A stretch of 64,000 nucleotides of DNA from Phascolarctobacterium sp. ET69 (GTDB lineage Bacteria; Bacillota; Negativicutes; Acidaminococcales; Acidaminococcaceae), in assembly GCF_023336935.1 (NCBI RefSeq), contig NZ_JAMBLR010000003.1:124001-188000 (forward strand). Reading direction: 5' to 3'. Below are positions 1-64,000 of the stretch, piece after piece. The notes beneath the pieces are model-generated. The model did no database searches. It was given only the letters and a program-made list of their open reading frames with translations, and was not told the DNA's origin. The translations under genes were made by a program, and so were the position numbers. The first letter of the stretch is position 1, and each line of letters opens with the position of its first letter.

Positions 1-171
1 CTGGACGCTGCGGCAGAAGCTGCCAAAAAAGGCGCCGATGCAACGGCAGACATGACCGCTAAATTCGGACGCGCCAAAAATGTTGGCGAACGCAGCCTCG
101 GCCATAAAGACCCGGGCGCCGTATCCATGGCAATTTTCTTTGCCGGGCTTGCCAAAGGCGCAAGAGCATAG
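1..171 (+). CDS. dhaL: Dihydroxyacetone kinase subunit DhaL, C-terminal part only
   Basis: The window opens inside this gene; 56 codons and a TAG stop are visible. The tail contains the DhaL signature in which the nucleotide-binding lid carries GERSLGHKDPGAVS, matching the usual GxRSxGHxDPGA motif at the end of DhaL (DAK2) proteins. DhaL binds the nucleotide and works with DhaK to phosphorylate dihydroxyacetone-like ketoses in the cytoplasm. Its order before dhaK, and the lack of a visible PTS subunit, leave open whether this kinase uses ATP or phosphoenolpyruvate via DhaM. Confidence 0.9.
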   Translation: MDAAAEAAKKGADATADMTAKFGRAKNVGERSLGHKDPGAVSMAIFFAGLAKGARA

Positions 172-230
172 TTCTTTAAAAAGCGGCGGCTTTTTAAAAA
201 TAAATTACGCATTAATGGAGGTTGTAAACA

Positions 231-1223
231 ATGAAAAAATTTATCAATGACCCTGAAAATTTAACATCGGAGCTTTTGGAAGGCCTTGCCCTGAGCAATC
301 CCGACATTGTATCTCTGGAAGACGGCAACCTTGTAGTTAATAAAAAATTAAAAGACGCAGACCGCGTAACAATCGTTACCCTTGGCGGCACCGGCCATGA
401 ACCTGCCATCAGCGGTTTTGTAGGCGAAGGCATGATTGATATTTCCGTAGCAGGCAATATTTTTGCAGCCCCCGGCCCGCAGTCCTGCGTTGAAGCCATT
501 AAAATGGCAGATAAAGGCCACGGCGTACTGTTTGTTGTATTAAACCATGCCGGCGATATGCTTACCGGCAACCTGACCATGAAACAGGTTAAAAAACTCG
601 GCATTAAAGTTGCCAAAGTTGTTACCCAGGAAGACGTTGCCAACGCACCGCGCTCCAATGCAGATGACCGCCGCGGTCTGGTTGGCTGCATTCCTCTGTA
701 TAAAATTGCCGGTGCTGCCGCAGCACAGGGCAAATCCCTTGAAGAAGTTGCCGAAATCGCTCAGCGCTTTGCCGATAACATGGCAACCATCGCCGTTGCC
801 TGCGTAGGCGCAACTCATCCGGCAACCGGCATGGAAATTGCCAATATTGAAGACGGCATGATGGAAGTTGGCATGGGTCAGCACGGCGAAGGCGGCGGCG
901 GAAGCATGCCGCTGAAATCTGCGGACGAAACCGCCGTTATTATGATGGACGCACTTTTGAAAGACCTTGACGTTAAGAGCGGCGAAAAATTAATGGTTAT
1001 TATCAACGGCAGCGGCGCAACCACCTTAATGGAACAGCTGATTGTATTCCGCAAATGCCATAAATACCTTGCCGAAAAAGGCATTGAAGTTGTGGCAAGC
1101 CATGTAGGCGAACTTTTAACCGTACAGGAAACCGCAGGCTTCCAGATGTTCATTGCCCGCATGGATGACGAACTGACAGCTTTATGGAATGCTCCGTGCC
1201 GCACTCCGTATTACAGAAACTAA
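231..1223 (+). CDS. dhaK: Dihydroxyacetone kinase-like subunit DhaK
   Basis: This 330-residue protein has the full DhaK layout. A GGTGHEP substrate loop lies near residues 52-58, and a GMGQHGEGG motif carries His218, the position that forms the covalent hemiaminal with the ketose in known DhaK proteins. The ATG is preceded by TGGAGG at a good distance. The glycine-rich GEGGGG after His218 differs from the usual GEPG, so the substrate may be another ketose or ketose phosphate rather than dihydroxyacetone. It sits in an operon with dhaL, an LsrF-like enzyme and a VOC protein, which suggests that DhaKL primes a small sugar for cleavage by the LsrF-like enzyme. Substrate is inference. Confidence 0.9.
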   Translation: MKKFINDPENLTSELLEGLALSNPDIVSLEDGNLVVNKKLKDADRVTIVTLGGTGHEPAISGFVGEGMIDISVAGNIFAAPGPQSCVEAIKMADKGHGVLFVVLNHAGDMLTGNLTMKQVKKLGIKVAKVVTQEDVANAPRSNADDRRGLVGCIPLYKIAGAAAAQGKSLEEVAEIAQRFADNMATIAVACVGATHPATGMEIANIEDGMMEVGMGQHGEGGGGSMPLKSADETAVIMMDALLKDLDVKSGEKLMVIINGSGATTLMEQLIVFRKCHKYLAEKGIEVVASHVGELLTVQETAGFQMFIARMDDELTALWNAPCRTPYYRN

Positions 1224-1234
1224 GGTGAATTACT

Positions 1235-2110
1235 ATGGCAGATAAAGAAGGCAATGTTATAGCAAAAGATTACGGCATCGGCATTAAGCCGCCTGCGCAG
1301 ACCTTTCATGTAAAAGGGCTGGGGCACGCTGAATGGGGCATGAAAACAAGGCTTTCGCATATTTTTGCGGAAGACGGCCGCACCATTATGCTGGCATTTG
1401 ACCACGGCTACATTATGGGCAGCACGGCAGGGCTGGAAAGGCTCGATTTGGCAATTCCGCCGCTTATGGAATACGCCGACTGCCTGATGGCAACCCGCGG
1501 CGCGCTGCGTGCCTGTATTCCGCCCGACTGCCGCAAGGCCATTGCCCTGCGCTGCACGGCTGATACCTCCGTTTTGAAAGACGATATGAGCCATGGCGTT
1601 ATCGGTGTCGGCATTGAGGACGCTATCCGCATGAATGCCTCCTGCATGGCAGTACAGTGCTTTGTTGGCGCTGACGGCGAGCTCGGTTCGCTGGAAAATT
1701 TAGTGCGCACCGTTGATGCCGGCGAGCGTTACGGCATTCCCGTACTCGGTGTTGTGGCCGTTGGCAAGGAAATGGAACGCACCACGCGCTATTTTGCACT
1801 GGCAACACGCCTGCTTGCCGAACTTGGCGCGCACATGATTAAAACCTACTATTGCGAAAACTTCGAGCAGATTACAGCTGCCTGCCCCGTGCCTATCGTT
1901 ATTGCGGGCGGCAAAAAAATACCCGAACTTGACGCTCTTAAAATGGCGTACCGTGCCATCAGCGAAGGCGCTGCCGGTGTGGACATGGGCCGCAACGTAC
2001 TGCAGGCCGAAAACCCTGTGGCAATGCTTAAAGCAATCCGCATGGTTATCCATGAAAATGCCAAACCGGAAGAAGCCTATAAAGCTTACGAGCTGATGAA
2101 GGAGGAATAA
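1235..2110 (+). CDS. LsrF-like class I aldolase/thiolase (DhnA family)
   Basis: The 291-residue protein resembles E. coli LsrF (3-hydroxy-5-phosphonooxypentane-2,4-dione thiolase) along its whole length: a LKG/KGLGHAEWGM start, the MLAFDHGY block near residue 52, MIKTYY with the Schiff-base lysine, VIAGGKK, and GVDMGRN near the C terminus. LsrF ends AI-2 catabolism by moving an acetyl group to CoA; related enzymes are fructose-bisphosphate-type aldolases. It follows dhaK by 11 bases. The neighbourhood has a DhaK-type kinase in place of LsrK, a VOC protein in place of LsrG, and an LsrR-family regulator. Exact substrate cannot be read from sequence. Confidence 0.85.
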   Translation: MADKEGNVIAKDYGIGIKPPAQTFHVKGLGHAEWGMKTRLSHIFAEDGRTIMLAFDHGYIMGSTAGLERLDLAIPPLMEYADCLMATRGALRACIPPDCRKAIALRCTADTSVLKDDMSHGVIGVGIEDAIRMNASCMAVQCFVGADGELGSLENLVRTVDAGERYGIPVLGVVAVGKEMERTTRYFALATRLLAELGAHMIKTYYCENFEQITAACPVPIVIAGGKKIPELDALKMAYRAISEGAAGVDMGRNVLQAENPVAMLKAIRMVIHENAKPEEAYKAYELMKEE

Positions 2111-2113
2111 CCG

Positions 2114-2428
2114 ATGAAAAAATTTATGCACGTTGGCGTGCCTACCGATAAAGTAATGGAGGGCAGCGTATATGCCGAAGGCATTAAAACCCATATCGTT
2201 CCGCCGGAAACCAATGAATTCGGCATTGAATACCTGCGCTTTGAAAAAGACACCCCGCTGCCGCAGGAACTGCAGACCCTTGTGCATGTTGCCTACCAGG
2301 TAGATGACATGGACGAGCAGCTTAAAGTCAACCGCGTAGTTGTAGAACCGTGGATGGCCGACGAAAATACCCGCATCGCCTTTATTATGAAGGACGGCAT
2401 TTTAATGGAATTAATGGAAGTAAAATAA
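2114..2428 (+). CDS. Small VOC-fold (glyoxalase-like) protein
   Basis: This 104-residue protein starts 3 bases after the LsrF-like gene, with its ribosome site (GGAGGA) inside that gene's end. The segment HVAYQVDDMDEQL and the closing strand IAFIMKDGILMELME fit one half of a vicinal-oxygen-chelate fold: His near residue 57 and a glutamate at the end are typical metal ligands. VOC proteins catalyse isomerisation, epimerisation or lyase steps on small hydroxy-ketones. In this operon it could isomerise the phosphorylated sugar between DhaKL and the LsrF-like enzyme. That role is inference; the fold call is moderate. Confidence 0.6.
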   Translation: MKKFMHVGVPTDKVMEGSVYAEGIKTHIVPPETNEFGIEYLRFEKDTPLPQELQTLVHVAYQVDDMDEQLKVNRVVVEPWMADENTRIAFIMKDGILMELMEVK

Positions 2429-3340
2429 TTGCTTACGGATAGGGAACTTGCCGGGCTGGTGCAGGCAGCGCGCCTTTATTACGAAGACGGGCTGACGCAG
2501 GCCCAGGTAGCTGTCAAAATAGGCGTGTCGCGCCCGCAGGTAAGCAAAATGCTGGCGCACGCACGCGAAGCAGGCATTGTACACATTGAAATACGTCCAC
2601 CTGTTGCAGGCGATGCAGAACTTTTAAAACTTTTACAGCAGCGCTTCGGCATTAAAGGCGGCATTGTACTGCCGCAGGCACAGCGCGAAGCACTCTTGCG
2701 TGAAACTTCGGAATATCTGGCGGGCGAACTGCGCTACGAAAAAAACATAGGCCTTGGCTGGGGCTATACGCTTGGCGAAATTGCGGGCAAAATGGCTTCT
2801 GCCGGAGGGCTTAAAGGCAGCGGCAAAATATTTCCGCTGATTGGCAGAACAGCCATACCAAACCGCGGTTACCGCGTTAACGAACTGGCGCTGCTGCTTG
2901 CCGGAGGCACAAGGGAGGCTTTCCGCCTTGAGGCAGAGGCTTTTCCGGGCAGCCGCGAAGCGCGCGACGCCATGGAAGACACGCCGGATTACCGTCAGGC
3001 CTTGTCGCTGTGGCAGGATACCACGGCGGCGCTTGTGGAAATACGCGCTTACCCCGGTGTGCCCGATGAAGCGACGGCGCTGCGTTTTGAAGACGCACTG
3101 GAGCGTCAGCAGGCTGTTGGCAGTTTGCTTTCGTACTATTTTAATGTACGCGGCGAATTTATCAGCGGCGCAGGCGATTTTGCCGTGCGCGTGCCGCTGA
3201 AAACTCTGGGGCAGCTGCCCAAAGTTGTTGCCATAGGCCTTACGGCAGGCAGCAAAGCCGTGCTTGGCGCACTGCGCACAGGCCTTGTAACGCACCTTGT
3301 TGTTACCGAAGACATAGCGCGCAAAATATTGCAGAAATAA
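2429..3340 (+). CDS. SorC/LsrR-family sugar-binding transcriptional regulator
   Basis: Translation begins at a TTG directly after the stop of the VOC gene; GGAAG about 8 bases upstream supports this start. Residues 10-50 form a helix-turn-helix (LTQAQVAVKIGVSRPQVSKML), and the rest is the SorC effector domain related to ribose-5-phosphate isomerase-like folds, with GLGWGYTLGEIA and GAGDFAVRVPLK segments. SorC-family proteins (DeoR, SorC, LsrR) sense phosphorylated sugars and usually control the operon in which they lie. The gene is the last of the dha-lsrF-like operon, so autoregulation by the operon's sugar phosphate is likely. Confidence 0.88.
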   Translation: MLTDRELAGLVQAARLYYEDGLTQAQVAVKIGVSRPQVSKMLAHAREAGIVHIEIRPPVAGDAELLKLLQQRFGIKGGIVLPQAQREALLRETSEYLAGELRYEKNIGLGWGYTLGEIAGKMASAGGLKGSGKIFPLIGRTAIPNRGYRVNELALLLAGGTREAFRLEAEAFPGSREARDAMEDTPDYRQALSLWQDTTAALVEIRAYPGVPDEATALRFEDALERQQAVGSLLSYYFNVRGEFISGAGDFAVRVPLKTLGQLPKVVAIGLTAGSKAVLGALRTGLVTHLVVTEDIARKILQK

Positions 3341-3355
3341 ATACGGCAAAATAAA

Positions 3356-3392
3356 AACAACCCTCTTGTACAGCAGGTGCAGGAGGGTTGTT
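3356..3392 (-). terminator. Intrinsic terminator between convergent regulator and fic
   Basis: Ten-base arms AACAACCCTC (3356-3365) and GAGGGTTGTT (3383-3392) form a hairpin with a 17-base loop. On the minus strand it is followed by a T-rich run, so it mainly ends the fic transcript. It may also stop the plus-strand operon, though the T-run there is weak. Confidence 0.75.
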
Positions 3393-3406
3393 TGGCGCTG
3401 ACGGGT

Positions 3407-4456
3407 TTATTGTTTATTTATGTAACGGCTGGAGCGCCCGTTGCCGAGGCGTTCAATACTGCCATTTTTTACCATGCTCCCCAAAACAGCTTCTACTGTT
3501 GTAGGGCTTATATCCGGCAAAATATTACAAATTTCGGCTTTGGAAATTGGCGTTAATGAATTTAAAACAGTGGCTTCAATACGTGCTTTTTTGGTAACCC
3601 GATTACTGTTAATAACAGCAAAACGCTTATTAAGTTCCTGATAACACATATATAAAGTTCCTAAAAAATTCTGCATAAATATAAAATAATCGTTTTTGTT
3701 ATCTTCCCACCCTTGAGAAGATTCTTTCAGCGCGTCATAGTAAAAAAGTTTTGCATTATTTATCTGTTCTTCAAACGAAATGTACTTACCAATATCGTTG
3801 CCTGCTTTATAAAGCAGCAGCAGCGAAAGCAGACGTGACATACGCCCATTGCCGTCCCGGAAAGGGTGTATACAAAGAAAATCCAAAATAACGCAGGGAA
3901 TTAAAAGCAATTGATTGATGTTCGCGTTATCGCGTGCTTCCATATAAGCAAGTACAAGCTGTTCCATAGCTGCTTCAGTTTGTGCGGCAGGCGTAGGGCG
4001 GAAGCATATTTGCCTGTTTCCTTTTGCGTCAATTTCTAAAATTACATTATCTTCTGTTTTAAATTTGCCTGCAAAATCGCTACCGGTATAGGCAAACAGT
4101 ATGCTATGCAGGCGCAAAATGCTGTTTACAGAAAAAGGTATTTCATTGTAATGCAGATGAATTTCATTCAGCGCATCGCGATAGCCTGCAATTTCGGCTT
4201 CATCGTGGTTCAGGGGCGCGCTGTTATGATGTACTATAGCGGCAATGCGCTCATCGCTGGTAATAATGCCTTCTATTGCATTGGAGCTTTTAACTGACTG
4301 TACTTTTGCAATACCTTCCAAACTTGCAAAAACGTTTTTAAAATCTGCCTTGCGTACCGCAGATTTTACTGACAGCGAAGCGATATTAGCCGTTAAATTA
4401 ACAAGATTAGCAGGTAAAAGTCCGTCAGCTAAAAAACCGTAATCAAATTTATGCAT
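3407..4456 (-). CDS. Fic-domain protein, class II (N-terminal inhibitory motif)
   Basis: The 349-residue protein carries the canonical Fic active-site motif HPFRDGNGR at residues 197-205, so transfer of AMP (or another nucleotide) onto a target hydroxyl is expected. At residues 58-63 is SNAIEG, matching the (S/T)xxxE(G/N) inhibitory helix; its position ahead of the Fic core makes this a class II enzyme that holds itself inactive. The C-terminal 80 residues (ISKAEICNILPDISPTTVEA) look like a winged helix, common in Fic proteins that bind DNA. It lies 146 bases downstream of the type III restriction genes with its own promoter, so it may be a guard, an independent toxin or a plain regulator. 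Confidence 0.92.
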   Translation of the reverse strand: MHKFDYGFLADGLLPANLVNLTANIASLSVKSAVRKADFKNVFASLEGIAKVQSVKSSNAIEGIITSDERIAAIVHHNSAPLNHDEAEIAGYRDALNEIHLHYNEIPFSVNSILRLHSILFAYTGSDFAGKFKTEDNVILEIDAKGNRQICFRPTPAAQTEAAMEQLVLAYMEARDNANINQLLLIPCVILDFLCIHPFRDGNGRMSRLLSLLLLYKAGNDIGKYISFEEQINNAKLFYYDALKESSQGWEDNKNDYFIFMQNFLGTLYMCYQELNKRFAVINSNRVTKKARIEATVLNSLTPISKAEICNILPDISPTTVEAVLGSMVKNGSIERLGNGRSSRYINKQ

Positions 4457-4478
4457 AATAAAACCGCCTTAAAAAGAA

Positions 4479-4519
4479 TTATCTGCATATATTTTAGCAG
4501 ATTATATGCAGATAAGCAA
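4479..4519 (-). promoter_or_regulatory. fic promoter overlapped by a perfect inverted repeat
   Basis: On the minus strand, TTGCTT (4519-4514) and TAAAAT (4496-4491) are separated by 17 bases. Perfect 13-base arms TTATCTGCATATA (4479-4491) and TATATGCAGATAA (4503-4515) overlap both boxes, with an 11-base spacer. This is the expected layout of an operator that blocks polymerase. Binding by the Fic protein's own winged helix would give autorepression, but that is inference. Confidence 0.6.
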
Positions 4520-4525
4520 AAAGAA

Positions 4526-4555
4526 CTGCACATAAATAAGGCGTTTTATGTGCAG
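4526..4555 (-). terminator. Perfect inverted repeat after res, probable terminator
   Basis: Arms CTGCACATAAA (4526-4536) and TTTATGTGCAG (4545-4555) are perfect complements with an 8-base loop. On the minus strand the hairpin is followed by TTCTTTTT, which suits termination of the restriction operon before fic. It shares the core CTGCA with the fic operator, so a second operator copy is an alternative reading. Confidence 0.5.
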
Positions 4556-4602
4556 AAAAGAGAAATGTTAGATTTTAAGAGTTAACTGCGTATTTGAGTT
4601 AT

Positions 4603-7191
4603 TTAAATAATATTGGTTTTAATTATATCGCTTCCGGCATACATAATATAATCTATGCCGCTTTCGTGCGCCATTTCTTCGGCAGCGGCTTTCTTTGCTT
4701 GTACTACGGTATCGTCAATTTTGTTATCACCTTTAACTTCTATCAGCTGATATGTTCCGTCCGTCATTTTGGCCAAGAAATCAGGGTAGTATTGTCTTAT
4801 ACGTTCAGATTCAGGGTCATAATACCAAACAGATAAATCACCCTGATTAGAAGTAAACATACCGGTAAAATAAACTTCCACAACTTTATCGCTTTTTATG
4901 TACTGCCTAAAGCATTCTTTTTCGGGAAGTGAGTCGAAGCAGTAAGTATCGGCGTGGAAACTTTTTTTAACCTGTTCCGCTGTATAACACGAATCAACAT
5001 TTTTAACCACAAGGTCTGGGTCGGCAGAAAATTCGTAATAACCGGCGTTTTTAGGCTTGTGCAAAAGTACAACTTCTTTATCTTCGCTTTTGCGTGTTGT
5101 TATCACTTCAAAAAGCGTGTTAAAGATTTTGGGGATGATGATATCATCAAGAACTTTGTTATACTTGTTTACCGTTTGTAAAATCTGCTCTGTGCCGTCA
5201 ACCGATTCGTTTAAAATTTTATTGACGAGTATGCACGATATATTAAGGTAACGGGCAATTTCTGCCGTAAGCAGATAGACGCTGTACTTAATATTATTTT
5301 GAGCATCATCGATATTTTTTTCTTTTAACGTAGTATCGTCGGCAATGCTGCTGCGCGTGTACATTACGCTGGCGTATTTTGTTAAATCGGTATTGGCAAG
5401 CTCAAAATCGACAGGGGCGGCGTAGTCCTTTTTACGCAGACTGTATTCGTGCCATACACGTTTAAGGGTAATTTTACGCGGCGGCGGCAAAACGCGAACC
5501 TGATATTTTTGGCGGTTATCTTTAGAGGGGGTTTTTATATCCTCGATAGTTACGTTAAAGTTTTTATTAAGTTCGTCGTTTAAGGTTTTATAGTTTTCTT
5601 CAGATAAAAAGATGCTTGCCGTTTGTTTTTCGTCTGTTATGGAACGCAGGCAGCGCATAGTTGCCTGCAAAACAAAAACTTTTGATTTTGGGCTGCGGAA
5701 CAGCGCCACGCCAAAGAGTGAACGGCAGTTCCAGCCCTCTTTGCCTTTTTCGACAAGGATTATAAACTGTTTTTCGTTGCCGGTACTTTGTGGTTTATCT
5801 AAATCGTTAAAGTTTTTAATATCTTCTTCTTTGGTATATTTGCTGTCGCCAACGTTAAATAAAATGGAATTTGTAGAAATTCTCAAATCTGCCAGTATTT
5901 TTTCTAAGGCAGGGCGCACTTCGTTTGCAGCTTCGTCTATCGTTGCGGCGTAAATGGCAAGTTTGGGGTTCAAACCTTCGTAGGTTTTGCCGCCGTATTT
6001 TTGCCAAAACTGCGTTACGGCAATTTTTAAAAATTCTTCGGTTTTTACGTTTTTGTAAAAAGATGGTTCTGCGTCTTTTAAATAACCGTTCCAGATAGAT
6101 TCTTTCAGTCCGTAGGCGTATACTACTTCCGGCAGTATCTGTTGTTTTACGTAAGGCGTGCCGGTGTAGTTGTAGCACGCTACAATAGAAGTATTTTCTG
6201 CAAGCAGGTTGATAGTATCGCGCAGGCTTGTTTTTTTATTATTGTCGCTGCGGATGGCTTTTTCTAAATCTGCACCGAAAAGATGATGGGCTTCATCTAC
6301 ATATACACCAAGCTGCGGAAGCCGGCACAGCTTTTTAAAGCGCTGGTTTTCCATCAGCGTTGTATCGTCCCAGGCATCGTCATCTGCATCAGTGCCGTAA
6401 ATTGCTGAAAGCAGGGAAGATGAGTCGTTAAAAAGCGCCTGCGCCGGTTTTTCTTCCGTACGTTTTTTCTTAACGATTATTTTTTGCGTGTTGGAGATGA
6501 TTATATTAAAATCAGAGCCGTCCATTGTTTGCAGGGTGGTGCCGGTATCGCTTAAAAAGTGAAAGTTGATGTTAGAATTCAAAACATTGGCGTATTCCGG
6601 CGGCACTACCTTTGTTTTATCAAATGTCATAATTTCGCGCAGGGAATTAAGTACAGTTTTATCAGGAGCAAAAACAAGCGCGTTATGACAGAAGCGGTTG
6701 TCTTTAGGGTATTTTTTGGCAAGCAGAAATTCGTAAAAAATACAGGTTGCCATCAGTATGGTTTTACCAAGTCCCATAGTTAAAGCATAGATATAGTTGG
6801 GGTAGGCTTCCTGATACTTTTTCATTTGCTTAAAAAGCTTATCAGTCTGTTCGGCGGCCGGAGCGTCAAACAAAACCATTTCGTTATGCCTGTCTAATTT
6901 ATAGTACGACGCTTCTGAAAAATTGTTGCGTTTATTGCGCCAGTCATCAAACATTTGATAAACCTGCGCGTTATTCATAAATTCTTTAATAAACACATAC
7001 ATTTCCAGCGCTTCAAACTGTGGTTTGCGCAAAAAGGCGTTGGGGTTTATTTCTTTATCGTTATAAGCCAAAAACTTTTTGGTAAGGCTGTTATAGCGCG
7101 AGCGTATTTTGCTGCGGTTTACCGTATAGTAATACCAAAGCTGCGTATTAAACGACAGGGCGGAATCATAAGCTGCTACTTTTTTAGGCAT
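4603..7191 (-). CDS. res: Type III restriction enzyme, Res subunit
   Basis: The 862-residue protein has a superfamily 2 helicase core and a C-terminal nuclease. Walker A is ALTMGLGKT (residues 136-144), the DEAH box is VDEAHHLF near 298-305, and ILVEKGKEGWNCRSLFGVA is the late helicase motif. The end carries PDFLAK (from 803) and IEVK (817-820), the PD-(D/E)XK catalytic pattern. Res translocates on or loops DNA with ATP and cuts near unmethylated sites together with Mod. Its ATG follows the stop of mod with no gap, so the two are translationally coupled. Length is somewhat short for Res (often 900-1000 residues), but all key motifs are present. Confidence 0.92.
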   Translation of the reverse strand: MPKKVAAYDSALSFNTQLWYYYTVNRSKIRSRYNSLTKKFLAYNDKEINPNAFLRKPQFEALEMYVFIKEFMNNAQVYQMFDDWRNKRNNFSEASYYKLDRHNEMVLFDAPAAEQTDKLFKQMKKYQEAYPNYIYALTMGLGKTILMATCIFYEFLLAKKYPKDNRFCHNALVFAPDKTVLNSLREIMTFDKTKVVPPEYANVLNSNINFHFLSDTGTTLQTMDGSDFNIIISNTQKIIVKKKRTEEKPAQALFNDSSSLLSAIYGTDADDDAWDDTTLMENQRFKKLCRLPQLGVYVDEAHHLFGADLEKAIRSDNNKKTSLRDTINLLAENTSIVACYNYTGTPYVKQQILPEVVYAYGLKESIWNGYLKDAEPSFYKNVKTEEFLKIAVTQFWQKYGGKTYEGLNPKLAIYAATIDEAANEVRPALEKILADLRISTNSILFNVGDSKYTKEEDIKNFNDLDKPQSTGNEKQFIILVEKGKEGWNCRSLFGVALFRSPKSKVFVLQATMRCLRSITDEKQTASIFLSEENYKTLNDELNKNFNVTIEDIKTPSKDNRQKYQVRVLPPPRKITLKRVWHEYSLRKKDYAAPVDFELANTDLTKYASVMYTRSSIADDTTLKEKNIDDAQNNIKYSVYLLTAEIARYLNISCILVNKILNESVDGTEQILQTVNKYNKVLDDIIIPKIFNTLFEVITTRKSEDKEVVLLHKPKNAGYYEFSADPDLVVKNVDSCYTAEQVKKSFHADTYCFDSLPEKECFRQYIKSDKVVEVYFTGMFTSNQGDLSVWYYDPESERIRQYYPDFLAKMTDGTYQLIEVKGDNKIDDTVVQAKKAAAEEMAHESGIDYIMYAGSDIIKTNII

Positions 7192-8973
7192 TTAACGCAC
7201 CTCCGTTTCCAGCGATTCGGAGAGCAAATCGGTAATTTTAACTTTAATCGTGCCCGCGTTTTCGGGAATATCGTAAATGCCTTTAACTAACTGGTTCTTT
7301 TCGGGAATATCTATTACGGCAGGTTGCATAACAACGCCGTCGTAGTTCCAGTCAATTATTACGGAGTCCGTCAGCTGTCGCCAATCTTCCACGTAATCCT
7401 TTTGCAGCGAAAGCTTCTGCATTAAGTTCATAGGGTAGAAAGAGCGTATTATAAGTTTACCGCCTTCGCGTACAATCTCCGCTTCGGCTTCGCGTTTTAG
7501 CTGTAAATCTGTTTTATCGCGCAGAATATCCATAATCTGCACATCTATTTTGTAGTCGGTAAGTTCCTGTTCCAACGCGCCTTTTAAATCCGGTTCGTGG
7601 CCCATGCAGACAATGGTAATTTTTTCTACCGCTTCGTTGGGGCTCTCCTGTTTACGTTTTTCGTAAGTTTTATAGGGCAGGTTCACGGTTAATTCTTTTA
7701 AATCGGCTTTGGTGGCAATGCGGTTAACCGGCATTATTTTTACCATACGCCCGTCAAGCTCGCCGTCCCAAACTTCGCCTTGCGGAAAGGGCTGTATCTC
7801 CAGTGCCTGTATTAAAAGGTCGCGCGCTTCCAGCGGATTGCGGAAGAAATCGTAGTTATTTACGTTGTAAACTTCAAAACCCGTATACTTAACAGGTTCA
7901 TTTTCAACAAGGTTATTTTGCGCTTTCTGCAAATCTTTAGCGACTGATAACAGACGTTTGGTAGTGGTTTGCACTGCGCCGAGGTTGATATCCGCACCGA
8001 TAAAACGGCGGCCAAGCTTCATAGCTACTGCCTGCGTAGTGCCGCTGCCCATAAAGCAGTCAAAAACTATGTCGCCGGGATTGGAAGATGCTTTAATAAT
8101 ACGTTCAAGCAATGCTTCTGGCTTTTGGGTAGGATAATTTTGGCGTTCATTAACACCAGATTGTAAACTATTAATATCAGTCCAATAATCTTCAGGAATT
8201 TTACCTTGATCAAGATAATATTTATAATATTTTGTTTCACCATTTGAATTTTTTGTGCCATAAACCAGTCTGTATTGTCTTCCGTTTTCGTCTGTTTCTA
8301 GTCTACCGCCAAAACTAGTTTTACCAGATTTCATTTCTATTTTTATATCTTCGGAATTAAATATATTTGAATCTTTAACTTTGGAGTAACTGTATATTAC
8401 ATCATGTTTTCTTCCGAACATTTTTTTAGATTTGGCGCCTTGCGAATAGCACCATATAATCTCATTAATAAAATTTGTAGTACTAAAAATTTCTTCTAAT
8501 AGCATACGTAAATAATGGCTTCTGTGCCAATCGCAATGCAAGTATATGCTGCCAGTATCGGAAAGCAATTCTTTCATTAAAATTAATCGCTCATACATAA
8601 ATTGTAAATATCCATCATTAGTCCAAATATCACCATATTGTTTTTCTTCAAAAGATGATGAATCGTTTTGTATAGTTTGGTTTTTTAACTTTATTTTCTT
8701 TTTATAATCAGCTTTGCTGTCAAAGGGCGGGTCGATATAAATTAAATCAATCTTACCGCGATATTTTTTCAGCAGGTGGCTCATAACTTGAAGATTATCG
8801 CCCCAGTAAATTTTATTCAGCCAACCGTTTTGCGTTTCGCCGTAAGTTTCACGCAGCTGCGCCGGGTAATACTGCGTGCTGCGGTAAGGGCGCTTACCAG
8901 TCCAGCGTAGTTCCGGGTAACCTTTAATAGTTGGCAGTTCTGCAAATTCAAAAATGGTTTGTTCGTTCTCCAT
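7192..8973 (-). CDS. mod: Type III DNA methyltransferase, Mod subunit
   Basis: I place the start at the ATG ending at 8973, because GGAGGA lies 8 bases upstream; a longer reading to 9045 has no ribosome site. The 593-residue protein shows the beta-class order: DPPF at residues 81-84 first, then the SAM-binding FMGSGTT near 307-313. This is an N6-adenine methyltransferase that supplies sequence recognition to Res. The region between, about residues 90-275, holds the target-recognition domain and is markedly more AT-rich than the flanks, a sign of recombination. It sits 40 bases after the helicase-nuclease gene and abuts res. Confidence 0.93.
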   Translation of the reverse strand: MENEQTIFEFAELPTIKGYPELRWTGKRPYRSTQYYPAQLRETYGETQNGWLNKIYWGDNLQVMSHLLKKYRGKIDLIYIDPPFDSKADYKKKIKLKNQTIQNDSSSFEEKQYGDIWTNDGYLQFMYERLILMKELLSDTGSIYLHCDWHRSHYLRMLLEEIFSTTNFINEIIWCYSQGAKSKKMFGRKHDVIYSYSKVKDSNIFNSEDIKIEMKSGKTSFGGRLETDENGRQYRLVYGTKNSNGETKYYKYYLDQGKIPEDYWTDINSLQSGVNERQNYPTQKPEALLERIIKASSNPGDIVFDCFMGSGTTQAVAMKLGRRFIGADINLGAVQTTTKRLLSVAKDLQKAQNNLVENEPVKYTGFEVYNVNNYDFFRNPLEARDLLIQALEIQPFPQGEVWDGELDGRMVKIMPVNRIATKADLKELTVNLPYKTYEKRKQESPNEAVEKITIVCMGHEPDLKGALEQELTDYKIDVQIMDILRDKTDLQLKREAEAEIVREGGKLIIRSFYPMNLMQKLSLQKDYVEDWRQLTDSVIIDWNYDGVVMQPAVIDIPEKNQLVKGIYDIPENAGTIKVKITDLLSESLETEVR

Positions 8974-9013
8974 AGTTATAATTCCTCCTGCATTTAATGC
9001 TGTGATTGATGCT

Positions 9014-11881
9014 TTATTTGTTGCCGCAGTAAAAACGGAAGTCACAGTTGCGGCAGATATTAGCGTCGTTTGTACATTTATTAAACTTTTTGTTTATAAT
9101 TTTATGTACAGTATCGTCAAAAGCCGCTATGGTGCCTTCAACAGCCGTTTTGGTATAGGGAAACGTAACGGTTGGCACACCATCTTCTTCACCGGTGTAG
9201 TAAAGGTGCATTTTGCTTACCTTTTTACCAGTACGTTCTTCAACTAAATAGGCGTAAACATGCAGTTGGCGGCGGTATTTTTCTAACAGTTCGCGGGATT
9301 TTTCCATATCCGGCTTGCGTTCCGATTTAAAATCGACAATTTCAACCGTATTGTTCTCGCCTTTAATAAGGTCTATCTTGCCTTCGATGATGTAATCAGG
9401 CTTTACCAAACTTACATCTACTTCGGCCTGTTGTATGGCCTGCCAGTTGCTATTCTGCCGCTCTGCATAGCGTAAAACCTGTTTAAGGGCAGTATTTTTC
9501 TGCGCTTTTGCAAGATAGGAATGTTCAGTTTTTGCAAGCGCCGTGTAATTGCTGTTGAACCATTCGATAATATTTTGTGGAGTTATACTGTTTTCTTCGT
9601 GTCTGAGTGCAGCTTTGTGTATATCTTCAATAGTTTGGTGCACAAGCGTGCCGAACAGCATTGCGCCGGTACGCACTGGCATAAATTCAAGTTCTTTATA
9701 AAATTTGTACTGCCGGGAGCAGGTTTCATAAACTGTAATATGAGAGGTAAAAGAAAAGGTCTTTTTAATATTGACGTCTTTCACTTCTTTAAAATTAAAT
9801 TCGGATATATTTAAACAGCCTTTATTTATAGATGGCAGTTCGTTATAAACTTCCCTAAAGTATTTGCTTGGCGTACGGTTATTTTCGTTGCAGGTTAAAA
9901 TAAGCAAATCCTGCGCACGGGAAAAGGCTGTGTAATATAAGCGCCAAAAATCAAAAAACTTCATCAGTTTGTGCGGCTCAAAAGCCGGGCGTTTAAAATA
10001 TTTTGTTTCTATTTTAGAAATCAAATCATTATTACGGATGCGCGGATAGTTTTGCAGGGAATCTACAATAACTATTGGAAACTCCATGCCTTTGGATTGA
10101 TGAATAGTTAAAAACGAAACACAGCCGCTGGGAGCGTATTCAGAATCGTCCTCATATTCGGCAATGCCGCCGTCATAAAGCAGTTTAAGGTAAAGGTTAA
10201 AAAACAGTTCTGTGTTCTTGTTAAGGTACTTGGAAGTTAAAACATCAATGTTATGCAGATATTCAAATTTGCCGGTAATCTGCGTAAGCATAGCAAGATT
10301 ACGGGCAGGACGGATATCAATAATGCCGGAGTCCATATCGGAATCGAGAAATTGCGCGAACGGTTTATACGCAAATAACTGATAGAGTAAACCGGAGTAA
10401 GCATAATCGGTAGTGCCCTGTAAATTAAAATGTGTTTTGCCGCGGTTTTGAATAAATTTTAATAAATCTTTATTGTCTGGCTTGGTTGCAGTTTCGTTTG
10501 CCAAAATAATACAGCTGCGGAAGTAATCTATGTGGTGCGGTTTTAAAAATTTATAAGCACCGCTTTCAAAACCTTTTACATATTGCGGAAACATAAGCAT
10601 TAAACAGCCAATGGCAAGGCGTATTTCAAAGCGTTTGAAATACATATCCGAACGCGGAGAATATACGTTGATGTGGTTCTTTTCCAAAAAGTTTGCAAGT
10701 GCTGTAACGCGCTCGTGCTTTACGGAATTAAATAAAAAAGCAATCTGGTTATAATCCGTAAGTTTGCCGCTTTCTTTTAAATCAGTAATAAAGCGCAAAA
10801 TGTTTTCGTGCCATTCGTCAGTATCGTCAAGCGCGGTAAGTTTAACAACTGCCGGGCTTTGCAAACTGCTTTTGGAGTGCGGCTCTATCTGCTTAAAATA
10901 GCGGAACTTGTCCCAGTCGAAAGAAAACGACTTTCCTTCCGTGGTAATCATCCATTTGTTGTAAAAATCTACAATATCGCTGTTGGAGCGGTAATTGGTA
11001 ACAAGCTTAATAACCTGGCATTTGCCGGGCGTAAATTTTTGCGGAAATTCCAGAATGTTGCGGATGGTTGCGCCGCGGAAACGGTACAGACCCTGGTCAT
11101 CATCACCGACAACGCAGATGTTTTGCTTGCTGCCTGCCAGTAAAAAAACAAACTGTTCCTGTATATAGTTGGTATCCTGATATTCGTCAATCATCAGGTG
11201 CGTTATTTGCGCTTGTAGTTTTTCAATAACGGCAGGGTTATTGGTTAAAAGATGATATGTTTCTACTTGAATTGAAGAAAAATCCATCAAATTATTTTCT
11301 TCAAGTATTTCTTTGTAGGTTTTTAAAATTATTCCCAGCGTTTTTATGTCTGGGTTGTTGTCTGCTATCAGTGTTTCTGCGGCAACAAGTTCTTCGGAAA
11401 GGTTATTTACATAATTACAAATACGTTCTGACTGATTCCAGCTGCCATTTATATCTATTACATTTTCAAAACCCGGTATATTATGGAACTTATTGATATT
11501 TTGAAAGACCATGTACTTTTGGTCAAAATCATCAAGCAGCCGGTAATTTTTATGCAGGCGCGTGTATTCCATATTTTCTTTTAACAGGCGCAGGCAGATA
11601 GAATGAAACGTACCGATATACATTTCGTTGATATTTGCCGGTATATTTTTAGCCGCAAGTTCGTTGGTGATTCTGGTGATAAGTTCTTTAGCGGCTTTTT
11701 CGGTGAAAGTGGCAATAAAAATACTTTCGGGCGCAACATTACATTCAGTGATGAGATAAATAGCTCGCTGGACGAGTGTATAAGTTTTGCCTGTTCCAGG
11801 GCCAGCGGTGATTAAAACAGGACCGTCGGCGGTACTTATTGCAAGTTTTTGGTTTTCGTTTGCATTTCCAAAATTAAACAT
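9014..11881 (-). CDS. UvrD-like helicase fused to a PD-(D/E)XK nuclease with Fe-S cysteines
   Basis: The chosen ATG (11881) has AGGTG 7 bases upstream; a TTG at 11899 is possible but less likely. The 955 residues begin with a superfamily 1 helicase: Walker A AGPGTGKT (26-33), motif II MIDEYQDTN, motif III VVGDDDQGLYRFRGA, motif V TIHQSKGMEF and motif VI YTAFSRAQD. The last quarter is a RecB/AddB/Cas4-like nuclease with GKID (Asp837), VDFK (Asp850, Lys852) and QLHVYAYL. One cysteine in ETCSRQYKF and the C-terminal cysteines at about 936, 943, 946 and 952 could hold a 4Fe-4S staple as in AddB and Cas4. It is the first gene of the restriction operon, so a role in anti-phage DNA degradation or in processing Res-cut ends is likely, but unproven. 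Confidence 0.88.
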   Translation of the reverse strand: MFNFGNANENQKLAISTADGPVLITAGPGTGKTYTLVQRAIYLITECNVAPESIFIATFTEKAAKELITRITNELAAKNIPANINEMYIGTFHSICLRLLKENMEYTRLHKNYRLLDDFDQKYMVFQNINKFHNIPGFENVIDINGSWNQSERICNYVNNLSEELVAAETLIADNNPDIKTLGIILKTYKEILEENNLMDFSSIQVETYHLLTNNPAVIEKLQAQITHLMIDEYQDTNYIQEQFVFLLAGSKQNICVVGDDDQGLYRFRGATIRNILEFPQKFTPGKCQVIKLVTNYRSNSDIVDFYNKWMITTEGKSFSFDWDKFRYFKQIEPHSKSSLQSPAVVKLTALDDTDEWHENILRFITDLKESGKLTDYNQIAFLFNSVKHERVTALANFLEKNHINVYSPRSDMYFKRFEIRLAIGCLMLMFPQYVKGFESGAYKFLKPHHIDYFRSCIILANETATKPDNKDLLKFIQNRGKTHFNLQGTTDYAYSGLLYQLFAYKPFAQFLDSDMDSGIIDIRPARNLAMLTQITGKFEYLHNIDVLTSKYLNKNTELFFNLYLKLLYDGGIAEYEDDSEYAPSGCVSFLTIHQSKGMEFPIVIVDSLQNYPRIRNNDLISKIETKYFKRPAFEPHKLMKFFDFWRLYYTAFSRAQDLLILTCNENNRTPSKYFREVYNELPSINKGCLNISEFNFKEVKDVNIKKTFSFTSHITVYETCSRQYKFYKELEFMPVRTGAMLFGTLVHQTIEDIHKAALRHEENSITPQNIIEWFNSNYTALAKTEHSYLAKAQKNTALKQVLRYAERQNSNWQAIQQAEVDVSLVKPDYIIEGKIDLIKGENNTVEIVDFKSERKPDMEKSRELLEKYRRQLHVYAYLVEERTGKKVSKMHLYYTGEEDGVPTVTFPYTKTAVEGTIAAFDDTVHKIINKKFNKCTNDANICRNCDFRFYCGNK

Positions 11882-11917
11882 AAAAAAACACCTGACCAAA
11901 AAGTGTACTTTATTGTA

Positions 11918-11946
11918 ATTATATCAATTTAAAATGAACATCACAA
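11918..11946 (-). promoter_or_regulatory. Promoter of the helicase-mod-res operon
   Basis: On the minus strand, TTGTGA (11946-11941) and a consensus TATAAT (11923-11918) are spaced by 17 bases. Transcription would begin near 11911 and leave about 30 bases of leader before the ATG. The leader contains AATAAAGTACAC, a motif that recurs in the palindrome upstream. Confidence 0.7.
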
Positions 11947-11990
11947 TATCTTTGATTTGCTGATTTTTCCTCACGTAATCTTCTGTAACA

Positions 11991-12079
11991 GACACCTAAA
12001 GTTTTCTTATAATAAAGTACACATTCCTGCAAAAAAACACTTCTGCAAGAATGTTGTACTTTTTGTTGTTTTAGGCGTC
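11991..12079. repeat. Imperfect palindrome of about 90 bases in the intergenic gap
   Basis: The gap between helicase and mazF (11882-12221) holds a long imperfect palindrome. Outer arms are GACACCTAAA (11991-12000) and TTTAGGCGTC (12070-12079); inner arms are AAAGTACACATTCCTGCA (12014-12031) and TGCAAGAATGTTGTACTTT (12044-12062). The AAAGTACA core also appears once more, inverted, in the leader of the defence operon. It could be a miniature inverted-repeat element, an operator cluster or a structured RNA. I see no coding frame in it. The rest of the gap holds the defence promoter and the mazF terminator. Confidence 0.55.
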
Positions 12080-12142
12080 ATTCCGGCAATTTTAAACTAA
12101 GGCTGATTACCATATGATATTTGCTGAAAGCAAAATAAAAAA

Positions 12143-12160
12143 CTCCCGCCAAAGCGGGAG
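12143..12160 (-). terminator. Terminator of the mazF operon
   Basis: Arms CTCCCGC (12143-12149) and GCGGGAG (12154-12160) enclose a CAAA loop. On the minus strand the stem is followed by TTTTTTATTTT, a strong intrinsic terminator. Confidence 0.85.
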
Positions 12161-12221
12161 CCTGTTACTGTATTTATAATGCTGTGGAAACGTTTTAACA
12201 AGGATATTTAGTTAAATATTT

Positions 12222-12569
12222 TTATTCAAGGTCTAACTGAAATTTAATTGCTTCCTGAATTTGAGTAATGTATTCAATATCTGTAATTGTGCCAACATAA
12301 TTTATAAGGCGCTGCTTGTCAACAGCGCGTATTTGGTGTGCTAAAATGATAGAATCTTTCGGTAATTTAGAAATGCTTTGCGGCAGAAAAACTTCATTAG
12401 GATATATGGTAGTGTATGAAGCTTTCATACTGGTGATTGGCAAAACAGTAACCTGATTGAGATGATTAGTGCAGTTTGCTGATACAACAATGCACGGACG
12501 TGTACCGGCTTGTTCGGAACCGAGTACTGGGTTAAAGTTAATAAAATAAATCTGCCATTGCTTCACCAT
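12222..12569 (-). CDS. MazF/PemK-family endoribonuclease toxin
   Basis: The 115-residue protein has the PemK/MazF fold signatures: a start of the type IYFINFNPVLGSEQAGTRPCIVVS, the VTVLPITS strand, and LAHQIRAVDKQRL with the conserved arginine. MazF toxins cut mRNA at short motifs until the antitoxin binds them. Its ATG overlaps the antitoxin stop by 7 bases, giving tight coupling. It lies just upstream of the defence operon on the same strand but has its own terminator. Confidence 0.9.
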   Translation of the reverse strand: MVKQWQIYFINFNPVLGSEQAGTRPCIVVSANCTNHLNQVTVLPITSMKASYTTIYPNEVFLPQSISKLPKDSIILAHQIRAVDKQRLINYVGTITDIEYITQIQEAIKFQLDLE

Positions 12570-12832
12570 TCGTCAGTTCCTCCGGGGTAGTCTGTTGCGG
12601 CAAAGTCTTTGCATACTTCTTCGCATCTTTCAATGTAGCCCGGGTCATTGGCGGCTTGCTTCATTAAGTTTTCTTTACGCAGTTTTTCAAAAGCTATAAT
12701 TTTTTCAGAGATAGCTTCACAGCAAAAGCTGCGCATACTGCCAATGCTTTTGTCATCTGCAAGTTTTTTCAACTGATTATATAATGAAGGAGTTAATTCT
12801 ATATTGATAGTCTTTTTTACTGCAACGGTCAT
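12563..12832 (-). CDS. Antitoxin partner of the MazF-like toxin
   Basis: I start this at the ATG ending at 12832 because GGAG lies 8 bases upstream; a TTG at 12850 would put the ribosome site inside the gene. The 89 residues open with KKTINIELTPSLYNQLKKLA, which resembles a ribbon-helix-helix DNA-binding segment, followed by a charged helix and an acidic tail (DYPGGTDEW) of the kind that wraps around MazF. Ribbon-helix-helix antitoxins usually repress their own operon. Its identity rests mainly on position before mazF and on the N-terminal pattern. Confidence 0.75.
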   Translation of the reverse strand: MTVAVKKTINIELTPSLYNQLKKLADDKSIGSMRSFCCEAISEKIIAFEKLRKENLMKQAANDPGYIERCEEVCKDFAATDYPGGTDEW

Positions 12833-13007
12833 TTTTTTATCTCCTTTCAATTTTATGTTTAAATTATACCATACAAAAAATGACAGGTAAATACAACGTA
12901 TAGGTGAATGCAGAAAATCAAGGGTGTGTATATTTCAGGATTGTCCTTATAATAAATACAATTATCTGCAAACTGACTGAAAATTTTAAAATTTTGGTTA
13001 AGGAAGT

Positions 13008-13036
13008 TTGTTTTTTATGCGGATAAATGGTAAAAT
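13008..13036 (+). promoter_or_regulatory. Promoter of the TrpXYZ-like transporter operon
   Basis: TTGTTT (13008-13013) and TAAAAT (13031-13036) are 17 bases apart, followed by about 60 bases of leader. I looked for a T-box or other riboswitch in the gap 12833-13100 and saw none. Confidence 0.5.
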
Positions 13037-13100
13037 AGATGATAAAATAGTAGTATTGTTGTTTTGAGGGGACATTTTGAAGAATGGAAGGATGGATATT

Positions 13101-14099
13101 ATGAAAAAAAGAGGACTTAAAAAATTTGCTGCAGGCGTAACTTTGCTTTTGGCATTGGGGCTTCTGGCGGGTTGCGGCGGCGAAAAAAAGGAAGCAGGAA
13201 GTAAAGCGCAGTTAAACGTAGGTATTGTACAACTGGTAGAACACAGTGCGCTTGATGCCGCCAATAAAGGCTTTGTAGACGGCCTGGCGGAAAAAGGCTT
13301 CAAAGAAAACGAGAATGTTGCTATCGACAGGCAGAACGCGCAGGCAGACCAGAGCAATTTGCAGAACATTGCTCACCGCTTTGTCAACAACAAAGTTGAT
13401 TTAATCTGCGCCATTGCAACTCCTGCCGCGCAGGTTATGGCCAACGCCACGAAGGATATACCCATTGTGGCAACCGCCGTTACGGATTACGAGGCGGCCA
13501 AGCTTGTAGCGTCGAACGAAAAACCGGGCGGTAATGTTACCGGCACCAGCGATATGAACCCGATTAAAGAACAGGTTGATTTGCTTTTGAAAATTGTGCC
13601 GGATGCCAAAACTATCGGCACCGTTTACTGCTCCAGCGAAGTAAATTCTCAAATTCAGATTGAAATTATGAAAAAAGCGGCTGCTGAACGGGGCGTCAAT
13701 GTCATGGAAGCAACGGTTTCCACGGTAAACGATATTCAGCAGGCAGCACAGAGCCTTGTAGGGAAGGTTGACGTGGTTTATGTGCCCACTGATAATGTAA
13801 TTGCATCTTCCATGCCTACTTTGGTTTCCGTTACAGATAACGCAGGGCTTGCGGTTATCTGCGGCGAAGAAGCCCTTGTAAAGGGCGGCGGTCTTGCAAC
13901 GCTTGGTATTGATTACTACCAGCTCGGTAAGGAAACCGGCGAGATGGCGGCTAAAATTTTAAAAGGTGAAGCCAAACCGGCAGATATGGCAATACAGACT
14001 CAGAAGCAGTTTAAAACCGTTGTTAACGAAGCAGGAGCAAAGCGCCTGGGCATTACTATCCCGCAGGATGTGCTGCAAAACGCGGAAATTGTAAAATAA
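13101..14099 (+). CDS. ABC transporter substrate-binding lipoprotein (TrpX-like), copy 1
   Basis: The ATG at 13101 is preceded by GGAAGGATGG; upstream TTG and ATG codons in frame have weaker sites. The 332-residue protein has a lipobox GLLAGC near residue 23, so it should be lipid-anchored on the outside of the inner membrane. The body fits the ABC_sub_bind family (PF04392): QLVEHSALDAANKGF, NAQADQSNLQNIAHRF, and NVTGTSDMNPIKEQ. In streptococci this family supplies aromatic amino acids (TrpXYZ). It is followed 49 bases later by a close paralogue and then by permease and ATPase genes. Confidence 0.87.
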   Translation: MKKRGLKKFAAGVTLLLALGLLAGCGGEKKEAGSKAQLNVGIVQLVEHSALDAANKGFVDGLAEKGFKENENVAIDRQNAQADQSNLQNIAHRFVNNKVDLICAIATPAAQVMANATKDIPIVATAVTDYEAAKLVASNEKPGGNVTGTSDMNPIKEQVDLLLKIVPDAKTIGTVYCSSEVNSQIQIEIMKKAAAERGVNVMEATVSTVNDIQQAAQSLVGKVDVVYVPTDNVIASSMPTLVSVTDNAGLAVICGEEALVKGGGLATLGIDYYQLGKETGEMAAKILKGEAKPADMAIQTQKQFKTVVNEAGAKRLGITIPQDVLQNAEIVK

Positions 14100-14148
14100 C
14101 GCGTTGAATGCAGAAAAAAGTTTACCTTAGGGAAGGAATGAGTTATCC

Positions 14149-15144
14149 ATGAAATTATCTAAAAAAGCGCGCGTTTTGGCTGCGGCTTTGGCTTTAACAC
14201 TTGCCGCCGGTATTATGGGCGGCTGCGGCGGCGATAAAAAAGAGGAAGCTGCTGCTAAAAAAACAGTTAATGTTGGTATTGTACAACTGGTAGAACATGC
14301 ATCGCTTGATGCTGCAAATAAAGGTTTTGTAGACGGGCTTGCCGCCAACGGCTTCAAAGAAGGCGAAAACGTTGTTTTCGACCGCCAGAATGCACAGGCA
14401 GACCAGAGCAACTTACAGAACATTGCCCACCGCTTTGTAAGCAACAAGGTTGATTTAATCTGCGCCATTGCTACGCCCGCGGCACAAACCGCTGCCAACG
14501 CAACAAAAGATATTCCTGTTGTATCTACTGCCGTAACCGATTATGAAGCGGCAAAACTCGTTGCTTCCAATGAAAAACCGGGCGGCAACGTTACCGGCAC
14601 CAGCGATATGAACCCGATTAAAGAACAGCTTGACCTTTTGCTGAAACTTGTGCCGGATGCCAAAGTTGTAGGTACAATTTATTCTTCGAGCGAAGTTAAT
14701 TCGCAGATGCAGGTAGAGCTTTTAAAGAAATATGCTGCTGAAAGAGGCGTGGAGGTTAAGGAAGCAACCGTTTCCAGTGTTAACGATATTCAGCAGGCGG
14801 CACACAGCCTGATTGGCGAAATTGACTGCCTGTACCTGCCTACCGATAATGTTATGGCATCGGCAGTGCCTACGCTGATTAGCGTAACCGAGCCTGCCAA
14901 ACTGGTTATGACCTGCGGCTGGCCCGATACTGAAGGCAGCGTTGCCGTAATAGGCATTAACTATTATGAGCTTGGCAAACAAACCGGCGAAATGGCAGCC
15001 AAAATTTTAAAGGGCGAAGCCAAACCAGCTGAAATGCCTATTGAAACCCAGAAGAAATTTAAGGTTATCGTTAATAAAAAGGTTGCGGAACGCCTTGGCG
15101 TAACTGTTCCTGAAGAAATTTTAAAAGCTGCTGAGGCAGAATAA
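14149..15144 (+). CDS. ABC transporter substrate-binding lipoprotein (TrpX-like), copy 2
   Basis: The 331-residue protein is a tandem paralogue of the preceding gene; long stretches such as NVTGTSDMNPIKEQ and QADQSNLQNIAHRF are identical. It has its own signal peptide and lipobox (GIMGGC). Differences cluster in the second lobe, for example MTCGWPDTEGSVAVIGINYYELG against VICGEEALVKGGGLATLGIDYYQLG, which lies near the expected ligand cleft. The two copies may therefore bind different ligands and share the permease. A strong hairpin separates it from the permease gene. Confidence 0.87.
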   Translation: MKLSKKARVLAAALALTLAAGIMGGCGGDKKEEAAAKKTVNVGIVQLVEHASLDAANKGFVDGLAANGFKEGENVVFDRQNAQADQSNLQNIAHRFVSNKVDLICAIATPAAQTAANATKDIPVVSTAVTDYEAAKLVASNEKPGGNVTGTSDMNPIKEQLDLLLKLVPDAKVVGTIYSSSEVNSQMQVELLKKYAAERGVEVKEATVSSVNDIQQAAHSLIGEIDCLYLPTDNVMASAVPTLISVTEPAKLVMTCGWPDTEGSVAVIGINYYELGKQTGEMAAKILKGEAKPAEMPIETQKKFKVIVNKKVAERLGVTVPEEILKAAEAE

Positions 15145-15155
15145 AAAGAGGCACT

Positions 15156-15185
15156 GCGGGTTTCCCGCCCGGGAAACCCGCTTTT
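15156..15185 (+). terminator. Strong intra-operon hairpin between binding protein and permease
   Basis: Perfect 11-base arms GCGGGTTTCCC (15156-15166) and GGGAAACCCGC (15171-15181) are followed by TTTT. It lies inside the operon, so partial termination or protection of the upstream mRNA end would give more binding protein than permease, a common arrangement for ABC importers. Confidence 0.7.
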
Positions 15186-15209
15186 ACTGCCTGCTTTGGA
15201 GGAGATTAG

Positions 15210-16094
15210 ATGATCGATATTTTAATGCCGACAATAGCACAGGGGCTGTTGTGGGCAATTATGGCGCTGGGCGTTTATATTACGTTCCGCGTGCTTGATA
15301 TTGCCGATTTGACTGTTGAAGGAAGTTTCCCACTTGGTGCGGCTGTGGCTGCGGCCATGCTTTCGGAAGGTTATTCCGTTTCTGCCGCTTTTGCCTGTGC
15401 TGCCGTTGCCGGTATGCTGGCGGGCGTTGCTACCGGTTTTTTACATACCAAACTGAAAATACCGGCGCTGCTGGCAGGTATTTTAACCATGATTGCGCTG
15501 TATTCCGTAAACCTGCGCGTTATGGGCAAAGCTAACCTGTCGCTTTTGCGTATTGATACAATTTTTACGGAAATGCAGGCCCTGACAGGCCTTGACAATG
15601 TTTATACGGTGCTTGCGGTAGGTGCTGTTTCCGCCCTTATCTGCGTTATTTTTATCTACTGGTTCTTCGGTACGGAAATCGGCGCTGCCATCCGCGCTAC
15701 CGGCTATAACCAGCAGATGATCCGCGCTCAGGGCGTTGATACCCGCATTACCATTATTCTGGGCCTTTTAATCAGTAATGCGCTGGTTGCCTTAAGCGGC
15801 GCGCTGATTGCGCAGAACAATGGCTTTGCCGATGTCGGCATGGGCACCGGTACAATCGTTATCGGCCTCGCGTCCGTTATTATCGGAGAAGTGCTTTTTG
15901 GCACCCGCAGCTTTAAAAACTGCCTTATCAGCGTAGTGCTGGGCAGCGTTGTATACCGTATTGTTATTGCAGCGGTACTGCAAATGGGCATGCCGCCTAA
16001 CGATTTGAAATTGTTTACGGCGCTTCTGGTTGCATTTGCGCTGTCGCTGCCGCTTGTTAAAGACAAGGTCGGCATCAGAAAGGCGGTGAAATAA
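15210..16094 (+). CDS. ABC transporter permease (TrpY-like)
   Basis: The 294-residue hydrophobic protein belongs to the branched-chain/ribose permease family (BPD_transp_2). It shows about eight to nine membrane segments and the cytoplasmic coupling segment GTEIGAAIRATGYNQQMIRAQGVDT (read here in parts near residues 150-175). GGAGGA precedes the ATG. Its stop overlaps the start of the ATPase gene by one base. It forms the channel through which the TrpX-like lipoproteins deliver their ligand. Confidence 0.87.
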   Translation: MIDILMPTIAQGLLWAIMALGVYITFRVLDIADLTVEGSFPLGAAVAAAMLSEGYSVSAAFACAAVAGMLAGVATGFLHTKLKIPALLAGILTMIALYSVNLRVMGKANLSLLRIDTIFTEMQALTGLDNVYTVLAVGAVSALICVIFIYWFFGTEIGAAIRATGYNQQMIRAQGVDTRITIILGLLISNALVALSGALIAQNNGFADVGMGTGTIVIGLASVIIGEVLFGTRSFKNCLISVVLGSVVYRIVIAAVLQMGMPPNDLKLFTALLVAFALSLPLVKDKVGIRKAVK

Positions 16095-16888
16095 TGCTGC
16101 ACGTTGAACATATCCATAAAACATTTTTTGCGGGCACCATTAATGAAAAGGTTGCTTTGCAGGATTTATCACTGCACCTTGCGCCCGGCGATTTTGTTAC
16201 CGTTATCGGCGGCAACGGCGCGGGCAAATCCACTCTGTTAAACTCTATTGCCGGTGTTTTTCCGATTGACAGCGGCAAAATAGTTATCGACGGCGTTGAT
16301 ATTACCAAAACGCCGGAACATAAACGCGCAAAATATATCGGCAGGGTTTTTCAGGACCCGATGATGGGCACTGCTGCCGGCATGATGATTGAAGAAAACC
16401 TGGCCATTGCCGCACGCCGCGGCAAAACGCCCGGCCTTAAATGGAGCCTGAACGAAAAAGACCACGACTGGTTTGTGGAAATGCTTAAAGAGCTTGACCT
16501 CGGCCTTGAAAATCGCATGACGGCTAAAGTGGGCCTGCTTTCCGGTGGGCAGCGCCAGGCACTGACGCTTTTAATGGCAACAATAAAACGCCCGAAGCTT
16601 TTGCTTCTGGACGAACATACGGCGGCGCTCGACCCGAAAACTGCTGCCAAAGTGCTGGCACTTACAGAGCGCATTATTGACCGCGACAAGCTGACGGCGC
16701 TGATGATTACGCACAATATGCGCGACGCGCTGAAATACGGCAACCGCCTGATTATGATGTATAACGGGCGTATTCTGGTAGATGTTGCCGGTGAAGAAAA
16801 GAAAAACCTTACCACGCAGGATTTGCTTTTGATGTTTGAAAAAGCTGCCGGCAACACGCTTGACAGCGACAGGCTGCTTTTGGGATAA
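16094..16888 (+). CDS. ABC transporter ATP-binding protein (TrpZ-like)
   Basis: The 264-residue ATPase has Walker A GGNGAGKST near residue 37, a Q-loop FQDPMMGTAAGM, the signature LLSGGQRQALTLLMA and Walker B LLLLDEHTAALDPKTA with the switch His in MITHN. It energises the TrpX/TrpY-type importer. The one-base overlap with the permease (TAATG) indicates coupled translation. Confidence 0.9.
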   Translation: MLHVEHIHKTFFAGTINEKVALQDLSLHLAPGDFVTVIGGNGAGKSTLLNSIAGVFPIDSGKIVIDGVDITKTPEHKRAKYIGRVFQDPMMGTAAGMMIEENLAIAARRGKTPGLKWSLNEKDHDWFVEMLKELDLGLENRMTAKVGLLSGGQRQALTLLMATIKRPKLLLLDEHTAALDPKTAAKVLALTERIIDRDKLTALMITHNMRDALKYGNRLIMMYNGRILVDVAGEEKKNLTTQDLLLMFEKAAGNTLDSDRLLLG

Positions 16889-16898
16889 GGAGAAACGC

Positions 16899-17702
16899 AT
16901 GGCTGAACTGGAACGGCTGAAACAAATAAAATGCTTTTTGTTCGATATGGACGGTACCATTAATCTGGGTAACACGCTTATTCCCGGCATGGACGCGTTT
17001 TTTAAAAAGCTGCGTTCTTACGGCAGGGATTTTTACCTGGTTACCAACAATTCTTCCAAAGGGCACAGCCATTATGTGGAAAAAATGCGCCGCATGGGTA
17101 TTGAGGTAACGCGCAAAAACGTTTTAATCAGCAGCGATGCTTTTGTATATTATATGCAGCAGGTTAAGCCCGGCGCCAGTTTGTATGTGCTCGGCACCGA
17201 TTTATTAAAGGAAACCATTATTAAAGGCGGCTTTAAGCTGACGACGCTGCTGGAAGAAAAAACAGATTTTGTGGTTGTCGGTTTTGATATGTCGCTTGAT
17301 TATGAAAAGCTGGCCATAGCCTGCCGCTTGATTGACCGCGGCGTGCCTTATGTGGCAACTCATCCCGATGTGCGCTGCCCCATTGAAGGCGGCGAGTTTA
17401 TACCCGACTGCGGTGCCATGATTAAGCTGATTGAAACGGCAACCGGCAAAAAGCCCATTGCCATTACCGGCAAACCCTACCATTACATGGTAGATGTTGT
17501 TATGGAACGCACCGGCTATAAAAAAGACGAAATTGCCATGGTTGGCGACCGCCTGAGCACCGACATTGCCTTCGGGCTGAACAACGGCATTTTATCCGTA
17601 CTTGTTTTAACCGGCGAAGCCACGCTGGAGGATGTGGAAAAGGAAAACATCCACCCCGATATAATTTTGCCGCATGCGGCGGATATAGCAAAATATTTTT
17701 AA
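16899..17702 (+). CDS. HAD-IIA family sugar-phosphate phosphatase (NagD-like)
   Basis: The ATG at 16899 follows AAGGAG by 6 bases; longer in-frame readings overlap the ATPase gene and lack a ribosome site. The 267-residue protein has motif I FDMDGTI, motif II TNNS, the IIA cap in the middle, the lysine ITGKP and motif IV MVGDRLSTDIAFG. NagD-type enzymes dephosphorylate small phosphates such as nucleotides, glycerol phosphate or phosphoglycolate. It is the last gene of the transporter operon, ahead of a terminator; a link to the importer substrate is not obvious. Confidence 0.88.
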   Translation: MAELERLKQIKCFLFDMDGTINLGNTLIPGMDAFFKKLRSYGRDFYLVTNNSSKGHSHYVEKMRRMGIEVTRKNVLISSDAFVYYMQQVKPGASLYVLGTDLLKETIIKGGFKLTTLLEEKTDFVVVGFDMSLDYEKLAIACRLIDRGVPYVATHPDVRCPIEGGEFIPDCGAMIKLIETATGKKPIAITGKPYHYMVDVVMERTGYKKDEIAMVGDRLSTDIAFGLNNGILSVLVLTGEATLEDVEKENIHPDIILPHAADIAKYF

Positions 17703-17709
17703 AAAAATT

Positions 17710-17739
17710 ACCCTGCTTTGAGCAGGGTTTATTTTTATT
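17710..17739 (+). terminator. Intrinsic terminator of the transporter-HAD operon
   Basis: Arms ACCCTGCT (17710-17717) and AGCAGGGT (17721-17728) are followed by TTATTTTTATT. Confidence 0.85.
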
Positions 17740-17814
17740 CTGCCTCATTTTGTTGTATAATTAATGTAGGGAACTTATGCTAAACCTTAAGTTTTGGGAA
17801 AGGCAGTGAGAATT

Positions 17815-18192
17815 ATGGATTTTAAAAAAGTTACCTTCTTAAAAGTTTACACCGGTGAAGACGTTATTGTTGAAGATATGCCGCTTTTTAAGGCCGTTAT
17901 TAAAGAGGCCATGCGCCTTAAACTGGCAGGCGGCACGGTTACGCGCGGCATTGGCGGTTATGCTTCGGTTAAGCGCGGTATCGATTATAAAATCGGTTCG
18001 TTCTTTACGGGGCTGCCCAATATGCCGGTAACGGTAGAAATTGTAGATACACGCGAAAATATTGAAAAAATTCTGCCCTGGCTGGAAAAGAATGCCACCA
18101 AAGCACTGGTGCTGGTAGAAGAAAGCACCTGCCTGATTACCGATTACATGCGTGAAGAAGAAGCCAAAAAAGCCCAGGAGGCTAATAAATAA
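17815..18192 (+). CDS. DUF190 family (PII-like) protein
   Basis: The ATG at 17815 is preferred over TTG 17794 and GTG 17806 because GGGAAAGG and GTGAG lie at usable distances before it. The 125 residues match the DUF190 pattern: KVYTGEDV at the start, the RGIGGYASVKRG loop, and NMPVTVEIVDTRENIEKILPWL. DUF190 proteins adopt a PII/GlnK-like ferredoxin fold and are often beside fluoride or ion channels, although no crcB gene is visible here. It is followed 27 bases later by a FAD oxidoreductase. Function unknown. Confidence 0.8.
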   Translation: MDFKKVTFLKVYTGEDVIVEDMPLFKAVIKEAMRLKLAGGTVTRGIGGYASVKRGIDYKIGSFFTGLPNMPVTVEIVDTRENIEKILPWLEKNATKALVLVEESTCLITDYMREEEAKKAQEANK

Positions 18193-18219
18193 AACAACAT
18201 CCCCGGAGGAAGATGCTGA

Positions 18220-19611
18220 ATGAGAGAATTTTTTGATGTTGCCCTTATCGGCGGCGGTCCTGCCGCCGTTTTTGCTGCTTACGAGTTTTCGTTGAAGTAC
18301 CCGGAATTAAAAGTGGTTATTCTGGAGGAAGGACACCCCATTGAGCAGCGCAAATGCCCGCTGGCGCAGAAAAAGGTTGACCACTGCCTGCGCTGCGTGC
18401 CCTGCGATATTATGCGCGGGTTCGGTGGCGCCGGTGCTTTTTCGGACGGCAAATATAATTTTACAACCGAGTTTGGCGGCTGGCTGAATGAATACCTGCC
18501 CCATAATGAAGTTATTGATTTGATTGACTACGTTGATGAGCTGAACTGCCGCCACGGTGCGCCGGGCGAATATTTCAGCACCAAAAACTGCACTATCGGC
18601 GCCAAAGCGCTGGGTTACGACCTGCACCTTTTAAATGCCAAGGTAAGGCATCTGGGTACGGAAAACAACCTTATTATAATGGAAAATATTTATAAGCATC
18701 TGCTGGAAAACGGCATTGAAATCCGCTGCAACAGCCACGTGGAAAAAATCCTCCGCGAAGGCGAAAGGTTTGTGCTGCCGGTACGCGGCAAGGGCGAAAT
18801 TGAATGTACTTATTTAATTGCTGCCCCCGGGCGCGCCGGTGCTGAATGGTTTACCGAGCAGTGCAAGGATTTGGGGCTGAGCTTTATTAATAACCAGGTA
18901 GATATCGGCGTGCGCGTGGAAGTGCCTGCGCAGGTGTTTAAGCACATCACCGATGAGGTGTACGAGGCCAAGCTTGTGTACCGCACCCAGCGTTACAACG
19001 ATTTGGTGCGCACCTTCTGCATGAACCCCAACGGCTATGTTGTGGCCGAAAACACCGACGGCATTGTAACGGTTAACGGGCACAGCTACCGCGACCCGAA
19101 ACTGCACAGCAACAACACCAACTTTGCGCTTTTGGTAAGCAACACCTTTACCGAACCGTTTACCGAGCCACACCAGTACGGCAAGCGCATTGCTTCTTTC
19201 AGCAATATGCTGGGCGGAGGCGTGCTTTTGCAGCGTTTCGGCGATTTGATTAACGGACGACGCACCAACGAGCGCCGTTTGAAAAAGAGCTTTACCAAAC
19301 CTACTTTAAACGCAACCCCGGGCGATTTAAGCCTGGTGCTGCCCAAACGCCAGCTTGACGATATTATCGAAATGATTTACGCGCTGGATAAAATTGCCCC
19401 CGGCATGGCCAATGCCGATACGCTTTTGTACGGCGTGGAAGTTAAGTTTTACAGCGCGCGCCTTGAGCTGGACGGCAAACTGGAAACCAAAATACACAAC
19501 CTGTTTGCCTGCGGCGACGGTGCAGGCATTACGCGCGGGCTTTCGCAGGCCAGTGCCAGCGGCGTGCATGTGGCAAGGCAGATTGGCGAACGCGCCAGAA
19601 GCGGCAAATAA
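18220..19611 (+). CDS. FAD-dependent oxidoreductase of the COG2509 type
   Basis: The 463-residue protein begins with a Rossmann dinucleotide site ALIGGGPAAVFAAYEF and ends with the second FAD-binding block NLFACGDGAGITRGLSQASASGVH. Near residues 53-75 is HCLRCVPCDIMRGFGGAGAFSDGK, with a CxxC pair typical of this family of 'FAD-dependent dehydrogenases' whose substrate is unknown. GGAGGA lies before the ATG. It sits between a DUF190 gene and a nucleoside-type ABC importer. Role beyond flavin-dependent redox cannot be given. Confidence 0.8.
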   Translation: MREFFDVALIGGGPAAVFAAYEFSLKYPELKVVILEEGHPIEQRKCPLAQKKVDHCLRCVPCDIMRGFGGAGAFSDGKYNFTTEFGGWLNEYLPHNEVIDLIDYVDELNCRHGAPGEYFSTKNCTIGAKALGYDLHLLNAKVRHLGTENNLIIMENIYKHLLENGIEIRCNSHVEKILREGERFVLPVRGKGEIECTYLIAAPGRAGAEWFTEQCKDLGLSFINNQVDIGVRVEVPAQVFKHITDEVYEAKLVYRTQRYNDLVRTFCMNPNGYVVAENTDGIVTVNGHSYRDPKLHSNNTNFALLVSNTFTEPFTEPHQYGKRIASFSNMLGGGVLLQRFGDLINGRRTNERRLKKSFTKPTLNATPGDLSLVLPKRQLDDIIEMIYALDKIAPGMANADTLLYGVEVKFYSARLELDGKLETKIHNLFACGDGAGITRGLSQASASGVHVARQIGERARSGK

Positions 19612-19633
19612 CTGAACGGGCGGGAAGATAAAC

Positions 19634-21157
19634 ATGGTAACACCGTTAATAAGCATGCTCGGAATTACCAAAAAATTTCCGGGCGTTATAGCCAACAATA
19701 AAATAGATTTAGAATTATACCCCGGCGAAGTGCATGCGCTGCTGGGCGAAAACGGCAGCGGCAAAAGTACGCTGATGAGCATTTTAACCGGGCTTTACCA
19801 GCCAACGGAAGGCAAAATACTGGTTGACGGCAAGGAAACGCAGTTTTCTTCGCCGGCGGACGCCATTGCAAGCGGCATTGGCATGGTGCACCAGCATTTT
19901 AAGCTGATTGAATCCTTCACCGTGGCGGAAAACATTGCCTTAAGCGATACGCACGGCAGCTTTAAGCTGGATATGGCGCAGCTGGAGGCCGACATTGAAG
20001 AATTAAGCAGTTACTACGGCTTAAAAATAGACCCGCATGCCTTTGTATGGCAGCTTGGCGTCGGCGAAAAGCAGCGCGTGGAAATTCTGCGTATGCTGTA
20101 CCACAAAAGCCGGGTGCTGATACTTGACGAACCTACGGCGGTGCTGACGCCGCAGGAAACGCGCGAGCTGTTTGCCAACCTGCGCAAAATGGCCGACAAC
20201 GGCTGCGCGGTAGTGTTTATTTCGCACAAGCTGAACGAAGTTGAAGAACTGGCAGACCGCATTACCGTTCTGCGCGGCGGCGTGGTAAGCGGACGCATGG
20301 AAAAAAGCGAAATCAACCGCGGCGCGCTGATACAAATGATGGTTGGGCGCGAGCTTAACACCAACTATCCGCATAAGCCTGCCGGTAGCGGCGATGTGGT
20401 TTTAAAACTGGAAAAAATATCCGCCCTTGGCGATATGCACACGCTGGCGCTTGACAATGTGAGCTTTGAAATACGCGCGGGCGAAATTTATGGCATTGCC
20501 GGCGTAAGCGGCAACGGTCAGCGTGAGCTGGCGGAGGTTATTGCCGGTATGCGCCTTTCCATGGGCGGCAAAATGTATTACCGCGGGCAGGATTTTACCA
20601 ACAAACCGCCGCGTGCCAAAATTGAAGCAGGCATCAGCTATGTGCCGGAGGACCGCCTTGGCACCGGCCTTGCGCCGAACTTAAACAGCGTTGAAAACAT
20701 TATTTTAAAGGAATACAACGGGCGTTTTGCCGAAGGCTGGCGCATTAAATGGCAGGCAGCCGTAAGCGCCGCCAAACATATTGTTGAAGAATTTGACATT
20801 AAGCAGGGCAGCATTTACCAGCCGGTAAAAATGATGAGCGGCGGCAATATCCAGAAACTGCTTTTGGGGCGCGAAATTGCAGCAAAACCGCAGCTGATGG
20901 TAGTGCTGTACCCCGTGCGCGGGCTGGATATCGGTGCGATTGAAGCCGTACATAAGCTGCTTTTAAAACTTAAAGAAGAAAATACGGCGATACTTCTGGT
21001 ATCGGAAGAACTGGAAGAACTTGCAGCTCTGGCAGACCGCGTGGGCGTTATGTTTGCAGGTAAGCTGATGGGTGAATTTGCCGTGCAGGATATGGATATT
21101 GAAAAAATCGGCGCGCTGATGGCCGGTGTAACGGATAACGGAGGTGAGGGCAAATGA
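19634..21157 (+). CDS. Nucleoside-type ABC transporter, double ATP-binding protein
   Basis: The 507-residue protein fuses two ATPase domains as in simple-sugar and nucleoside importers. Domain 1 has Walker A GENGSGKST and Walker B LILDEPTAVLTPQE. Domain 2 begins at about residue 255 with a degenerate Walker A (GVSGNGQRELAEV), has the signature MSGGNIQKLLLGREI, and a diverged Walker B VVLYPVRGLDIGA, so only domain 1 is likely to be fully catalytic. It overlaps the next permease gene by 4 bases. No substrate-binding protein gene lies beside it. Confidence 0.88.
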   Translation: MVTPLISMLGITKKFPGVIANNKIDLELYPGEVHALLGENGSGKSTLMSILTGLYQPTEGKILVDGKETQFSSPADAIASGIGMVHQHFKLIESFTVAENIALSDTHGSFKLDMAQLEADIEELSSYYGLKIDPHAFVWQLGVGEKQRVEILRMLYHKSRVLILDEPTAVLTPQETRELFANLRKMADNGCAVVFISHKLNEVEELADRITVLRGGVVSGRMEKSEINRGALIQMMVGRELNTNYPHKPAGSGDVVLKLEKISALGDMHTLALDNVSFEIRAGEIYGIAGVSGNGQRELAEVIAGMRLSMGGKMYYRGQDFTNKPPRAKIEAGISYVPEDRLGTGLAPNLNSVENIILKEYNGRFAEGWRIKWQAAVSAAKHIVEEFDIKQGSIYQPVKMMSGGNIQKLLLGREIAAKPQLMVVLYPVRGLDIGAIEAVHKLLLKLKEENTAILLVSEELEELAALADRVGVMFAGKLMGEFAVQDMDIEKIGALMAGVTDNGGEGK

Positions 21158-22224
21158 AGGTAGTTCTGGAAAAACGCCTGGAACAAAGCCTGAAAGCGCA
21201 AATCGGCCTGCCCGTACTTTCGGCGCTGATGGCACTGGTTTTTTGCGGCGTATTCTTTGCCCTTACCGGCAAAGACCCGCTTCTGGTATATGAGAGCATG
21301 TTCAGCGGCGCGCTGGGTAACGATTACGGCCTTTCGGAAACTTTCGTAAAAATGATTCCGATAGCGCTGTGCGCACTTGGCATTGCCGTTGCGTTCCGCA
21401 TGCAGATTTGGAATATCGGCGCGGAAGGCCAGTTTTACATGGGCGCCTGCGCTGCAACCTGGGTGCCGCTTAATTTTCCCGATTTGCCTGCGGCAGTTAT
21501 GCTGCCCGCAATGTTTATTTTGGGCGCGCTGGCAGGCGGCTTGTGGGGCCTTGTTGCGGGCTGGTTTAAAACAAAATGGCTGGTTAACGAACTTATCAGC
21601 ACTTTAATGATGAACTACATTGCCATTTTGTGGGTGGATTATCTGGTATACGGCGACTGGCGCGACCCTAACGGGCTGAACTTCCCTTTAACGGCGGCGT
21701 TCCCGGATGCGGCGATGCTGCCGAGCTTCGGCGATTTGCGCGTACACGCCGGTATTTTTGTAGTGTTTATTGCGGCGGCAGTGTTTACGGTGCTGTTTAA
21801 AAGCTCGCGCTGGGGCTATGAAACAATGGTTATCGGCTCCAACCCGGCGGCAGCGCGCTATGCCGGTATGGATATCGCACGCAATGTGCTTATTGCCATG
21901 TTTATCAGCGGCGCGGTATGCGGGCTTGCAGGCATGGTGGAAGTTTCGGGCATTGTTGGCAAGCTGCAGCATGGCATCAGCCCGGGCTACGGTTACACTG
22001 CCATTATTATAGCGTGGCTGGCGCGTTTGAACCCGCCCGCCATTATTCTGGTATCTTTTCTGTTTGCAGTTATTCACGTGGGCGGCTTTATGCTGCAAAC
22101 AATGGGCATTTCCGCAGCGGCGGCAACCATGCTGCAGGGCGCGGTGCTGTTTTTCGTGGTTGGCACGGAAATTTTTACCGGCTACAAACTGCGTATTGTG
22201 AAAGGCGGTGCTGAAAATGAGTGA
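21154..22224 (+). CDS. Nucleoside-type ABC transporter permease 1
   Basis: The 356-residue membrane protein matches the larger permease of BmpA-linked nucleoside importers: NIGAEGQFYMGACAATW after the second or third membrane segment, then WLVNELISTLMMNYIA, and SNPAAARYAGMDIAR as coupling region. It overlaps the ATPase gene by 4 bases (ATGA) and the second permease by 8 bases, so the three are one translational unit. Confidence 0.88.
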   Translation: MKVVLEKRLEQSLKAQIGLPVLSALMALVFCGVFFALTGKDPLLVYESMFSGALGNDYGLSETFVKMIPIALCALGIAVAFRMQIWNIGAEGQFYMGACAATWVPLNFPDLPAAVMLPAMFILGALAGGLWGLVAGWFKTKWLVNELISTLMMNYIAILWVDYLVYGDWRDPNGLNFPLTAAFPDAAMLPSFGDLRVHAGIFVVFIAAAVFTVLFKSSRWGYETMVIGSNPAAARYAGMDIARNVLIAMFISGAVCGLAGMVEVSGIVGKLQHGISPGYGYTAIIIAWLARLNPPAIILVSFLFAVIHVGGFMLQTMGISAAAATMLQGAVLFFVVGTEIFTGYKLRIVKGGAENE

Positions 22225-23146
22225 AGATTTTATCGTTTCGTTGCTGGCTGCCGCCATCACTATGGGCACGCCTCTTTTGTACGCAGCTTTGGGCGAAGTT
22301 ATCTGCGAGCGCAGCGGTGTTATTAACCTCGGTGTTGAAGGCATGATGCTTATCGGCGCCTGCACCGGTTTTATTGCGGGCAACAGCTTCGGCAGCCCGT
22401 GGGCAGGTGTTGCGGCGGCTGTTGTTGCTGGCGCGCTTCTGGCGCTTATCCACGCGTTTTTAACCGTAACCCTGCGTGCCAACCAGGTTGTAAGCGGCCT
22501 TGCTGTAACCTTGTTCGGCACCGGGCTCAGCGGTTACCTAGGGCAGGATTACGTAGGCCAGCCTGCCGCTGCGGTGTTTGGCAAAATTGCCGTGCCGCTT
22601 TTAAGCGATATTCCCATTATCGGCAGCATACTGTTTAAGCAGGATGCGCTGGTGTATATAAGTTATTTTTTGGTGCCGCTTGCGGCGTGGTATTTTTACA
22701 AAACGCGCAGCGGGCTGTTTCTGCGTGCTATGGGCGAAAACCCTGCGGCGGTAGATGCGGCAGGCATTAATGTTTTCGGGCTGCGCTATTTATACATTGT
22801 AGTTGGCGGCGCGCTGGCGGGTGTTGCCGGTGCGTACCTGTCGCTTGCCTATGCCCCCAGCTGGCTGGAGAACATGACGGCGGGCCGCGGCTGGATTGCC
22901 GTTGCGCTTGTAATTTTTGCCCTGTGGGACCCCTGGCGCGCCATGGCAGGTTCGTATCTTTTCGGCGGCATAGATGCACTGGGCTTTAATTTGCAGGTGC
23001 TCGGCGTGCCGGTATCGGGCTTTATACTTAATATGCTGCCGTACATTTTTACGGTGCTGGTGCTTGTGCTGGTGTTAAAACGCCGCGGCGGACGCAGCGC
23101 ATCCCCGCAGGCTCTGGGCCTTTCGTATGACCGTGAGGAAAGATAA
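22217..23146 (+). CDS. Nucleoside-type ABC transporter permease 2
   Basis: The start is taken as ATG 22217, with GGCGGTG upstream; GTG 22208 is possible. The 309-residue protein has the paired-permease markers GEVICERSGVINLGVEGMML and RAMGENPAAVDAAGINVFGLRY. It forms the channel with permease 1. No transcription terminator is visible after it before the uspA leader at 23210. Confidence 0.88.
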   Translation: MSEDFIVSLLAAAITMGTPLLYAALGEVICERSGVINLGVEGMMLIGACTGFIAGNSFGSPWAGVAAAVVAGALLALIHAFLTVTLRANQVVSGLAVTLFGTGLSGYLGQDYVGQPAAAVFGKIAVPLLSDIPIIGSILFKQDALVYISYFLVPLAAWYFYKTRSGLFLRAMGENPAAVDAAGINVFGLRYLYIVVGGALAGVAGAYLSLAYAPSWLENMTAGRGWIAVALVIFALWDPWRAMAGSYLFGGIDALGFNLQVLGVPVSGFILNMLPYIFTVLVLVLVLKRRGGRSASPQALGLSYDREER

Positions 23147-23209
23147 CCGTAAAAATTTACCGCTTTGCAGGATTTTATTAAAAAAAGTAGAACATTTTAA
23201 AACATAAAA

Positions 23210-23229
23210 GATATGGCAAAAGCCATATC
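23210..23229 (+). promoter_or_regulatory. Perfect hairpin immediately before the uspA ribosome site
   Basis: GATATGGC (23210-23217) and GCCATATC (23222-23229) form an 8-base stem with an AAAA loop, and GGAGGTG begins at 23231. A 5' hairpin touching the ribosome site can protect the mRNA or act as a protein site. Confidence 0.5.
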
Positions 23230-23243
23230 GGGAGGTGTGTAGT

Positions 23244-23681
23244 ATGTTTAAAAAAATTCTGGTGCCTGTCGACGGTTCTGAAACGTCCTGGCGCGCACTT
23301 AATAATGCTTTGGAAATTGGCAGAAAATTTAACAGTGAAATTGTTGTAGTAAACGTTATTCAGCCGTACAATAACGCAGCTCTGCTGGCAGTACCGCTTG
23401 ACCACAGCACTATCAGCCGCGGCAACAGCGAACTGGAACGCATCGGCGACAAAGTGCTTGAATATGCTAAAAACATCGTTGGCGATTATCCGCATGAAGT
23501 AAGCTACGATATGGAAGTAGGCCATCCTTCGGAACGCATTATCGCCCTTGCCAAAAAAGTTCAGGCAGACGCAATCGTTATCGGCTCCCGCGGCCTTTCC
23601 GGCATTGCCGAATTCTTCCTCGGCAGCGTCAGCAGCAAGGTTTCTCAGTATGCGGCTGTGCCTGTGCTGATTGTGAAATAA
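23244..23681 (+). CDS. Universal stress protein (UspA family), copy 1
   Basis: The ATG at 23244 has GGAGGTG 6 bases upstream. The 145-residue protein starts KKILVPVDGSETSW and ends with the ATP-binding signature GSRGLSGIAEFFLGSVSSKV, matching the G-2x-G-9x-G-S/T pattern of nucleotide-binding Usp proteins. Usp proteins help survival under growth arrest and stress. It is 9 bases ahead of a second copy and is likely co-transcribed. Confidence 0.9.
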   Translation: MFKKILVPVDGSETSWRALNNALEIGRKFNSEIVVVNVIQPYNNAALLAVPLDHSTISRGNSELERIGDKVLEYAKNIVGDYPHEVSYDMEVGHPSERIIALAKKVQADAIVIGSRGLSGIAEFFLGSVSSKVSQYAAVPVLIVK

Positions 23682-23690
23682 AGTGATACT

Positions 23691-24128
23691 ATGCTGAAAA
23701 AATTATTGGTAGCAATAGACGGTACTGAATATTCGTGGCGCGCGCTGGAATATGCCATCGGCATAGCCAAAATGGCGGAATCGGAGATGGTTGTTTTAAC
23801 CGTTGCCCGTGAAGGCTTGCAGCATACGCCGCAGCTGCCGCTGGAAGGCGAACTGGCCGGTGATGTAAACGGGCCTGCCATGCAGGTAGGCAACGAAGTT
23901 TTGGGCGCTGCAAAGCATATACTTGATGAGCAGGACATTCCCTGCTCTTATGTGCTTGTTATCGGCACCCGCCCTGCGCCGGAAATTATTAAGCAGTGCC
24001 GCAAGGAAAAATGCGATACCATTATCATAGGCACGCGCGGTTTCGGCGCTATTGAAGGCCTGTTTAAAAACAGCGTCAGCCATATAGTAATCGAAAATGC
24101 TTCCGTGCCTGTAATTGTAATAAAATAA
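23691..24128 (+). CDS. Universal stress protein (UspA family), copy 2
   Basis: The 145-residue protein begins KKLLVAIDGTEYSWRALEYA and ends IIGTRGFGAIEGLFKNSVSHIVIENASVPVIVIK (read in parts). In the ATP loop the third glycine is replaced (FKNSV instead of LGSV), so nucleotide binding may be weaker than in copy 1. No strong ribosome site precedes it, so translation may depend on coupling with copy 1. Confidence 0.88.
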   Translation: MLKKLLVAIDGTEYSWRALEYAIGIAKMAESEMVVLTVAREGLQHTPQLPLEGELAGDVNGPAMQVGNEVLGAAKHILDEQDIPCSYVLVIGTRPAPEIIKQCRKEKCDTIIIGTRGFGAIEGLFKNSVSHIVIENASVPVIVIK

Positions 24129-24140
24129 TAAGCAAAAAGT

Positions 24141-24176
24141 AAGCCTTTGCCTTAACGGCAGGGGCTTATTTTTTAT
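24141..24176 (+). terminator. Terminator after the usp pair
   Basis: AAGCCTTTGCC and GGCAGGGGCTT (about 24142-24168) form an 11-base stem with two mismatched or wobble pairs, followed by ATTTTTTAT. Confidence 0.75.
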
Positions 24177-24307
24177 GCCAATTAAAAGGCATAATTATAA
24201 AATAATTAAAACAGGTATTTATAAAAAAGACTGCTGAATGGCATTGTGTATTTTAATAAATAATAAAAATATTACTCTTACAGCTAAAAACCAAACTATA
24301 CCCCTAC

Positions 24308-24337
24308 TTGTCAGTTTTGGCTCCAATATGTTAAAAT
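24308..24337 (+). promoter_or_regulatory. Candidate promoter of the two-partner secretion operon
   Basis: TTGTCA (24308-24313) and TAAAAT (24332-24337) are spaced by 18 bases. The gap 24177-24414 is very AT-rich and I see no gene in it; the mRNA leader would be about 70 bases. Confidence 0.4.
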
Positions 24338-24414
24338 ATATTAATATCAATTAATGTAAAGTTATTAAAATAAAACAGACTTTTGTATTTATAATTTTTT
24401 GGGGAGTGATAGTT

Positions 24415-26055
24415 ATGAAGAAAACCGTTGGGATGGCGGCAGTGTGCCTGTTAGTGGCAAGCAGCGCATTAGCACAGTCGCCGATACCTACTTTTGACAA
24501 GGAAGCTGTTACGCCACACCCGTACAACCGTACTGGTCAGCAGGACGTTATCAGTGGAGACGAAACTCCATCCGGAGAATTCCGCCCCGGTAATACCGGC
24601 ACAAAAGATGACCCTGCTTTTTATGTTAAAAGTATTAAACTTACCGGCTTTGAACTGCCGGATAAAGTGGGACGGCTTCAGGAAATTTTAAACAAATACC
24701 AAAAGCGCAGCGTTAAAGTTGCGGAACTGAATAATTTAACGGCAGAAATTACGGCATACGCCAAAGAATGCGGCTATACGGTTGCGCAGGCGGTTGTTCC
24801 GCCGCAGGAAGTTGCAGGCGGCAGCCTTGAAATAAAAGTGTATGTAGCCAATTACGATAAAATAAATATTACGCAGAATGACAGCGATATTGCTACCGGC
24901 GTGCTGAATAACTACCTTAGCGGCTTAAAACCGGGCAGCGCCATTACCGACAGCAAACTGGAAGACGCCATTAACAATATTAACGACCTTCCGGGCGTAC
25001 AGGCACGCGCTGTTTTAAAACCGGGCGGCGAGCCGGGCACAACCAGCCTTGACGTTGAAGCAACGCGCAGGCCGGTTTGGAATAACTACGTATTTGTTGA
25101 TAACGGCGGCGGCTATTGGAGCGGGCGTTACCGCTACGGCTTTAATACCGAAATTAACAACCCCGGCAAAATCGGTGATAAGTTTATTTTAAACGGTATG
25201 CTTTCCAGCCATGATGTTAAAAACTACGGCATCCGTTACGAACTGCCGGTTGGCAGCCGCGGCACCCGGGTTGGCATTGCTTACAGCCAAAGCTCTTATG
25301 AAATGAGCACCAACAGCTTTTACGATACGCTCGGCAAATCCAAGGGCATCAGCCTTTACGGCATGACGCCGGTTTACCGTGACCGCAGCAACCGCATAAC
25401 CGCGATTTACGGTTACGACCACCGTGATATTGAAGATGAGCTGCGTTTCAGCATAGACGGATTAGGCCGCATGAAAACCGAAAAAGACGCGGATGTATGG
25501 CATGTTGGCATCAGCGGCAGCCAGTATAATGTAAACCAGTTTACGCAGTACAGCTTAATTTACTGGTACGGCGATATTGATACTGAAGGGCAGAATGCTT
25601 ATTATGACGGCGGCTACCATAAACTGACCGGTGACTTGCTGAACATTTGGTATGACGGCGACTGGAATTACCGCATTAAAGCCAGCGGGCAAATGGCAAG
25701 CCGCGCGCTTGACGGCAGCGAACAGTTTTACCTTGGCGGCATTAACGGCGTGCGTGCGTATGGCGCAAGCGATGGCTATGGCGACCTTGGCTACCTGGCA
25801 ACGGCTGAAATCCGCCGCGCAACCGGAATTGAAGGTTTGGAAGCGGCTGTGTTTATCGACAGCGGCGCTGTTAAAAACAAGTTTGACGGCACCATGGACC
25901 ACCTGGCAGGCTGGGGTGTTGGGTTACGTTACGCCAAACCCGGCGACTGGTATGCTCAGCTTGATTACGCCCGCAAGATTGACGCGCGCCCTGACCGTAT
26001 TGAGCGCGACGACCATGACGGCAGGCTTTGGTTCCAGCTTTATAAAATGTTCTGA
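24415..26055 (+). CDS. TpsB/ShlB-family outer-membrane transporter
   Basis: Start ATG 24415 with GGGGAG 8 bases upstream. The 546-residue protein has a signal peptide ending SSALA-QS, a proline-rich linker, a POTRA domain (VKSIKLTGFELPDKV, then ITAYAKECGYTVAQAVVPPQEV) and a C-terminal 16-strand barrel with the conserved FYLGGINGVRAYG loop and final aromatic strand ending in Phe (LWFQLYKMF). TpsB proteins sit in the outer membrane, bind the TPS domain of one partner and export it. The partner is the next gene, 66 bases on. Presence of this gene implies a diderm envelope. Confidence 0.93.
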   Translation: MKKTVGMAAVCLLVASSALAQSPIPTFDKEAVTPHPYNRTGQQDVISGDETPSGEFRPGNTGTKDDPAFYVKSIKLTGFELPDKVGRLQEILNKYQKRSVKVAELNNLTAEITAYAKECGYTVAQAVVPPQEVAGGSLEIKVYVANYDKINITQNDSDIATGVLNNYLSGLKPGSAITDSKLEDAINNINDLPGVQARAVLKPGGEPGTTSLDVEATRRPVWNNYVFVDNGGGYWSGRYRYGFNTEINNPGKIGDKFILNGMLSSHDVKNYGIRYELPVGSRGTRVGIAYSQSSYEMSTNSFYDTLGKSKGISLYGMTPVYRDRSNRITAIYGYDHRDIEDELRFSIDGLGRMKTEKDADVWHVGISGSQYNVNQFTQYSLIYWYGDIDTEGQNAYYDGGYHKLTGDLLNIWYDGDWNYRIKASGQMASRALDGSEQFYLGGINGVRAYGASDGYGDLGYLATAEIRRATGIEGLEAAVFIDSGAVKNKFDGTMDHLAGWGVGLRYAKPGDWYAQLDYARKIDARPDRIERDDHDGRLWFQLYKMF

Positions 26056-26121
26056 TTAATATTAATAAATATGTAATAGACTCATTAAAAATTCCTTTAA
26101 AAACTTACGGAGGGAAATATA

Positions 26122-29100
26122 ATGAACAGTAAAAAGAATCTTAAACGAAACCTTTTAATATGCCTGCTGGCCGGTTCTGCCGTAATGTATACCCTGCCGC
26201 TGCATGCAGCAACAAGCGTAATTGGCAACGGCACGCTGCCGAGTGGTGGCGAGGTTATGGCTGGGCAGATAGATATACCCGATTGGGCGCGTCCTGGAGG
26301 AACTAATCCTGCTGGAAATCTTGAAATGAATATTATTCAAAACAGCCATAATGGTGTTATAAAATGGGATAGTTTTGATATTGGTGGTAGTGCAACCGTT
26401 AATTTTAGAGGACCGCAGGATTTTAATACTTTAAACTATGTCAACAGTGGTGCGGCTTCTCAAATTTATGGCACCATTAATGCTAATAATAACGGTAATA
26501 TTTTTATCGTTAACCCGGCTGGCGTGCAAATTGGTAACAGCGCACAGATTAATGTTGGCAGTTTGTATGTATCAAATAAAAAATTTAGCGATGATAAATT
26601 AAAGAAAGTAAAAGCTGATACTAATGTTAATGATTTTATGCAGGGCGGTACTTTGACAAATGCCGAACTTATGAGTTTGGGTAATATAAACATTACAAAT
26701 ATTGAAAACGGCAATGTAACATTTGAAGGTAATGGACGTATTGTTATTGACACCGAACGTATAAAGAAAAATGATGTAGTAACTGATAACTTTATTGTTA
26801 AAACTGATGATATAAATGATGTATTGCTTGGTTATGATGCTTATAACACTGAAAACAATCCAGGTACTTACGATGGAATGCAAAAAACTTTTGCTAACAA
26901 TGTTTTTGTAAATAATTCTGCTACTGCAACTGCTGTTGATGGCTATATGTGGGTAGAAGATGTTAAGCAGCTGCAAGCCATTAATACCAATCTTAACGGC
27001 AACTATGCTTTAAGAAACAGTATTGATGCGACAGCAACTTCATCGTGGGATGATAATGATAATGACAATATAAATGAAGGGTTTAAGCAGATTGGTACGG
27101 AGATAAAAAATGCTTTTACCGGCAAATTTGATGGGTTAGATTATAACATTTTTGGCTTAACAATTAATAGATCTACTGAAAATGATGTAGGCTTATTTGG
27201 TGTAGTTAATGGTGCCACTATAAATAATGTAACACTTGTTGGTGGCAGCATTACGGGCAATTATCGTGTCGGCGGGATTGTTGGTAACGCGATAGGCGAA
27301 AATACTGTTATAAGTAATGCGACAAATAGTGCTTCTGTAACCGGAAACAGTCAGGTTGGCGGCATTGTTGGTATTATAACTGGTAATTCAGTTAACAAAA
27401 GTAAGGTTAATAACGTTATTAATACTGGTACAATAAATGGTAATGCTGGCAACGATGTTGGCGGGCTTATTGGTTCTTTAAACAATAGTCAATTAATAGG
27501 TAACAGTTATAATTTGGGTGCTGTAACAAGCAGTGGTCATGATGTAGGTGGTTTGGTTGGCAGTGCTTTAAATTCTACTATTGGCGACGGTACTAACCTC
27601 GTTTACAACCGCCTTGACGTAACCGGTGCTTACAACGTAGGTGGCATAGTCGGCAATATGGAAGTCAGTACTGTGAAAAATGCTGAAAACAGCGGTACTG
27701 TGTTAGCAACGTGGTACATAACGGAAGGCTATACTTACCATACTGGTGAGAGCAATAGTGGTAATTTGCCAAGCGGTAATCTTAACGGAGATGGTACGGC
27801 TACTACAACAGTGAATGTAGCCAATGTCGGCGGTATTGCAGGTATTTCTTCTAATAGTACTATAACAAATGTTGAAAATAACGGAGATGTTAGCACTGAA
27901 ACTATCGGAGATAGTGGTGATAACAGCCATATTTATAGAGCCGGTAACGTTGGCGGTGTTGTTGGCAGTGCTGTTAATACTAATATAACTAATGCAACAA
28001 ATAAAGAAAACTCCGTACGTGGCGCCCATAACGTAGGCGGCATAGCCGGATATTTTAGTGGTAAAGGTACTATAGATAAAGGTATTAATGACGGCGGCGA
28101 CATTATGGCTACAGGTGCTCGTTATGATGGTAATTTTGTAAGAGAAACCGTACGTCCGATAACTGGCGATGCTAATGAAAGTTTTATTATAGGCAATATT
28201 GGCGGCATTGTTGGTTATATGGAGGGGAATGGTGCAAAAGTTACCGGCAGTGCAAACCGTGGCACGGTACATACTGATGAACCTGGTGACCCCACAAATG
28301 TTAAAGATTGGCAAAAAGCCGCTAATGTTGGCGGTATAGTTGGTAAAATTGACCGCCGCACAACTGGTAATTTAAAAAATGATAATAATGAAATTGATGT
28401 AACGAAAGCCGCTGTATCCAACAGTTATAATACGGGAGATGTACTTGGTTATACCGGTGTTGGTGGCGTAGCAGGCATGATGTATAATGGCGAAATAGCC
28501 GCATCGTACAATCTTGGTTATTTGCGTACAACGCGTCAATCGCAGCAAGGCAGCAGTATTGATGCCTTGAATATGGGTGGTATAGTTGGCGATACAACAG
28601 AACTTTCAGGAGCGGAAGTTTATCTTTATGATGTTTATAACAAAGGCCAGATTGGCGATAGTAAATTTAATTATTTTGGACGTCATGTCGGCGGCATTGT
28701 TGGACGTCTTTCCGGTACAGTAGAAAAGGCTTATAATAACGGTGCTATTTATAACGGTTATAATGTAGTCGGCGGCATTGCCGGCTGGATGGCTCAAGGG
28801 AAAATAGAAAATGCTTTTAACACCGGTAATATAACTGTTTTAAATAAAAATAATGCTTCAAGCCAGGTTGGCGGCATTGCCGGTGCGGCAAGCGATAATA
28901 GTGACATTGTGATAAATAATGCCTATAATCTTGGTACATTGCGTAGTTTTAAAGACTCAAATGTTGCAAATGCAGGTAATAATACTTTAGGCGGTATTTT
29001 AGGTCATATTCAGGATGAAAACCAAGGCAATGCCAGAGTTACTATAACAAATGTTTATACAACCGGCAATTTGTTCATTGATGAGGGTAATGGTATTGGC

Positions 29101-32100
29101 AGCATTTATGGCAGTAATACTATTGGCGATAGGTTGTATTTTAGCAATACTTATTATATTAGGCCGCAGGAGGATGAAGTTGGTAATCCATTATTTACTG
29201 AATTAAGTGGTAATAGTGATAATTCCAATAAAGCAATAGATTTTGATGAAAAGTCTGATTTAAAACAATATCATTATTATGATAATGACGGTACACATCA
29301 TTCCTTAACTTTTACTCAGCAAGAAGGTGGCAAGATTTATGGAAGTGTTGAAGGTATAACAACAGCAGATGGGAAGTTACAACAAATTGAAAGCACTGAT
29401 ACTGATACTGGTGCTTGGCGTATTTATTACGGCAATACTCCTATTTTAAATGCCTTTTTACCGGATAGTGAAAAATATTTTGCAAAGAATGGTTTAACTG
29501 ATAATAGTAATAACACTGATAAAACTTTTAACGGCTCAATACAATATGGTACAGCTTATGATCCTCTTTTGACCATTATTAATACTGACAGAGATTTAGT
29601 ATTTAATTTTGGTACAAAAGATAATGAGTTAAGTATAACTAATGCAGCAGGGCTTGCTGTTTACGGTGGTGGCGTAACTCTCAATAATTTTACAACCAGC
29701 AGCGGCAGCGGCTATTTTGGCGGTACTATTTATGCTGATGGTGCATTGAATATTAATGGTGTTAAGAACGATATTGGCATAGGCAGTGCAGCTGATATTT
29801 ACGGTTCTGCCGTTAATATTACAACAGATGGCAAAGTAACCATTTATGGCGATGTAACTGCAACAGGTAATACTGCTAATGGAGCAACCAGCGATAAATC
29901 AGATGTGATTGATGTTAAAGATAAAGGCAATATTACTATTAGCGCTAGTGATGTTGATGTATACGGTACTTTAACATCTGCTGAGCAAGGTAGTTCTGTT
30001 GTAGTATCTGGAATTGAAGATCAAGCAGTACAAGGTTGGAAACCTGGTTTAGATATTGGCGATGAAGAAGAGGTTATGAGTGATATTGCTGATCGCTTTG
30101 CACATACTACTGGTGCTTCTGATGTTGATGGTAATATTACAATTATTGCAAAAACTAAACTCGTTGTTGACGATAATGACGAGCCAATTTTGGATGAAAA
30201 TGGCAACAAGCAATATATCGGCGGCGGCAACGTTAACCTGTACTACGGCAATAAGGAACAGGGGCTTATTACAACCGGCGGCAATTTAACTGTAACCGGC
30301 ACGGGCGATGTTTATGTTGACAGTGATTTAAGTATTGGCGGCGGATTATCTTTAACTGCCGGTGCGGATAAAGAAATTGTACTCGATATTAGCAATATCG
30401 GTCAGGTGCAGAATAATCATGACAATACAGAGGCAGTTAAAACTTTGCATGACTTTTTAGGTCAATTTGGTGAAAAGAACGCAATTAAAATTAATGGTAC
30501 TGACGATGCTAAAATTACCGTTGATATGTGGCAGGGGGATGCCTTTGACCTTGATAAGTTTGACATAGATAATAATAATACATTTGCTGGTGCGCTTACT
30601 GATTTAAAAGTAAATGTAAATGATGCAGATACAAATAGCAGCGGTAGAGATATTACACATATCTGGGTAAGCAGCGGCGAGCAGCTTAAGAATATTCAAA
30701 CTTATTATAAAACTGAAACTGAAGAAGGAAGAACTACAGGTATTCTCGGTTATAATTTTGCCTTAAAAAATGACATCAATGCCAGCGATGTAAGTGGTTA
30801 TGAGGCGATTGGTACTAATAGTGCTAATGGTTTTACCGGCACTTTTGACGGGCGTGGCAACCGCATTATTGGTTTAAAGGTTGAAAATGCAAATGGCAAC
30901 GCAGGCATTTTTGATACTATTGGTACAAACGGCGTTGTTAAAGACGTTAACATTTACAGCGGTACATTTACAGGCAGCAAGAACGCTGGTGCTGTTGCAG
31001 GCGTAAACAGCGGACGCATTGAAGGCATTGTAACCTTTGGCAACACTGTAACATCTAAAGGCAATGCGGGCGGTATTGTTGGTGTTAATAACAGCGGTAA
31101 TTTTAGTAAAAATGAAACTACCGGCAGCACTAATGACGGTGTATTAACTAACGGTATTTACGATGTTGAAAGCACCGGCAGTGTTATCGCAGGCAGTTCC
31201 AGTGCCATTGCAGGTGGTTTGGTTGGCAAAAATGATGGCGGCCTTGCCAACAGCTTCAGCGACAGCGCGGTAACAGTAGATACAAATGTTACTAGTGGTA
31301 CAAGTGTTGGCCTTGGCGGCGTGGTTGGCGTTAATACCGAAAAGGGCAACGTGCAATATGTGGATAGCCTTGGTGTTACTAACGGCGGTGCAACAGGCAG
31401 CAGTAATATTGGCGGCATCATTGGTACAAACAACGGCAATATGTACAGTGGTTATAACGAAAGTATCGTCAGCGGCAAGGATAATGTCGGCGGTATTATT
31501 GGTGAAAATGACGGTGGTATCAACTATACCGTGGAGGAAGATAGAACGGTAACTTGGAGCAAAGGCACTGTAGAAAACGTTGTTAATGCAACTGGTGTAA
31601 CTGGTACAGGCAATAATGTCGGTGGTTTGTTAGGTACTAATATTGGCAGTGTTGAAAACGGACGCAACAACGGAACAATTGCCGGCAATGAATATGTCGG
31701 TGGTTTGGTTGGTAATAACGCTAGCAAGAACTCTGTTTTAACAAACCTTGTTAACGATAGTTCAGCTGCTATTACTGGTGAACGATATGTCGGTGGTATT
31801 GCAGGCAGTAATGCCGGTACTATAACTACTGGTAATGAAGAAACGGACGAAACCGTTAACCTTATTAACCGCGGCACAATTACCGGGCAGCAGTATGTTG
31901 GCGGTGTTGCAGGCAGCAACAGCGGCACTATTACCAATGCCAACAACGATGTTGAACTTAATGTAAAAGATAGTACTGCTGATGCTGAATTCTTTGGCGG
32001 TATTGCCGGTGAAAATACTAAAGACGGCATTATTAAGAATGCTACCAATACGGCAGATGTAAATGCTGATGGCGCAACTTATGTCGGCGGTATTGTTGGT

Positions 32101-33516
32101 AAAAATGACGGTACTTTAGAAAATATGGCAGGTAACAGCGGTAATGTAACTGGTGAAAACTATGTTGGTGGTGTTGCTGGGCTGAATACAAATAATAAGC
32201 CTTTAAATGGTGTTGAAGCTTCTAACACAGGTACTGTGTTTGCAACTGCTGGCGGTGCAGGCGGTATTTTTGCAGTAAATAATGCTAATATTACTAATTC
32301 CAAACTTACAAATAACGGTACAGTTATAGGCAATAGCGGCAACGGCACCGGTGGTATTTTTGGTGTTAATACAGGTAATATAAGTACATCCAGCCTTATA
32401 AATGAAGTTGATGGGCAGGTTATTGGTACAAATAATGTCGGCGGCTTAATCGGCAAGAATACAGGTACTATTACCGGCGGCCGTGATGATGCTGACAGTT
32501 ATTATAAATATCAGATTTACAACAACGGTGTTATTAATGTAGGGGCTTATATTTATAATAGCAAAAACGGTGAATATGAATTTAAAGTTGATACAGGTTC
32601 TAATATCGGCGGCCTTATTGGTGATAACCAGGGCAGCTTAACCGCAGGCTACAATACCGGTGCAATCAATGCGGCCGATAGTGAAAACGTCGGCGGCATT
32701 GCAGGCAGCAACAGCGGTACAATCGACCAGGTATTTAACACCGTAATGACGGAAAATGGTCAAAATCAAACTATTACCGGCGATGCCAATGTTGGCGGCT
32801 TGGTCGGCAATAACAGCGGTACATTAAGCAATGCCTATAACACAACAAGAGAAGTTAAGGGCGACGCAGTTTCTACTGGCAATCTTGTTGGCATAAACGG
32901 CGGTACTGTACAATATGTTTACGGTGTTGCGAATAATTTAATTGGCAGTGGCACAGACGCTGTAAATGGTTATGTAATTGATAATTCTGACCAATGGAAG
33001 CAAGAAGGTTCTTATGATGGGTTTACTGGAGCAAACGGCTGGAAGATTTATAACGGTTCAACCTTGCCGATGTTAAGCGTATTCTTAACCAAAGTAACGG
33101 TTGTAGACCAGCACCTTGTAAACCAGTATTTCAGTGCTAAACATTATGGCGAGTTACATCAGATTACTGCGGATGACATTAAAGCGCTTATTGCTATTGG
33201 CGCAATTTCTGCACCGGATGGTTTTGGCGCATTTAATAATAATAACGGCTTAATCCAGGGCGTGGCTGATGACGCTATGGCAAATTCCGGCAACTGGCTG
33301 TATTCCCAGCAGATTCTTGGCAGTAATATTAATGGCTTATTTAACCCCAATAACCTTGGTTATGATATAAGCCTTGTATATTCGCCGTTTGAGCTGGATA
33401 ATGACCCGTCTTCGCATTGGAACTACCTCTTTAACGATGCTCCGTTCGACCGCAATAAAGACTTCCGTGAACGCAAAGCAGAAGTAAACTTTGTAGACGG
33501 CGGCATGGAGATTTAA
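26122..33516 (+). CDS. TpsA-type giant exoprotein with GLUG-repeat modules
   Basis: The 2464-residue protein has a signal peptide ending LPLHA-A and an N-terminal haemagglutination/TPS domain with IFIVNPAGVQIG near residue 130, which TpsB recognises. Residues about 275-1000 and 1510-2275 are two similar modules. Each opens with a WVxxxxQLxxI ... FxGxFDGxxxxIxGL segment and continues with GLUG repeats (NVGGIVGxNxG type), predicted to form a long beta-helix. A non-GLUG helix part lies between, and a distinct tail ends EVNFVDGGMEI. Such proteins are surface adhesins. GGAGGG precedes the ATG; the gene is more AT-rich than its neighbours, especially in module 1. No stop or frameshift is seen. Confidence 0.92.
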   Translation: MNSKKNLKRNLLICLLAGSAVMYTLPLHAATSVIGNGTLPSGGEVMAGQIDIPDWARPGGTNPAGNLEMNIIQNSHNGVIKWDSFDIGGSATVNFRGPQDFNTLNYVNSGAASQIYGTINANNNGNIFIVNPAGVQIGNSAQINVGSLYVSNKKFSDDKLKKVKADTNVNDFMQGGTLTNAELMSLGNINITNIENGNVTFEGNGRIVIDTERIKKNDVVTDNFIVKTDDINDVLLGYDAYNTENNPGTYDGMQKTFANNVFVNNSATATAVDGYMWVEDVKQLQAINTNLNGNYALRNSIDATATSSWDDNDNDNINEGFKQIGTEIKNAFTGKFDGLDYNIFGLTINRSTENDVGLFGVVNGATINNVTLVGGSITGNYRVGGIVGNAIGENTVISNATNSASVTGNSQVGGIVGIITGNSVNKSKVNNVINTGTINGNAGNDVGGLIGSLNNSQLIGNSYNLGAVTSSGHDVGGLVGSALNSTIGDGTNLVYNRLDVTGAYNVGGIVGNMEVSTVKNAENSGTVLATWYITEGYTYHTGESNSGNLPSGNLNGDGTATTTVNVANVGGIAGISSNSTITNVENNGDVSTETIGDSGDNSHIYRAGNVGGVVGSAVNTNITNATNKENSVRGAHNVGGIAGYFSGKGTIDKGINDGGDIMATGARYDGNFVRETVRPITGDANESFIIGNIGGIVGYMEGNGAKVTGSANRGTVHTDEPGDPTNVKDWQKAANVGGIVGKIDRRTTGNLKNDNNEIDVTKAAVSNSYNTGDVLGYTGVGGVAGMMYNGEIAASYNLGYLRTTRQSQQGSSIDALNMGGIVGDTTELSGAEVYLYDVYNKGQIGDSKFNYFGRHVGGIVGRLSGTVEKAYNNGAIYNGYNVVGGIAGWMAQGKIENAFNTGNITVLNKNNASSQVGGIAGAASDNSDIVINNAYNLGTLRSFKDSNVANAGNNTLGGILGHIQDENQGNARVTITNVYTTGNLFIDEGNGIGSIYGSNTIGDRLYFSNTYYIRPQEDEVGNPLFTELSGNSDNSNKAIDFDEKSDLKQYHYYDNDGTHHSLTFTQQEGGKIYGSVEGITTADGKLQQIESTDTDTGAWRIYYGNTPILNAFLPDSEKYFAKNGLTDNSNNTDKTFNGSIQYGTAYDPLLTIINTDRDLVFNFGTKDNELSITNAAGLAVYGGGVTLNNFTTSSGSGYFGGTIYADGALNINGVKNDIGIGSAADIYGSAVNITTDGKVTIYGDVTATGNTANGATSDKSDVIDVKDKGNITISASDVDVYGTLTSAEQGSSVVVSGIEDQAVQGWKPGLDIGDEEEVMSDIADRFAHTTGASDVDGNITIIAKTKLVVDDNDEPILDENGNKQYIGGGNVNLYYGNKEQGLITTGGNLTVTGTGDVYVDSDLSIGGGLSLTAGADKEIVLDISNIGQVQNNHDNTEAVKTLHDFLGQFGEKNAIKINGTDDAKITVDMWQGDAFDLDKFDIDNNNTFAGALTDLKVNVNDADTNSSGRDITHIWVSSGEQLKNIQTYYKTETEEGRTTGILGYNFALKNDINASDVSGYEAIGTNSANGFTGTFDGRGNRIIGLKVENANGNAGIFDTIGTNGVVKDVNIYSGTFTGSKNAGAVAGVNSGRIEGIVTFGNTVTSKGNAGGIVGVNNSGNFSKNETTGSTNDGVLTNGIYDVESTGSVIAGSSSAIAGGLVGKNDGGLANSFSDSAVTVDTNVTSGTSVGLGGVVGVNTEKGNVQYVDSLGVTNGGATGSSNIGGIIGTNNGNMYSGYNESIVSGKDNVGGIIGENDGGINYTVEEDRTVTWSKGTVENVVNATGVTGTGNNVGGLLGTNIGSVENGRNNGTIAGNEYVGGLVGNNASKNSVLTNLVNDSSAAITGERYVGGIAGSNAGTITTGNEETDETVNLINRGTITGQQYVGGVAGSNSGTITNANNDVELNVKDSTADAEFFGGIAGENTKDGIIKNATNTADVNADGATYVGGIVGKNDGTLENMAGNSGNVTGENYVGGVAGLNTNNKPLNGVEASNTGTVFATAGGAGGIFAVNNANITNSKLTNNGTVIGNSGNGTGGIFGVNTGNISTSSLINEVDGQVIGTNNVGGLIGKNTGTITGGRDDADSYYKYQIYNNGVINVGAYIYNSKNGEYEFKVDTGSNIGGLIGDNQGSLTAGYNTGAINAADSENVGGIAGSNSGTIDQVFNTVMTENGQNQTITGDANVGGLVGNNSGTLSNAYNTTREVKGDAVSTGNLVGINGGTVQYVYGVANNLIGSGTDAVNGYVIDNSDQWKQEGSYDGFTGANGWKIYNGSTLPMLSVFLTKVTVVDQHLVNQYFSAKHYGELHQITADDIKALIAIGAISAPDGFGAFNNNNGLIQGVADDAMANSGNWLYSQQILGSNINGLFNPNNLGYDISLVYSPFELDNDPSSHWNYLFNDAPFDRNKDFRERKAEVNFVDGGMEI

Positions 33517-33532
33517 AAGTAGCGCATTAAAT

Positions 33533-33567
33533 AAAAACACCTGTGGATATTTCCACAGGTGTTTTTT
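33533..33567 (+). terminator. Terminator after the exoprotein gene
   Basis: AAAACACCTGTGGA and TCCACAGGTGTTTT form a perfect 14-base stem with a short loop, followed by a T-run. It may also close the convergent minus-strand operon. Confidence 0.9.
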
Positions 33568-33646
33568 GTAGTATTCAAAAAGTTTTTAGTAAAATGTAAA
33601 GCAGGGCAGCTGCGCTGCTGGTTTTACGCAGGCAGCACTTTCCCCT

Positions 33647-33880
33647 TCACCACGCCCGTGAGCCAAGCTCCGGATGGCGCCCCGGTGAAAGATGCAGGCG
33701 TTTGGCAAGTTCCACTGCTTCTTCAAGCGGCAGGTCGCCGGCACGCTCACCGTTTTTTTCAAATACGCAGTGCGGGTCTTCGCTGCCCACTTCGCCGCCG
33801 GGCAGGTAAATGTATTCTCTGTTGTCGTTGTCGGCAAGTATAATGCCTGCCAGTAACTGCTCTGCTAAAATTTTGCTCAT
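33647..33880 (-). CDS. Small conserved-looking protein upstream-coupled to corA
   Basis: The 77-residue reading frame has an ATG with GGAGC 5 bases upstream and lies 9 bases after corA on the same strand, so it is probably a real gene. The sequence is soluble and acidic (MSKILAEQLLAGIILADNDN, then YIYLPGGEVGSEDPHCVFEK). I do not recognise the family. It has no signal peptide or membrane segment. It may be a cytoplasmic accessory protein; no function is proposed. Confidence 0.6.
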   Translation of the reverse strand: MSKILAEQLLAGIILADNDNREYIYLPGGEVGSEDPHCVFEKNGERAGDLPLEEAVELAKRLHLSPGRHPELGSRAW

Positions 33881-33889
33881 TGTTGCTCC

Positions 33890-34840
33890 TTAAAACATGC
33901 GGCGCTTCCACAGCCAGTAGCCGGTAACCCCGGCAACCAGAAGTGAGGTGCCGCCTATTACAAGAAATCCGTACGGGCTGTCGGAAAGCGGCACGGGCAC
34001 GTTCATGCCCCATAAGCCGCCGATGGTGGTAGGTATGGCCAGTATAATCGTTACGGACGCCAGAAACTTCATTACAAGGTTCAGGTTGTTGCTGATGATG
34101 GAGGCGAATACTTCCATCATGCTGTTTAAAATGTGGCTGTACATTTCAACCATTTCGATAGCCTGCTTGTATTCGATGATAACGTCCTCCAGCAAATCCT
34201 CGTCTTCTTCATAGAGTTTGATGAGGTGCGCGCTCTGGTTGGTGGAGCGCAGGCGCAGCAGTTTTTCGGTTACAATGTAGTTGCTGCGCAGGGAGGTTGT
34301 AAAGTATGTTAAGGATTTCTGCAAATCCAGCATGTTAAAAAGCTCGCTGTTTTCCATGGACTGGCGCAGGTGCTGTTCCAGTTCGTCGGTGCGTTTGATA
34401 ATAATGCGGATGTATTTCAGATATAATGTTGCCGATTTGTATAGTATCTGAAAGAGAAAGCGCGTTTTTTTAAAGGTACTGAACATTTTATAGTTGTAGG
34501 AAGAAAAATCGGCGATAACGGCGTTAGGTTCCAGGCAGACGGTTACAATGTAATCTGCCGATACGATAATGCCCAGCGGCAGCGTGTCGTAATCTTTGTT
34601 GCTGCGCAGGACAGGGATGTCGATAAGGGTGAGTATCTGGTCATCCTCTGTTTCGATACGGGATTTTTCTTCATCGTCAAGCGCGGCGCTTAAAAAGTCC
34701 ATCTGAATGCCGGTGGCGTCCGCCACTTCGTGCAGTTCTTCGGGTGAGGGACTGACGATGTCTATCCAGCAGCCTTTTTCCAGGCTGTCCAGTTCCAGTT
34801 CGTCCATGCCGTTATTGGTGCTTTTCATAATTCTGTACAT
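33890..34840 (-). CDS. corA: CorA-family divalent cation channel
   Basis: The 316-residue protein has the CorA layout: a large cytoplasmic N-terminal domain, a long helix, then two membrane segments at the C terminus with the loop motif GMN (GGLWGMNVPVP). CorA forms pentameric channels for Mg2+, Co2+ or Ni2+. GGAGGGA lies before the ATG. It is transcribed together with the 77-residue gene downstream. Nothing in the leader (34841-34950) shows an M-box, so regulation by magnesium at RNA level is not supported. Confidence 0.92.
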   Translation of the reverse strand: MYRIMKSTNNGMDELELDSLEKGCWIDIVSPSPEELHEVADATGIQMDFLSAALDDEEKSRIETEDDQILTLIDIPVLRSNKDYDTLPLGIIVSADYIVTVCLEPNAVIADFSSYNYKMFSTFKKTRFLFQILYKSATLYLKYIRIIIKRTDELEQHLRQSMENSELFNMLDLQKSLTYFTTSLRSNYIVTEKLLRLRSTNQSAHLIKLYEEDEDLLEDVIIEYKQAIEMVEMYSHILNSMMEVFASIISNNLNLVMKFLASVTIILAIPTTIGGLWGMNVPVPLSDSPYGFLVIGGTSLLVAGVTGYWLWKRRMF

Positions 34841-35036
34841 TGGCGGTCCCTCCTTCCGTTTGCAATGTGAATTAAAGCCGCAGCGCGGGGCTGTAAATTT
34901 AATTCACTCTGCAATCTTTTAAATATTCGGCACAAAAGCGCAAAATCCTTGTTAAAGGGGCTGTTTAGTTAAATTTTTTACAAAATTTTAAACTGCATGG
35001 GCAGAGTTTTTACTTTTCTTTAATAAAAATTGTTGA

Positions 35037-35118
35037 TATAATATAACTAATTTTAAAAGCAGGAGGGTAGTATTGTAGCTTAGAGCGGATTTTTTGTGAA
35101 GAAAGGTAGTGCAGCAGG
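35037..35118 (+). promoter_or_regulatory. -10 box and UAG-rich leader of the serine operon
   Basis: TATAAT lies at 35037-35042 with no convincing -35. The expected leader, 35049-35118, contains TAG triplets at 35068, 35076, 35081 and 35107. HutP proteins bind UAG triplets in leader RNA, and a HutP-family gene lies in this operon. The spacing is irregular compared with the 4-base linkers of known sites, and I do not see a clear terminator hairpin. The rest of the gap 34841-35036 shows nothing else. Confidence 0.35.
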
Positions 35119-36528
35119 ATGAATATTCAGTTGATTATTGTTGTTGTGTATATTGCGCTTTTGTTCGCAATAAGTTTTTACGTTAAAAGCAGGGCGGATA
35201 AAGGCTCTGCGGAGTATCTTTTTGCAGGGCGCAAACTTGGCCCGGTGCTGATTGCCGTTAATATTACGGGCCTTGCCGTTGGTGCGGCTTCTACAGTTGG
35301 CGTTGCCGAAAACGCTTACAAGGTTGGCATGGCAGCAGGCTGGTACAATGCGGCGTGGAGCGCGGGCGCCATTATTATGGGCCTTGTGGCGGCGGGCAAG
35401 CTGCGTGCCATGAAGGTTTCCACCATTCCGGAATTTTTTGAAAAATATTACGATACCAAAGGACGCGTTATCAGCGCGGTTGGGCTTGTAATTATCATGT
35501 CCGTTATTACGGCGCTTCAGTATCTCGCCGGCGGCGCGATTCTGGCTTCGCTTCTGCCCGAATATTTCTCGTTCCGCGGCGGCATGATTGTGAGCGCGGT
35601 GGTATTTATCGGCATTACGCTTATCGGCGGTTTGTGGTCGAGCGGTTTGTCCAATATCGTCAGCGTTGTTTTAATTTATGCGGGCATTTTATATTCCTGC
35701 GTGGCAGCGGTAGACCACAGCGGCGGGCTTGATGCTATTGCGGCGCAGCTGCCGGCCGGGCTTGACTGGTTTGACCCGTTTGCAGGCATTCCGCTGGCCG
35801 TTATTATCGGCTGGTTTATTGTTATGATTACGCAGGCCATTACGGCGCAGGGCCCTGTGCAGATTGCCTGCGGCGCGCGTGACGCCAAAACCGCGCGCAA
35901 CGGCTTTATTCTTGGCGGGCTTTTAATTTTCCCGGTAGGCTTTTTGTGCGCGCTTTTAGGCATTATCGGCAAGGTGCAGTTCCCGGAAATTTCGGCAACG
36001 CTGGCTTTGCCTAAAGTTGTTATGGCGCTTGACCCCATTGCCTCGGGCACTACGCTTGCGGCGCTGTGGGCAGCGGACGTATCTACCGCCTGCACAATTC
36101 TTCTGGGCGCAGGTACGCTGTTCAGCCAGGATATTTACAAACGCTTTATTAATCCGTCCGTAACGGACGACCGCTTTGTTAAAATTAACCGCCTGACTAT
36201 TTTGGCGGTTGGCATTATAACCTTATGGTTTGCTTTTAATGCTGCCGGTATTTTAAAAACCATGGTGGCAGGGCTTTCGATGACGACGGCGCTGACCTGC
36301 GTATTTTTGTTTACGGTGTTTGCGCCCGGTTTGTGCCGCTGCAGCAGCGCATTTTGGACTACTCTTGCAGGGCTTTTGGGCCTTGTGGTATGGGAGTTTG
36401 TACCGGCGCTGCACGTTTTGCAGCATGTAATTTATTTTGAATGGCTGCTGTGCATTATCGTGTTCCTTATTGTAGCCGTGTTTGACAAAACACCTATTAA
36501 AAAACCGGAAATGGTGGAGGAAGACTAA
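35119..36528 (+). CDS. Sodium:solute symporter (SSS family)
   Basis: The 469-residue membrane protein has about 13 hydrophobic segments and the SSS start YFAGRKLGP-like region (YLFAGRKLGPVLIAVNITGLAVG), with AQGPVQIACGARDAKTARNG in the middle. These carriers use the sodium gradient to take up amino acids, sugars or vitamins. The ribosome site is weak (GAAAGG 12 bases away), but the N terminus is right for the family. It leads the operon with HutP-like and serine dehydratase genes, so serine or a related amino acid is the likely substrate; this is inference. Confidence 0.88.
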   Translation: MNIQLIIVVVYIALLFAISFYVKSRADKGSAEYLFAGRKLGPVLIAVNITGLAVGAASTVGVAENAYKVGMAAGWYNAAWSAGAIIMGLVAAGKLRAMKVSTIPEFFEKYYDTKGRVISAVGLVIIMSVITALQYLAGGAILASLLPEYFSFRGGMIVSAVVFIGITLIGGLWSSGLSNIVSVVLIYAGILYSCVAAVDHSGGLDAIAAQLPAGLDWFDPFAGIPLAVIIGWFIVMITQAITAQGPVQIACGARDAKTARNGFILGGLLIFPVGFLCALLGIIGKVQFPEISATLALPKVVMALDPIASGTTLAALWAADVSTACTILLGAGTLFSQDIYKRFINPSVTDDRFVKINRLTILAVGIITLWFAFNAAGILKTMVAGLSMTTALTCVFLFTVFAPGLCRCSSAFWTTLAGLLGLVVWEFVPALHVLQHVIYFEWLLCIIVFLIVAVFDKTPIKKPEMVEED

Positions 36529-36530
36529 TC

Positions 36531-36962
36531 ATGGCAGAACAGAAACTGACGAGCATTGAAATAGGGCGTGCGGCACTGCGCATTGCCGTTACCGAAAACC
36601 GTGCGGAGGAGCAGCGCATTAAAGAGCAGCTGGCGGCAAAGGGCATCCGCAGTACGGCGGTAGATTTTGGCGGCGAGTTTATGCCGAGCGTTGTTAAAAT
36701 TGTGGAGCGTGCCGTTGTTGCGGCGCAGCGTCAGGGCATTGTTACGGAAACCCACGTCGGCGCGGGCGCAGTTGCAGGTGCTGCCCACGCTGCTTTGGAG
36801 CAGCTTGTGACGAAAGCGGCCGGCTTTAACGTGGGCGGCAAAATTGGCATTGCCCGCAGCGGCGAGCATTTGTGCGTTGCCATATATATGGCGGTGGGCG
36901 TGCTGAACCTTGACGAATTGTGCGTGGCGTTGGGGCACCGCTCACTGGCAAGTGAAGAATAA
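36531..36962 (+). CDS. HutP-family RNA-binding regulator
   Basis: The 143-residue protein resembles Bacillus HutP in length and in the pattern IGRAALRIAVTENRAEEQRIKEQL at the start, the helix AGAAHAALEQLV containing a histidine in the metal/histidine-binding region, and the closing strands IAVYMAVG-like (CVAIYMAVGVLNLDELCVALGHR). HutP is an antiterminator that binds UAG triplets in hut leader mRNA when histidine and Mg2+ are present. Here it starts 2 bases after the symporter gene and precedes serine dehydratase, so it may control amino-acid use other than histidine. One of the two Bacillus ligand histidines seems not to be kept. Confidence 0.75.
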   Translation: MAEQKLTSIEIGRAALRIAVTENRAEEQRIKEQLAAKGIRSTAVDFGGEFMPSVVKIVERAVVAAQRQGIVTETHVGAGAVAGAAHAALEQLVTKAAGFNVGGKIGIARSGEHLCVAIYMAVGVLNLDELCVALGHRSLASEE

Positions 36963-36971
36963 AGGAGCAGT

Positions 36972-37637
36972 ATGAATATTATAGATATTATCGGGCCTGT
37001 AATGATTGGCCCTTCAAGTTCGCATACGGCGGGCGCGGTAAGGCTGGGGCTTCTGGCTGCCGGTATTCTGGGCGCGCCGCCCGTTAAAGCACAGATTGAT
37101 TTGCACGGCAGCTTTGCGCATACCTACCGCGGGCATGGCACGGACGTGGCGCTGCTTGCCGGGCTTATGGGCTGGCTGCCTGATGACGCGCGTATTCCGC
37201 AGGCGCGTAAATATGCCGCGGAAGCAGGGCTGGAATATAATTTTGCCAAAGTAAACCTTGGTGATTTAACCCACCCCAATACAGCGCGCTTTACGCTGAC
37301 GGCAAAAGACGGCAAAAGCTGCGAGGTTATCGGTTCCTCCATCGGCGGCGGGCAGGTTAAGGTGTCTGCCATTGACGGAGCGGAGGTTGAATTGGACGGC
37401 AAGCTGCCTGCGCTGTTGGTATCGCATACCGACAAGCCCGGCGTGATTGCGCTTGTAAGCAGCACGCTGGCAAGTGCGTCCGTAAATATCGCAACCATGC
37501 GCGTGTTCCGCAAAAATAAAGGCGGGCTGGCAACCATGGTGCTTGAGTGTGACCAGAAAGTGCAGCCTGCGATAGTGCAGCTGCTGGCGGCGCTGCCGCC
37601 TATTGACACGGTGCGTTTTGTAGACAGCGTGCTTTGA
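36972..37637 (+). CDS. sdaAB: L-serine dehydratase, iron-sulfur type, beta subunit
   Basis: The 221-residue protein starts with the family signature IIGPVMIGPSSSHTAGAVRLG and ends in an ACT domain (HTDKPGVIALVSSTLASASVNIATMRV). With the alpha subunit it deaminates L-serine to pyruvate and ammonia using a 4Fe-4S cluster. It is 9 bases after the HutP-like gene and 8 bases before the alpha subunit. The ACT domain may allow control by serine. Confidence 0.95.
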   Translation: MNIIDIIGPVMIGPSSSHTAGAVRLGLLAAGILGAPPVKAQIDLHGSFAHTYRGHGTDVALLAGLMGWLPDDARIPQARKYAAEAGLEYNFAKVNLGDLTHPNTARFTLTAKDGKSCEVIGSSIGGGQVKVSAIDGAEVELDGKLPALLVSHTDKPGVIALVSSTLASASVNIATMRVFRKNKGGLATMVLECDQKVQPAIVQLLAALPPIDTVRFVDSVL

Positions 37638-37645
37638 GGTGAAAG

Positions 37646-38533
37646 ATGGCAAACGACAAAATTTCATTAAATGCATTAATAGAAGAAGCAGAAGCGGCAA
37701 AACTGAGCCTGAACGCTTATTTGCTGCCGCAGAGCGCTGCTGAACTGGAAATTACGGAAGAAGAACTGCTTGCCAAAATGGCGCAGATGCTGAAAGTAAT
37801 GGAAGAAGCCGCAGCCTACGGGCTGACGGGCGTGCGCTCGCACAGCGGCTTAACCGGCGGCAGTGCGCTTAAACTGCAAAACGCGGCAGCGCAGCCCGGC
37901 TTTAATAAACTTTTGGGCGCTCTTGCAACGGACGCCGTAACTTATGCCATTGCCGTAAGCGAATGCAACGCTGCCATGGGCAGAATTGTGGCGGCTCCCA
38001 CGGCCGGTGCGGCAGGCGTGCTTCCCGGCGTGCTGCTGGCTTTAAAAAAACACTGTAATTTAACGGAAGAACAGCTGGCACGCGCGCTTGTTGTGGCAGG
38101 GCAAATCGGGCTTGTAATTGCAGCCCGTGCCTCGCTTGCTGGTGCTGTTGGCGGCTGCCAGGCAGAATGCGGCAGTGCGGCTGCCATGGCGGCAGGCGCG
38201 GCTGTTGACGCTTTGGGCGGCACTCCTGCGCAGGCAGGTACTGCCGTAAGCATTGTTTTTAAAAACATGCTGGGGCTGGTGTGCGACCCTGTGGCAGGGC
38301 TTGTGGAAGTGCCCTGCATAAAACGCAACGGCGGTGCGGCAGTGCAGGCGCTTTTGGCGGCAGAAATGGCGCTGGCAGGCATCGGCAGCTTTATTCCGGC
38401 GGACGAAGCCATTGACGCCATGAAATGGGTGGGCGACTCCATGCCCTGCGCGCTGCGCGAAACTGCGGGCGGGGGCCTTGCACAAACGCCTACGGCGCTG
38501 GCGTGGGCCAAAGCGTGGTTTGAACGCGAATAG
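37646..38533 (+). CDS. sdaAA: L-serine dehydratase, iron-sulfur type, alpha subunit
   Basis: The 295-residue catalytic subunit has SGLTGGSALKLQ, the block SECNAAMGRIVAAPTAGAAGVLPG, and the cluster cysteines in GGCQAECGSAAAM and DPVAGLVEVPCIKRN. It makes pyruvate from serine, which can feed the pyruvate:ferredoxin oxidoreductase encoded at 56601. The gene ends the symporter-HutP-sda operon. AGGTG-type ribosome site precedes the ATG. Confidence 0.95.
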   Translation: MANDKISLNALIEEAEAAKLSLNAYLLPQSAAELEITEEELLAKMAQMLKVMEEAAAYGLTGVRSHSGLTGGSALKLQNAAAQPGFNKLLGALATDAVTYAIAVSECNAAMGRIVAAPTAGAAGVLPGVLLALKKHCNLTEEQLARALVVAGQIGLVIAARASLAGAVGGCQAECGSAAAMAAGAAVDALGGTPAQAGTAVSIVFKNMLGLVCDPVAGLVEVPCIKRNGGAAVQALLAAEMALAGIGSFIPADEAIDAMKWVGDSMPCALRETAGGGLAQTPTALAWAKAWFERE

Positions 38534-38594
38534 CCGTAAAAAGCGGTTTTGTAAAATTAATGACATTTTATATTAAAAATTTTTACAAAAAATA

Positions 38595-38623
38595 TTGACA
38601 GAACCTGTCTGCTATGATAGAAT
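38595..38623 (+). promoter_or_regulatory. Promoter of the tRNA-His/Gln/Lys cluster
   Basis: TTGACA (38595-38600) and TAGAAT (38618-38623) are 17 bases apart, 32 bases before the first tRNA. Confidence 0.7.
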
Positions 38624-38655
38624 TACATTCGTCGCCAAGCGTATCTTGGTAAAAT

Positions 38656-38732
38656 GGTGGCTGTGGTGAAGCGGTTAACACGGCGGATTGTGGCTCCGTT
38701 ACGCGAGGGTTCGAATCCCTCCAGTCACCCCA
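38656..38732 (+). tRNA. tRNA-His (GTG)
   Basis: The cloverleaf has acceptor GTGGCTG paired with CAGTCAC, anticodon GTG in GGATTGTGGCTCC, a GGTTCGAATCC T-arm and an encoded CCA. The extra G at position -1 (38656) faces C73, which is the identity mark of tRNA-His. Confidence 0.95.
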
Positions 38733-38738
38733 TATTTT

Positions 38739-38814
38739 TGGGGCGTAGCCAAGTCGGTAAGGCACGGGACTTTGACTCCCGCATGCGTTGGTTCGAGTCC
38801 AGCCGCCCCAGCCA
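38739..38814 (+). tRNA. tRNA-Gln (TTG)
   Basis: Acceptor TGGGGCG pairs with CGCCCCA, followed by G73 and encoded CCA. The anticodon loop ACTTTGACT gives TTG. It lies 6 bases after tRNA-His. Confidence 0.95.
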
Positions 38815-38822
38815 AATAACGT

Positions 38823-38898
38823 GATCCACTAGCTCAGTCGGTAGAGCACCTGACTTTTAATCAGGGTGTCCCGCGTTCGAGTCGCGGGTGGATCACCA
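38823..38898 (+). tRNA. tRNA-Lys (TTT)
   Basis: Acceptor GATCCAC pairs with GTGGATC, then A73 and encoded CCA. TAGCTCAGTCGGTAGAGC is the D-arm, the loop CTTTTAA gives anticodon TTT, and CCGCG/CGCGG is the T-stem. Confidence 0.95.
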
Positions 38899-38912
38899 TT
38901 TTTTTATCTGTT

Positions 38913-38944
38913 AAACGCTGTACCAATGCAGGTGCAGCGTTTTT
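38913..38944 (+). terminator. Terminator after the tRNA cluster
   Basis: AAACGCTG (38913-38920) pairs with CAGCGTTT (38935-38942), followed by TT. Confidence 0.65.
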
Positions 38945-39014
38945 GTGTTTTCTGTTGGAGCACCAATCAGAGTGTATTGGGAGCAACGTGGGGAGAATAA
39001 CTGGTAAAAATAAT

Positions 39015-39040
39015 AACGCCGCGGCTTGTGTCACGGCGTT
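39015..39040 (-). terminator. Terminator of the 138-residue membrane protein gene
   Basis: AACGCCG (39015-39021) and CGGCGTT (39034-39040) form a stem; on the minus strand ATTATTTTT follows. Confidence 0.65.
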
Positions 39041-39060
39041 TCTTTCTGCTGTATTTTATT

Positions 39061-39477
39061 TTAGCCTTCCGTCCGGCGCTTTGCTTCTCTTTCTTTTTGC
39101 AGGGCTTCCTGCTGCTGTTTTTCACGCTTGCGTATATCGCGCAGGCAGCCGAAAAAAACATAAAGGAAAAAGCAGTTTATGCCCAAACCAACAGTTGCCA
39201 CATACATACGCCCCGAAGGGTCCATACCCTGTGAACAGCTATAAAAAATCCAATTCCAAAGGCCCATAAAAAGAGCGAAAAAAATATATAAAAACGGGCG
39301 TGTAACTTTAGGGTCGTCTGTTTCATAAGTCCACCAGACGCCGTGCCCTTTGCGGTATTCCAAGCCGCCCGGCCCGTCATGCTCCACAAAGCCGTCTTTG
39401 GGCGTCTGGCGTACAATGCCTTTTTTACTGTAACTGCCGTTGGCGTTCTTTTTAAAGGAGGTAGTTTTTTCTTCCAT
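39061..39477 (-). CDS. Unknown small membrane protein with two transmembrane segments
   Basis: The 138-residue frame has GGAGGC 5 bases before its ATG and its own terminator, so it is probably real. The first 60 residues are charged and soluble, with HDGPGGLEYRKGHGVWWTYE. Two hydrophobic stretches follow (around residues 61-80 and 91-112), and the C terminus is a very basic/glutamine-rich helix (DIRKREKQQQEALQKEREAK). I do not recognise the family. It lies between tRNA genes on the opposite strand. Function unknown. Confidence 0.6.
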   Translation of the reverse strand: MEEKTTSFKKNANGSYSKKGIVRQTPKDGFVEHDGPGGLEYRKGHGVWWTYETDDPKVTRPFLYIFFALFMGLWNWIFYSCSQGMDPSGRMYVATVGLGINCFFLYVFFGCLRDIRKREKQQQEALQKEREAKRRTEG

Positions 39478-39595
39478 AATTGCCTCCGCGGGTTTACTGT
39501 CATAATAGGTAACATAGATTTTAAGTTAATTACTTTAATTTTATTATATAGAACAGATTCTATTTTATCTATCAGACTTATGTAAAATTTAAATG

Positions 39596-39624
39596 TTGAA
39601 AAATTGAGCCGCTTAATATATAAT
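39596..39624 (+). promoter_or_regulatory. Promoter of tRNA-Leu
   Basis: TTGAAA (39596-39601) and a consensus TATAAT (39619-39624) are 17 bases apart, 19 bases before the tRNA. Confidence 0.75.
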
Positions 39625-39642
39625 AATAAAGTCAATTTAAAT

Positions 39643-39726
39643 GCGGATGTGGCGGAATTGGCAGACGCACCAGACTTAGGATCTGGCGCCTTCGGCGTGC
39701 AGGTTCGACTCCTGTCATCCGCACCA
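39643..39726 (+). tRNA. tRNA-Leu (TAG)
   Basis: Acceptor GCGGATG pairs with CATCCGC, then A73 and encoded CCA. The anticodon stem CCAGA/TCTGG carries loop CTTAGGA (anticodon TAG), and the variable arm CGCCTTCGGCG is long, as in class II tRNAs. Confidence 0.95.
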
Positions 39727-39732
39727 GCATTC

Positions 39733-39762
39733 AACGTCCTGCTTTGGCAGGATGTTTTTTTA
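39733..39762 (+). terminator. Terminator after tRNA-Leu
   Basis: AACGTCCTGC (39733-39742) and GGCAGGATGTT (39746-39756) pair with one wobble, followed by TTTTTT. Confidence 0.8.
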
Positions 39763-39838
39763 TGCCCGTTTTACATTTTTACGCGATAGTTTTATAATAA
39801 AAATATCCGTTATTTTTTATTGAGGGAGCAGATGGTTT

Positions 39839-40522
39839 ATGTTAGGAACGATTGTAAATACCTGCACTATTTTAACAGGAAGCTTTGTGGGCAGCTTTTT
39901 AAGCCGCGGCATCAGCGAAAAATATAAAACAGCGCTGTTTGACGCTTTGGGGCTGGCAACGGTCGGGCTTGGCGCCAACGCCGTTGTGCATAACCTGCCC
40001 AACAGCGAATACCCGGTGCTTTTTATTGCAAGCCTTGCCATTGGCACTATTATCGGCACGCGGCTTGATATTTGCGGGCGTTTTAACGCGCTGCTTGCGC
40101 ACTGCAAGGGCGGCGGCAAGCTGGCGGAAGGGCTTTCTACGGCGATACTTCTGTTCTGCATCGGCACGCTTTCCATTTTAGGGCCTATCGAAAGCCGCCT
40201 TAACGGCAACAATACTTACCTTTTTACTAATGCAACGCTTGATTTGGTATCTTCCATGATTTTTGCCTCTACTTACGGCTTTGGCATTGCCATTGCGGCA
40301 GCGGTGCTGTTTTGCTGGCAGGGCAGTATTTATCTGTTTGCCGGTGTTATTGTGCCGTATTTAACACCGGGCATGATGACGGAAATCTCGCTTTTGGGCG
40401 GCATTTTCCTGCTGAGCAGCGGCGTGGGCATTTTGCAGCTGCGCGACTGCAAAACCTTAAATATGCTGCCTTCGCTTTTAGTGCCGCCGCTGTGGTTTAC
40501 TATTTTAAGTTTTTTACAGTAA
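39839..40522 (+). CDS. DUF554 family membrane protein
   Basis: The 227-residue hydrophobic protein has six to seven membrane segments and the DUF554 pattern: an N-terminal GTIVNTCTILTGSFVGSFL, GLGANAVVHNL, and SLAIGTIIGTRLDI, then FCIGTLSILGPIESRL in the middle. The family (including YdfK of Bacillus) is of unknown function and is often described as a possible transporter. It stands alone between a tRNA terminator and the promoter of the next gene. Confidence 0.85.
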   Translation: MLGTIVNTCTILTGSFVGSFLSRGISEKYKTALFDALGLATVGLGANAVVHNLPNSEYPVLFIASLAIGTIIGTRLDICGRFNALLAHCKGGGKLAEGLSTAILLFCIGTLSILGPIESRLNGNNTYLFTNATLDLVSSMIFASTYGFGIAIAAAVLFCWQGSIYLFAGVIVPYLTPGMMTEISLLGGIFLLSSGVGILQLRDCKTLNMLPSLLVPPLWFTILSFLQ

Positions 40523-40558
40523 TTTTAACAGAAAAATATACTATAATGTTACACTGTG

Positions 40559-40587
40559 TTGACGAATTAACCGTAAATGTTTATAAT
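40559..40587 (+). promoter_or_regulatory. Promoter of the GldA-like dehydrogenase
   Basis: TTGACG (40559-40564) and a consensus TATAAT (40582-40587) are separated by exactly 17 bases. A strong vegetative promoter is expected. Confidence 0.75.
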
Positions 40588-40630
40588 TAGTATCATAATA
40601 TTTGATATTTAATGAAAGGTGTTGTTTGAA

Positions 40631-41719
40631 GTGAGTACTACATACAGTGTTTATTTACCTAATTACAGCGTTGGGCCGGATTGCTACGAAGCAATTCCGT
40701 CCGTAACGGCAAGATATGGCAAAAAGGTTGTTATTATCGGCGGCAAAACCGCGCTGAGCAAAGCCCAGGATGCAATTCTTGCAGCTGTAAAAGGGCACCT
40801 TGATGTTACGGCTGTACTTTGGTACGGCGGCAACTCTACCTATGAAAATGTTGATATGCTGATGAATACCAAAGAAGTTCAGGAAGCCGATATGGTATTT
40901 GCCGTTGGCGGCGGCCGTGCTGTTGACTGCTGCAAAACCATGGCAGACAAAATGGGCAAACCCGTTTTCACTTTCCCGACCATTGCTTCCAACTGCGCTG
41001 CCTGCACAGCTATCTGCGTTATGTATAAACAGGATGGCAGCCTCGCCGGTTACTATTATCCGAAACACTGTGCAGAACATACTTTTATCAATACCAAGAT
41101 TATTGCCGAAGCACCGGAAAAACTTTTGTGGGCCGGCATTGGTGACGCACTCAGCAAAGAATGCGAGGTTCTGATTGCCACCGAAGGCAAAAAACTTTTA
41201 AACACCCCGCTGCTGGGCCGCGCTCTGGCTGGTGCCTGCACTTCGCCGCTGTTTGAATACGGCAAACAGGCTTTGGCAGACTGCAAAAACAATGTTGTTT
41301 CCGAAGCAATTCAGGAAGTTGCGCTGGATATCATCATGAGCACCGGCATTGTTTCCAACCTTACCACCACCGAAAACGATTACTACTATAATTCTTCGCT
41401 GGGACACTGCTTCTACAACGCTTACACCGGCCTTGCCTGCGCAGAACGCCATATGCACGGCGAAGTGGTTTCCTTCGGTGTAATTGTGCTGTTAACCTGC
41501 GACAAGCAGTTTGAACTGCGCGATAAGATTGCAAAATTCAATAAGGAACTGGGCCTGCCTGTAACCTTAAAAGAACTGGAAGTTGACGAAGCCGGCCTTG
41601 AAAAAATCCTTGACCGCGCACCGGCAATTCTCGAATGGAAAAAGACTCCGTATGAAATGACCCGCGAAAAATTCAAACAGGCCATTTTGGATGCCGACGC
41701 TTACGGCAAAACCCTCTAA
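40631..41719 (+). CDS. GldA-like iron-containing alcohol dehydrogenase
   Basis: The best start is GTG 40631 (AAAGG about 11 bases upstream); GTG 40619 and TTG 40622 overlap the ribosome site. The roughly 362-residue protein has a GGGRAVDCCKTMAD nucleotide region and metal ligands as in glycerol dehydrogenase: Asp in GIGDALSKECE, His in SLGHCFYNA and His in RHMHGEVVSFG. The family oxidises glycerol or related diols and aldehydes with NAD+. It is monocistronic with a strong promoter and terminator, so high expression is likely. Substrate is not certain. Confidence 0.85.
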   Translation: MSTTYSVYLPNYSVGPDCYEAIPSVTARYGKKVVIIGGKTALSKAQDAILAAVKGHLDVTAVLWYGGNSTYENVDMLMNTKEVQEADMVFAVGGGRAVDCCKTMADKMGKPVFTFPTIASNCAACTAICVMYKQDGSLAGYYYPKHCAEHTFINTKIIAEAPEKLLWAGIGDALSKECEVLIATEGKKLLNTPLLGRALAGACTSPLFEYGKQALADCKNNVVSEAIQEVALDIIMSTGIVSNLTTTENDYYYNSSLGHCFYNAYTGLACAERHMHGEVVSFGVIVLLTCDKQFELRDKIAKFNKELGLPVTLKELEVDEAGLEKILDRAPAILEWKKTPYEMTREKFKQAILDADAYGKTL

Positions 41720-41732
41720 TAACATACAAAAC

Positions 41733-41763
41733 AAAAAATCCGCCTTTACGGGCGGATTTTTTT
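41733..41763 (+). terminator. Terminator after the GldA-like gene
   Basis: AATCCGCC (41737-41744) and GGCGGATT (41751-41758) form the stem core, extended by A and T runs on each side. It lies between convergent genes and can act on both strands. Confidence 0.9.
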
Positions 41764-41799
41764 ATGCCTTGGCAGACTTTGCTGCTTTGTATTTTGTTT

Positions 41800-42288
41800 T
41801 TAAAGTGCCAGCCAGTTTACTTTATGCCCCTGCTGTGTAAGCATGAGCGCCAAATCTGCGCCGTTAAGCCAGATGGTGGCGGTGTTTGTTAAAAGCGGCA
41901 CGCCGATAAGGCTTTCTTTAAAGGCTGCGTCAATAATAACCGGCACGCGGCCTTCTGAGTCATTTAACGCGCCAAGCGGCGTAACGGAACCGGGCGGCAG
42001 GTTCAGCATGGCGTCCAGTTCTTCCGCGGCAGCGAAGGTTAAGCGGCGGCTGCCTAGCTGTGCACGCAGAGCCTTTAAATCCAGCTTTTTGTCCTTCGGC
42101 AAAGTTACCAGCCAAAAGTTCTGGTGTTTGTCATCGCACAAAAACAGGGTGCGGGCAATCGCTTCCGGGTGCGGCAGCTTTAAGGCTTCGCCTTCTTCCA
42201 CGGTGTAAATGGGCTGGTGTTCAGTAACTTCAAAGGCAATGCCTGCCGCATTCAGCAGGCTGATAATTTCACTTCTTGCTGCAGCCAT
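41800..42288 (-). CDS. YbaK/ProX-type aminoacyl-tRNA deacylase
   Basis: The 162-residue protein fits the prolyl-tRNA-editing fold: VTEHQPIYTVEEGEAL at the start, the substrate lysine in VTLPKDKKLD, and PPGSVTPLGALND, which is diagnostic for the ProX/PrdX group. These enzymes remove alanine or cysteine wrongly loaded on tRNA-Pro. It overlaps trpS by one base (TGATG), so both are translated together, although a link between prolyl editing and TrpRS is not known to me. Confidence 0.87.
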   Translation of the reverse strand: MAAARSEIISLLNAAGIAFEVTEHQPIYTVEEGEALKLPHPEAIARTLFLCDDKHQNFWLVTLPKDKKLDLKALRAQLGSRRLTFAAAEELDAMLNLPPGSVTPLGALNDSEGRVPVIIDAAFKESLIGVPLLTNTATIWLNGADLALMLTQQGHKVNWLAL

Positions 42289-43343
42289 CAGATATGCCAG
42301 TTTTCAAAGTAGTTAATCTGCATGGCGGCGCGTACATCGTGCAGGGTTTCGGCTGCCGCTGCGCGCGCGGTTTCACTGCCTTGTTTTAAAATCATTTTTA
42401 CTTCGTCAAGGCGCTGTTCCCACATATGGCGGCGTTCGCGGATGGGGGCAAGCTCTGCCTGCATTACGTTGTTGAGGAATTTTTTAACTTTTACGTCGCC
42501 CAGGCCGCCGCGCTGGTAATGCGCTTTCAGTTCGTCAAGATTTGCGTATTCCGGCAGAAATTCCGCAAAATGTTCAGGGCGGGAGAAAGCGTCCAGATAG
42601 ATAAATACCGGGTTGCCTTCAACCTTGCCGGGGTCTTCCACGCGTACATGGTTCGGGTCGGTAAACATCGACATAATTTTCTTTTTAATAACGTCCGCTT
42701 CGTCGCTGAGGTAAATGCAGTTGCCCAGCGATTTGCTCATTTTGGCCTTGCCGTCAATGCCGGGTAGGCGCAGGCAGGCTTTGTTGCTCGGCAAGATGAT
42801 TTCCGGTTCGGTTAATGTTTCGCCGTAAACGCTGTTAAACTTGTTAACAATTTCCTTGCACTGCTCCAGCATCGGCAGCTGGTCTTCGCCGACAGGCACT
42901 GCCGTTGCGCGGAAGGCAGTAATATCGGCCGCCTGGCTGATGGGGTATACAAAAAAGCCTACGGGAATGCTGGCTTCGAAATTGCGCATTTTAATTTCGG
43001 TTTTAACGGTCGGGTTGCGCTGCACGCGCGATACGGTTACAAGGTTCATATAATATGCGGTGAGCTCTGTAAGCTGCGGCACGGCAGACTGGATAAAAAT
43101 GGTGGATTTTTCCGGGTCAATGCCGCAGGCAAGGTAATCAAGAGCCACTTCCAGCACGTTCTCGCGCACTTTTTCGGGGTGCTCGGCGTTATCGGTCAGC
43201 GCCTGAGCGTCGGCAATCATAATAAATACCTTGTCAAACTGGCCGGAGTTTTGCAGTTCCACACGTTCTTTTAAAGAACCGGCGTAATGCCCAACGTGGA
43301 GCCTGCCGGTCGGGCGGTCGCCCGTTAAAATAATTTTCTGCAT
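42288..43343 (-). CDS. trpS: Tryptophan-tRNA ligase
   Basis: The 351-residue class I synthetase has [12 protein letters not shown] (HIGH-type motif) near residue 11 and [10 protein letters not shown] (KMSKS) near residue 203. The segment [13 protein letters not shown] is typical of bacterial TrpRS. It charges tRNA-Trp in the cytoplasm. I looked in 43344-43480 for a Trp T-box and saw none. Confidence 0.95.
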
Positions 43344-43485
43344 TTTCTTACCTCACAATCAAATAATATCGTAAAATCCGCCCTGGCGGAGATATAACTA
43401 ATTTATATTATAACACAAATTTTGCTGTGTTAAAACAAAGCATATCTGCGCCGCAGCGCGATTTTAGTTTTTAAATTCTTTTTGC

Positions 43486-43514
43486 TTGACGGTACAGTGA
43501 AAGAGTGGTATGCT
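43486..43514 (+). promoter_or_regulatory. Promoter of the antisense RNA of a type I toxin-antitoxin locus
   Basis: TTGACG (43486-43491), exactly 17 bases, then TATGCT (43509-43514). There is no open reading frame downstream, only about 70 bases to a strong terminator, so it should drive a small RNA. Confidence 0.7.
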
Positions 43515-43520
43515 TTAGTT

Positions 43521-43592
43521 ACAAAAGCGATGAGTGGTTGGTCATTCTGCCACGCAAACAAAAAACCGGGAGCGGCAACTCCCGGTTTTTTA
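43521..43592 (+). ncRNA. Putative antitoxin RNA of a par-like type I system
   Basis: The transcript would run from about 43521 to the T-run after the hairpin at 43561-43590, near 72 bases. Bases 43524-43552 (AAAAGCGATGAGTGGTTGG, then ATTCTGCCAC) closely match the plus strand at 43678-43712 (AAAAGCGATGAATGGTTTG, then ATTCTGTCAC), which is the complement of the toxin mRNA's ribosome site and first codons. The match has few mismatches and a 4-base gap. The RNA therefore could pair with the toxin mRNA both at its start and at the shared terminator. This arrangement matches RNAII of the pAD1 par (Fst) locus. Confidence 0.65.
43561..43590. terminator. Bidirectional terminator shared by toxin mRNA and antisense RNA
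   Basis: Arms AAAAACCGGGAG (43561-43572) and CTCCCGGTTTTT (43579-43590) are perfect 12-base complements around CGGCAA. T-runs follow on both strands. Confidence 0.9.
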
Positions 43593-43612
43593 ATTTAGGC
43601 TGGCTGTGAGCA

Positions 43613-43705
43613 TTACAGTAAACCGTCCAGCCATTTGCAAATGTAATACGATGTTACAGCTGCCATGACGGCTACCAAAAAAGCGATGAATGGTTTGTTC
43701 ATCAT
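43613..43705 (-). CDS. Small hydrophobic peptide, putative type I toxin
   Basis: This 30-residue frame is too short for the usual ORF length limits. It starts ATGATG with a perfect GGAGGTG 5 bases upstream. It encodes MMNKPFIAFL, then a hydrophobic alanine/valine helix, and ends YYICKWLDGLL. A single membrane-spanning helix followed by a short charged tail with WLD is the build of Fst-like and other type I toxins that damage the inner membrane. It has its own promoter (43748-43776) and shares a terminator with a convergent RNA. The family name is not certain; toxicity is inferred from architecture. Confidence 0.72.
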   Translation of the reverse strand: MMNKPFIAFLVAVMAAVTSYYICKWLDGLL

Positions 43706-43747
43706 TCTGTCACCTCCTTCCTACTGGAAAGAGTCACAGCGTTAAAT

Positions 43748-43776
43748 ATTATAGCAGAGTTTAATGTTTTGGAAAA
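43748..43776 (-). promoter_or_regulatory. Toxin promoter and leader with ribosome-site hairpin
   Basis: On the minus strand, TTTTCC (43776-43771), 17 bases and TATAAT (43753-43748), the latter extended by TGC. In the leader between about 43741 and 43706, CTTTCC-AGTA-GGAAGG folds into a hairpin that covers part of the ribosome site, as in par fst mRNA. Confidence 0.6.
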
Positions 43777-43790
43777 GAATAAAATTAAGA

Positions 43791-43828
43791 AAAAAGCTGC
43801 AAAGCAAGTATATGCTTTGCAGCTTTTT
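43791..43828 (-). terminator. Terminator of the serC-serA-phosphatase operon
   Basis: AAAAGCTGCAAAGCA and TGCTTTGCAGCTTTT are perfect 15-base arms with a 6-base loop; on the minus strand a T-run follows. Confidence 0.92.
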
Positions 43829-43833
43829 GTGTC

Positions 43834-44472
43834 TTACAATCCTGCCTGTTCTACGCCGCTGAAAAGGTAGCCTAAATGCGTAGTGCTGTTTAAAAGTACG
43901 GCGCGCCATACGCCTTCATTATATTCCAGCACGTTAATGCAGGCGTTATCCTGCTTGATGTGCCAGAAATGGCTCATATCAAGCCCCAGCAAGTCGCAGA
44001 TAATGGCTTTGTTGACGGCGTCGTGCGCGGCAACAAGAATTGTTTGGCCTTCGTATTTTTCTGCGTATTCGTCAAAAGCGGCACGGGCGCGCTTGCGTAC
44101 GTCTTCCAGATTTTCGCCGCCCGGCATCTGCACTTTGTGCGGCTCAGTATGCCACTTTTTAAATTCTTCGGGGTAATGCGCCTGTATTTCACAGGCCAGT
44201 TCGCCTTCCCACGCACCGTGGTTAATTTCCGTAAGGCGCTTGTCGCTGTGTACCGGCAAATGGTGTAAATCGGCGCAGGCCTTGCAAGTTAAAAACGAAC
44301 GTTTTAAAGGGCTTGAAATACATAAATCAAGATGTACGTTTTTTAACCCTTGCGCCAAAAGCCCTGCCTGTGCAAAGCCTTTTTCGCTCAGGCGGGTGTC
44401 TTCCTGCCCCTGGTAGCGTCCCTGTAAATTCCAGTTGGTCTCTCCGTGGCGTATTAAAATAATGCGTACCAT
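43834..44472 (-). CDS. Histidine phosphatase (PGM-like), candidate phosphoserine phosphatase
   Basis: Start ATG 44472 is preferred, with GAGGGA upstream inside serA; GTG 44484 would overlap serA more. The 212-residue protein has the catalytic LIRHGETNWNLQGRYQG motif and LVAAHDAVNKAI with the second histidine. Members act as cofactor-dependent phosphoglycerate mutases or as phosphatases. It lies 1 base after serA in an operon controlled by a serine T-box, where the only missing step is phosphoserine phosphatase. A histidine-phosphatase-type phosphoserine phosphatase (PspA) is known in Hydrogenobacter. The assignment is inference; adenosylcobalamin phosphatase (CobC-like) is an alternative. Confidence 0.8.
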   Translation of the reverse strand: MVRIILIRHGETNWNLQGRYQGQEDTRLSEKGFAQAGLLAQGLKNVHLDLCISSPLKRSFLTCKACADLHHLPVHSDKRLTEINHGAWEGELACEIQAHYPEEFKKWHTEPHKVQMPGGENLEDVRKRARAAFDEYAEKYEGQTILVAAHDAVNKAIICDLLGLDMSHFWHIKQDNACINVLEYNEGVWRAVLLNSTTHLGYLFSGVEQAGL

Positions 44473-44473
44473 A

Positions 44474-46063
44474 TTATCCCTCACAGTTTATAAGTTTCAC
44501 ATCGATAATGCCTTCTATGCCGCGCAGCTTCAGCATAATATCGTTAGGAATGTCACCGCTGGTGGCAATGGCCATTAAGTTGGTGCCTTCAATGGCGGTG
44601 CTGCCTACCTGCATGCCGTTGATGTTGATGCCTGCGCTGCCGAGCACGGTGGCAATCTGCCCAATCATGTTGGGTTTGTCAAGGTGCGGAGCAAGCAGCA
44701 GGTAGCCTTCGGGCTTAAAGTCCAGACGGAAGCGGTCAATCTGCACAATTTTGGCTTCTTTGCCTGCAAACAGGGTGCCGGTAAGCGTGTGCTCGCCTTT
44801 TTCGGTGGCAATTTTTACATTAATGGCGGTGCTGAAGTAGCCCGTGCGGTGCGATTTTACGTCGCGCACCTGCAAGTGGCGTTTTTTGGCAATGCCCGGC
44901 GCGTTTACAAAGTTAACGCTGTCCTGCAGAATCGGGTTCAAAAGGCCTTTTAAAAAGGCGGTGGTCAGCGCTTGCGTTTCCGTTGCTGCAAGCTCGCCGG
45001 TGTATTCCAGTTCCACGGCTTTAATCGGCCCTTCGGCCAGATAAATGCCAATGGTGCCGAGGCGTTCTGCCAGTTTGAAGTACGGAGCGATAACGCTGGC
45101 AACGCTTTTGGGGATGGGAGCCATGTTGACGGCGGTCATAACGGGGCGGCCTTCCAGCGCGTCGATAACGCCGTAAGCAACGTCCACGGCGACGCCAATC
45201 TGCGCTTCAATGGTGCTGGCGCCAAGGTGCGGGGTCTGTACAACCTGCGGCATGCCGATAAAGGGGTTGTTTTCCGGCGTCAGCGGTTCTTCGGGGTATA
45301 CATCAATGGCGGCACCGGCTACTTTACCGCTCTTTAAGGCTGCGGCAAGGGCTTCGGTATCCACGCAGCCGCCGCGGGCACAGTTTACAATGCGCACGCC
45401 GTCTTTCATTTTGGCAATGGCTTCGGCGTTTATAATATTGTGAGTTTCTTTCGTCAGCGGTGTGTGAATGGTGATATAGTCGGATTTGGCCAGCAGTTCT
45501 TCAAACGGAACAAGCTCCACGCCAACCTGCTGCGCGCGTTCTTCGGTAATATACGGGTCGTAGCCGATGGTGGTCATTTCCATGGCCTGCATGCGCAGGG
45601 CAACGCGGCTGCCGATACGCCCAACGCCGATGATGCCGAGCGTTTTGCCCTGTACCTGAATGCCGTCAAAGCTCTTTCTGTCCCATTTGCCGGCCTGAAT
45701 GGAAGCGTGCGCCTGCGGAATGTGGCGCGTCATGGCCATCATCATGGCAACGGTGTGTTCGGTGGCGGCAATGGTGTTGCCTTCCGGAGCGTTAAGCACT
45801 ACAATGCCGCGTGCCGTCGCTGCGGGAATGTCGATATTATCAACACCGACGCCTGCGCGGCCGATAACCTTTAAGTTTTTGGCGGCGTCGATAACCTGTT
45901 TGGTAACCTGCGTCTGGCTGCGGGTAACAAGCCCGTCATATTCGCCTATGCACGCCAGAAGTTCTTCCGTGGGCATATTGGTTTTTACATCTACATCAAA
46001 ATGTTCGCGCAGCAGGGCCACGCCTTTTTCGCTTACGTCATCGCTTACAAGTATTCTCATCAT
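44474..46063 (-). CDS. serA: D-3-phosphoglycerate dehydrogenase
   Basis: The 529-residue protein has the long SerA form: Rossmann motif GIIGVGRIGSRVA near residue 145, catalytic NCARGGCVDTEAL, His in TPHLGAST, then the intervening domain and a C-terminal ACT domain (DKPNMIGQIATVLGSAGININGMQ). It oxidises 3-phosphoglycerate to phosphohydroxypyruvate, the first step of serine synthesis. GGAGG is 5 to 8 bases before two tandem ATG codons. It follows serC by 12 bases and shares the serine T-box leader. Confidence 0.95.
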   Translation of the reverse strand: MMRILVSDDVSEKGVALLREHFDVDVKTNMPTEELLACIGEYDGLVTRSQTQVTKQVIDAAKNLKVIGRAGVGVDNIDIPAATARGIVVLNAPEGNTIAATEHTVAMMMAMTRHIPQAHASIQAGKWDRKSFDGIQVQGKTLGIIGVGRIGSRVALRMQAMEMTTIGYDPYITEERAQQVGVELVPFEELLAKSDYITIHTPLTKETHNIINAEAIAKMKDGVRIVNCARGGCVDTEALAAALKSGKVAGAAIDVYPEEPLTPENNPFIGMPQVVQTPHLGASTIEAQIGVAVDVAYGVIDALEGRPVMTAVNMAPIPKSVASVIAPYFKLAERLGTIGIYLAEGPIKAVELEYTGELAATETQALTTAFLKGLLNPILQDSVNFVNAPGIAKKRHLQVRDVKSHRTGYFSTAINVKIATEKGEHTLTGTLFAGKEAKIVQIDRFRLDFKPEGYLLLAPHLDKPNMIGQIATVLGSAGININGMQVGSTAIEGTNLMAIATSGDIPNDIMLKLRGIEGIIDVKLINCEG

Positions 46064-46075
46064 TCATTCCTCCGT

Positions 46076-47149
46076 TTATTCGTGTTTTGCCTGGTATTCT
46101 TTCATAAAATCCGCAAGGGCGCGGCAGGCTTCGGGCGTTACGGCGTTGTAGGCCGATACGCGGCAGCCGCCTACAAGACGGTGCCCGCCAATGCCTATGA
46201 ACCCGCGTTTTTTGCCTTCGGCGATAAAGTCTTTTTCCAGTTCCTGCGTGGGCAGGTTAAAGGTAATGTTCATCAGGCTGCGGCTGGTTTTTTCGGCGTG
46301 GCCGCGGTAAAAACCACGGCTGGCGTCGATAACGTCATAAATAAGCTGTGCCTTTTCGCGGTTGCGTGCGGCAATGGCATTTACTCCGCCCTGCGCCTTA
46401 ATCCAGTGCAGGGTTTTGTTAACCATGTAAATGGCAAATACCGGCGGCGTGTTGTACAGCGAATCGTTATCCGCGTAGTTTTGGTAGCTCAGCATCGGCG
46501 GCAAATCCGCGCGGGCGGTTTCTAAAAATGCCTTTTTAACAATTACGATTACTACTCCGGCAGGGCCGAGGTTTTTCTGCGCCCCGGCATAAATAAGGCT
46601 GAACTTTTTTACATCTACCGGGCGGGAAAGGATGTCGCTCGACATATCGCAGATAACCGGAACGTTGACATCGGGGAAGTCCTGCCATTCCGTACCGTAA
46701 ATGGTGTTGTTGGCGGTTATGTGCAGGTATGAGGTATCCGGTTTAAGCTCCAGCCTTTGTGGAATGTAGCTGTGGTTTTTATCTGCGCTTGTGCATGCTT
46801 CGTAGGCTTCGCCAAAGCGTTTGGCTTCTGCCATGGCTTTTTTGGCCCATACGCCGGTGTTGGCATAGGCAGCATGCTTGTTGGTAAAAAAGTTGGCTGC
46901 CGTCATTAAAAACTGTAAGCTGCCGCCGCCCTGTATAAATAAAATTTCGTAATCCTCGGGAATTTCCATCAGCTCGCGCAAAAGCGCTTTGGTTTCCGCG
47001 TGCATGGCGGCGTATTCCGGGCTGCGGTGGCTCATTTCAATAATGCTCATGCCGGTGTTTTTATAGTTTAAAAATTCTGCCTGGGCTTCCTGCAAAACTT
47101 CCAGCGGCATGGCCGAAGGCCCGGCGTTAAAGTTGTAAACTCTGTCCAT
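46076..47149 (-). CDS. serC: Phosphoserine aminotransferase
   Basis: The start is ATG 47149 with GGAGGGA upstream; the open frame continues further upstream only into the T-box leader. The 357-residue enzyme begins DRVYNFNAGPSAMPLEVL and has the PLP lysine in YAGAQKNLGPAG. It converts phosphohydroxypyruvate and glutamate to phosphoserine and 2-oxoglutarate. First gene of the serC-serA-phosphatase operon. Confidence 0.95.
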   Translation of the reverse strand: MDRVYNFNAGPSAMPLEVLQEAQAEFLNYKNTGMSIIEMSHRSPEYAAMHAETKALLRELMEIPEDYEILFIQGGGSLQFLMTAANFFTNKHAAYANTGVWAKKAMAEAKRFGEAYEACTSADKNHSYIPQRLELKPDTSYLHITANNTIYGTEWQDFPDVNVPVICDMSSDILSRPVDVKKFSLIYAGAQKNLGPAGVVIVIVKKAFLETARADLPPMLSYQNYADNDSLYNTPPVFAIYMVNKTLHWIKAQGGVNAIAARNREKAQLIYDVIDASRGFYRGHAEKTSRSLMNITFNLPTQELEKDFIAEGKKRGFIGIGGHRLVGGCRVSAYNAVTPEACRALADFMKEYQAKHE

Positions 47150-47162
47150 AATATCCCTCCAA

Positions 47163-47483
47163 AATAAAAATAGAGAAGCCGTCCTTGGGACGAGCTTCTC
47201 TTTCTCGTGGTGCCACCCAAATTCAGCGCGCAGGCAAACGGCAAAGTGCTGGTAAAAAATAAAACCCCCATCCCACATGGGACGAGAGTTACCCGCGTTG
47301 CCACCCAAATTGCCTTACGGCCATCTTTAGTAACGCTGTATCGGGCGCTGCCCGGCGGATTCGTCACCCGCATCTCCGGAGCGGAACTTGCTGCACGCTG
47401 CTGCCGCCTCGCATCTTCCGGCGGCTTTCTGAAAGCATTGTTGCTGCTTTTTCTCCATCATCGTGTTGCTGTTATTAATTTAT
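47163..47483 (-). ncRNA. Serine T-box leader with two terminator/antiterminator modules
   Basis: Reading on the minus strand from about 47483, a Stem I region carries GACGAATCCGCC with TCC (47359-47357) as probable specifier codon for serine. It is followed by the T-box GGGTGGCAACGCGGG (47306-47292) and a terminator (CGTCCCA/TGGGATG then T-rich). A second T-box, GGGTGGCACCACGAG (47218-47204), follows about 75 bases later with its own terminator (AGAGAAGC..GCTTCTCT then ATTTTTATTTT), but without room for a second Stem I. Uncharged tRNA-Ser should bind and allow transcription of serC. This is a 'partially double' T-box. Confidence 0.85.
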
Positions 47484-47489
47484 AGGGCT

Positions 47490-47517
47490 ATTATAGCAGG
47501 TTTGGGGGGCTTGTCAA
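47490..47517 (-). promoter_or_regulatory. Promoter of the ser operon
   Basis: On the minus strand a consensus TTGACA (47517-47512) and TATAAT (47495-47490) are 16 bases apart, with TGC just before the -10. The remaining gap 47518-47672 is AT-rich and I see nothing else in it. Confidence 0.85.
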
Positions 47518-47676
47518 CAAAATAACGGCAAAAAATAAAATTTAAAATAAAACGCGGCAAATCTGTAACGCAGTTTACAAAATTCAAGCCGCCGGATTAA
47601 TAAGGCAGGCTTATAAATCAACTAAACTTATTTAATTAATAAGCGTAACTTATAAATAAGCGCGGGCAACAAAAAA

Positions 47677-47697
47677 GCCCGGCTGTAAATGCCGGGC
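47677..47697 (-). terminator. Terminator of the M23 peptidase-bactofilin operon
   Basis: GCCCGGC (47677-47683) and GCCGGGC (47691-47697) form the stem; on the minus strand TTTTTTGTT follows. Confidence 0.88.
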
Positions 47698-47712
47698 GGG
47701 TGAAGTTTGTCA

Positions 47713-48132
47713 TTATTTTGTTTCTGCGCTTTCAAGCTGCGGTGCTGCTGCGTCTTCAAGGCCGCCTACGTTGCCGCGCAGTACGGCGCCGGTTTCAACG
47801 GTGAGCTTTTCACAGCGCACGTCGCCGGTAATAACGCTGCTGGCAAGCACTTCCAGCGTGCCCTTGGCAACAATGTTGCCTTCAATTTTGCCTGCAACCG
47901 TTACATTGGCGCCAAAAATATTGGCTTTAATATTGCCGGTTTCACCAACAACAACATCGCTTTCCGAAAATACAATGCCGCTGAAGGTGCCGTCGATACG
48001 GATAGAACCCTGCGCGGTAATGTTGCCGGTAATCTGCGTGCTTTTGCCGATATAGGCTTCAAAATTATCTACCGCCACTTTAGGCAGGGCGGAATTTGTT
48101 TTTGCATTATTATTGTTTGAAGAACCAAACAT
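47713..48132 (-). CDS. Bactofilin-type polymer-forming cytoskeletal protein
   Basis: The 139-residue protein has a central right-handed beta-helix of regular strands: AYIGKSTQITGNITAQGSIRIDG, GIVFSESDVVVGETG, NIFGANVTVAGKIEGNIVAKGTLEV, each with the bactofilin G-x-[IV] rhythm, flanked by short disordered ends. Bactofilins polymerise without nucleotides on the inner face of the membrane and place cell-wall enzymes. It lies 18 bases after an M23 peptidase gene, a recurring pair in many bacteria. Confidence 0.92.
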   Translation of the reverse strand: MFGSSNNNNAKTNSALPKVAVDNFEAYIGKSTQITGNITAQGSIRIDGTFSGIVFSESDVVVGETGNIKANIFGANVTVAGKIEGNIVAKGTLEVLASSVITGDVRCEKLTVETGAVLRGNVGGLEDAAAPQLESAETK

Positions 48133-48150
48133 TGTCTTGCTCCTTTAAAA

Positions 48151-49092
48151 CTATCTGATTAATTTAAGCGGGTCGGAATCCTGCCCGTTAATGATAACTT
48201 CGTAATGCAGGTGCGGGCCGGTGCTGTAACCGCTGCTGCCCACATAACCGATAACGTCGCCTTTTTCCACATACTGGCCGGAAGAAACTTCAATGGACGA
48301 CATATGCCCGTAAGCAGTTTCGTAGCCGTAGCCGTGGCTGATTTTTACATAACGGCCGTAACCGCTGTACCAGCCTGCGTATTCCACATAACCGGTTGCG
48401 CCTGCGTAAACCGGCGCACCGTAGTCGTTGCCGATATCAATGCCGGGGTGGTAATCGTAACCTGTGCCGCTGAACGGGTTGGCTCTGCCGCCGAAGCGGG
48501 AAGTAATTTCACCGCCGGCCGTAGGCCAGATGTCCGGAGTAGCGTCTAGCTTTGCATTGCGTTCATGAAGCTGTGCCAGCAAATCTCCGAGCACTGCTTT
48601 TTTCTGCTGCATTTCGGTTTGCAGGTTTTTAGCCTGGGCTGCGGTAACATCAATCATTTTAATGTCCGCCGGGGCGGAAGGGCCGCCTTTGCCCATGTAC
48701 TGGCTGCGGTCAATGCCGCCGCGGGAAGGCTGCTGGCTTACATTATTGCCAAGGGCTTTGCGCACTTCGTTTTCCAGTGCGGAAAGCTCAGCCATGTCCT
48801 TCTGCATTTTTTCGTTTTCTTTCTGCAGTTCGGCCAGCTTCTGGTCCTGCGCTGCTTTATCGTTGCGGTAAGCTATAAGTTCGTTCTGTTCCTGGTGTGC
48901 CTGGTAAACAACCATGGAAGATTTTGCTGCAATGCCAATGCCTGCCAGAAGCAGGATGCCGCAGAAAATGCCGATTTTTTTCAGCAGGCTTGCGCGGAAG
49001 CTGAAGCTTTTCGGTTCTTTGCCGCGGTGGGGAATGAACATAATTGTATATTCGTTATCGACTTTACGCTGCTGTCGTTTTAACGGTTCCAT
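48151..49092 (-). CDS. Membrane-anchored M23 endopeptidase
   Basis: Start ATG 49092 with AGGAG about 10 bases upstream. The 313-residue protein has one membrane helix (IGIFCGILLLAGIGIAA) near residue 45, a coiled coil (KLAELQKENEKMQKDMAEL) in the periplasm, and a C-terminal lysostaphin-type domain with HPGIDIGND, and the HLHYEV motif, so both zinc-binding blocks are present. It should cut peptidoglycan cross-links. It leads a two-gene operon with bactofilin, which may position it for cell-shape control. Confidence 0.93.
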   Translation of the reverse strand: MEPLKRQQRKVDNEYTIMFIPHRGKEPKSFSFRASLLKKIGIFCGILLLAGIGIAAKSSMVVYQAHQEQNELIAYRNDKAAQDQKLAELQKENEKMQKDMAELSALENEVRKALGNNVSQQPSRGGIDRSQYMGKGGPSAPADIKMIDVTAAQAKNLQTEMQQKKAVLGDLLAQLHERNAKLDATPDIWPTAGGEITSRFGGRANPFSGTGYDYHPGIDIGNDYGAPVYAGATGYVEYAGWYSGYGRYVKISHGYGYETAYGHMSSIEVSSGQYVEKGDVIGYVGSSGYSTGPHLHYEVIINGQDSDPLKLIR

Positions 49093-49357
49093 GCATAAAC
49101 TACTCCTAACTGATAAAACTTTATTCTGTCCGCTTTTACACAAGTACTATTATATTTTCTCACAAATTGCCTTAAAAAACAACCGGAAAGCCGTAAAAAA
49201 ATGTGAAATCTTGCTAATTTAACATAATTTGCTGCTAAAACAGCATAAATTGCCGTTATGTAGGCTGTGAGGGCATAATAGTTTACACGGTGAAGAACTA
49301 ACGGCGATAGTTATAAAATATATATAAACAGTTAATTAATATACATTTTTTATCAGT

Positions 49358-49387
49358 AAGGGCAGCGCTGCTCTCTTTTTTTATTTT
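49358..49387 (+). terminator. Possible terminator in the gene-free region
   Basis: AGGGCA (49359-49364) and TGCTCT (49369-49374) pair around GCGC with one wobble, followed by CTTTTTTTATTTT. I see no gene that it would serve, so it may end an unannotated RNA starting near 49270-49330, or be chance. Confidence 0.4.
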
Positions 49388-49417
49388 GTGCATGAAGGGG
49401 TGTAGTTTACTGCTTGC

Positions 49418-49548
49418 GGCACTATCTCTGCTTGGAGATAGTGCCTGTTTTGCGCGGGCATTTTAGGTACTACTGCTTACGTACGGTAGTACTTAGGGAA
49501 CAAGGTATAATTATAATAATAAACCTGCGGTTTATTGGGAACAAGGTA
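49418..49548. other. Cluster of three hairpins and a 12-base direct repeat
   Basis: Hairpin 1 has perfect 11-base arms (GGCACTATCTC 49418-49428 with GAGATAGTGCC 49435-49445). Hairpin 2 uses GTACTAC (49467-49473) and GTAGTAC (49486-49492). Hairpin 3 uses AATAAACC (49518-49525) and GGTTTATT (49529-49536). The direct repeat GGGAACAAGGTA follows hairpins 2 and 3 at 49496 and 49537. A purine tract runs from 49561 to about 49612. There is no coding frame with a ribosome site. A structured RNA or protein-binding array is possible. Confidence 0.5.
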
Positions 49549-49614
49549 AGAACGTAATACGGCAAAGAAAAGATAAAGAGAAAAAACAGGAAAAAAGAGA
49601 AAAGAAAAGAAACT

Positions 49615-49749
49615 CACCCATATAAACGGCAAAACGAGTACAAAAATTAACCATGCGCAAAAAAATTAAGCAAAAATTTCCGGCAGCGGCAAAAAATAAA
49701 TTTTGCGCGCAGGTAAATTTTTAAGGCATAAAATCCGTTTATATGGGTG
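49615..49749. repeat. Large nested inverted repeat of 135 bases
   Basis: Perfect 15-base outer arms CACCCATATAAACGG (49615-49629) and CCGTTTATATGGGTG (49735-49749) enclose inner arms AAAAATTAACC/GGTAAATTTTT (49642-49652, 49712-49722) and TGCGCAAAA/TTTTGCGC (49654-49662, 49701-49708). The whole could fold into one long bulged hairpin. A 6S-like RNA, another structured RNA, or a miniature mobile element would all fit; I cannot decide. The gap 49093-49827 otherwise holds no gene. Confidence 0.6.
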
Positions 49750-49770
49750 TAAGGGGTTTGCAAAATAAAA

Positions 49771-49796
49771 AACCGCTGCCGTAAAAAGCAGCGGTT
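49771..49796 (-). terminator. Terminator of the alcohol dehydrogenase gene
   Basis: AACCGCTGC (49771-49779) and GCAGCGGTT (49788-49796) form a perfect 9-base stem; TTTTATTTTG follows on the minus strand. Confidence 0.9.
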
Positions 49797-49827
49797 AGTG
49801 TTTAAATATCAGGCATGAGCCTGAAAG

Positions 49828-50997
49828 TTAGAAAGTTACAGGTTTGCCGTAGTATGCGCAGGTTAAAACCTTAAGCATGGCTTCGTCGTCAATTGGGCGC
49901 GGGTTGGCAAGGGTGCAGGGGTCAAGCACAGCATTATGTGCTATTGCTTCTGCATGTTCTTTAAACAGTTCTTCGCTTACGCCGTTAGCCTGATAGGTCT
50001 GCTCAATGCCAAGTTCTTTGTTTAATGCGCAGATGGCTTTAACAAGCGAATCGGTAAGCTGCTTGTCGGTGCCGCCGGGCAGGCCCAGGTAGCGTGCAAC
50101 TGCTGCATAGCGGTTCATGCATACGCGGGAGTTGTACTGGATAACGGACGGTAAAAGAATTGCGTTGCAGCAGCCGTGCGGAATGTGGAATACTGCGCCG
50201 GTTTTGTGCGCCAGGCTGTGGGCAATGCCCAAAAGCGCGTTGCTGAACGCCATGCCTGCGAGGCATTGGGCAATGTGCATTTTGCCGCGTGCTTCTTTGT
50301 CGCCGTGGTAGCTGTCAAGAAGGCTGTCGAAAATATCGCCGATGGCTTTCAGTGCCAGAGCATCCGAAAAATCGCTGCGCGCAGTGGCAACATAGGCTTC
50401 CAGTGCGTGGGTTAAAGCGTCCATGCCGGTATGTGCGGTAAGCTTGGGCGGCATGGTCAGCGGTATGTCGGTATCAAGCACGGCAATATCCGGGGTAATT
50501 TCAAAATCTGCCAGCGGATATTTAATGCCGCTGGAGTAATCGGTAATAACCGAAAAGGCAGTTACTTCCGAAGCCGTGCCGCTGGTGGACGGAATGGCTA
50601 CGAAAATTGCCTTGTTGCGCAGCTTGGGCATGGTGAACGGTGTTTTAATATCCTCGAAGGTTTTATCGGGGTGTTCGTAAAATACCCACATGGCTTTGGC
50701 TGCGTCGATAGGCGAGCCGCCGCCGATAGCAACGATAACGTCCGGCTCAAATTCGCGCATGGCCTGTGCGCCTTTCATAACTGTTTCTATGGAAGGATCG
50801 GGTTCGATGCCTTCAAATAAAGCGGTTTCCAGTCCGGCAGCTTTCAAAACCTCCTCGGTTTTCTGCAAAAAGCCGCCGCGGCGCATGGAACTGCCGCCGG
50901 TGAAAATCATGGCTTTTTTGTGGCCTGCCAAAACCTTCAATTCATCAAGGGCGCCCGGCCCATAGTAAATATCGCGTGGTAAAGTAAAGCGTGACAT
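49828..50997 (-). CDS. Iron-containing alcohol dehydrogenase
   Basis: The 389-residue protein is a typical group III (iron-dependent) dehydrogenase: GGGSPIDAAKAMW for NAD(P) binding, STSGTASEVTAFSV, GMDALTHALEAY, and GIAHSLAHKTGAVFHIPHG with the iron-binding histidines. Such enzymes reduce acetaldehyde, butyraldehyde or lactaldehyde during fermentation. Monocistronic, with GGAGG upstream and a terminator. The exact substrate cannot be chosen. Confidence 0.92.
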   Translation of the reverse strand: MSRFTLPRDIYYGPGALDELKVLAGHKKAMIFTGGSSMRRGGFLQKTEEVLKAAGLETALFEGIEPDPSIETVMKGAQAMREFEPDVIVAIGGGSPIDAAKAMWVFYEHPDKTFEDIKTPFTMPKLRNKAIFVAIPSTSGTASEVTAFSVITDYSSGIKYPLADFEITPDIAVLDTDIPLTMPPKLTAHTGMDALTHALEAYVATARSDFSDALALKAIGDIFDSLLDSYHGDKEARGKMHIAQCLAGMAFSNALLGIAHSLAHKTGAVFHIPHGCCNAILLPSVIQYNSRVCMNRYAAVARYLGLPGGTDKQLTDSLVKAICALNKELGIEQTYQANGVSEELFKEHAEAIAHNAVLDPCTLANPRPIDDEAMLKVLTCAYYGKPVTF

Positions 50998-51190
50998 GTA
51001 ATCGCCTCCTGTTTTCTTAACTGCCTTTATTATAACACATAATGGTTAGCTTTAGTTGACTTTTCTGTGAAAAATTAAAAATTATTATTAAATAAATTTA
51101 TAAACTAATTTTGAAAATTAACATAAAACGGTAGAGTATTGCACCGATTTACTGTATAATAGAAATATTAACAGTAAAGGAAGTGATTTT

Positions 51191-52495
51191 TTGGCAACAC
51201 AAATGCAGCTTGCCCGAAAAGGCATTATTACCGAAGCAATGAAGCAGGTGGCGGCCTACGAAGGCGTAACGGAAGAATTTATCCGCAAGGGCGTGGCCGA
51301 AGGCACTATTGCCATACCGCTTAATATAAACCATAAAAACGTAACCCCGCGCGGCGTGGGGCAGGGGCTGAGCGTTAAGGTCAACGCCAATATCGGCACC
51401 TCCAGCAGCTATCCCGACCCGGAGCCTGAGCTTGAAAAGCTGGCGGCAGCGATTGCAGCGGGCGCCGACAGCGTAATGGATTTATCTACCGGCGACAATA
51501 TCGACGCTTCGCGCAGGGCCATTATCGGCGCCAGCACGGTTATGGTGGGCACGGTGCCTATTTACCAGGCGACGGTGGAAACCATTAAAAAACGCGGCGC
51601 TGTTGTGGAAATGACGAAAGAAGATTTGTTTGAAGTTATTCGCCAGCAGGCGGCAGACGGCGCAGACTTTATGACGATACATTGCGGCATTAACAAAAAC
51701 GTGCTTGACATGCTGACCGGCGAAGGGCGTGTGATGGATGTTGTAAGCCGCGGCGGCAGCTTTATTACCGGCTGGATGCTGCATAACGGCAAAGAAAACC
51801 CGCTGTACGAATACTATGACGAAATTTTGGACATCTGCGCCGAGTATGACGTTACCATTAGTTTGGGCGATGGTTTGCGCCCCGGCTGCCTGGCCGACGC
51901 AAGCGACCGTGCGCAATTGCAGGAGCTTTTGAACCTTGGCGAATTGACGCAGCGCGCGTGGGCCAAAGGCGTGCAGGTAATGGTGGAAGGGCCGGGACAC
52001 GTGCCTTACAACCAGATTGCCGCCAATATGCAGCTGCAGAAACGCGTGTGCCACGGTGCGCCTTTTTATGTGCTGGGGCCTCTCGTTACAGACGTTGCGC
52101 CGGGGTATGACCATATTACCTCCGCTATCGGCGGTACGCTGGCTGCCATGAGCGGCGCGGACTTTTTGTGCTATGTAACACCTGCCGAGCATTTGGGCCT
52201 GCCCGATATTAACGACGTGCGCGAAGGCGTAATTGCAGCGCGTATTGCAGGGCATGCGGCCGATGTTGCCAAAGGTTTGCCCAAAGCCGTAGAGTGGGAT
52301 TTGGAAATGGCAAAAGCGCGCAAAAACCTGGACTGGAAAAAACAGATTGAACTTGCCATTGACCCGGTTAAAGCGCAGGCTTACCGTGATAAAAAGAACA
52401 AAGCCGACGACGAAGCCTGCTCAATGTGCGGCGATTACTGTGCCGTAAAAATTGTCGGCGAATACCTTGATAAATGCAAAGGATGCAGAAAATAA
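51191..52495 (+). CDS. thiC: Phosphomethylpyrimidine synthase
   Basis: The TTG start at 51191 has GGAAGTGA 5 bases upstream. The 434-residue short-form ThiC includes PLNINHKN, NANIGTSS, the MDLSTGDNID block, VEGPGHVP and the C-terminal cluster cysteines in CSMCGDYC, plus a further KCKGC. As a radical-SAM enzyme it turns aminoimidazole ribotide into the thiamine pyrimidine. It stands alone; no other thiamine gene and no TPP riboswitch is seen in 50998-51190. Confidence 0.95.
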   Translation: MATQMQLARKGIITEAMKQVAAYEGVTEEFIRKGVAEGTIAIPLNINHKNVTPRGVGQGLSVKVNANIGTSSSYPDPEPELEKLAAAIAAGADSVMDLSTGDNIDASRRAIIGASTVMVGTVPIYQATVETIKKRGAVVEMTKEDLFEVIRQQAADGADFMTIHCGINKNVLDMLTGEGRVMDVVSRGGSFITGWMLHNGKENPLYEYYDEILDICAEYDVTISLGDGLRPGCLADASDRAQLQELLNLGELTQRAWAKGVQVMVEGPGHVPYNQIAANMQLQKRVCHGAPFYVLGPLVTDVAPGYDHITSAIGGTLAAMSGADFLCYVTPAEHLGLPDINDVREGVIAARIAGHAADVAKGLPKAVEWDLEMAKARKNLDWKKQIELAIDPVKAQAYRDKKNKADDEACSMCGDYCAVKIVGEYLDKCKGCRK

Positions 52496-52531
52496 TACGG
52501 CAAAAACCGTATTGTTGCAGGCCTTATCTAT

Positions 52532-52560
52532 TTGCTTTTTAAATTAAGCCGTGCTATAAT
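52532..52560 (+). promoter_or_regulatory. Promoter of an orphan small RNA
   Basis: TTGCTT (52532-52537), 17 bases, and a consensus TATAAT (52555-52560) extended by TGC. No gene starts downstream before a strong terminator. Confidence 0.65.
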
Positions 52561-52566
52561 GAAAGC

Positions 52567-52642
52567 ACGAAATGGGATTGATGTTGTTCACTTAGGCACA
52601 CATCAAAAGAAAAACCCGGGAGCTGCAACTCCCGGGTTTTTT
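52567..52642 (+). ncRNA. Orphan small RNA resembling the type I antitoxin RNA
   Basis: A roughly 75-base transcript is predicted between this promoter and a bidirectional terminator with 12-base arms (52611-52622 and 52629-52640) around CTGCAA. Size, promoter distance and terminator sequence (CCCGGGAG..CTCCCGGG) parallel the antitoxin RNA at 43521-43592 (ACCGGGAG..CTCCCGGT around CGGCAA). Its 5' part GGGATTGATGTTGTTCACTT read in complement gives a GTGAACAAC start-like segment, similar to ATGAACAAA of the toxin. No toxin frame lies beside it. It may be a solitary antitoxin or a regulatory RNA. Confidence 0.5.
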
Positions 52643-52660
52643 ATATAATTTTTAAGCTGT

Positions 52661-53242
52661 TTATTTTTTATAGGTTTCGTGCGGCTGCAATAAATCGTTA
52701 TTGCTGAACGCACTGACAGGCTTTAACGGCTGCGGTGCTTCGGTATCAGCCTTCAGGCGTTTGCTGTACCAGCATACATCCAGCCAGCGGCCGTGCTTAA
52801 ACCCGGCAAGTTTGTGCGTACCGGCATCTTCAAAGCCCATGCGCTTATGAAAGTTTAAACTGTTTTGGTTAATTGCCGTTATGCAGGCGTAGACGTTATA
52901 GTAACCAAGCTTTTCTAAAATATCAAGCAGCGCGGCATACAGGCACTCGCCGATATTTTGCCCGCAAAAGGCAGCATCCACATAAACGGACAGGTCTACC
53001 GTGTAATCATACGCCACGCGCTCGTTATAGGCGGAAGCGTAAGCGTAGCCGAGAACTTTGCCTTCGCGCTCGTACACAAGGTACGGGTAGCGGCTGCTGA
53101 TGGCTTCAACGCGTGCGGCAAATTCTTCCGGTGTCGGTACTTCGTATTCAAACGAGATAACGGTATCCGTAATATACGGCGCGTAGATTTCTAAAATGCG
53201 TGCGGCGTCCTGAGAACGGACGAAACGGATTAAATCTTTCAT
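52661..53242 (-). CDS. GNAT acetyltransferase, phosphinothricin acetyltransferase-like
   Basis: The 193-residue protein has the PAT pattern: IRFVRSQDAARILEIYAPYI at the start, SFEYEVPTPEEFAARV, the strand VDLSVYVDAAFCGQNIGECL (acetyl-CoA loop), and INQNSLNFHKRMGF, then KHGRWLDVCWYSK. Members acetylate small amines, including methionine sulfoximine or phosphinothricin. It overlaps the upstream gene by 4 bases. The C-terminal 25 residues are an extra tail. Natural substrate unknown. Confidence 0.88.
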   Translation of the reverse strand: MKDLIRFVRSQDAARILEIYAPYITDTVISFEYEVPTPEEFAARVEAISSRYPYLVYEREGKVLGYAYASAYNERVAYDYTVDLSVYVDAAFCGQNIGECLYAALLDILEKLGYYNVYACITAINQNSLNFHKRMGFEDAGTHKLAGFKHGRWLDVCWYSKRLKADTEAPQPLKPVSAFSNNDLLQPHETYKK

Positions 53243-54327
53243 TTCTGGTTCCTGTCTTTTAAAATACGGCGCAGAATGGCAAACATAACTTCGGCAGCGT
53301 CATCCTGCATTTTAAAGGAAAGGCTCTGCCCGTCATTCTGGTGCGCTTCTATAATATTGGTAGAAAGGTCGGCCGTTTTTAAATCGTCCAGACGGATTTG
53401 CTTGGCCAGTTTTTTGCTTAAATAAATAATGCGGCTGTTGGTTAAGAATAAATACCCGGCGTCGATAATTACGGCGGTTTCTTCCATAACCTGCGGGTGC
53501 TCGATATGTTCACCCTTAAAGGAGATGGTTTCGTCGATGCGCAGCTTGCGTGTCAGCTGGTAGTAATTGTCCTCTTTGGCAACAGTTTTAACTTCGCACA
53601 AAGCGGCCTGACCTGCTGCGTGGCAAATTTCGCCGTCCTCCAGCGGAAAGTCTACCTTAACATTGCCCAAAGGCGCGTTTTCGGCGTTCCACAAATAGCG
53701 GTATTTGGTTAAAGCGTTGTCGATATTGGCTTTAAATTCGTAGGGAATATCCAGTTTGGCGCACATATCGCGCAGCTGCTGCTCGTCTTCAGGCGTAAAG
53801 CGTTTGGCGTCGGCAATGCGGTCAAATTCGCCGTTAAAGTAATCGTTAAAAACCTGCTTGCGAAAGTCAAAGCCGTCTTCGTAGTCATATCCGAACAGCT
53901 CGTTAATGGCGGCGATGTTAAGGTTTTCCCCGCCGGTTACAAGTCCGCGGCAGCGCGAAAAATAGGCGGATTTTTTCGCGCCGTTATCGGCAAGGCGGCA
54001 CAGGTTTTCGGGAATTTCCAAAATTTCCGCCATATGGGCACGGTCATTTAAAATGGGGTCATCCTTGCTCTGCGCGCTTGAAAAAGCGTTGTCGGCAACC
54101 TTGCGGTAAATGGCGCTGCGCTGGTCCATATTGGTGTCGCTGAATTTGCAGCCCCACTTTTTAAAAATGGCGGCGGCTGCGTCCTTTGTCAGTTCCTGCG
54201 CGCTTTTGGCTTCGGTTAAAATATTATTTATTTCTGCAAAGGCGTTCTGCTGGGGCTTGGAGCCAAACAGCCTGCCCATAAAACCCTGTTCTTCCAGTTC
54301 CTGCTTTTTAAATCCTTTCACGGTCAC
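53239..54327 (-). CDS. Unknown protein with a C-terminal PH-like domain
   Basis: The 362-residue protein has a helical, charged N-terminal part (from KKQELEEQGFMGRLFGSKPQQ to about residue 220) that I do not recognise. It ends with a beta-rich segment DAGYLFLTNSRIIYLSKKLAKQIRLDDLK, typical of bacterial PH-like domains, and a final helix. There is no signal peptide or membrane segment. Its stop overlaps the acetyltransferase start by 4 bases, so both are co-translated. The PH-like call is moderate; function unknown. Confidence 0.65.
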   Translation of the reverse strand: MTVKGFKKQELEEQGFMGRLFGSKPQQNAFAEINNILTEAKSAQELTKDAAAAIFKKWGCKFSDTNMDQRSAIYRKVADNAFSSAQSKDDPILNDRAHMAEILEIPENLCRLADNGAKKSAYFSRCRGLVTGGENLNIAAINELFGYDYEDGFDFRKQVFNDYFNGEFDRIADAKRFTPEDEQQLRDMCAKLDIPYEFKANIDNALTKYRYLWNAENAPLGNVKVDFPLEDGEICHAAGQAALCEVKTVAKEDNYYQLTRKLRIDETISFKGEHIEHPQVMEETAVIIDAGYLFLTNSRIIYLSKKLAKQIRLDDLKTADLSTNIIEAHQNDGQSLSFKMQDDAAEVMFAILRRILKDRNQK

Positions 54328-54480
54328 ACATCCTTATTAATGTAATAAATTAATTATACAATATCCGCGGGTATGCCGCAATAAGCGGTTTAAAACGCGG
54401 AGTTTACACAAATGTCACAACTAATATTTAGGATATGTTAAAATGTTAATATAGGATATTATCGTGCGGAGATGATATAG

Positions 54481-55713
54481 ATGAATATTTTTGAGGACCG
54501 CGGCGGCGGCAAACTGCACTGGAAGCTTAATTTGTATGTTTTATGGGTGTGCGTGTTTTTTACCTGTGCAAGCTATACCATGTGCGTGCCGTTTTTGCCG
54601 GTATATCTTTTGCAGCATTTGGGCGTAGCCCAGGCTGATGTCAATTCGTGGACGGGCCTTATTTATTCCGTTACCTTTTTTACGGCGGCCATTATGGCGC
54701 CTTACTGGGGTGCCCATGCCGACCGTATCGGCCAGCGCTTAATGGCAATACGTGCGGGGTTCGGCCTTGCCGTAACCTATGCCTTGATGGGCATGTGCCA
54801 GAGCCCGGAACAGCTTTTTGGCGTGCGCCTTTTGGCAGGCCTTGTAAGCGGCTTTGTGCCGGCGTCGCTGTCGCTGGTTTCTTCAACCCTGCCTGCCGTT
54901 AAAATGGGCTGGGGCATGGGGCTTATGCAGACGGCTGTTGCCTCCGGCAGCATCCTCGGGCCGATGCTCGGCGGTTATGTAAGCGCCTGGTTCGGCATGC
55001 GCATGTCGTTTTATATCGCGGCGGGCGCGCTGTTTGTTGCAACCATTATGGTTATTGCCTTTGTGCGCGATGTGGAGCACGAAAAGGGCGAAGGCAAAGT
55101 TATTCATATCTGGGCGGATTTAAAGGCATCACTGCAAAATAAAGGGCTGCTGTTTGTAATGAGCATGTTCTTTTTGGTGCAGGTATGCGTAATGATTGTG
55201 CAGCCGTTGATTACCATGTACGTATCGTACCTGTTGGGCGGCGTTGTTAACGACGACGTTGTTAAAACTGCCGGCATTATCTTCTCGTTGGCGGGCATTG
55301 CCGGTATTATCGCCGGGCCGTACTGGGGCAGCCGCGGGCAGAAGCGCGGTTATACCAAAACGCTGTTTATGGTGTTTATCTGCGCGGGCGCAATAAATAT
55401 GTGCCAGTTCTTTGTGCACAACATCTGGCAGTATGCGGCGGTAACCTTTATTTACGGCCTGTTCCTCGCAGGGGCGGTGCCTAACATTAACGCCCGCCTG
55501 GTTGAAGTTACCGACCCTTCCGTGCGCGGCAAGGCCTTTGGGCTTGTAACCAGCGCGCAGCAGTTCGGCGGCGTGGTTGGCCCGCTTTTAGGCGGCTTTT
55601 TAGGCGGCTTTTTGCCGACGCGCCTGATACTTGTTTTAACGGGCGTAATTTTGGTATGCGCCGGTGTTTACACTTATTTAACCAAAGTGCGCGGCGTTCC
55701 GCAGAAGGCCTGA
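54481..55713 (+). CDS. Major facilitator superfamily drug/solute exporter
   Basis: The 410-residue protein has twelve predicted membrane segments. The loop 2-3 motif GAHADRIGQRLMAIRAG corresponds to MFS motif A, and GLMQTAVASGSILGPMLGGYVS matches motif C of drug:proton antiporters. It resembles the MdtG/multidrug group. GGAGATGATATAG lies before the ATG. It stands alone; a hairpin lies downstream at 55741. Confidence 0.88.
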   Translation: MNIFEDRGGGKLHWKLNLYVLWVCVFFTCASYTMCVPFLPVYLLQHLGVAQADVNSWTGLIYSVTFFTAAIMAPYWGAHADRIGQRLMAIRAGFGLAVTYALMGMCQSPEQLFGVRLLAGLVSGFVPASLSLVSSTLPAVKMGWGMGLMQTAVASGSILGPMLGGYVSAWFGMRMSFYIAAGALFVATIMVIAFVRDVEHEKGEGKVIHIWADLKASLQNKGLLFVMSMFFLVQVCVMIVQPLITMYVSYLLGGVVNDDVVKTAGIIFSLAGIAGIIAGPYWGSRGQKRGYTKTLFMVFICAGAINMCQFFVHNIWQYAAVTFIYGLFLAGAVPNINARLVEVTDPSVRGKAFGLVTSAQQFGGVVGPLLGGFLGGFLPTRLILVLTGVILVCAGVYTYLTKVRGVPQKA

Positions 55714-55740
55714 ATGCAGGACTTTAGCAAATTTAAACAT

Positions 55741-55768
55741 ACAAACTGTTAAAAACTGAACAGTTTGT
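55741..55768 (+). terminator. Perfect hairpin after the MFS gene
   Basis: ACAAACTGTT (55741-55750) and AACAGTTTGT (55759-55768) are perfect 10-base arms. No T-run follows, so termination would be weak; another role is possible. Confidence 0.4.
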
Positions 55769-55808
55769 GAAAGCTTTAAAATTAAGGGGGCAAAACCCCT
55801 GATTTAGC

Positions 55809-55836
55809 TTGACAAATTTTGTATACAATATACAAT
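55809..55836 (+). promoter_or_regulatory. Promoter of the carbonic anhydrase gene with a GTATAC palindrome
   Basis: TTGACA (55809-55814) and TACAAT (55831-55836) are 16 bases apart. TTGTATACAA (55819-55828) is a perfect palindrome lying between the boxes, well placed as an operator, for example for a GntR-type regulator. Confidence 0.6.
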
Positions 55837-55871
55837 AAAGTTGTAAGCAGCATAAAAGGGGGAATTTTACA

Positions 55872-56423
55872 ATGCTTATTAAAAAATTTGAAGGCAATTC
55901 GCCGAAAATTGACCCGAAGGCTTTTGTAGCCGAAACCGCAGTAGTTATCGGCAAAGCAGAACTTAAAGAATACAGCAGCGTATGGTATAACGTAACCATC
56001 CGCGGCGATGTTAATGAAATTAAAGTTGGCAGATATACCAATGTTCAGGATAACAGCGTGCTGCACGTTTCCGACAGCCATGCCTGCATTCTGGGCGACT
56101 ATGTAACCGTAGGCCACTGCGCACTTCTGCATGCCTGCACGGTTGAAGACCATGTGCTTATCGGTATGCACTCCACCGTTTTGGACGGTGCTGTTATCGG
56201 CAAAGGCTCCATTGTGGCAGCCGGCGCGGTTGTAACCAAAAACACTATCGTTCCGCCGTACTCCCTGGTAGCAGGCGTACCGGCCAAAGTTATTAAAAAA
56301 CTGCCGGAAAACACCGACGCAACCCACGCACAGGCCGTTAAATACGAAAACCTGTGGACCCGCCGTTACAACGAACTTCCCGATGGCGGCGGCGAAGAAT
56401 ACCATGGCGAAAAAATTGTATAA
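55872..56423 (+). CDS. Gamma-class carbonic anhydrase-like protein
   Basis: The 183-residue protein is a left-handed beta-helix of hexapeptide repeats ([28 protein letters not shown] read in parts), with the zinc histidines expected in [23 protein letters not shown]. It matches the YrdA/PaaY/CaiE group of gamma carbonic anhydrases, which hydrate CO2 or have unknown activity. It precedes nifJ, which releases CO2 from pyruvate, though each has its own promoter. Confidence 0.9.
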
Positions 56424-56438
56424 TTAATTTACAGCTTA

Positions 56439-56469
56439 AAAGGTGCGGTTTTTGCCGTGCCTTTTTTGT
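56439..56469 (+). terminator. Terminator after the carbonic anhydrase gene
   Basis: AAAGGTGCGG (56439-56448) and CCGTGCCTTT (56455-56464) pair with two G-U wobbles, followed by TTTTG. Confidence 0.75.
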
Positions 56470-56484
56470 TTAACAAAGGCTGTT

Positions 56485-56542
56485 GTATACACTGCCTTTA
56501 AATTTACAAACCCTTGTAAATAGTGTATACTAATTATATATG
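56485..56542 (+). promoter_or_regulatory. nifJ promoter with two GTATAC boxes
   Basis: TTGTAA (56514-56519) and TATATG (56537-56542) are 17 bases apart. GTATACACT (56485-56493) and AGTGTATAC (56522-56530) are perfect 9-base inverted copies; the second lies inside the promoter spacer. The same hexamer occurs in the carbonic anhydrase promoter upstream. Confidence 0.55.
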
Positions 56543-56600
56543 CACTTTGCATATCCTCACATAATTCAGCAGTTATAACGATGAGAAAGAAGGGAACCAC

Positions 56601-59600
56601 ATGACAAAAATGAAAACCATGGACGGTAATACCGCTGCGGCTTATATATCCTATGCGTTTACCGACGTGGCAGCTATTTACCCCATTACACCGTCTTCGC
56701 CTATGGCGGAAGTTGTTGATGAATGGGCGGCCCAGGGCAAGAAAAACCTGTTCGGGCAGACTGTAAAGGTTCAGGAAATGCAGTCCGAGGCAGGCGCTTC
56801 CGGCGCTGTACACGGTTCTTTGCAGGGCGGTGCCCTTACTACCACTTATACAGCTTCTCAGGGCCTTCTTTTAATGATTCCTAATATGTATAAAATGGCC
56901 GGTGAACTTTTGCCGGCAGTGTTCCATGTATCCGCACGTGCGCTGGCAACCAGCAGCCTTTCCATTTTCGGCGACCATCAGGACGTTATGGCAGCACGCC
57001 AGACCGGTTTTGCCCTGCTTGCCGAAGGCAGCGTACAGGAAGTTATGGACCTTGGCGGCGTGGCACATTTATCGGCAATTAAAGGACGCGTGCCGTTTTT
57101 GAATTTCTTTGACGGTTTCCGTACCTCGCATGAAATTCAGAAAATTGAACTGATGGATTACGATAAGCTGGCAGGGCTTCTGGATTGGGAGGCTTTGGCA
57201 GAGTTCCGCAAACGCGCACTGAACCCTGATAACCCTGTTATCCGCGGTACGGCGCAGAACCCGGATATTTACTTCCAGACCCGCGAAGCAGTTAACAGCT
57301 ATTACACCGCGCTGCCGGAAATTGTTGAAAACTACATGAACGAAATCAACAAAATTACCGGCCGCAACTATGGCCTGTTTAACTACTACGGCGCACCGGA
57401 TGCCGAAAACATCATTATTACCATGGGCAGCGCCTGCGAAACCATTCAGACCGTTGCCGAAAAACTGAATGCCGAAGGCAAAAAGGTTGGCTTACTCGCC
57501 GTTCACCTGTACCGTCCGTTCAGCGTTAAGCATTTTATGGCGGCAATTCCGGAAACTGTTAAACGCATTGCCGTGCTTGACCGCACCAAAGAGCCTGGCG
57601 CATTCGGCGAACCGCTGTACATGGATGTGCGCGGCGCGTTCTATGATGCAGGCCGCAATCCGCTGATTATCGGCGGCCGCTACGGCCTTGGCAGCAAGGA
57701 TTTGACCCCGACCGACATTCTGGCGGTTTACGAAAACCTTGAAGCCGAAAACCCGAAAAACAACTTTACCATCAGCATTGTTGACGACGTTACCAATACT
57801 TCCCTGGCAGCCAGCCACGAAATTGACGTTACCGGCGAAGGCACCAAGAGCTGCAAGTTCTGGGGCCTTGGCAGCGACGGTACCGTTGGCGCCAACAAGA
57901 GCGCAATTAAAATTATCGGCGATTACACCGATATGTACGCTCAGGGCTATTTCTCCTACGATTCCAAAAAATCCGGCGGCATTACCGTTTCGCACCTGCG
58001 TTTCGGCAAAGAGCCCATCCGAGCTCCGTACCTTATCAACGCTGCGGATTTTGTAGCCGTACACAACCAGTCCTACGTTGATAAATACGACGTTACCGCA
58101 GGACTGAAAAAAGGCGGCACCTTCCTTCTTAACTGCAACTGGAGCGCAGAAGAACTGGAAAAACATCTGCCCGGGCAGATTAAACGCTATATTGCCAAAA
58201 ACGATATTAACTTCTATATTATTGACGCTGTAAAAATTGCACAGCAAATCGGCCTCGGCGGACGCATTAACATGATTATGCAGTCGGCGTTCTTTAAACT
58301 GGCCGACATTATTCCGCTGGAGGATGCTGTTAAATACCTGAAGGAAGCGGTTGAACACAGCTACGGCCTGAAGGGCAAGGACGTTGTTGACATGAACAAC
58401 GCCGCTATCGACATGGGCGTTAACGCCGTTGTAAAAGTTGACGTTCCCGCAGCATGGGCTGACGCTGCCGATACCGAAGCAGCTGCAAAATCCGGCAATG
58501 ATTTTATCGACAACATTCTTGTGCCGATGAACCGCATGGAAGGCGACAAACTGCCTGTAAGCGCGTTTAAAGACCACGAGGACGGCACTTTCCCGAGCGG
58601 CACCGCTGCTTACGAAAAACGCGGCATTGCCATCAACGTTCCGGAATGGCAGATGGAAAAATGCATTCAGTGCAACCAGTGCGCGTTTGTATGCCCGCAC
58701 GCTGTTATCCGCCCCGTGCTGATGACCGAAGAAGAAGCTGCGAACGCTCCGGAAGGCATGCTCAGCAAGGATGCTATCGGCGCTAAAGGCTTAAAATTCC
58801 ATATGGCAGTATCTCCTCTGGACTGCACCGGCTGCGGCAACTGCGCTCAGGTTTGCCCGGCTAAGGAAAAAGCCCTGGTAATGAAACCTTTGGAAACCCA
58901 GCTTGCTAAAACCGAAAACTGGGATTACGCAATGAAGAAAGTTGCGCCAAAACCGAACCCGATGAATAAAAACACCGTTAAAGGCGTGCAGTTTGAACAG
59001 CCGCTGTTTGAGTTCAGCGGTGCGTGCGCAGGCTGCGGCGAAACCCCGTATGCCAAACTTGTTACCCAGCTTGTTGGCGACCGCATGATGATTGCCAACG
59101 CAACGGGCTGCTCCTCCATCTGGGGCGCAAGCGCACCTTCCATGCCATACTGCAAAAATGCGGCAGGCCACGGCCCGAGCTGGGCAAACAGCCTGTTTGA
59201 AGACAACGCCGAATACGGACTTGGCATGTACCTGGGCGTAAAACATACCCGCGAACGTGTGGCTGACCGCGTAAAAGAAGCGCTGAACCTGCCCGTAAGC
59301 GAAGAACTGAAAGCAGCAATGCAGAACTGGCTTGACAATATGAACGTAAGCGACGGCACCCGCGAACGTGCCGAAGCGCTGAAAGCGGCACTGGCTGCCG
59401 AAAACAGCGATAATGAACTCTTAAAAGAAATTGCAGGGCTCGGCCAGTACTTTGTAAAACGCAGTCACTGGATTTTCGGCGGCGACGGCTGGGCTTACGA
59501 TATCGGCTACGGCGGACTTGACCATGTTCTTGCCAGCGGCGAAAACATTAACGTAATGGTATTTGATACCGAAGTATATTCCAACACCGGCGGCCAGTCC

Positions 59601-60110
59601 TCCAAGGCTACACCGGCTGCGGCTATTGCCAAATTTGCGGCCAGCGGCAAACGCACCCGCAAAAAAGACCTCGGCATGATGGCCATGAGCTACGGCTATG
59701 TTTATGTAGCGCAAATTGCCATGGGTGCGGATAAGAACCAAACCCTTAAAGCCATTGCCGAAGCAGAGGCTTACGATGGCCCGTCCCTGATTATTGCTTA
59801 TTCGCCGTGCATTAACCACGGTTTGAAGGCAGGCATGGGCAAGAGCCAGCTGGAAGCAAAACACGCTGTTGAATGCGGTTACTGGGCTAACTACCGTTAC
59901 AACCCGGAACTTAAAGAACAGGGCAAGAATCCGTTCATTCTCGACAGCAAGGAGCCTACTGGCAACTTCCGCGAATTCTTAATGGGCGAAGTACGTTACT
60001 CCGCACTCTTAAAACAATTCCCGGACCAGGCAGAAGCATTGTTTGAAAAAACAGAGCATGACGCCAAAGAACGCCTTGCAACCTATAAACGCCTTGCAGG
60101 CAAGGAATAA
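56601..60110 (+). CDS. nifJ: Pyruvate:ferredoxin (flavodoxin) oxidoreductase
   Basis: The 1169-residue single-chain enzyme has the full domain order: N-terminal pyruvate-binding domain (YPITPSSPMAEVVDEWA), transketolase-like domain II (GRNYGLFNYYGAPDAENI), the gamma domain, two ferredoxin 4Fe-4S motifs (CIQCNQCAFVCPHA near 685 and CTGCGNCAQVCP near 737), and the thiamine-diphosphate domain (ACAGCGETPYAKL, GGDGWAYDIGYGG). It splits pyruvate with CoA into acetyl-CoA and CO2, reducing ferredoxin. It is central to anaerobic energy metabolism and can use pyruvate from the serine dehydratase. Confidence 0.97.
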   Translation: MTKMKTMDGNTAAAYISYAFTDVAAIYPITPSSPMAEVVDEWAAQGKKNLFGQTVKVQEMQSEAGASGAVHGSLQGGALTTTYTASQGLLLMIPNMYKMAGELLPAVFHVSARALATSSLSIFGDHQDVMAARQTGFALLAEGSVQEVMDLGGVAHLSAIKGRVPFLNFFDGFRTSHEIQKIELMDYDKLAGLLDWEALAEFRKRALNPDNPVIRGTAQNPDIYFQTREAVNSYYTALPEIVENYMNEINKITGRNYGLFNYYGAPDAENIIITMGSACETIQTVAEKLNAEGKKVGLLAVHLYRPFSVKHFMAAIPETVKRIAVLDRTKEPGAFGEPLYMDVRGAFYDAGRNPLIIGGRYGLGSKDLTPTDILAVYENLEAENPKNNFTISIVDDVTNTSLAASHEIDVTGEGTKSCKFWGLGSDGTVGANKSAIKIIGDYTDMYAQGYFSYDSKKSGGITVSHLRFGKEPIRAPYLINAADFVAVHNQSYVDKYDVTAGLKKGGTFLLNCNWSAEELEKHLPGQIKRYIAKNDINFYIIDAVKIAQQIGLGGRINMIMQSAFFKLADIIPLEDAVKYLKEAVEHSYGLKGKDVVDMNNAAIDMGVNAVVKVDVPAAWADAADTEAAAKSGNDFIDNILVPMNRMEGDKLPVSAFKDHEDGTFPSGTAAYEKRGIAINVPEWQMEKCIQCNQCAFVCPHAVIRPVLMTEEEAANAPEGMLSKDAIGAKGLKFHMAVSPLDCTGCGNCAQVCPAKEKALVMKPLETQLAKTENWDYAMKKVAPKPNPMNKNTVKGVQFEQPLFEFSGACAGCGETPYAKLVTQLVGDRMMIANATGCSSIWGASAPSMPYCKNAAGHGPSWANSLFEDNAEYGLGMYLGVKHTRERVADRVKEALNLPVSEELKAAMQNWLDNMNVSDGTRERAEALKAALAAENSDNELLKEIAGLGQYFVKRSHWIFGGDGWAYDIGYGGLDHVLASGENINVMVFDTEVYSNTGGQSSKATPAAAIAKFAASGKRTRKKDLGMMAMSYGYVYVAQIAMGADKNQTLKAIAEAEAYDGPSLIIAYSPCINHGLKAGMGKSQLEAKHAVECGYWANYRYNPELKEQGKNPFILDSKEPTGNFREFLMGEVRYSALLKQFPDQAEALFEKTEHDAKERLATYKRLAGKE

Positions 60111-60144
60111 AAAGGCTGCAATTAAAAAACGCATAAACTAAAAT

Positions 60145-60177
60145 AAAAAACGCCGTGCTTTGTGCATGGCGTTTTTT
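60145..60177 (+). terminator. Terminator after nifJ
   Basis: AAAAAACGCC (60145-60154) and GGCGTTTTTT (60168-60177) are perfect arms with an inner TGC/GCA pair. It also lies at the end of the convergent TSCPD gene. Confidence 0.9.
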
Positions 60178-60194
60178 GCTTGCGCGTTTAGGGG

Positions 60195-60443
60195 TTAGTT
60201 TTGGCTTTTAAGCGCTTCCTCCAGCGCAAGGGCAAGCTGGTCGGGGCAGCTGGTTGGCTTATTGCCGCACTTAATGCCCTTTAAGCGGCGGATAACTTCT
60301 TCTGCCGGCATGCCGGCTACAAGCTGCGAAATGCCTGCGGTATTGCCGGGGCAGCCGTTAATAAACTGCGCGTATTTTACAATGCCGTTTTCTACCTCCA
60401 CGTCAATGGCTATGGAGCAGGTTCCGCGGGTTTTATATAACAA
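60195..60443 (-). CDS. Small TSCPD-domain protein
   Basis: The start is taken as TTG 60443 because GGAGGC lies 6 bases upstream; the longer frame puts the ribosome site inside the gene. The 82 residues contain KTRGTCSIAIDVEVENG, FINGCPGNTAGISQLVAGM, and end GNKPTSCPDQLALAL, which matches the TSCPD motif found alone or at the C terminus of ribonucleotide reductase NrdJ. The two or three conserved cysteines may bind metal. Function of the stand-alone form is unknown. It is convergent with nifJ. Confidence 0.8.
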   Translation of the reverse strand: MLYKTRGTCSIAIDVEVENGIVKYAQFINGCPGNTAGISQLVAGMPAEEVIRRLKGIKCGNKPTSCPDQLALALEEALKSQN

Positions 60444-60629
60444 AATAAAGCCTCCTTTAAAATTACTGCAACACAATTATACAGCAATTTTGGCTGACTG
60501 CAAAGAAACTGCACCGGCGTTTTTGCATAAAGTTCACTTTTGCGGGCAGGATTTTACAGGTAAAAATGGAAATAAGCATAATATGGATTAGTTTACGCTA
60601 AATGATGTGTTGAGTTAAAAGGAGTTTAT

Positions 60630-61001
60630 ATGATTATTGGTATCGGCTGCGATTTGGCAGAGGTAAGCCGCATAAAAAGGGCGCTGGGCATGAAGGGCTT
60701 TGCCGCGCGCGTGTTTACTCAGCGCGAGCAGGATTACTGCATGGCGCGCGGAGTGCAGGCATACGCCAGCTTTGCCGCACGTTTTGCCGCCAAGGAGGCT
60801 TTTGTAAAAGCTGTTGGCACGGGGCTGCGCGGCGGGCGGCTGACCGAAATAGAGGTTATAAACGACGCGCTTGGCAGGCCGCAGCTTGTTTTATACGGTT
60901 ATTTTAAAGATTATGCCAAAGGGCTTGGCACAGAAAAAATACATTTAACATTAAGCCATACCAAAGAGCTGGCAATGGCGCAGGTAATTCTGGAGGGATA
61001 A
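60630..61001 (+). CDS. acpS: Holo-[acyl-carrier-protein] synthase
   Basis: The 123-residue protein has the AcpS motifs IGCDLAEVSRI, with the Mg2+ aspartate at residue 8, and FAAKEAFVKAVGTGL. It transfers 4'-phosphopantetheine from CoA to acyl carrier protein. It is 3 bases before nnrE/nnrD, a very common bacterial pairing. AAGGAG lies before the ATG. Confidence 0.96.
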   Translation: MIIGIGCDLAEVSRIKRALGMKGFAARVFTQREQDYCMARGVQAYASFAARFAAKEAFVKAVGTGLRGGRLTEIEVINDALGRPQLVLYGYFKDYAKGLGTEKIHLTLSHTKELAMAQVILEG

Positions 61002-61004
61002 TAA

Positions 61005-62561
61005 ATGAAACTTGTATATGCGCATGAAATGGGCGCGCTTGATAAAAAAGCGGCGGAGGAGTTTTATCTGCCGACGGCTGTTTTAATGGAAAACGCCGGG
61101 CGTGCGGCGGCAGAAACCGCGGCGGAACTTTTGGGCGGCGATGTATACGCCAAAAGCGTTGTTGTGTTTGCCGGTAAGGGCAACAACGGCGGCGATGGAC
61201 TGGTGGCGGCACGCTGGCTCAGTGCCGGGGGCGCGCGCGTAAAAATCTTTCTGGCTTCGCCCGCGGCTGAGTTTACCGGCGCGGTAGGCGTGCAGCTGAA
61301 AATATGTGCTAAAAGCGGCCTTGCCGTTACGGAGCTGAAAGAAGAATGTGACTGGAACGTGGCGGAAATTGCTGCCGCCCATGCGGATTTAATGATTGAC
61401 GCGCTGCTTGGCACCGGCTTTAAGGGTGAGCTTGGCGGCAATTACAAGCGTGCCTGCTGCTTGATGAACGGTGCGCGTGCTGATGTGCTGGCGGTGGATA
61501 TTCCGAGCGGCGCACAGGCCGATACCGGCGAAGCGGACGAAAACGCGGTGCAGGCAGCGGCAACCGTAACCATGCAGCTGCCTAAGCCCGGGCTTTATTT
61601 ATACCCGGCGGCGGAACTTGCGGGCAAGGTTGTTGTTGCGCCGATTGGCATGCCGGAGGCTTTAACGGAGCAGGCGGAAGGGCATAAATACCTTTTGGAT
61701 TCGGAAATTGTGCGCGATTTTCTGCCCATACGCAGCGGCAACTGCCATAAGGGTGAAGCGGGCCGCGTAACGGTGGCGGCAGGTTCGCCGGGCTACGCTG
61801 GCGCGGCCGCGCTGTGCGCGCAGGCTGCCGTTAAGGCAGGTGCGGGGCTGGTAAGCCTTTACACGCCGCTGTGTTCGCGCGAGGTACTGGCGGTTAAGCT
61901 TACGGAAGTAATGGTAAAAGGGCTTATTGAACGTATGCCGGGCGTGCTGGGCGGCGGCGCCGCTGCCGAAGTGCTGGACGCAGCATCAAAATCGGACGTT
62001 TTGGCAATCGGCCCTGGGCTTGGCACCAGCGAAGCAACCGGCGAGGTAATTTTAAACATTCTGGAAAATTACGAAGGCACGGCGGTTATCGACGCCGACG
62101 CACTGACGGCGTTAAGCCGCAAAACCGAAATTCTGCCGCAGCTTAAATGTACCAAAATACTTACGCCGCACCCGGGCGAAATGGCGCGTTTGTGCGGTTT
62201 AAGTGCCGCCGAAGTTGATGCGCGCCGCATTGAACTTGCGGAAAAATACGCCGCAGAATGGAACTGCGTGCTGGTGCTGAAGGGCGCACCGACGGTTATC
62301 GGCTGCCCGGACGGCACGGTGTATGTTAACACCACGGGTACGCCTGCCATGGCAACTGGCGGCTGCGGTGATGTGCTTACGGGCATTATTGCCGGGCTGT
62401 GCGCGCAGGGCATAGAAGCGGAAGCTGCTGCCGCGTGCGGTGTGTACCTGCACGGGCTGGCGGGTGAGCTTGCAGCAGACGGCTGCATAGGCCTTGCTGC
62501 CGGTGAACTGGCGGCCTTTGTGCCGGAAGCACGCCGTATGGCGGAAAACGGCGAAATTTAA
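61005..62561 (+). CDS. nnrED: Bifunctional NAD(P)H-hydrate epimerase/dehydratase
   Basis: The 518-residue fusion has an epimerase domain at residues 1-210 (LMENAGRAAAE, GKGNNGGDGLVAARWL, DALLGTGF) and an ADP-dependent dehydratase domain (YjeF-C) from about 225, with AGSPGYAGAA, TPHPGEMARL, and TGGCGDVLTGIIAGL. Together they repair hydrated NADH and NADPH. The gene follows acpS and is followed by an amidase gene with its own ribosome site. Confidence 0.96.
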   Translation: MKLVYAHEMGALDKKAAEEFYLPTAVLMENAGRAAAETAAELLGGDVYAKSVVVFAGKGNNGGDGLVAARWLSAGGARVKIFLASPAAEFTGAVGVQLKICAKSGLAVTELKEECDWNVAEIAAAHADLMIDALLGTGFKGELGGNYKRACCLMNGARADVLAVDIPSGAQADTGEADENAVQAAATVTMQLPKPGLYLYPAAELAGKVVVAPIGMPEALTEQAEGHKYLLDSEIVRDFLPIRSGNCHKGEAGRVTVAAGSPGYAGAAALCAQAAVKAGAGLVSLYTPLCSREVLAVKLTEVMVKGLIERMPGVLGGGAAAEVLDAASKSDVLAIGPGLGTSEATGEVILNILENYEGTAVIDADALTALSRKTEILPQLKCTKILTPHPGEMARLCGLSAAEVDARRIELAEKYAAEWNCVLVLKGAPTVIGCPDGTVYVNTTGTPAMATGGCGDVLTGIIAGLCAQGIEAEAAAACGVYLHGLAGELAADGCIGLAAGELAAFVPEARRMAENGEI

Positions 62562-62657
62562 GTGAAATTTGCCTTGGCAAACTGCGCTTTTGTTTACAGA
62601 ACTTTATAAAAATGATAAAATTATTTAGTTAAACTTTGCAAAAAGGAGTGACGGGGC

Positions 62658-63812
62658 TTGCATAAAAAAATCATCTGCTGCCTTTTGTTTATAATAAGTA
62701 TTTTTGCCTGTGTTTCCGCCTACGCCGCAGAAGTAACGGATGTGCGCTGGGGTCTGGACAGGTTCAATGTGCTTCGCCTCGTTGTGGATTTGGATTCGCC
62801 GCCCGGCTACAATATCAGCTTTCAGGGGCAGACCATGCTGGTAACGGTTAACGCCAAACTTGATGAAAAAGTAACACGCAGCTTTAAAATGCGCAGCACG
62901 CTTGCACCAACCATGACCGTTGAAGAAAGCGGCGGCAATACGGTGCTGAAGCTGCCTCTTGCGCGCACTATCGGCACGCAGGATTACAACGCGTTTACCT
63001 TAAAGAACGACCCTGTAACAAAACGCCCCAACCGCCTGGTTGTGGATATTACCGCTGATAAAACGGCAACGCCGAGCGTGGTTATTCCCAAAGCAAATAC
63101 ATCTGCCGAAAAGGCCAAAGCGCCTGTAACGGTGCCTAAAACAACAACTCCCAAAACTACGGCTAAAGTAACCGTGCCTAAAAAAACGGCTGTTAAAACT
63201 GAAGAAAAGAAAACCACCAAAAGCAGTTTTAAAACTGACGGCGGCCTGAAAGGCAAAAAGATTACGCTTGATGCCGGGCACGGCGGCAGCGACCCGGGGG
63301 CAATCGGCTCTAACGGCACGCGCGAAAAAGACGTAACGCTTAAAATTACCAAAAAAGTGCAGGAGCTGCTGAAGAAAAAAGGCGCCAAAGTGAGCATGAC
63401 TCGCACCGGCGATACCGATGTTTACGGCCCTAACGCCAGCGATTCGCAGGAACTGCAGGCCCGCGTTGATGTGGCGGAAGACAACGACGCCGATGCTTTC
63501 ATAAGCATTCACATCAATTCTTCCACCAATAAAAGCGTAGGCGGCTTCTCGTCCTACTATTATCCCAAAACAAATAACGACGCCCGTCTGGCACAGGCCG
63601 TGCAGGACAGGCTTGTTAAAAACTTCGGGCTGGATGACCTTGGCATACGCAAGGCAAACTTCTATGTAAACAAGCGCTGCAGCATGCCGTCAACCCTGCT
63701 GGAGCTGGCATTTATTTCCAACCCCAAAGAAGAAAAACTGATGAACAGCAACTGGTATATCAACAAACTGGCAAAATCCATTGCTGATGGCATTGAAGAT
63801 TATTTTAAATAA
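62658..63812 (+). CDS. N-acetylmuramoyl-L-alanine amidase with AMIN domain
   Basis: A TTG at 62658 (GGAG 9 bases before) gives 384 residues. A signal peptide ends near ACVSAYA-AE. Residues 25-130 form an AMIN domain (VTDVRWGLDRFNVLRLVVDL), followed by a lysine/threonine-rich linker and an Amidase_3 domain with the zinc ligands in LDAGHGGSDPGA, a glutamate in GTREKDVTL, and SIHINSS, and the final catalytic Glu in LLELAFISN. It cuts peptide stems from glycan during cell separation. The AMIN domain targets it to the wall or septum. Confidence 0.93.
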   Translation: MHKKIICCLLFIISIFACVSAYAAEVTDVRWGLDRFNVLRLVVDLDSPPGYNISFQGQTMLVTVNAKLDEKVTRSFKMRSTLAPTMTVEESGGNTVLKLPLARTIGTQDYNAFTLKNDPVTKRPNRLVVDITADKTATPSVVIPKANTSAEKAKAPVTVPKTTTPKTTAKVTVPKKTAVKTEEKKTTKSSFKTDGGLKGKKITLDAGHGGSDPGAIGSNGTREKDVTLKITKKVQELLKKKGAKVSMTRTGDTDVYGPNASDSQELQARVDVAEDNDADAFISIHINSSTNKSVGGFSSYYYPKTNNDARLAQAVQDRLVKNFGLDDLGIRKANFYVNKRCSMPSTLLELAFISNPKEEKLMNSNWYINKLAKSIADGIEDYFK

Positions 63813-63827
63813 CGGAGGGTACTTAAA

Positions 63828-64000
63828 ATGATGAAAAAATTTTTAACAGTACTCTGCGTGGTACTGATGACTTTGTTTGCCGCGGCCTGCACGCAGGAAA
63901 ACAACGCCGTGCTGCCGGACGCCAATGCTGTTGCAGACAGCCGTGAACATACGGTAACAATTTATCGCGTACCTGCTGACGGCACCGAAAAACTGTATGC
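63828..64000 (+). CDS. Start of a lipoprotein, probably GerMN-domain
   Basis: Only the first 57 codons are visible before the window ends. GGAGGG lies 8 bases before tandem ATG codons. The N terminus MMKKFLTVLCVVLMTLFAAA followed by C is a lipoprotein signal peptide. The part HTVTIYRVPADGTEKLY resembles the first strand of GerMN domains, and such lipoproteins often follow amidase genes in Firmicutes. The domain call is tentative because it is cut off. Confidence 0.6.
   Translation, partial: MMKKFLTVLCVVLMTLFAAACTQENNAVLPDANAVADSREHTVTIYRVPADGTEKLY

Follow-up and report, generated by a model that had tools for sequence, protein, structure and literature searches.

The gene-free stretch at 49359-49756 of the window (the whole 64,000 nucleotides of Phascolarctobacterium sp. 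ET69 DNA analyzed here) is one instance of a structured element, about 400 bp long, that is non-coding and specific to the Phascolarctobacterium family. Both the structure of this element and the existence of an element family are well supported, and its hairpin and mirror-symmetric purine tract keep their symmetry through sequence change, which points to a putative triple-helix-like structure under selection. We infer the function of the element; in our best reading, to which we assign a probability of roughly 45%, it would be a triplex-capable, hairpin-bearing leader element that spread, with the window copy left as an orphan. The window copy is laid out as follows.

49359-49384, plus strand: terminator-like hairpin AGGGCAGCGCTGCTCT followed by a T run, the left edge of the element
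49418-49445, no strand assigned: perfect 11-bp hairpin GGCACTATCTC..GAGATAGTGCC, the left accessory module
49464-49495, no strand assigned: hairpin H1, TAGGTACTAC..GTAGTACTTA, kept in every full g1 copy
49496-49507, plus strand: first copy of GGGAACAAGGTA, adjoining the 3' side of H1
49518-49536, no strand assigned: hairpin H2, AATAAACC-TGC-GGTTTATT, with a CC-TGCG-GG loop
49537-49548, plus strand: second copy of GGGAACAAGGTA, adjoining the 3' side of H2
49564-49612, plus strand: mirror-symmetric polypurine tract
49615-49749, no strand assigned: long hairpin H3, a three-tier nested inverted repeat of 135 bases
49615-49629 and 49735-49749: outer arms of H3, 15 bp, perfect
around 49642-49662 and 49701-49721: middle (inner) arms of H3, enclosing a variable tip
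49750-49756, plus strand: conserved right edge TAAGGGG, of general form GTGARRGG

The first-pass annotation had listed a possible terminator, an 11-bp hairpin, two hairpin-GGGAACAAGGTA units, a purine tract, and a 135-base nested repeat here; all are present, and its statement that no gene frame explains the region holds as well. What it missed is the mirror symmetry of the purine tract and the fact that the entire region recurs as a dispersed repeat; the tract, a mere detail in that account, is the most unusual part of the element. The window copy is flanked on the left by M23 peptidase and bactofilin genes and on the right by an iron-containing alcohol dehydrogenase (adh) gene, all on the minus strand, and a search for a sigma-70 promoter in the gap returned nothing above shuffles. 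The likeness of AACAAGGTA to the 3' region of 16S rRNA was dropped as expected by chance. Several modules can be followed to other copies: the block AGGGCAG(C/T)GCTGCTCTCTTTTTTTATTTTGTGCATGAA is identical between the window copy and a copy beside crcB (L028), and the terminator-like hairpin, common to these two, was probably copied along with the element; the 11-bp hairpin occurs alone at the secDF site in two congeners (L046 and L047; matches at query positions 61-101); the conserved block TTAGGGAACAAGG, at the first GGGAACAAGGTA, is common to the window element and the sister genus g16; and other short hairpins stand in the place of H2 in other copies. The window also holds four tRNA genes, at 38657-38895 and 39643-39723.

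A search for further copies, one of the checks proposed earlier, found four in the genome itself. Besides the window copy these are L028, which lies between crcB and the DUF1659/DUF2922 genes and has 88% identity to the window over 400 bases, a third upstream of an Amidase_2 gene, and a fourth upstream of a SulP transporter gene. Each of five congeners has 2 to 5 copies, which occupy the three home sites (DUF1659, amidase, and SulP) where contigs allow, and two congeners have a further copy beside a LysE-type gene. Comparison of the gap in related genomes, also proposed earlier, showed the window site (the adh/M23 gap) to be empty in all five congeners (in G004, where the locus has the other orientation, this was read from the spacing of BLAST matches). 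The window copy is a species-specific extra that resembles the genome's own DUF1659-leader copy. Copies in one genome are often closer to each other than copies at the same site are across species, as with the genome's own amidase and SulP copies, a pattern suggestive of gene conversion or re-insertion.

A sequence-only model of the purine tract, used to find wider relatives, recovered them in genera g10 and g16, with 12 to 16 partial or full matches in each of four g16 genomes. The g16 layout runs from a short hairpin through TTAGGGAACAAGG, another short hairpin, a GGCAAAG purine tract, TCTCAC, and a three-tier long hairpin to GTGAGGGG. Orthologous gene ends in g16 differ between species in whether they carry the element, lack it, carry a different subtype, or retain only remnants of it; presence/absence polymorphism was seen at gyrA, clpB, rnc, rpe, and other sites, together with deletion remnants, and one gyrA site carries different subtypes. 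None of 29 classified copies lies between divergent genes and all adjoin at least one gene end, although these counts are approximate because flank orientation came from a simple open-frame caller that missed at least two amidase genes.

The purine tract (50 to 75 nt) is a mirror repeat, giving the same reading from its center in both directions. The window tract can be written as AAAGAAAAGA(T)AAAGAGAAAAAA-CAGG-AAAAAAGAGAAAAGAAAAGAAA, with a one-base bulge (T) in the left arm and a center of 4 nt that includes a C; its gapped mirror score is 20.0, against a mean of 12.8 and a maximum of 16.0 in dinucleotide shuffles (0 of 300 reached it). Across 36 tracts, which are homologous and so not independent samples, 33 had a mirror score that none of 300 dinucleotide-preserving shuffles reached (z up to 11), the exceptions being two very short g10 tracts (5/300 and 2/300) and that of g18 (13/300). 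Perfect arms extend to 24 to 35 nt, for example, AGAAGAAAAAAGGAGAGGAAAGGGAAAAAGAAAAC-CAA-CAAAAGAAAAAGGGAAAGGAGAGGAAAAAAGAAGA (L179). Under descent alone a left arm should be equally like its own right arm and the right arms of other tracts, but in a partner-swap test, which allows for shared ancestry, arm similarity was 0.917 for own partners and 0.585 for others (0 of 5,000 permutations), a result that also holds within g16 alone. Left arms match their own right arms best, and the mirror symmetry therefore co-varies. The genome's own amidase and SulP copies, for instance, both have altered arms, GATAAAG to GAACAAG on the left and GAGAAAAG to GAGAACAAG on the right, which leaves a perfect mirror. 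In 871 kb of sequence, partly overlapping and collected on account of these elements, we counted 31 distinct mirrors whose perfect arms reach at least 14 nt, simple runs excluded. All were purine or pyrimidine rich, and every such mirror checked falls in the element, including an oddly placed one (L198) that also proved to be an element. At the LysE-site copy L044 (G002) the tract has grown to some five units of 20 bases, AAAAAATAGTAAAAAAGAGA, the kind of expansion that a slippage-prone structure would be expected to undergo.

We know of no RNA secondary structure that requires mirror symmetry. H-DNA does require it of a sequence, as do purine-motif triplexes, whose third strand is antiparallel to that of the purines (PMC4666352, PMC4060949), and the tract has both sequence features that H-DNA calls for, a homopurine composition and mirror symmetry. 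A pyrimidine complement on the same strand, sought within 300 to 350 nt, was for most copies no better than in shuffled flanks and far from perfect; in the window, a T-rich stretch at the terminator gives a partial complement (-13.1 versus -28.8 kcal/mol). The partner must therefore be the opposite DNA strand, and from this together with the mirror symmetry we infer a DNA or RNA-DNA triplex. An intrastrand triplex of the PIT/TM type was rejected, as the third, pyrimidine segment is missing from the same strand. Some mirrored positions place C opposite C, a poor triplex triad, so a simple H-DNA model leaves some things unexplained; the tract is moreover A-rich, and purine-motif triplexes are weaker in A-rich sequence, which counts against a triplex at the tract.

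The oldest and most widely shared position of the element lies immediately ahead of an endolysin-like Amidase_2 gene. We searched the family with the amidase and read the upstream DNA; the layout of purine tract, long hairpin, ribosome-binding site, and amidase recurs in at least six genera (g1, g2, g6, g10, g16, and g17, and weakly in g18), with differing sequences that had diverged too far for the DNA search to detect. In several other genera an element leader was missing or was not recovered. Beyond the family, none was seen at those amidase loci that could be located and read. In g16 and g17 the cluster order is sigma-like gene, element, amidase, DUF1659, and DUF2922, to which g17 adds YvrJ (identities from Pfam, NCBIfam, and PHROGs). 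The amidase is similar to phage endolysins (PHROG 5867, E value of 9e-33), the sigma-like protein falls below the curated cutoffs of the sigma-70/ECF models that it matches, and the literature searched for DUF1659, DUF2922, and YvrJ held nothing on function. At amidase genes the right edge of the element is a ribosome-binding site or abuts one, and the hairpin ends at or just before that site (GTGAAAGGAGG, GAGAGGAG), suggesting that translation, too, is controlled there. Across genera of the family the sigma-like/amidase/DUF1659/DUF2922/YvrJ cluster is itself conserved (L183, L184, L195, L179, and L193). At L198 (G023, g6), tandem units of ~31 bases, AGTGCCAACGTTCAGTTAGCACTCCGAAGTA, lie between the element and the amidase gene.

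In our preferred reading, the element in its home position would serve as a leader or promoter-proximal control region. The tract would be transcribed with its purines in the RNA-like strand, allowing H-DNA or an RNA-DNA purine-purine-pyrimidine triplex to form; the triplex would stall transcription, the hairpin beside the ribosome-binding site would limit translation, and the two together would restrain a potentially lytic gene cluster, with copies later spreading to other intergenic sites. The more specific proposition, that this is a bacterial control element acting via a selected purine-purine-pyrimidine triplex, its mirror kept by compensatory change, ahead of an endolysin-like cluster, is tentative, and we would sooner doubt it than accept it. 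A leader role cannot be general, because at the SulP and LysE sites and at most g16 copies either no sense gene follows closely or the neighboring gene points toward the element. The window copy likewise has no close gene on its strand and adjoins the adh terminator; it is thus probably an orphan without a target, and it may be inert.

The hairpins could instead belong to a structured RNA, a leader or small RNA that is trans-acting or protein-binding, with the tract as a single-stranded protein site or ribosome standby site, an account that we consider improbable. They are certainly strong: the long hairpin beats shuffles (DNA z = -7.0, RNA z = -5.7; 0 of 200), and partner swaps among 48 hairpins gave 20.2 kcal/mol for own versus 12.3 for other outer arms and 22.8 versus 14.0 for inner parts (0 of 3,000 permutations in each case), so the arms co-vary. 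The site upstream of ribosome-binding sites and the CC-UNCG-GG loops of some copies would also suit an RNA. One-base stem mismatches on the plus strand, however, fall in 7 GT and 12 AC contexts with no excess of G-U over A-C, so RNA from the plus strand is not favored over DNA structure and cannot be argued for on grounds of G-U bias; either the mismatches are compatible with a DNA structure or there are too few of them to tell. Consensus RNA folding of the g1 alignment alone returned almost no co-variation because the copies are too alike, the signal appearing only with the sister genus added. Single-stranded protein sites, for their part, need no mirror symmetry, which leaves the co-variation of the tract unexplained. 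The proposed Rfam scan gave no match to 6S RNA (RF00013) or any other family at the gathering threshold, nor at E values up to 10 in a search of 631 bases. The earlier suggestion of a 6S-type RNA is thereby set aside: the element shares a long bulged hairpin with 6S RNA but differs in being multicopy and in having other modules, of which the long hairpin is one. The companion suggestion, another RNA or a protein-binding array, is possible: the structure is real and co-varies, but the G-U bias that might have marked a plus-strand RNA is lacking.

The possibility that the element is mobile was the best-supported part of the first-pass annotation, and the extra copies, the empty window site in five congeners, and the site polymorphism in the sister genus are in its favor. 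Its stronger form, a nonautonomous BOX- or MITE-like repeat whose folded single strand is recognized by an enzyme encoded elsewhere, with the amidase position as the oldest insertion, is possible but on balance unlikely. The g16 polymorphism with its gyrA subtypes and deletion remnants, the lineage specificity of the window copy, and the constant contact with a gene end all speak for insertion. On the other side, no transposon-type ends, target duplication, or enzyme were identified: no terminal inverted repeats or target site duplications were recognized by eye between occupied and empty sites, at a resolution limited by diverged flanks; Y1 transposase (PF01797) had no match in the genome itself and was present in 2 of 7 genomes searched, which does not fit an IS200/IS605 derivative; and a pattern scan of viral contigs (IMG/VR) for the exact conserved element junction found none. 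Tight linkage to the amidase across several genera would be unexpected of random insertions. We find it very improbable that a recombinase flips the hairpin tip between terminal inverted repeats in the manner of phase-variable switches. Two pairs of copies do agree better in reverse (G002 DUF1659 site versus G001 SulP site, forward 16 and reverse 56; window versus G000 amidase site, forward 18 and reverse 46), but the tip is itself near-palindromic and the orthologous copies of G001 to G004 all share one orientation, other pairs being undecided. Least credible is a small lysine-rich coding region in the purine tract: a few copies (L103, L106, L183, L184, and L198) have an ATG and an open frame, but no frame is common to all, most copies have no start, and each frame is interrupted in some (the g6 case judged by eye only), and the missing starts and interrupted frames led us to reject it.

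BOX, STAR, and ERIC are interspersed, structured intergenic repeats, and we know of none with a co-varying mirror tract. The element resembles them in being dispersed, intergenic, and structured, with positions that vary by species; sequence relation to them was compared through Rfam only. STAR repeats are also covered in PMC3532100. Triplex-capable bacterial repeats are already known as short intrastrand triplex motifs in many bacteria: PIT elements (Hoyne et al.) and TM motifs (Holder et al. 2015, PMC4666352) are, like the element, intergenic, multicopy, and triplex-capable purine sequences with no common gene function. They are short, however, and carry all three strands within one strand, the Escherichia coli motif being a 37-nt G/C-rich consensus, whereas the element is A-rich, with 2 x 15 to 35 nt in mirror symmetry only, joined to a long hairpin. 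In its homopurine tract with mirror symmetry the element is like H-DNA-forming homopurine mirror repeats, which are reported to be generally normally represented in prokaryotic genomes (PMC4060949). The literature searched, which left subscription papers mostly outside its reach, held no description of the element family and no report of a bacterial family whose mirror symmetry co-varies between copies; to our knowledge, a long co-varying mirror tract coupled to a hairpin leader is a new variant.

Whether H-DNA has a selected role in bacteria is an old question that is usually argued from motif counts, and a natural set of diverged tracts, every one of which has retained its own mirror, is evidence of another kind. 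The tract series also offers existing pairs of matched and mismatched arms on which direct tests can be run. In addition, an undescribed repeat family, as well as the conserved sigma factor/amidase/DUF1659/DUF2922/YvrJ cluster, is now labeled in common gut bacteria.

Two further observations were made along the way. parS-like sites (TGTTTCACGTGAAACA, at most 1 mismatch) number 26 to 43 per genome in g16 (G020, G030, G035, and G067), compared with 1 to 5 in the other genera searched, and at least seven g16 copies of the element are directly preceded by such a site and a conserved AGGGGGACATG block (loci examined: L086, L091, L092, L098, L100, L107, L110, L114, and L121); a genome-wide spread of ParB sites in g16 would be unusual. 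Small frames (MTTYEALSLMITFGILVATIVLGCK and MTVYESLSLMVAFGTLIAIILSKK) in the left flank of L105 (G020:C9), at L055 (G000:C2, near 433809), and at L167 look by eye like holin-like type I toxin peptides.
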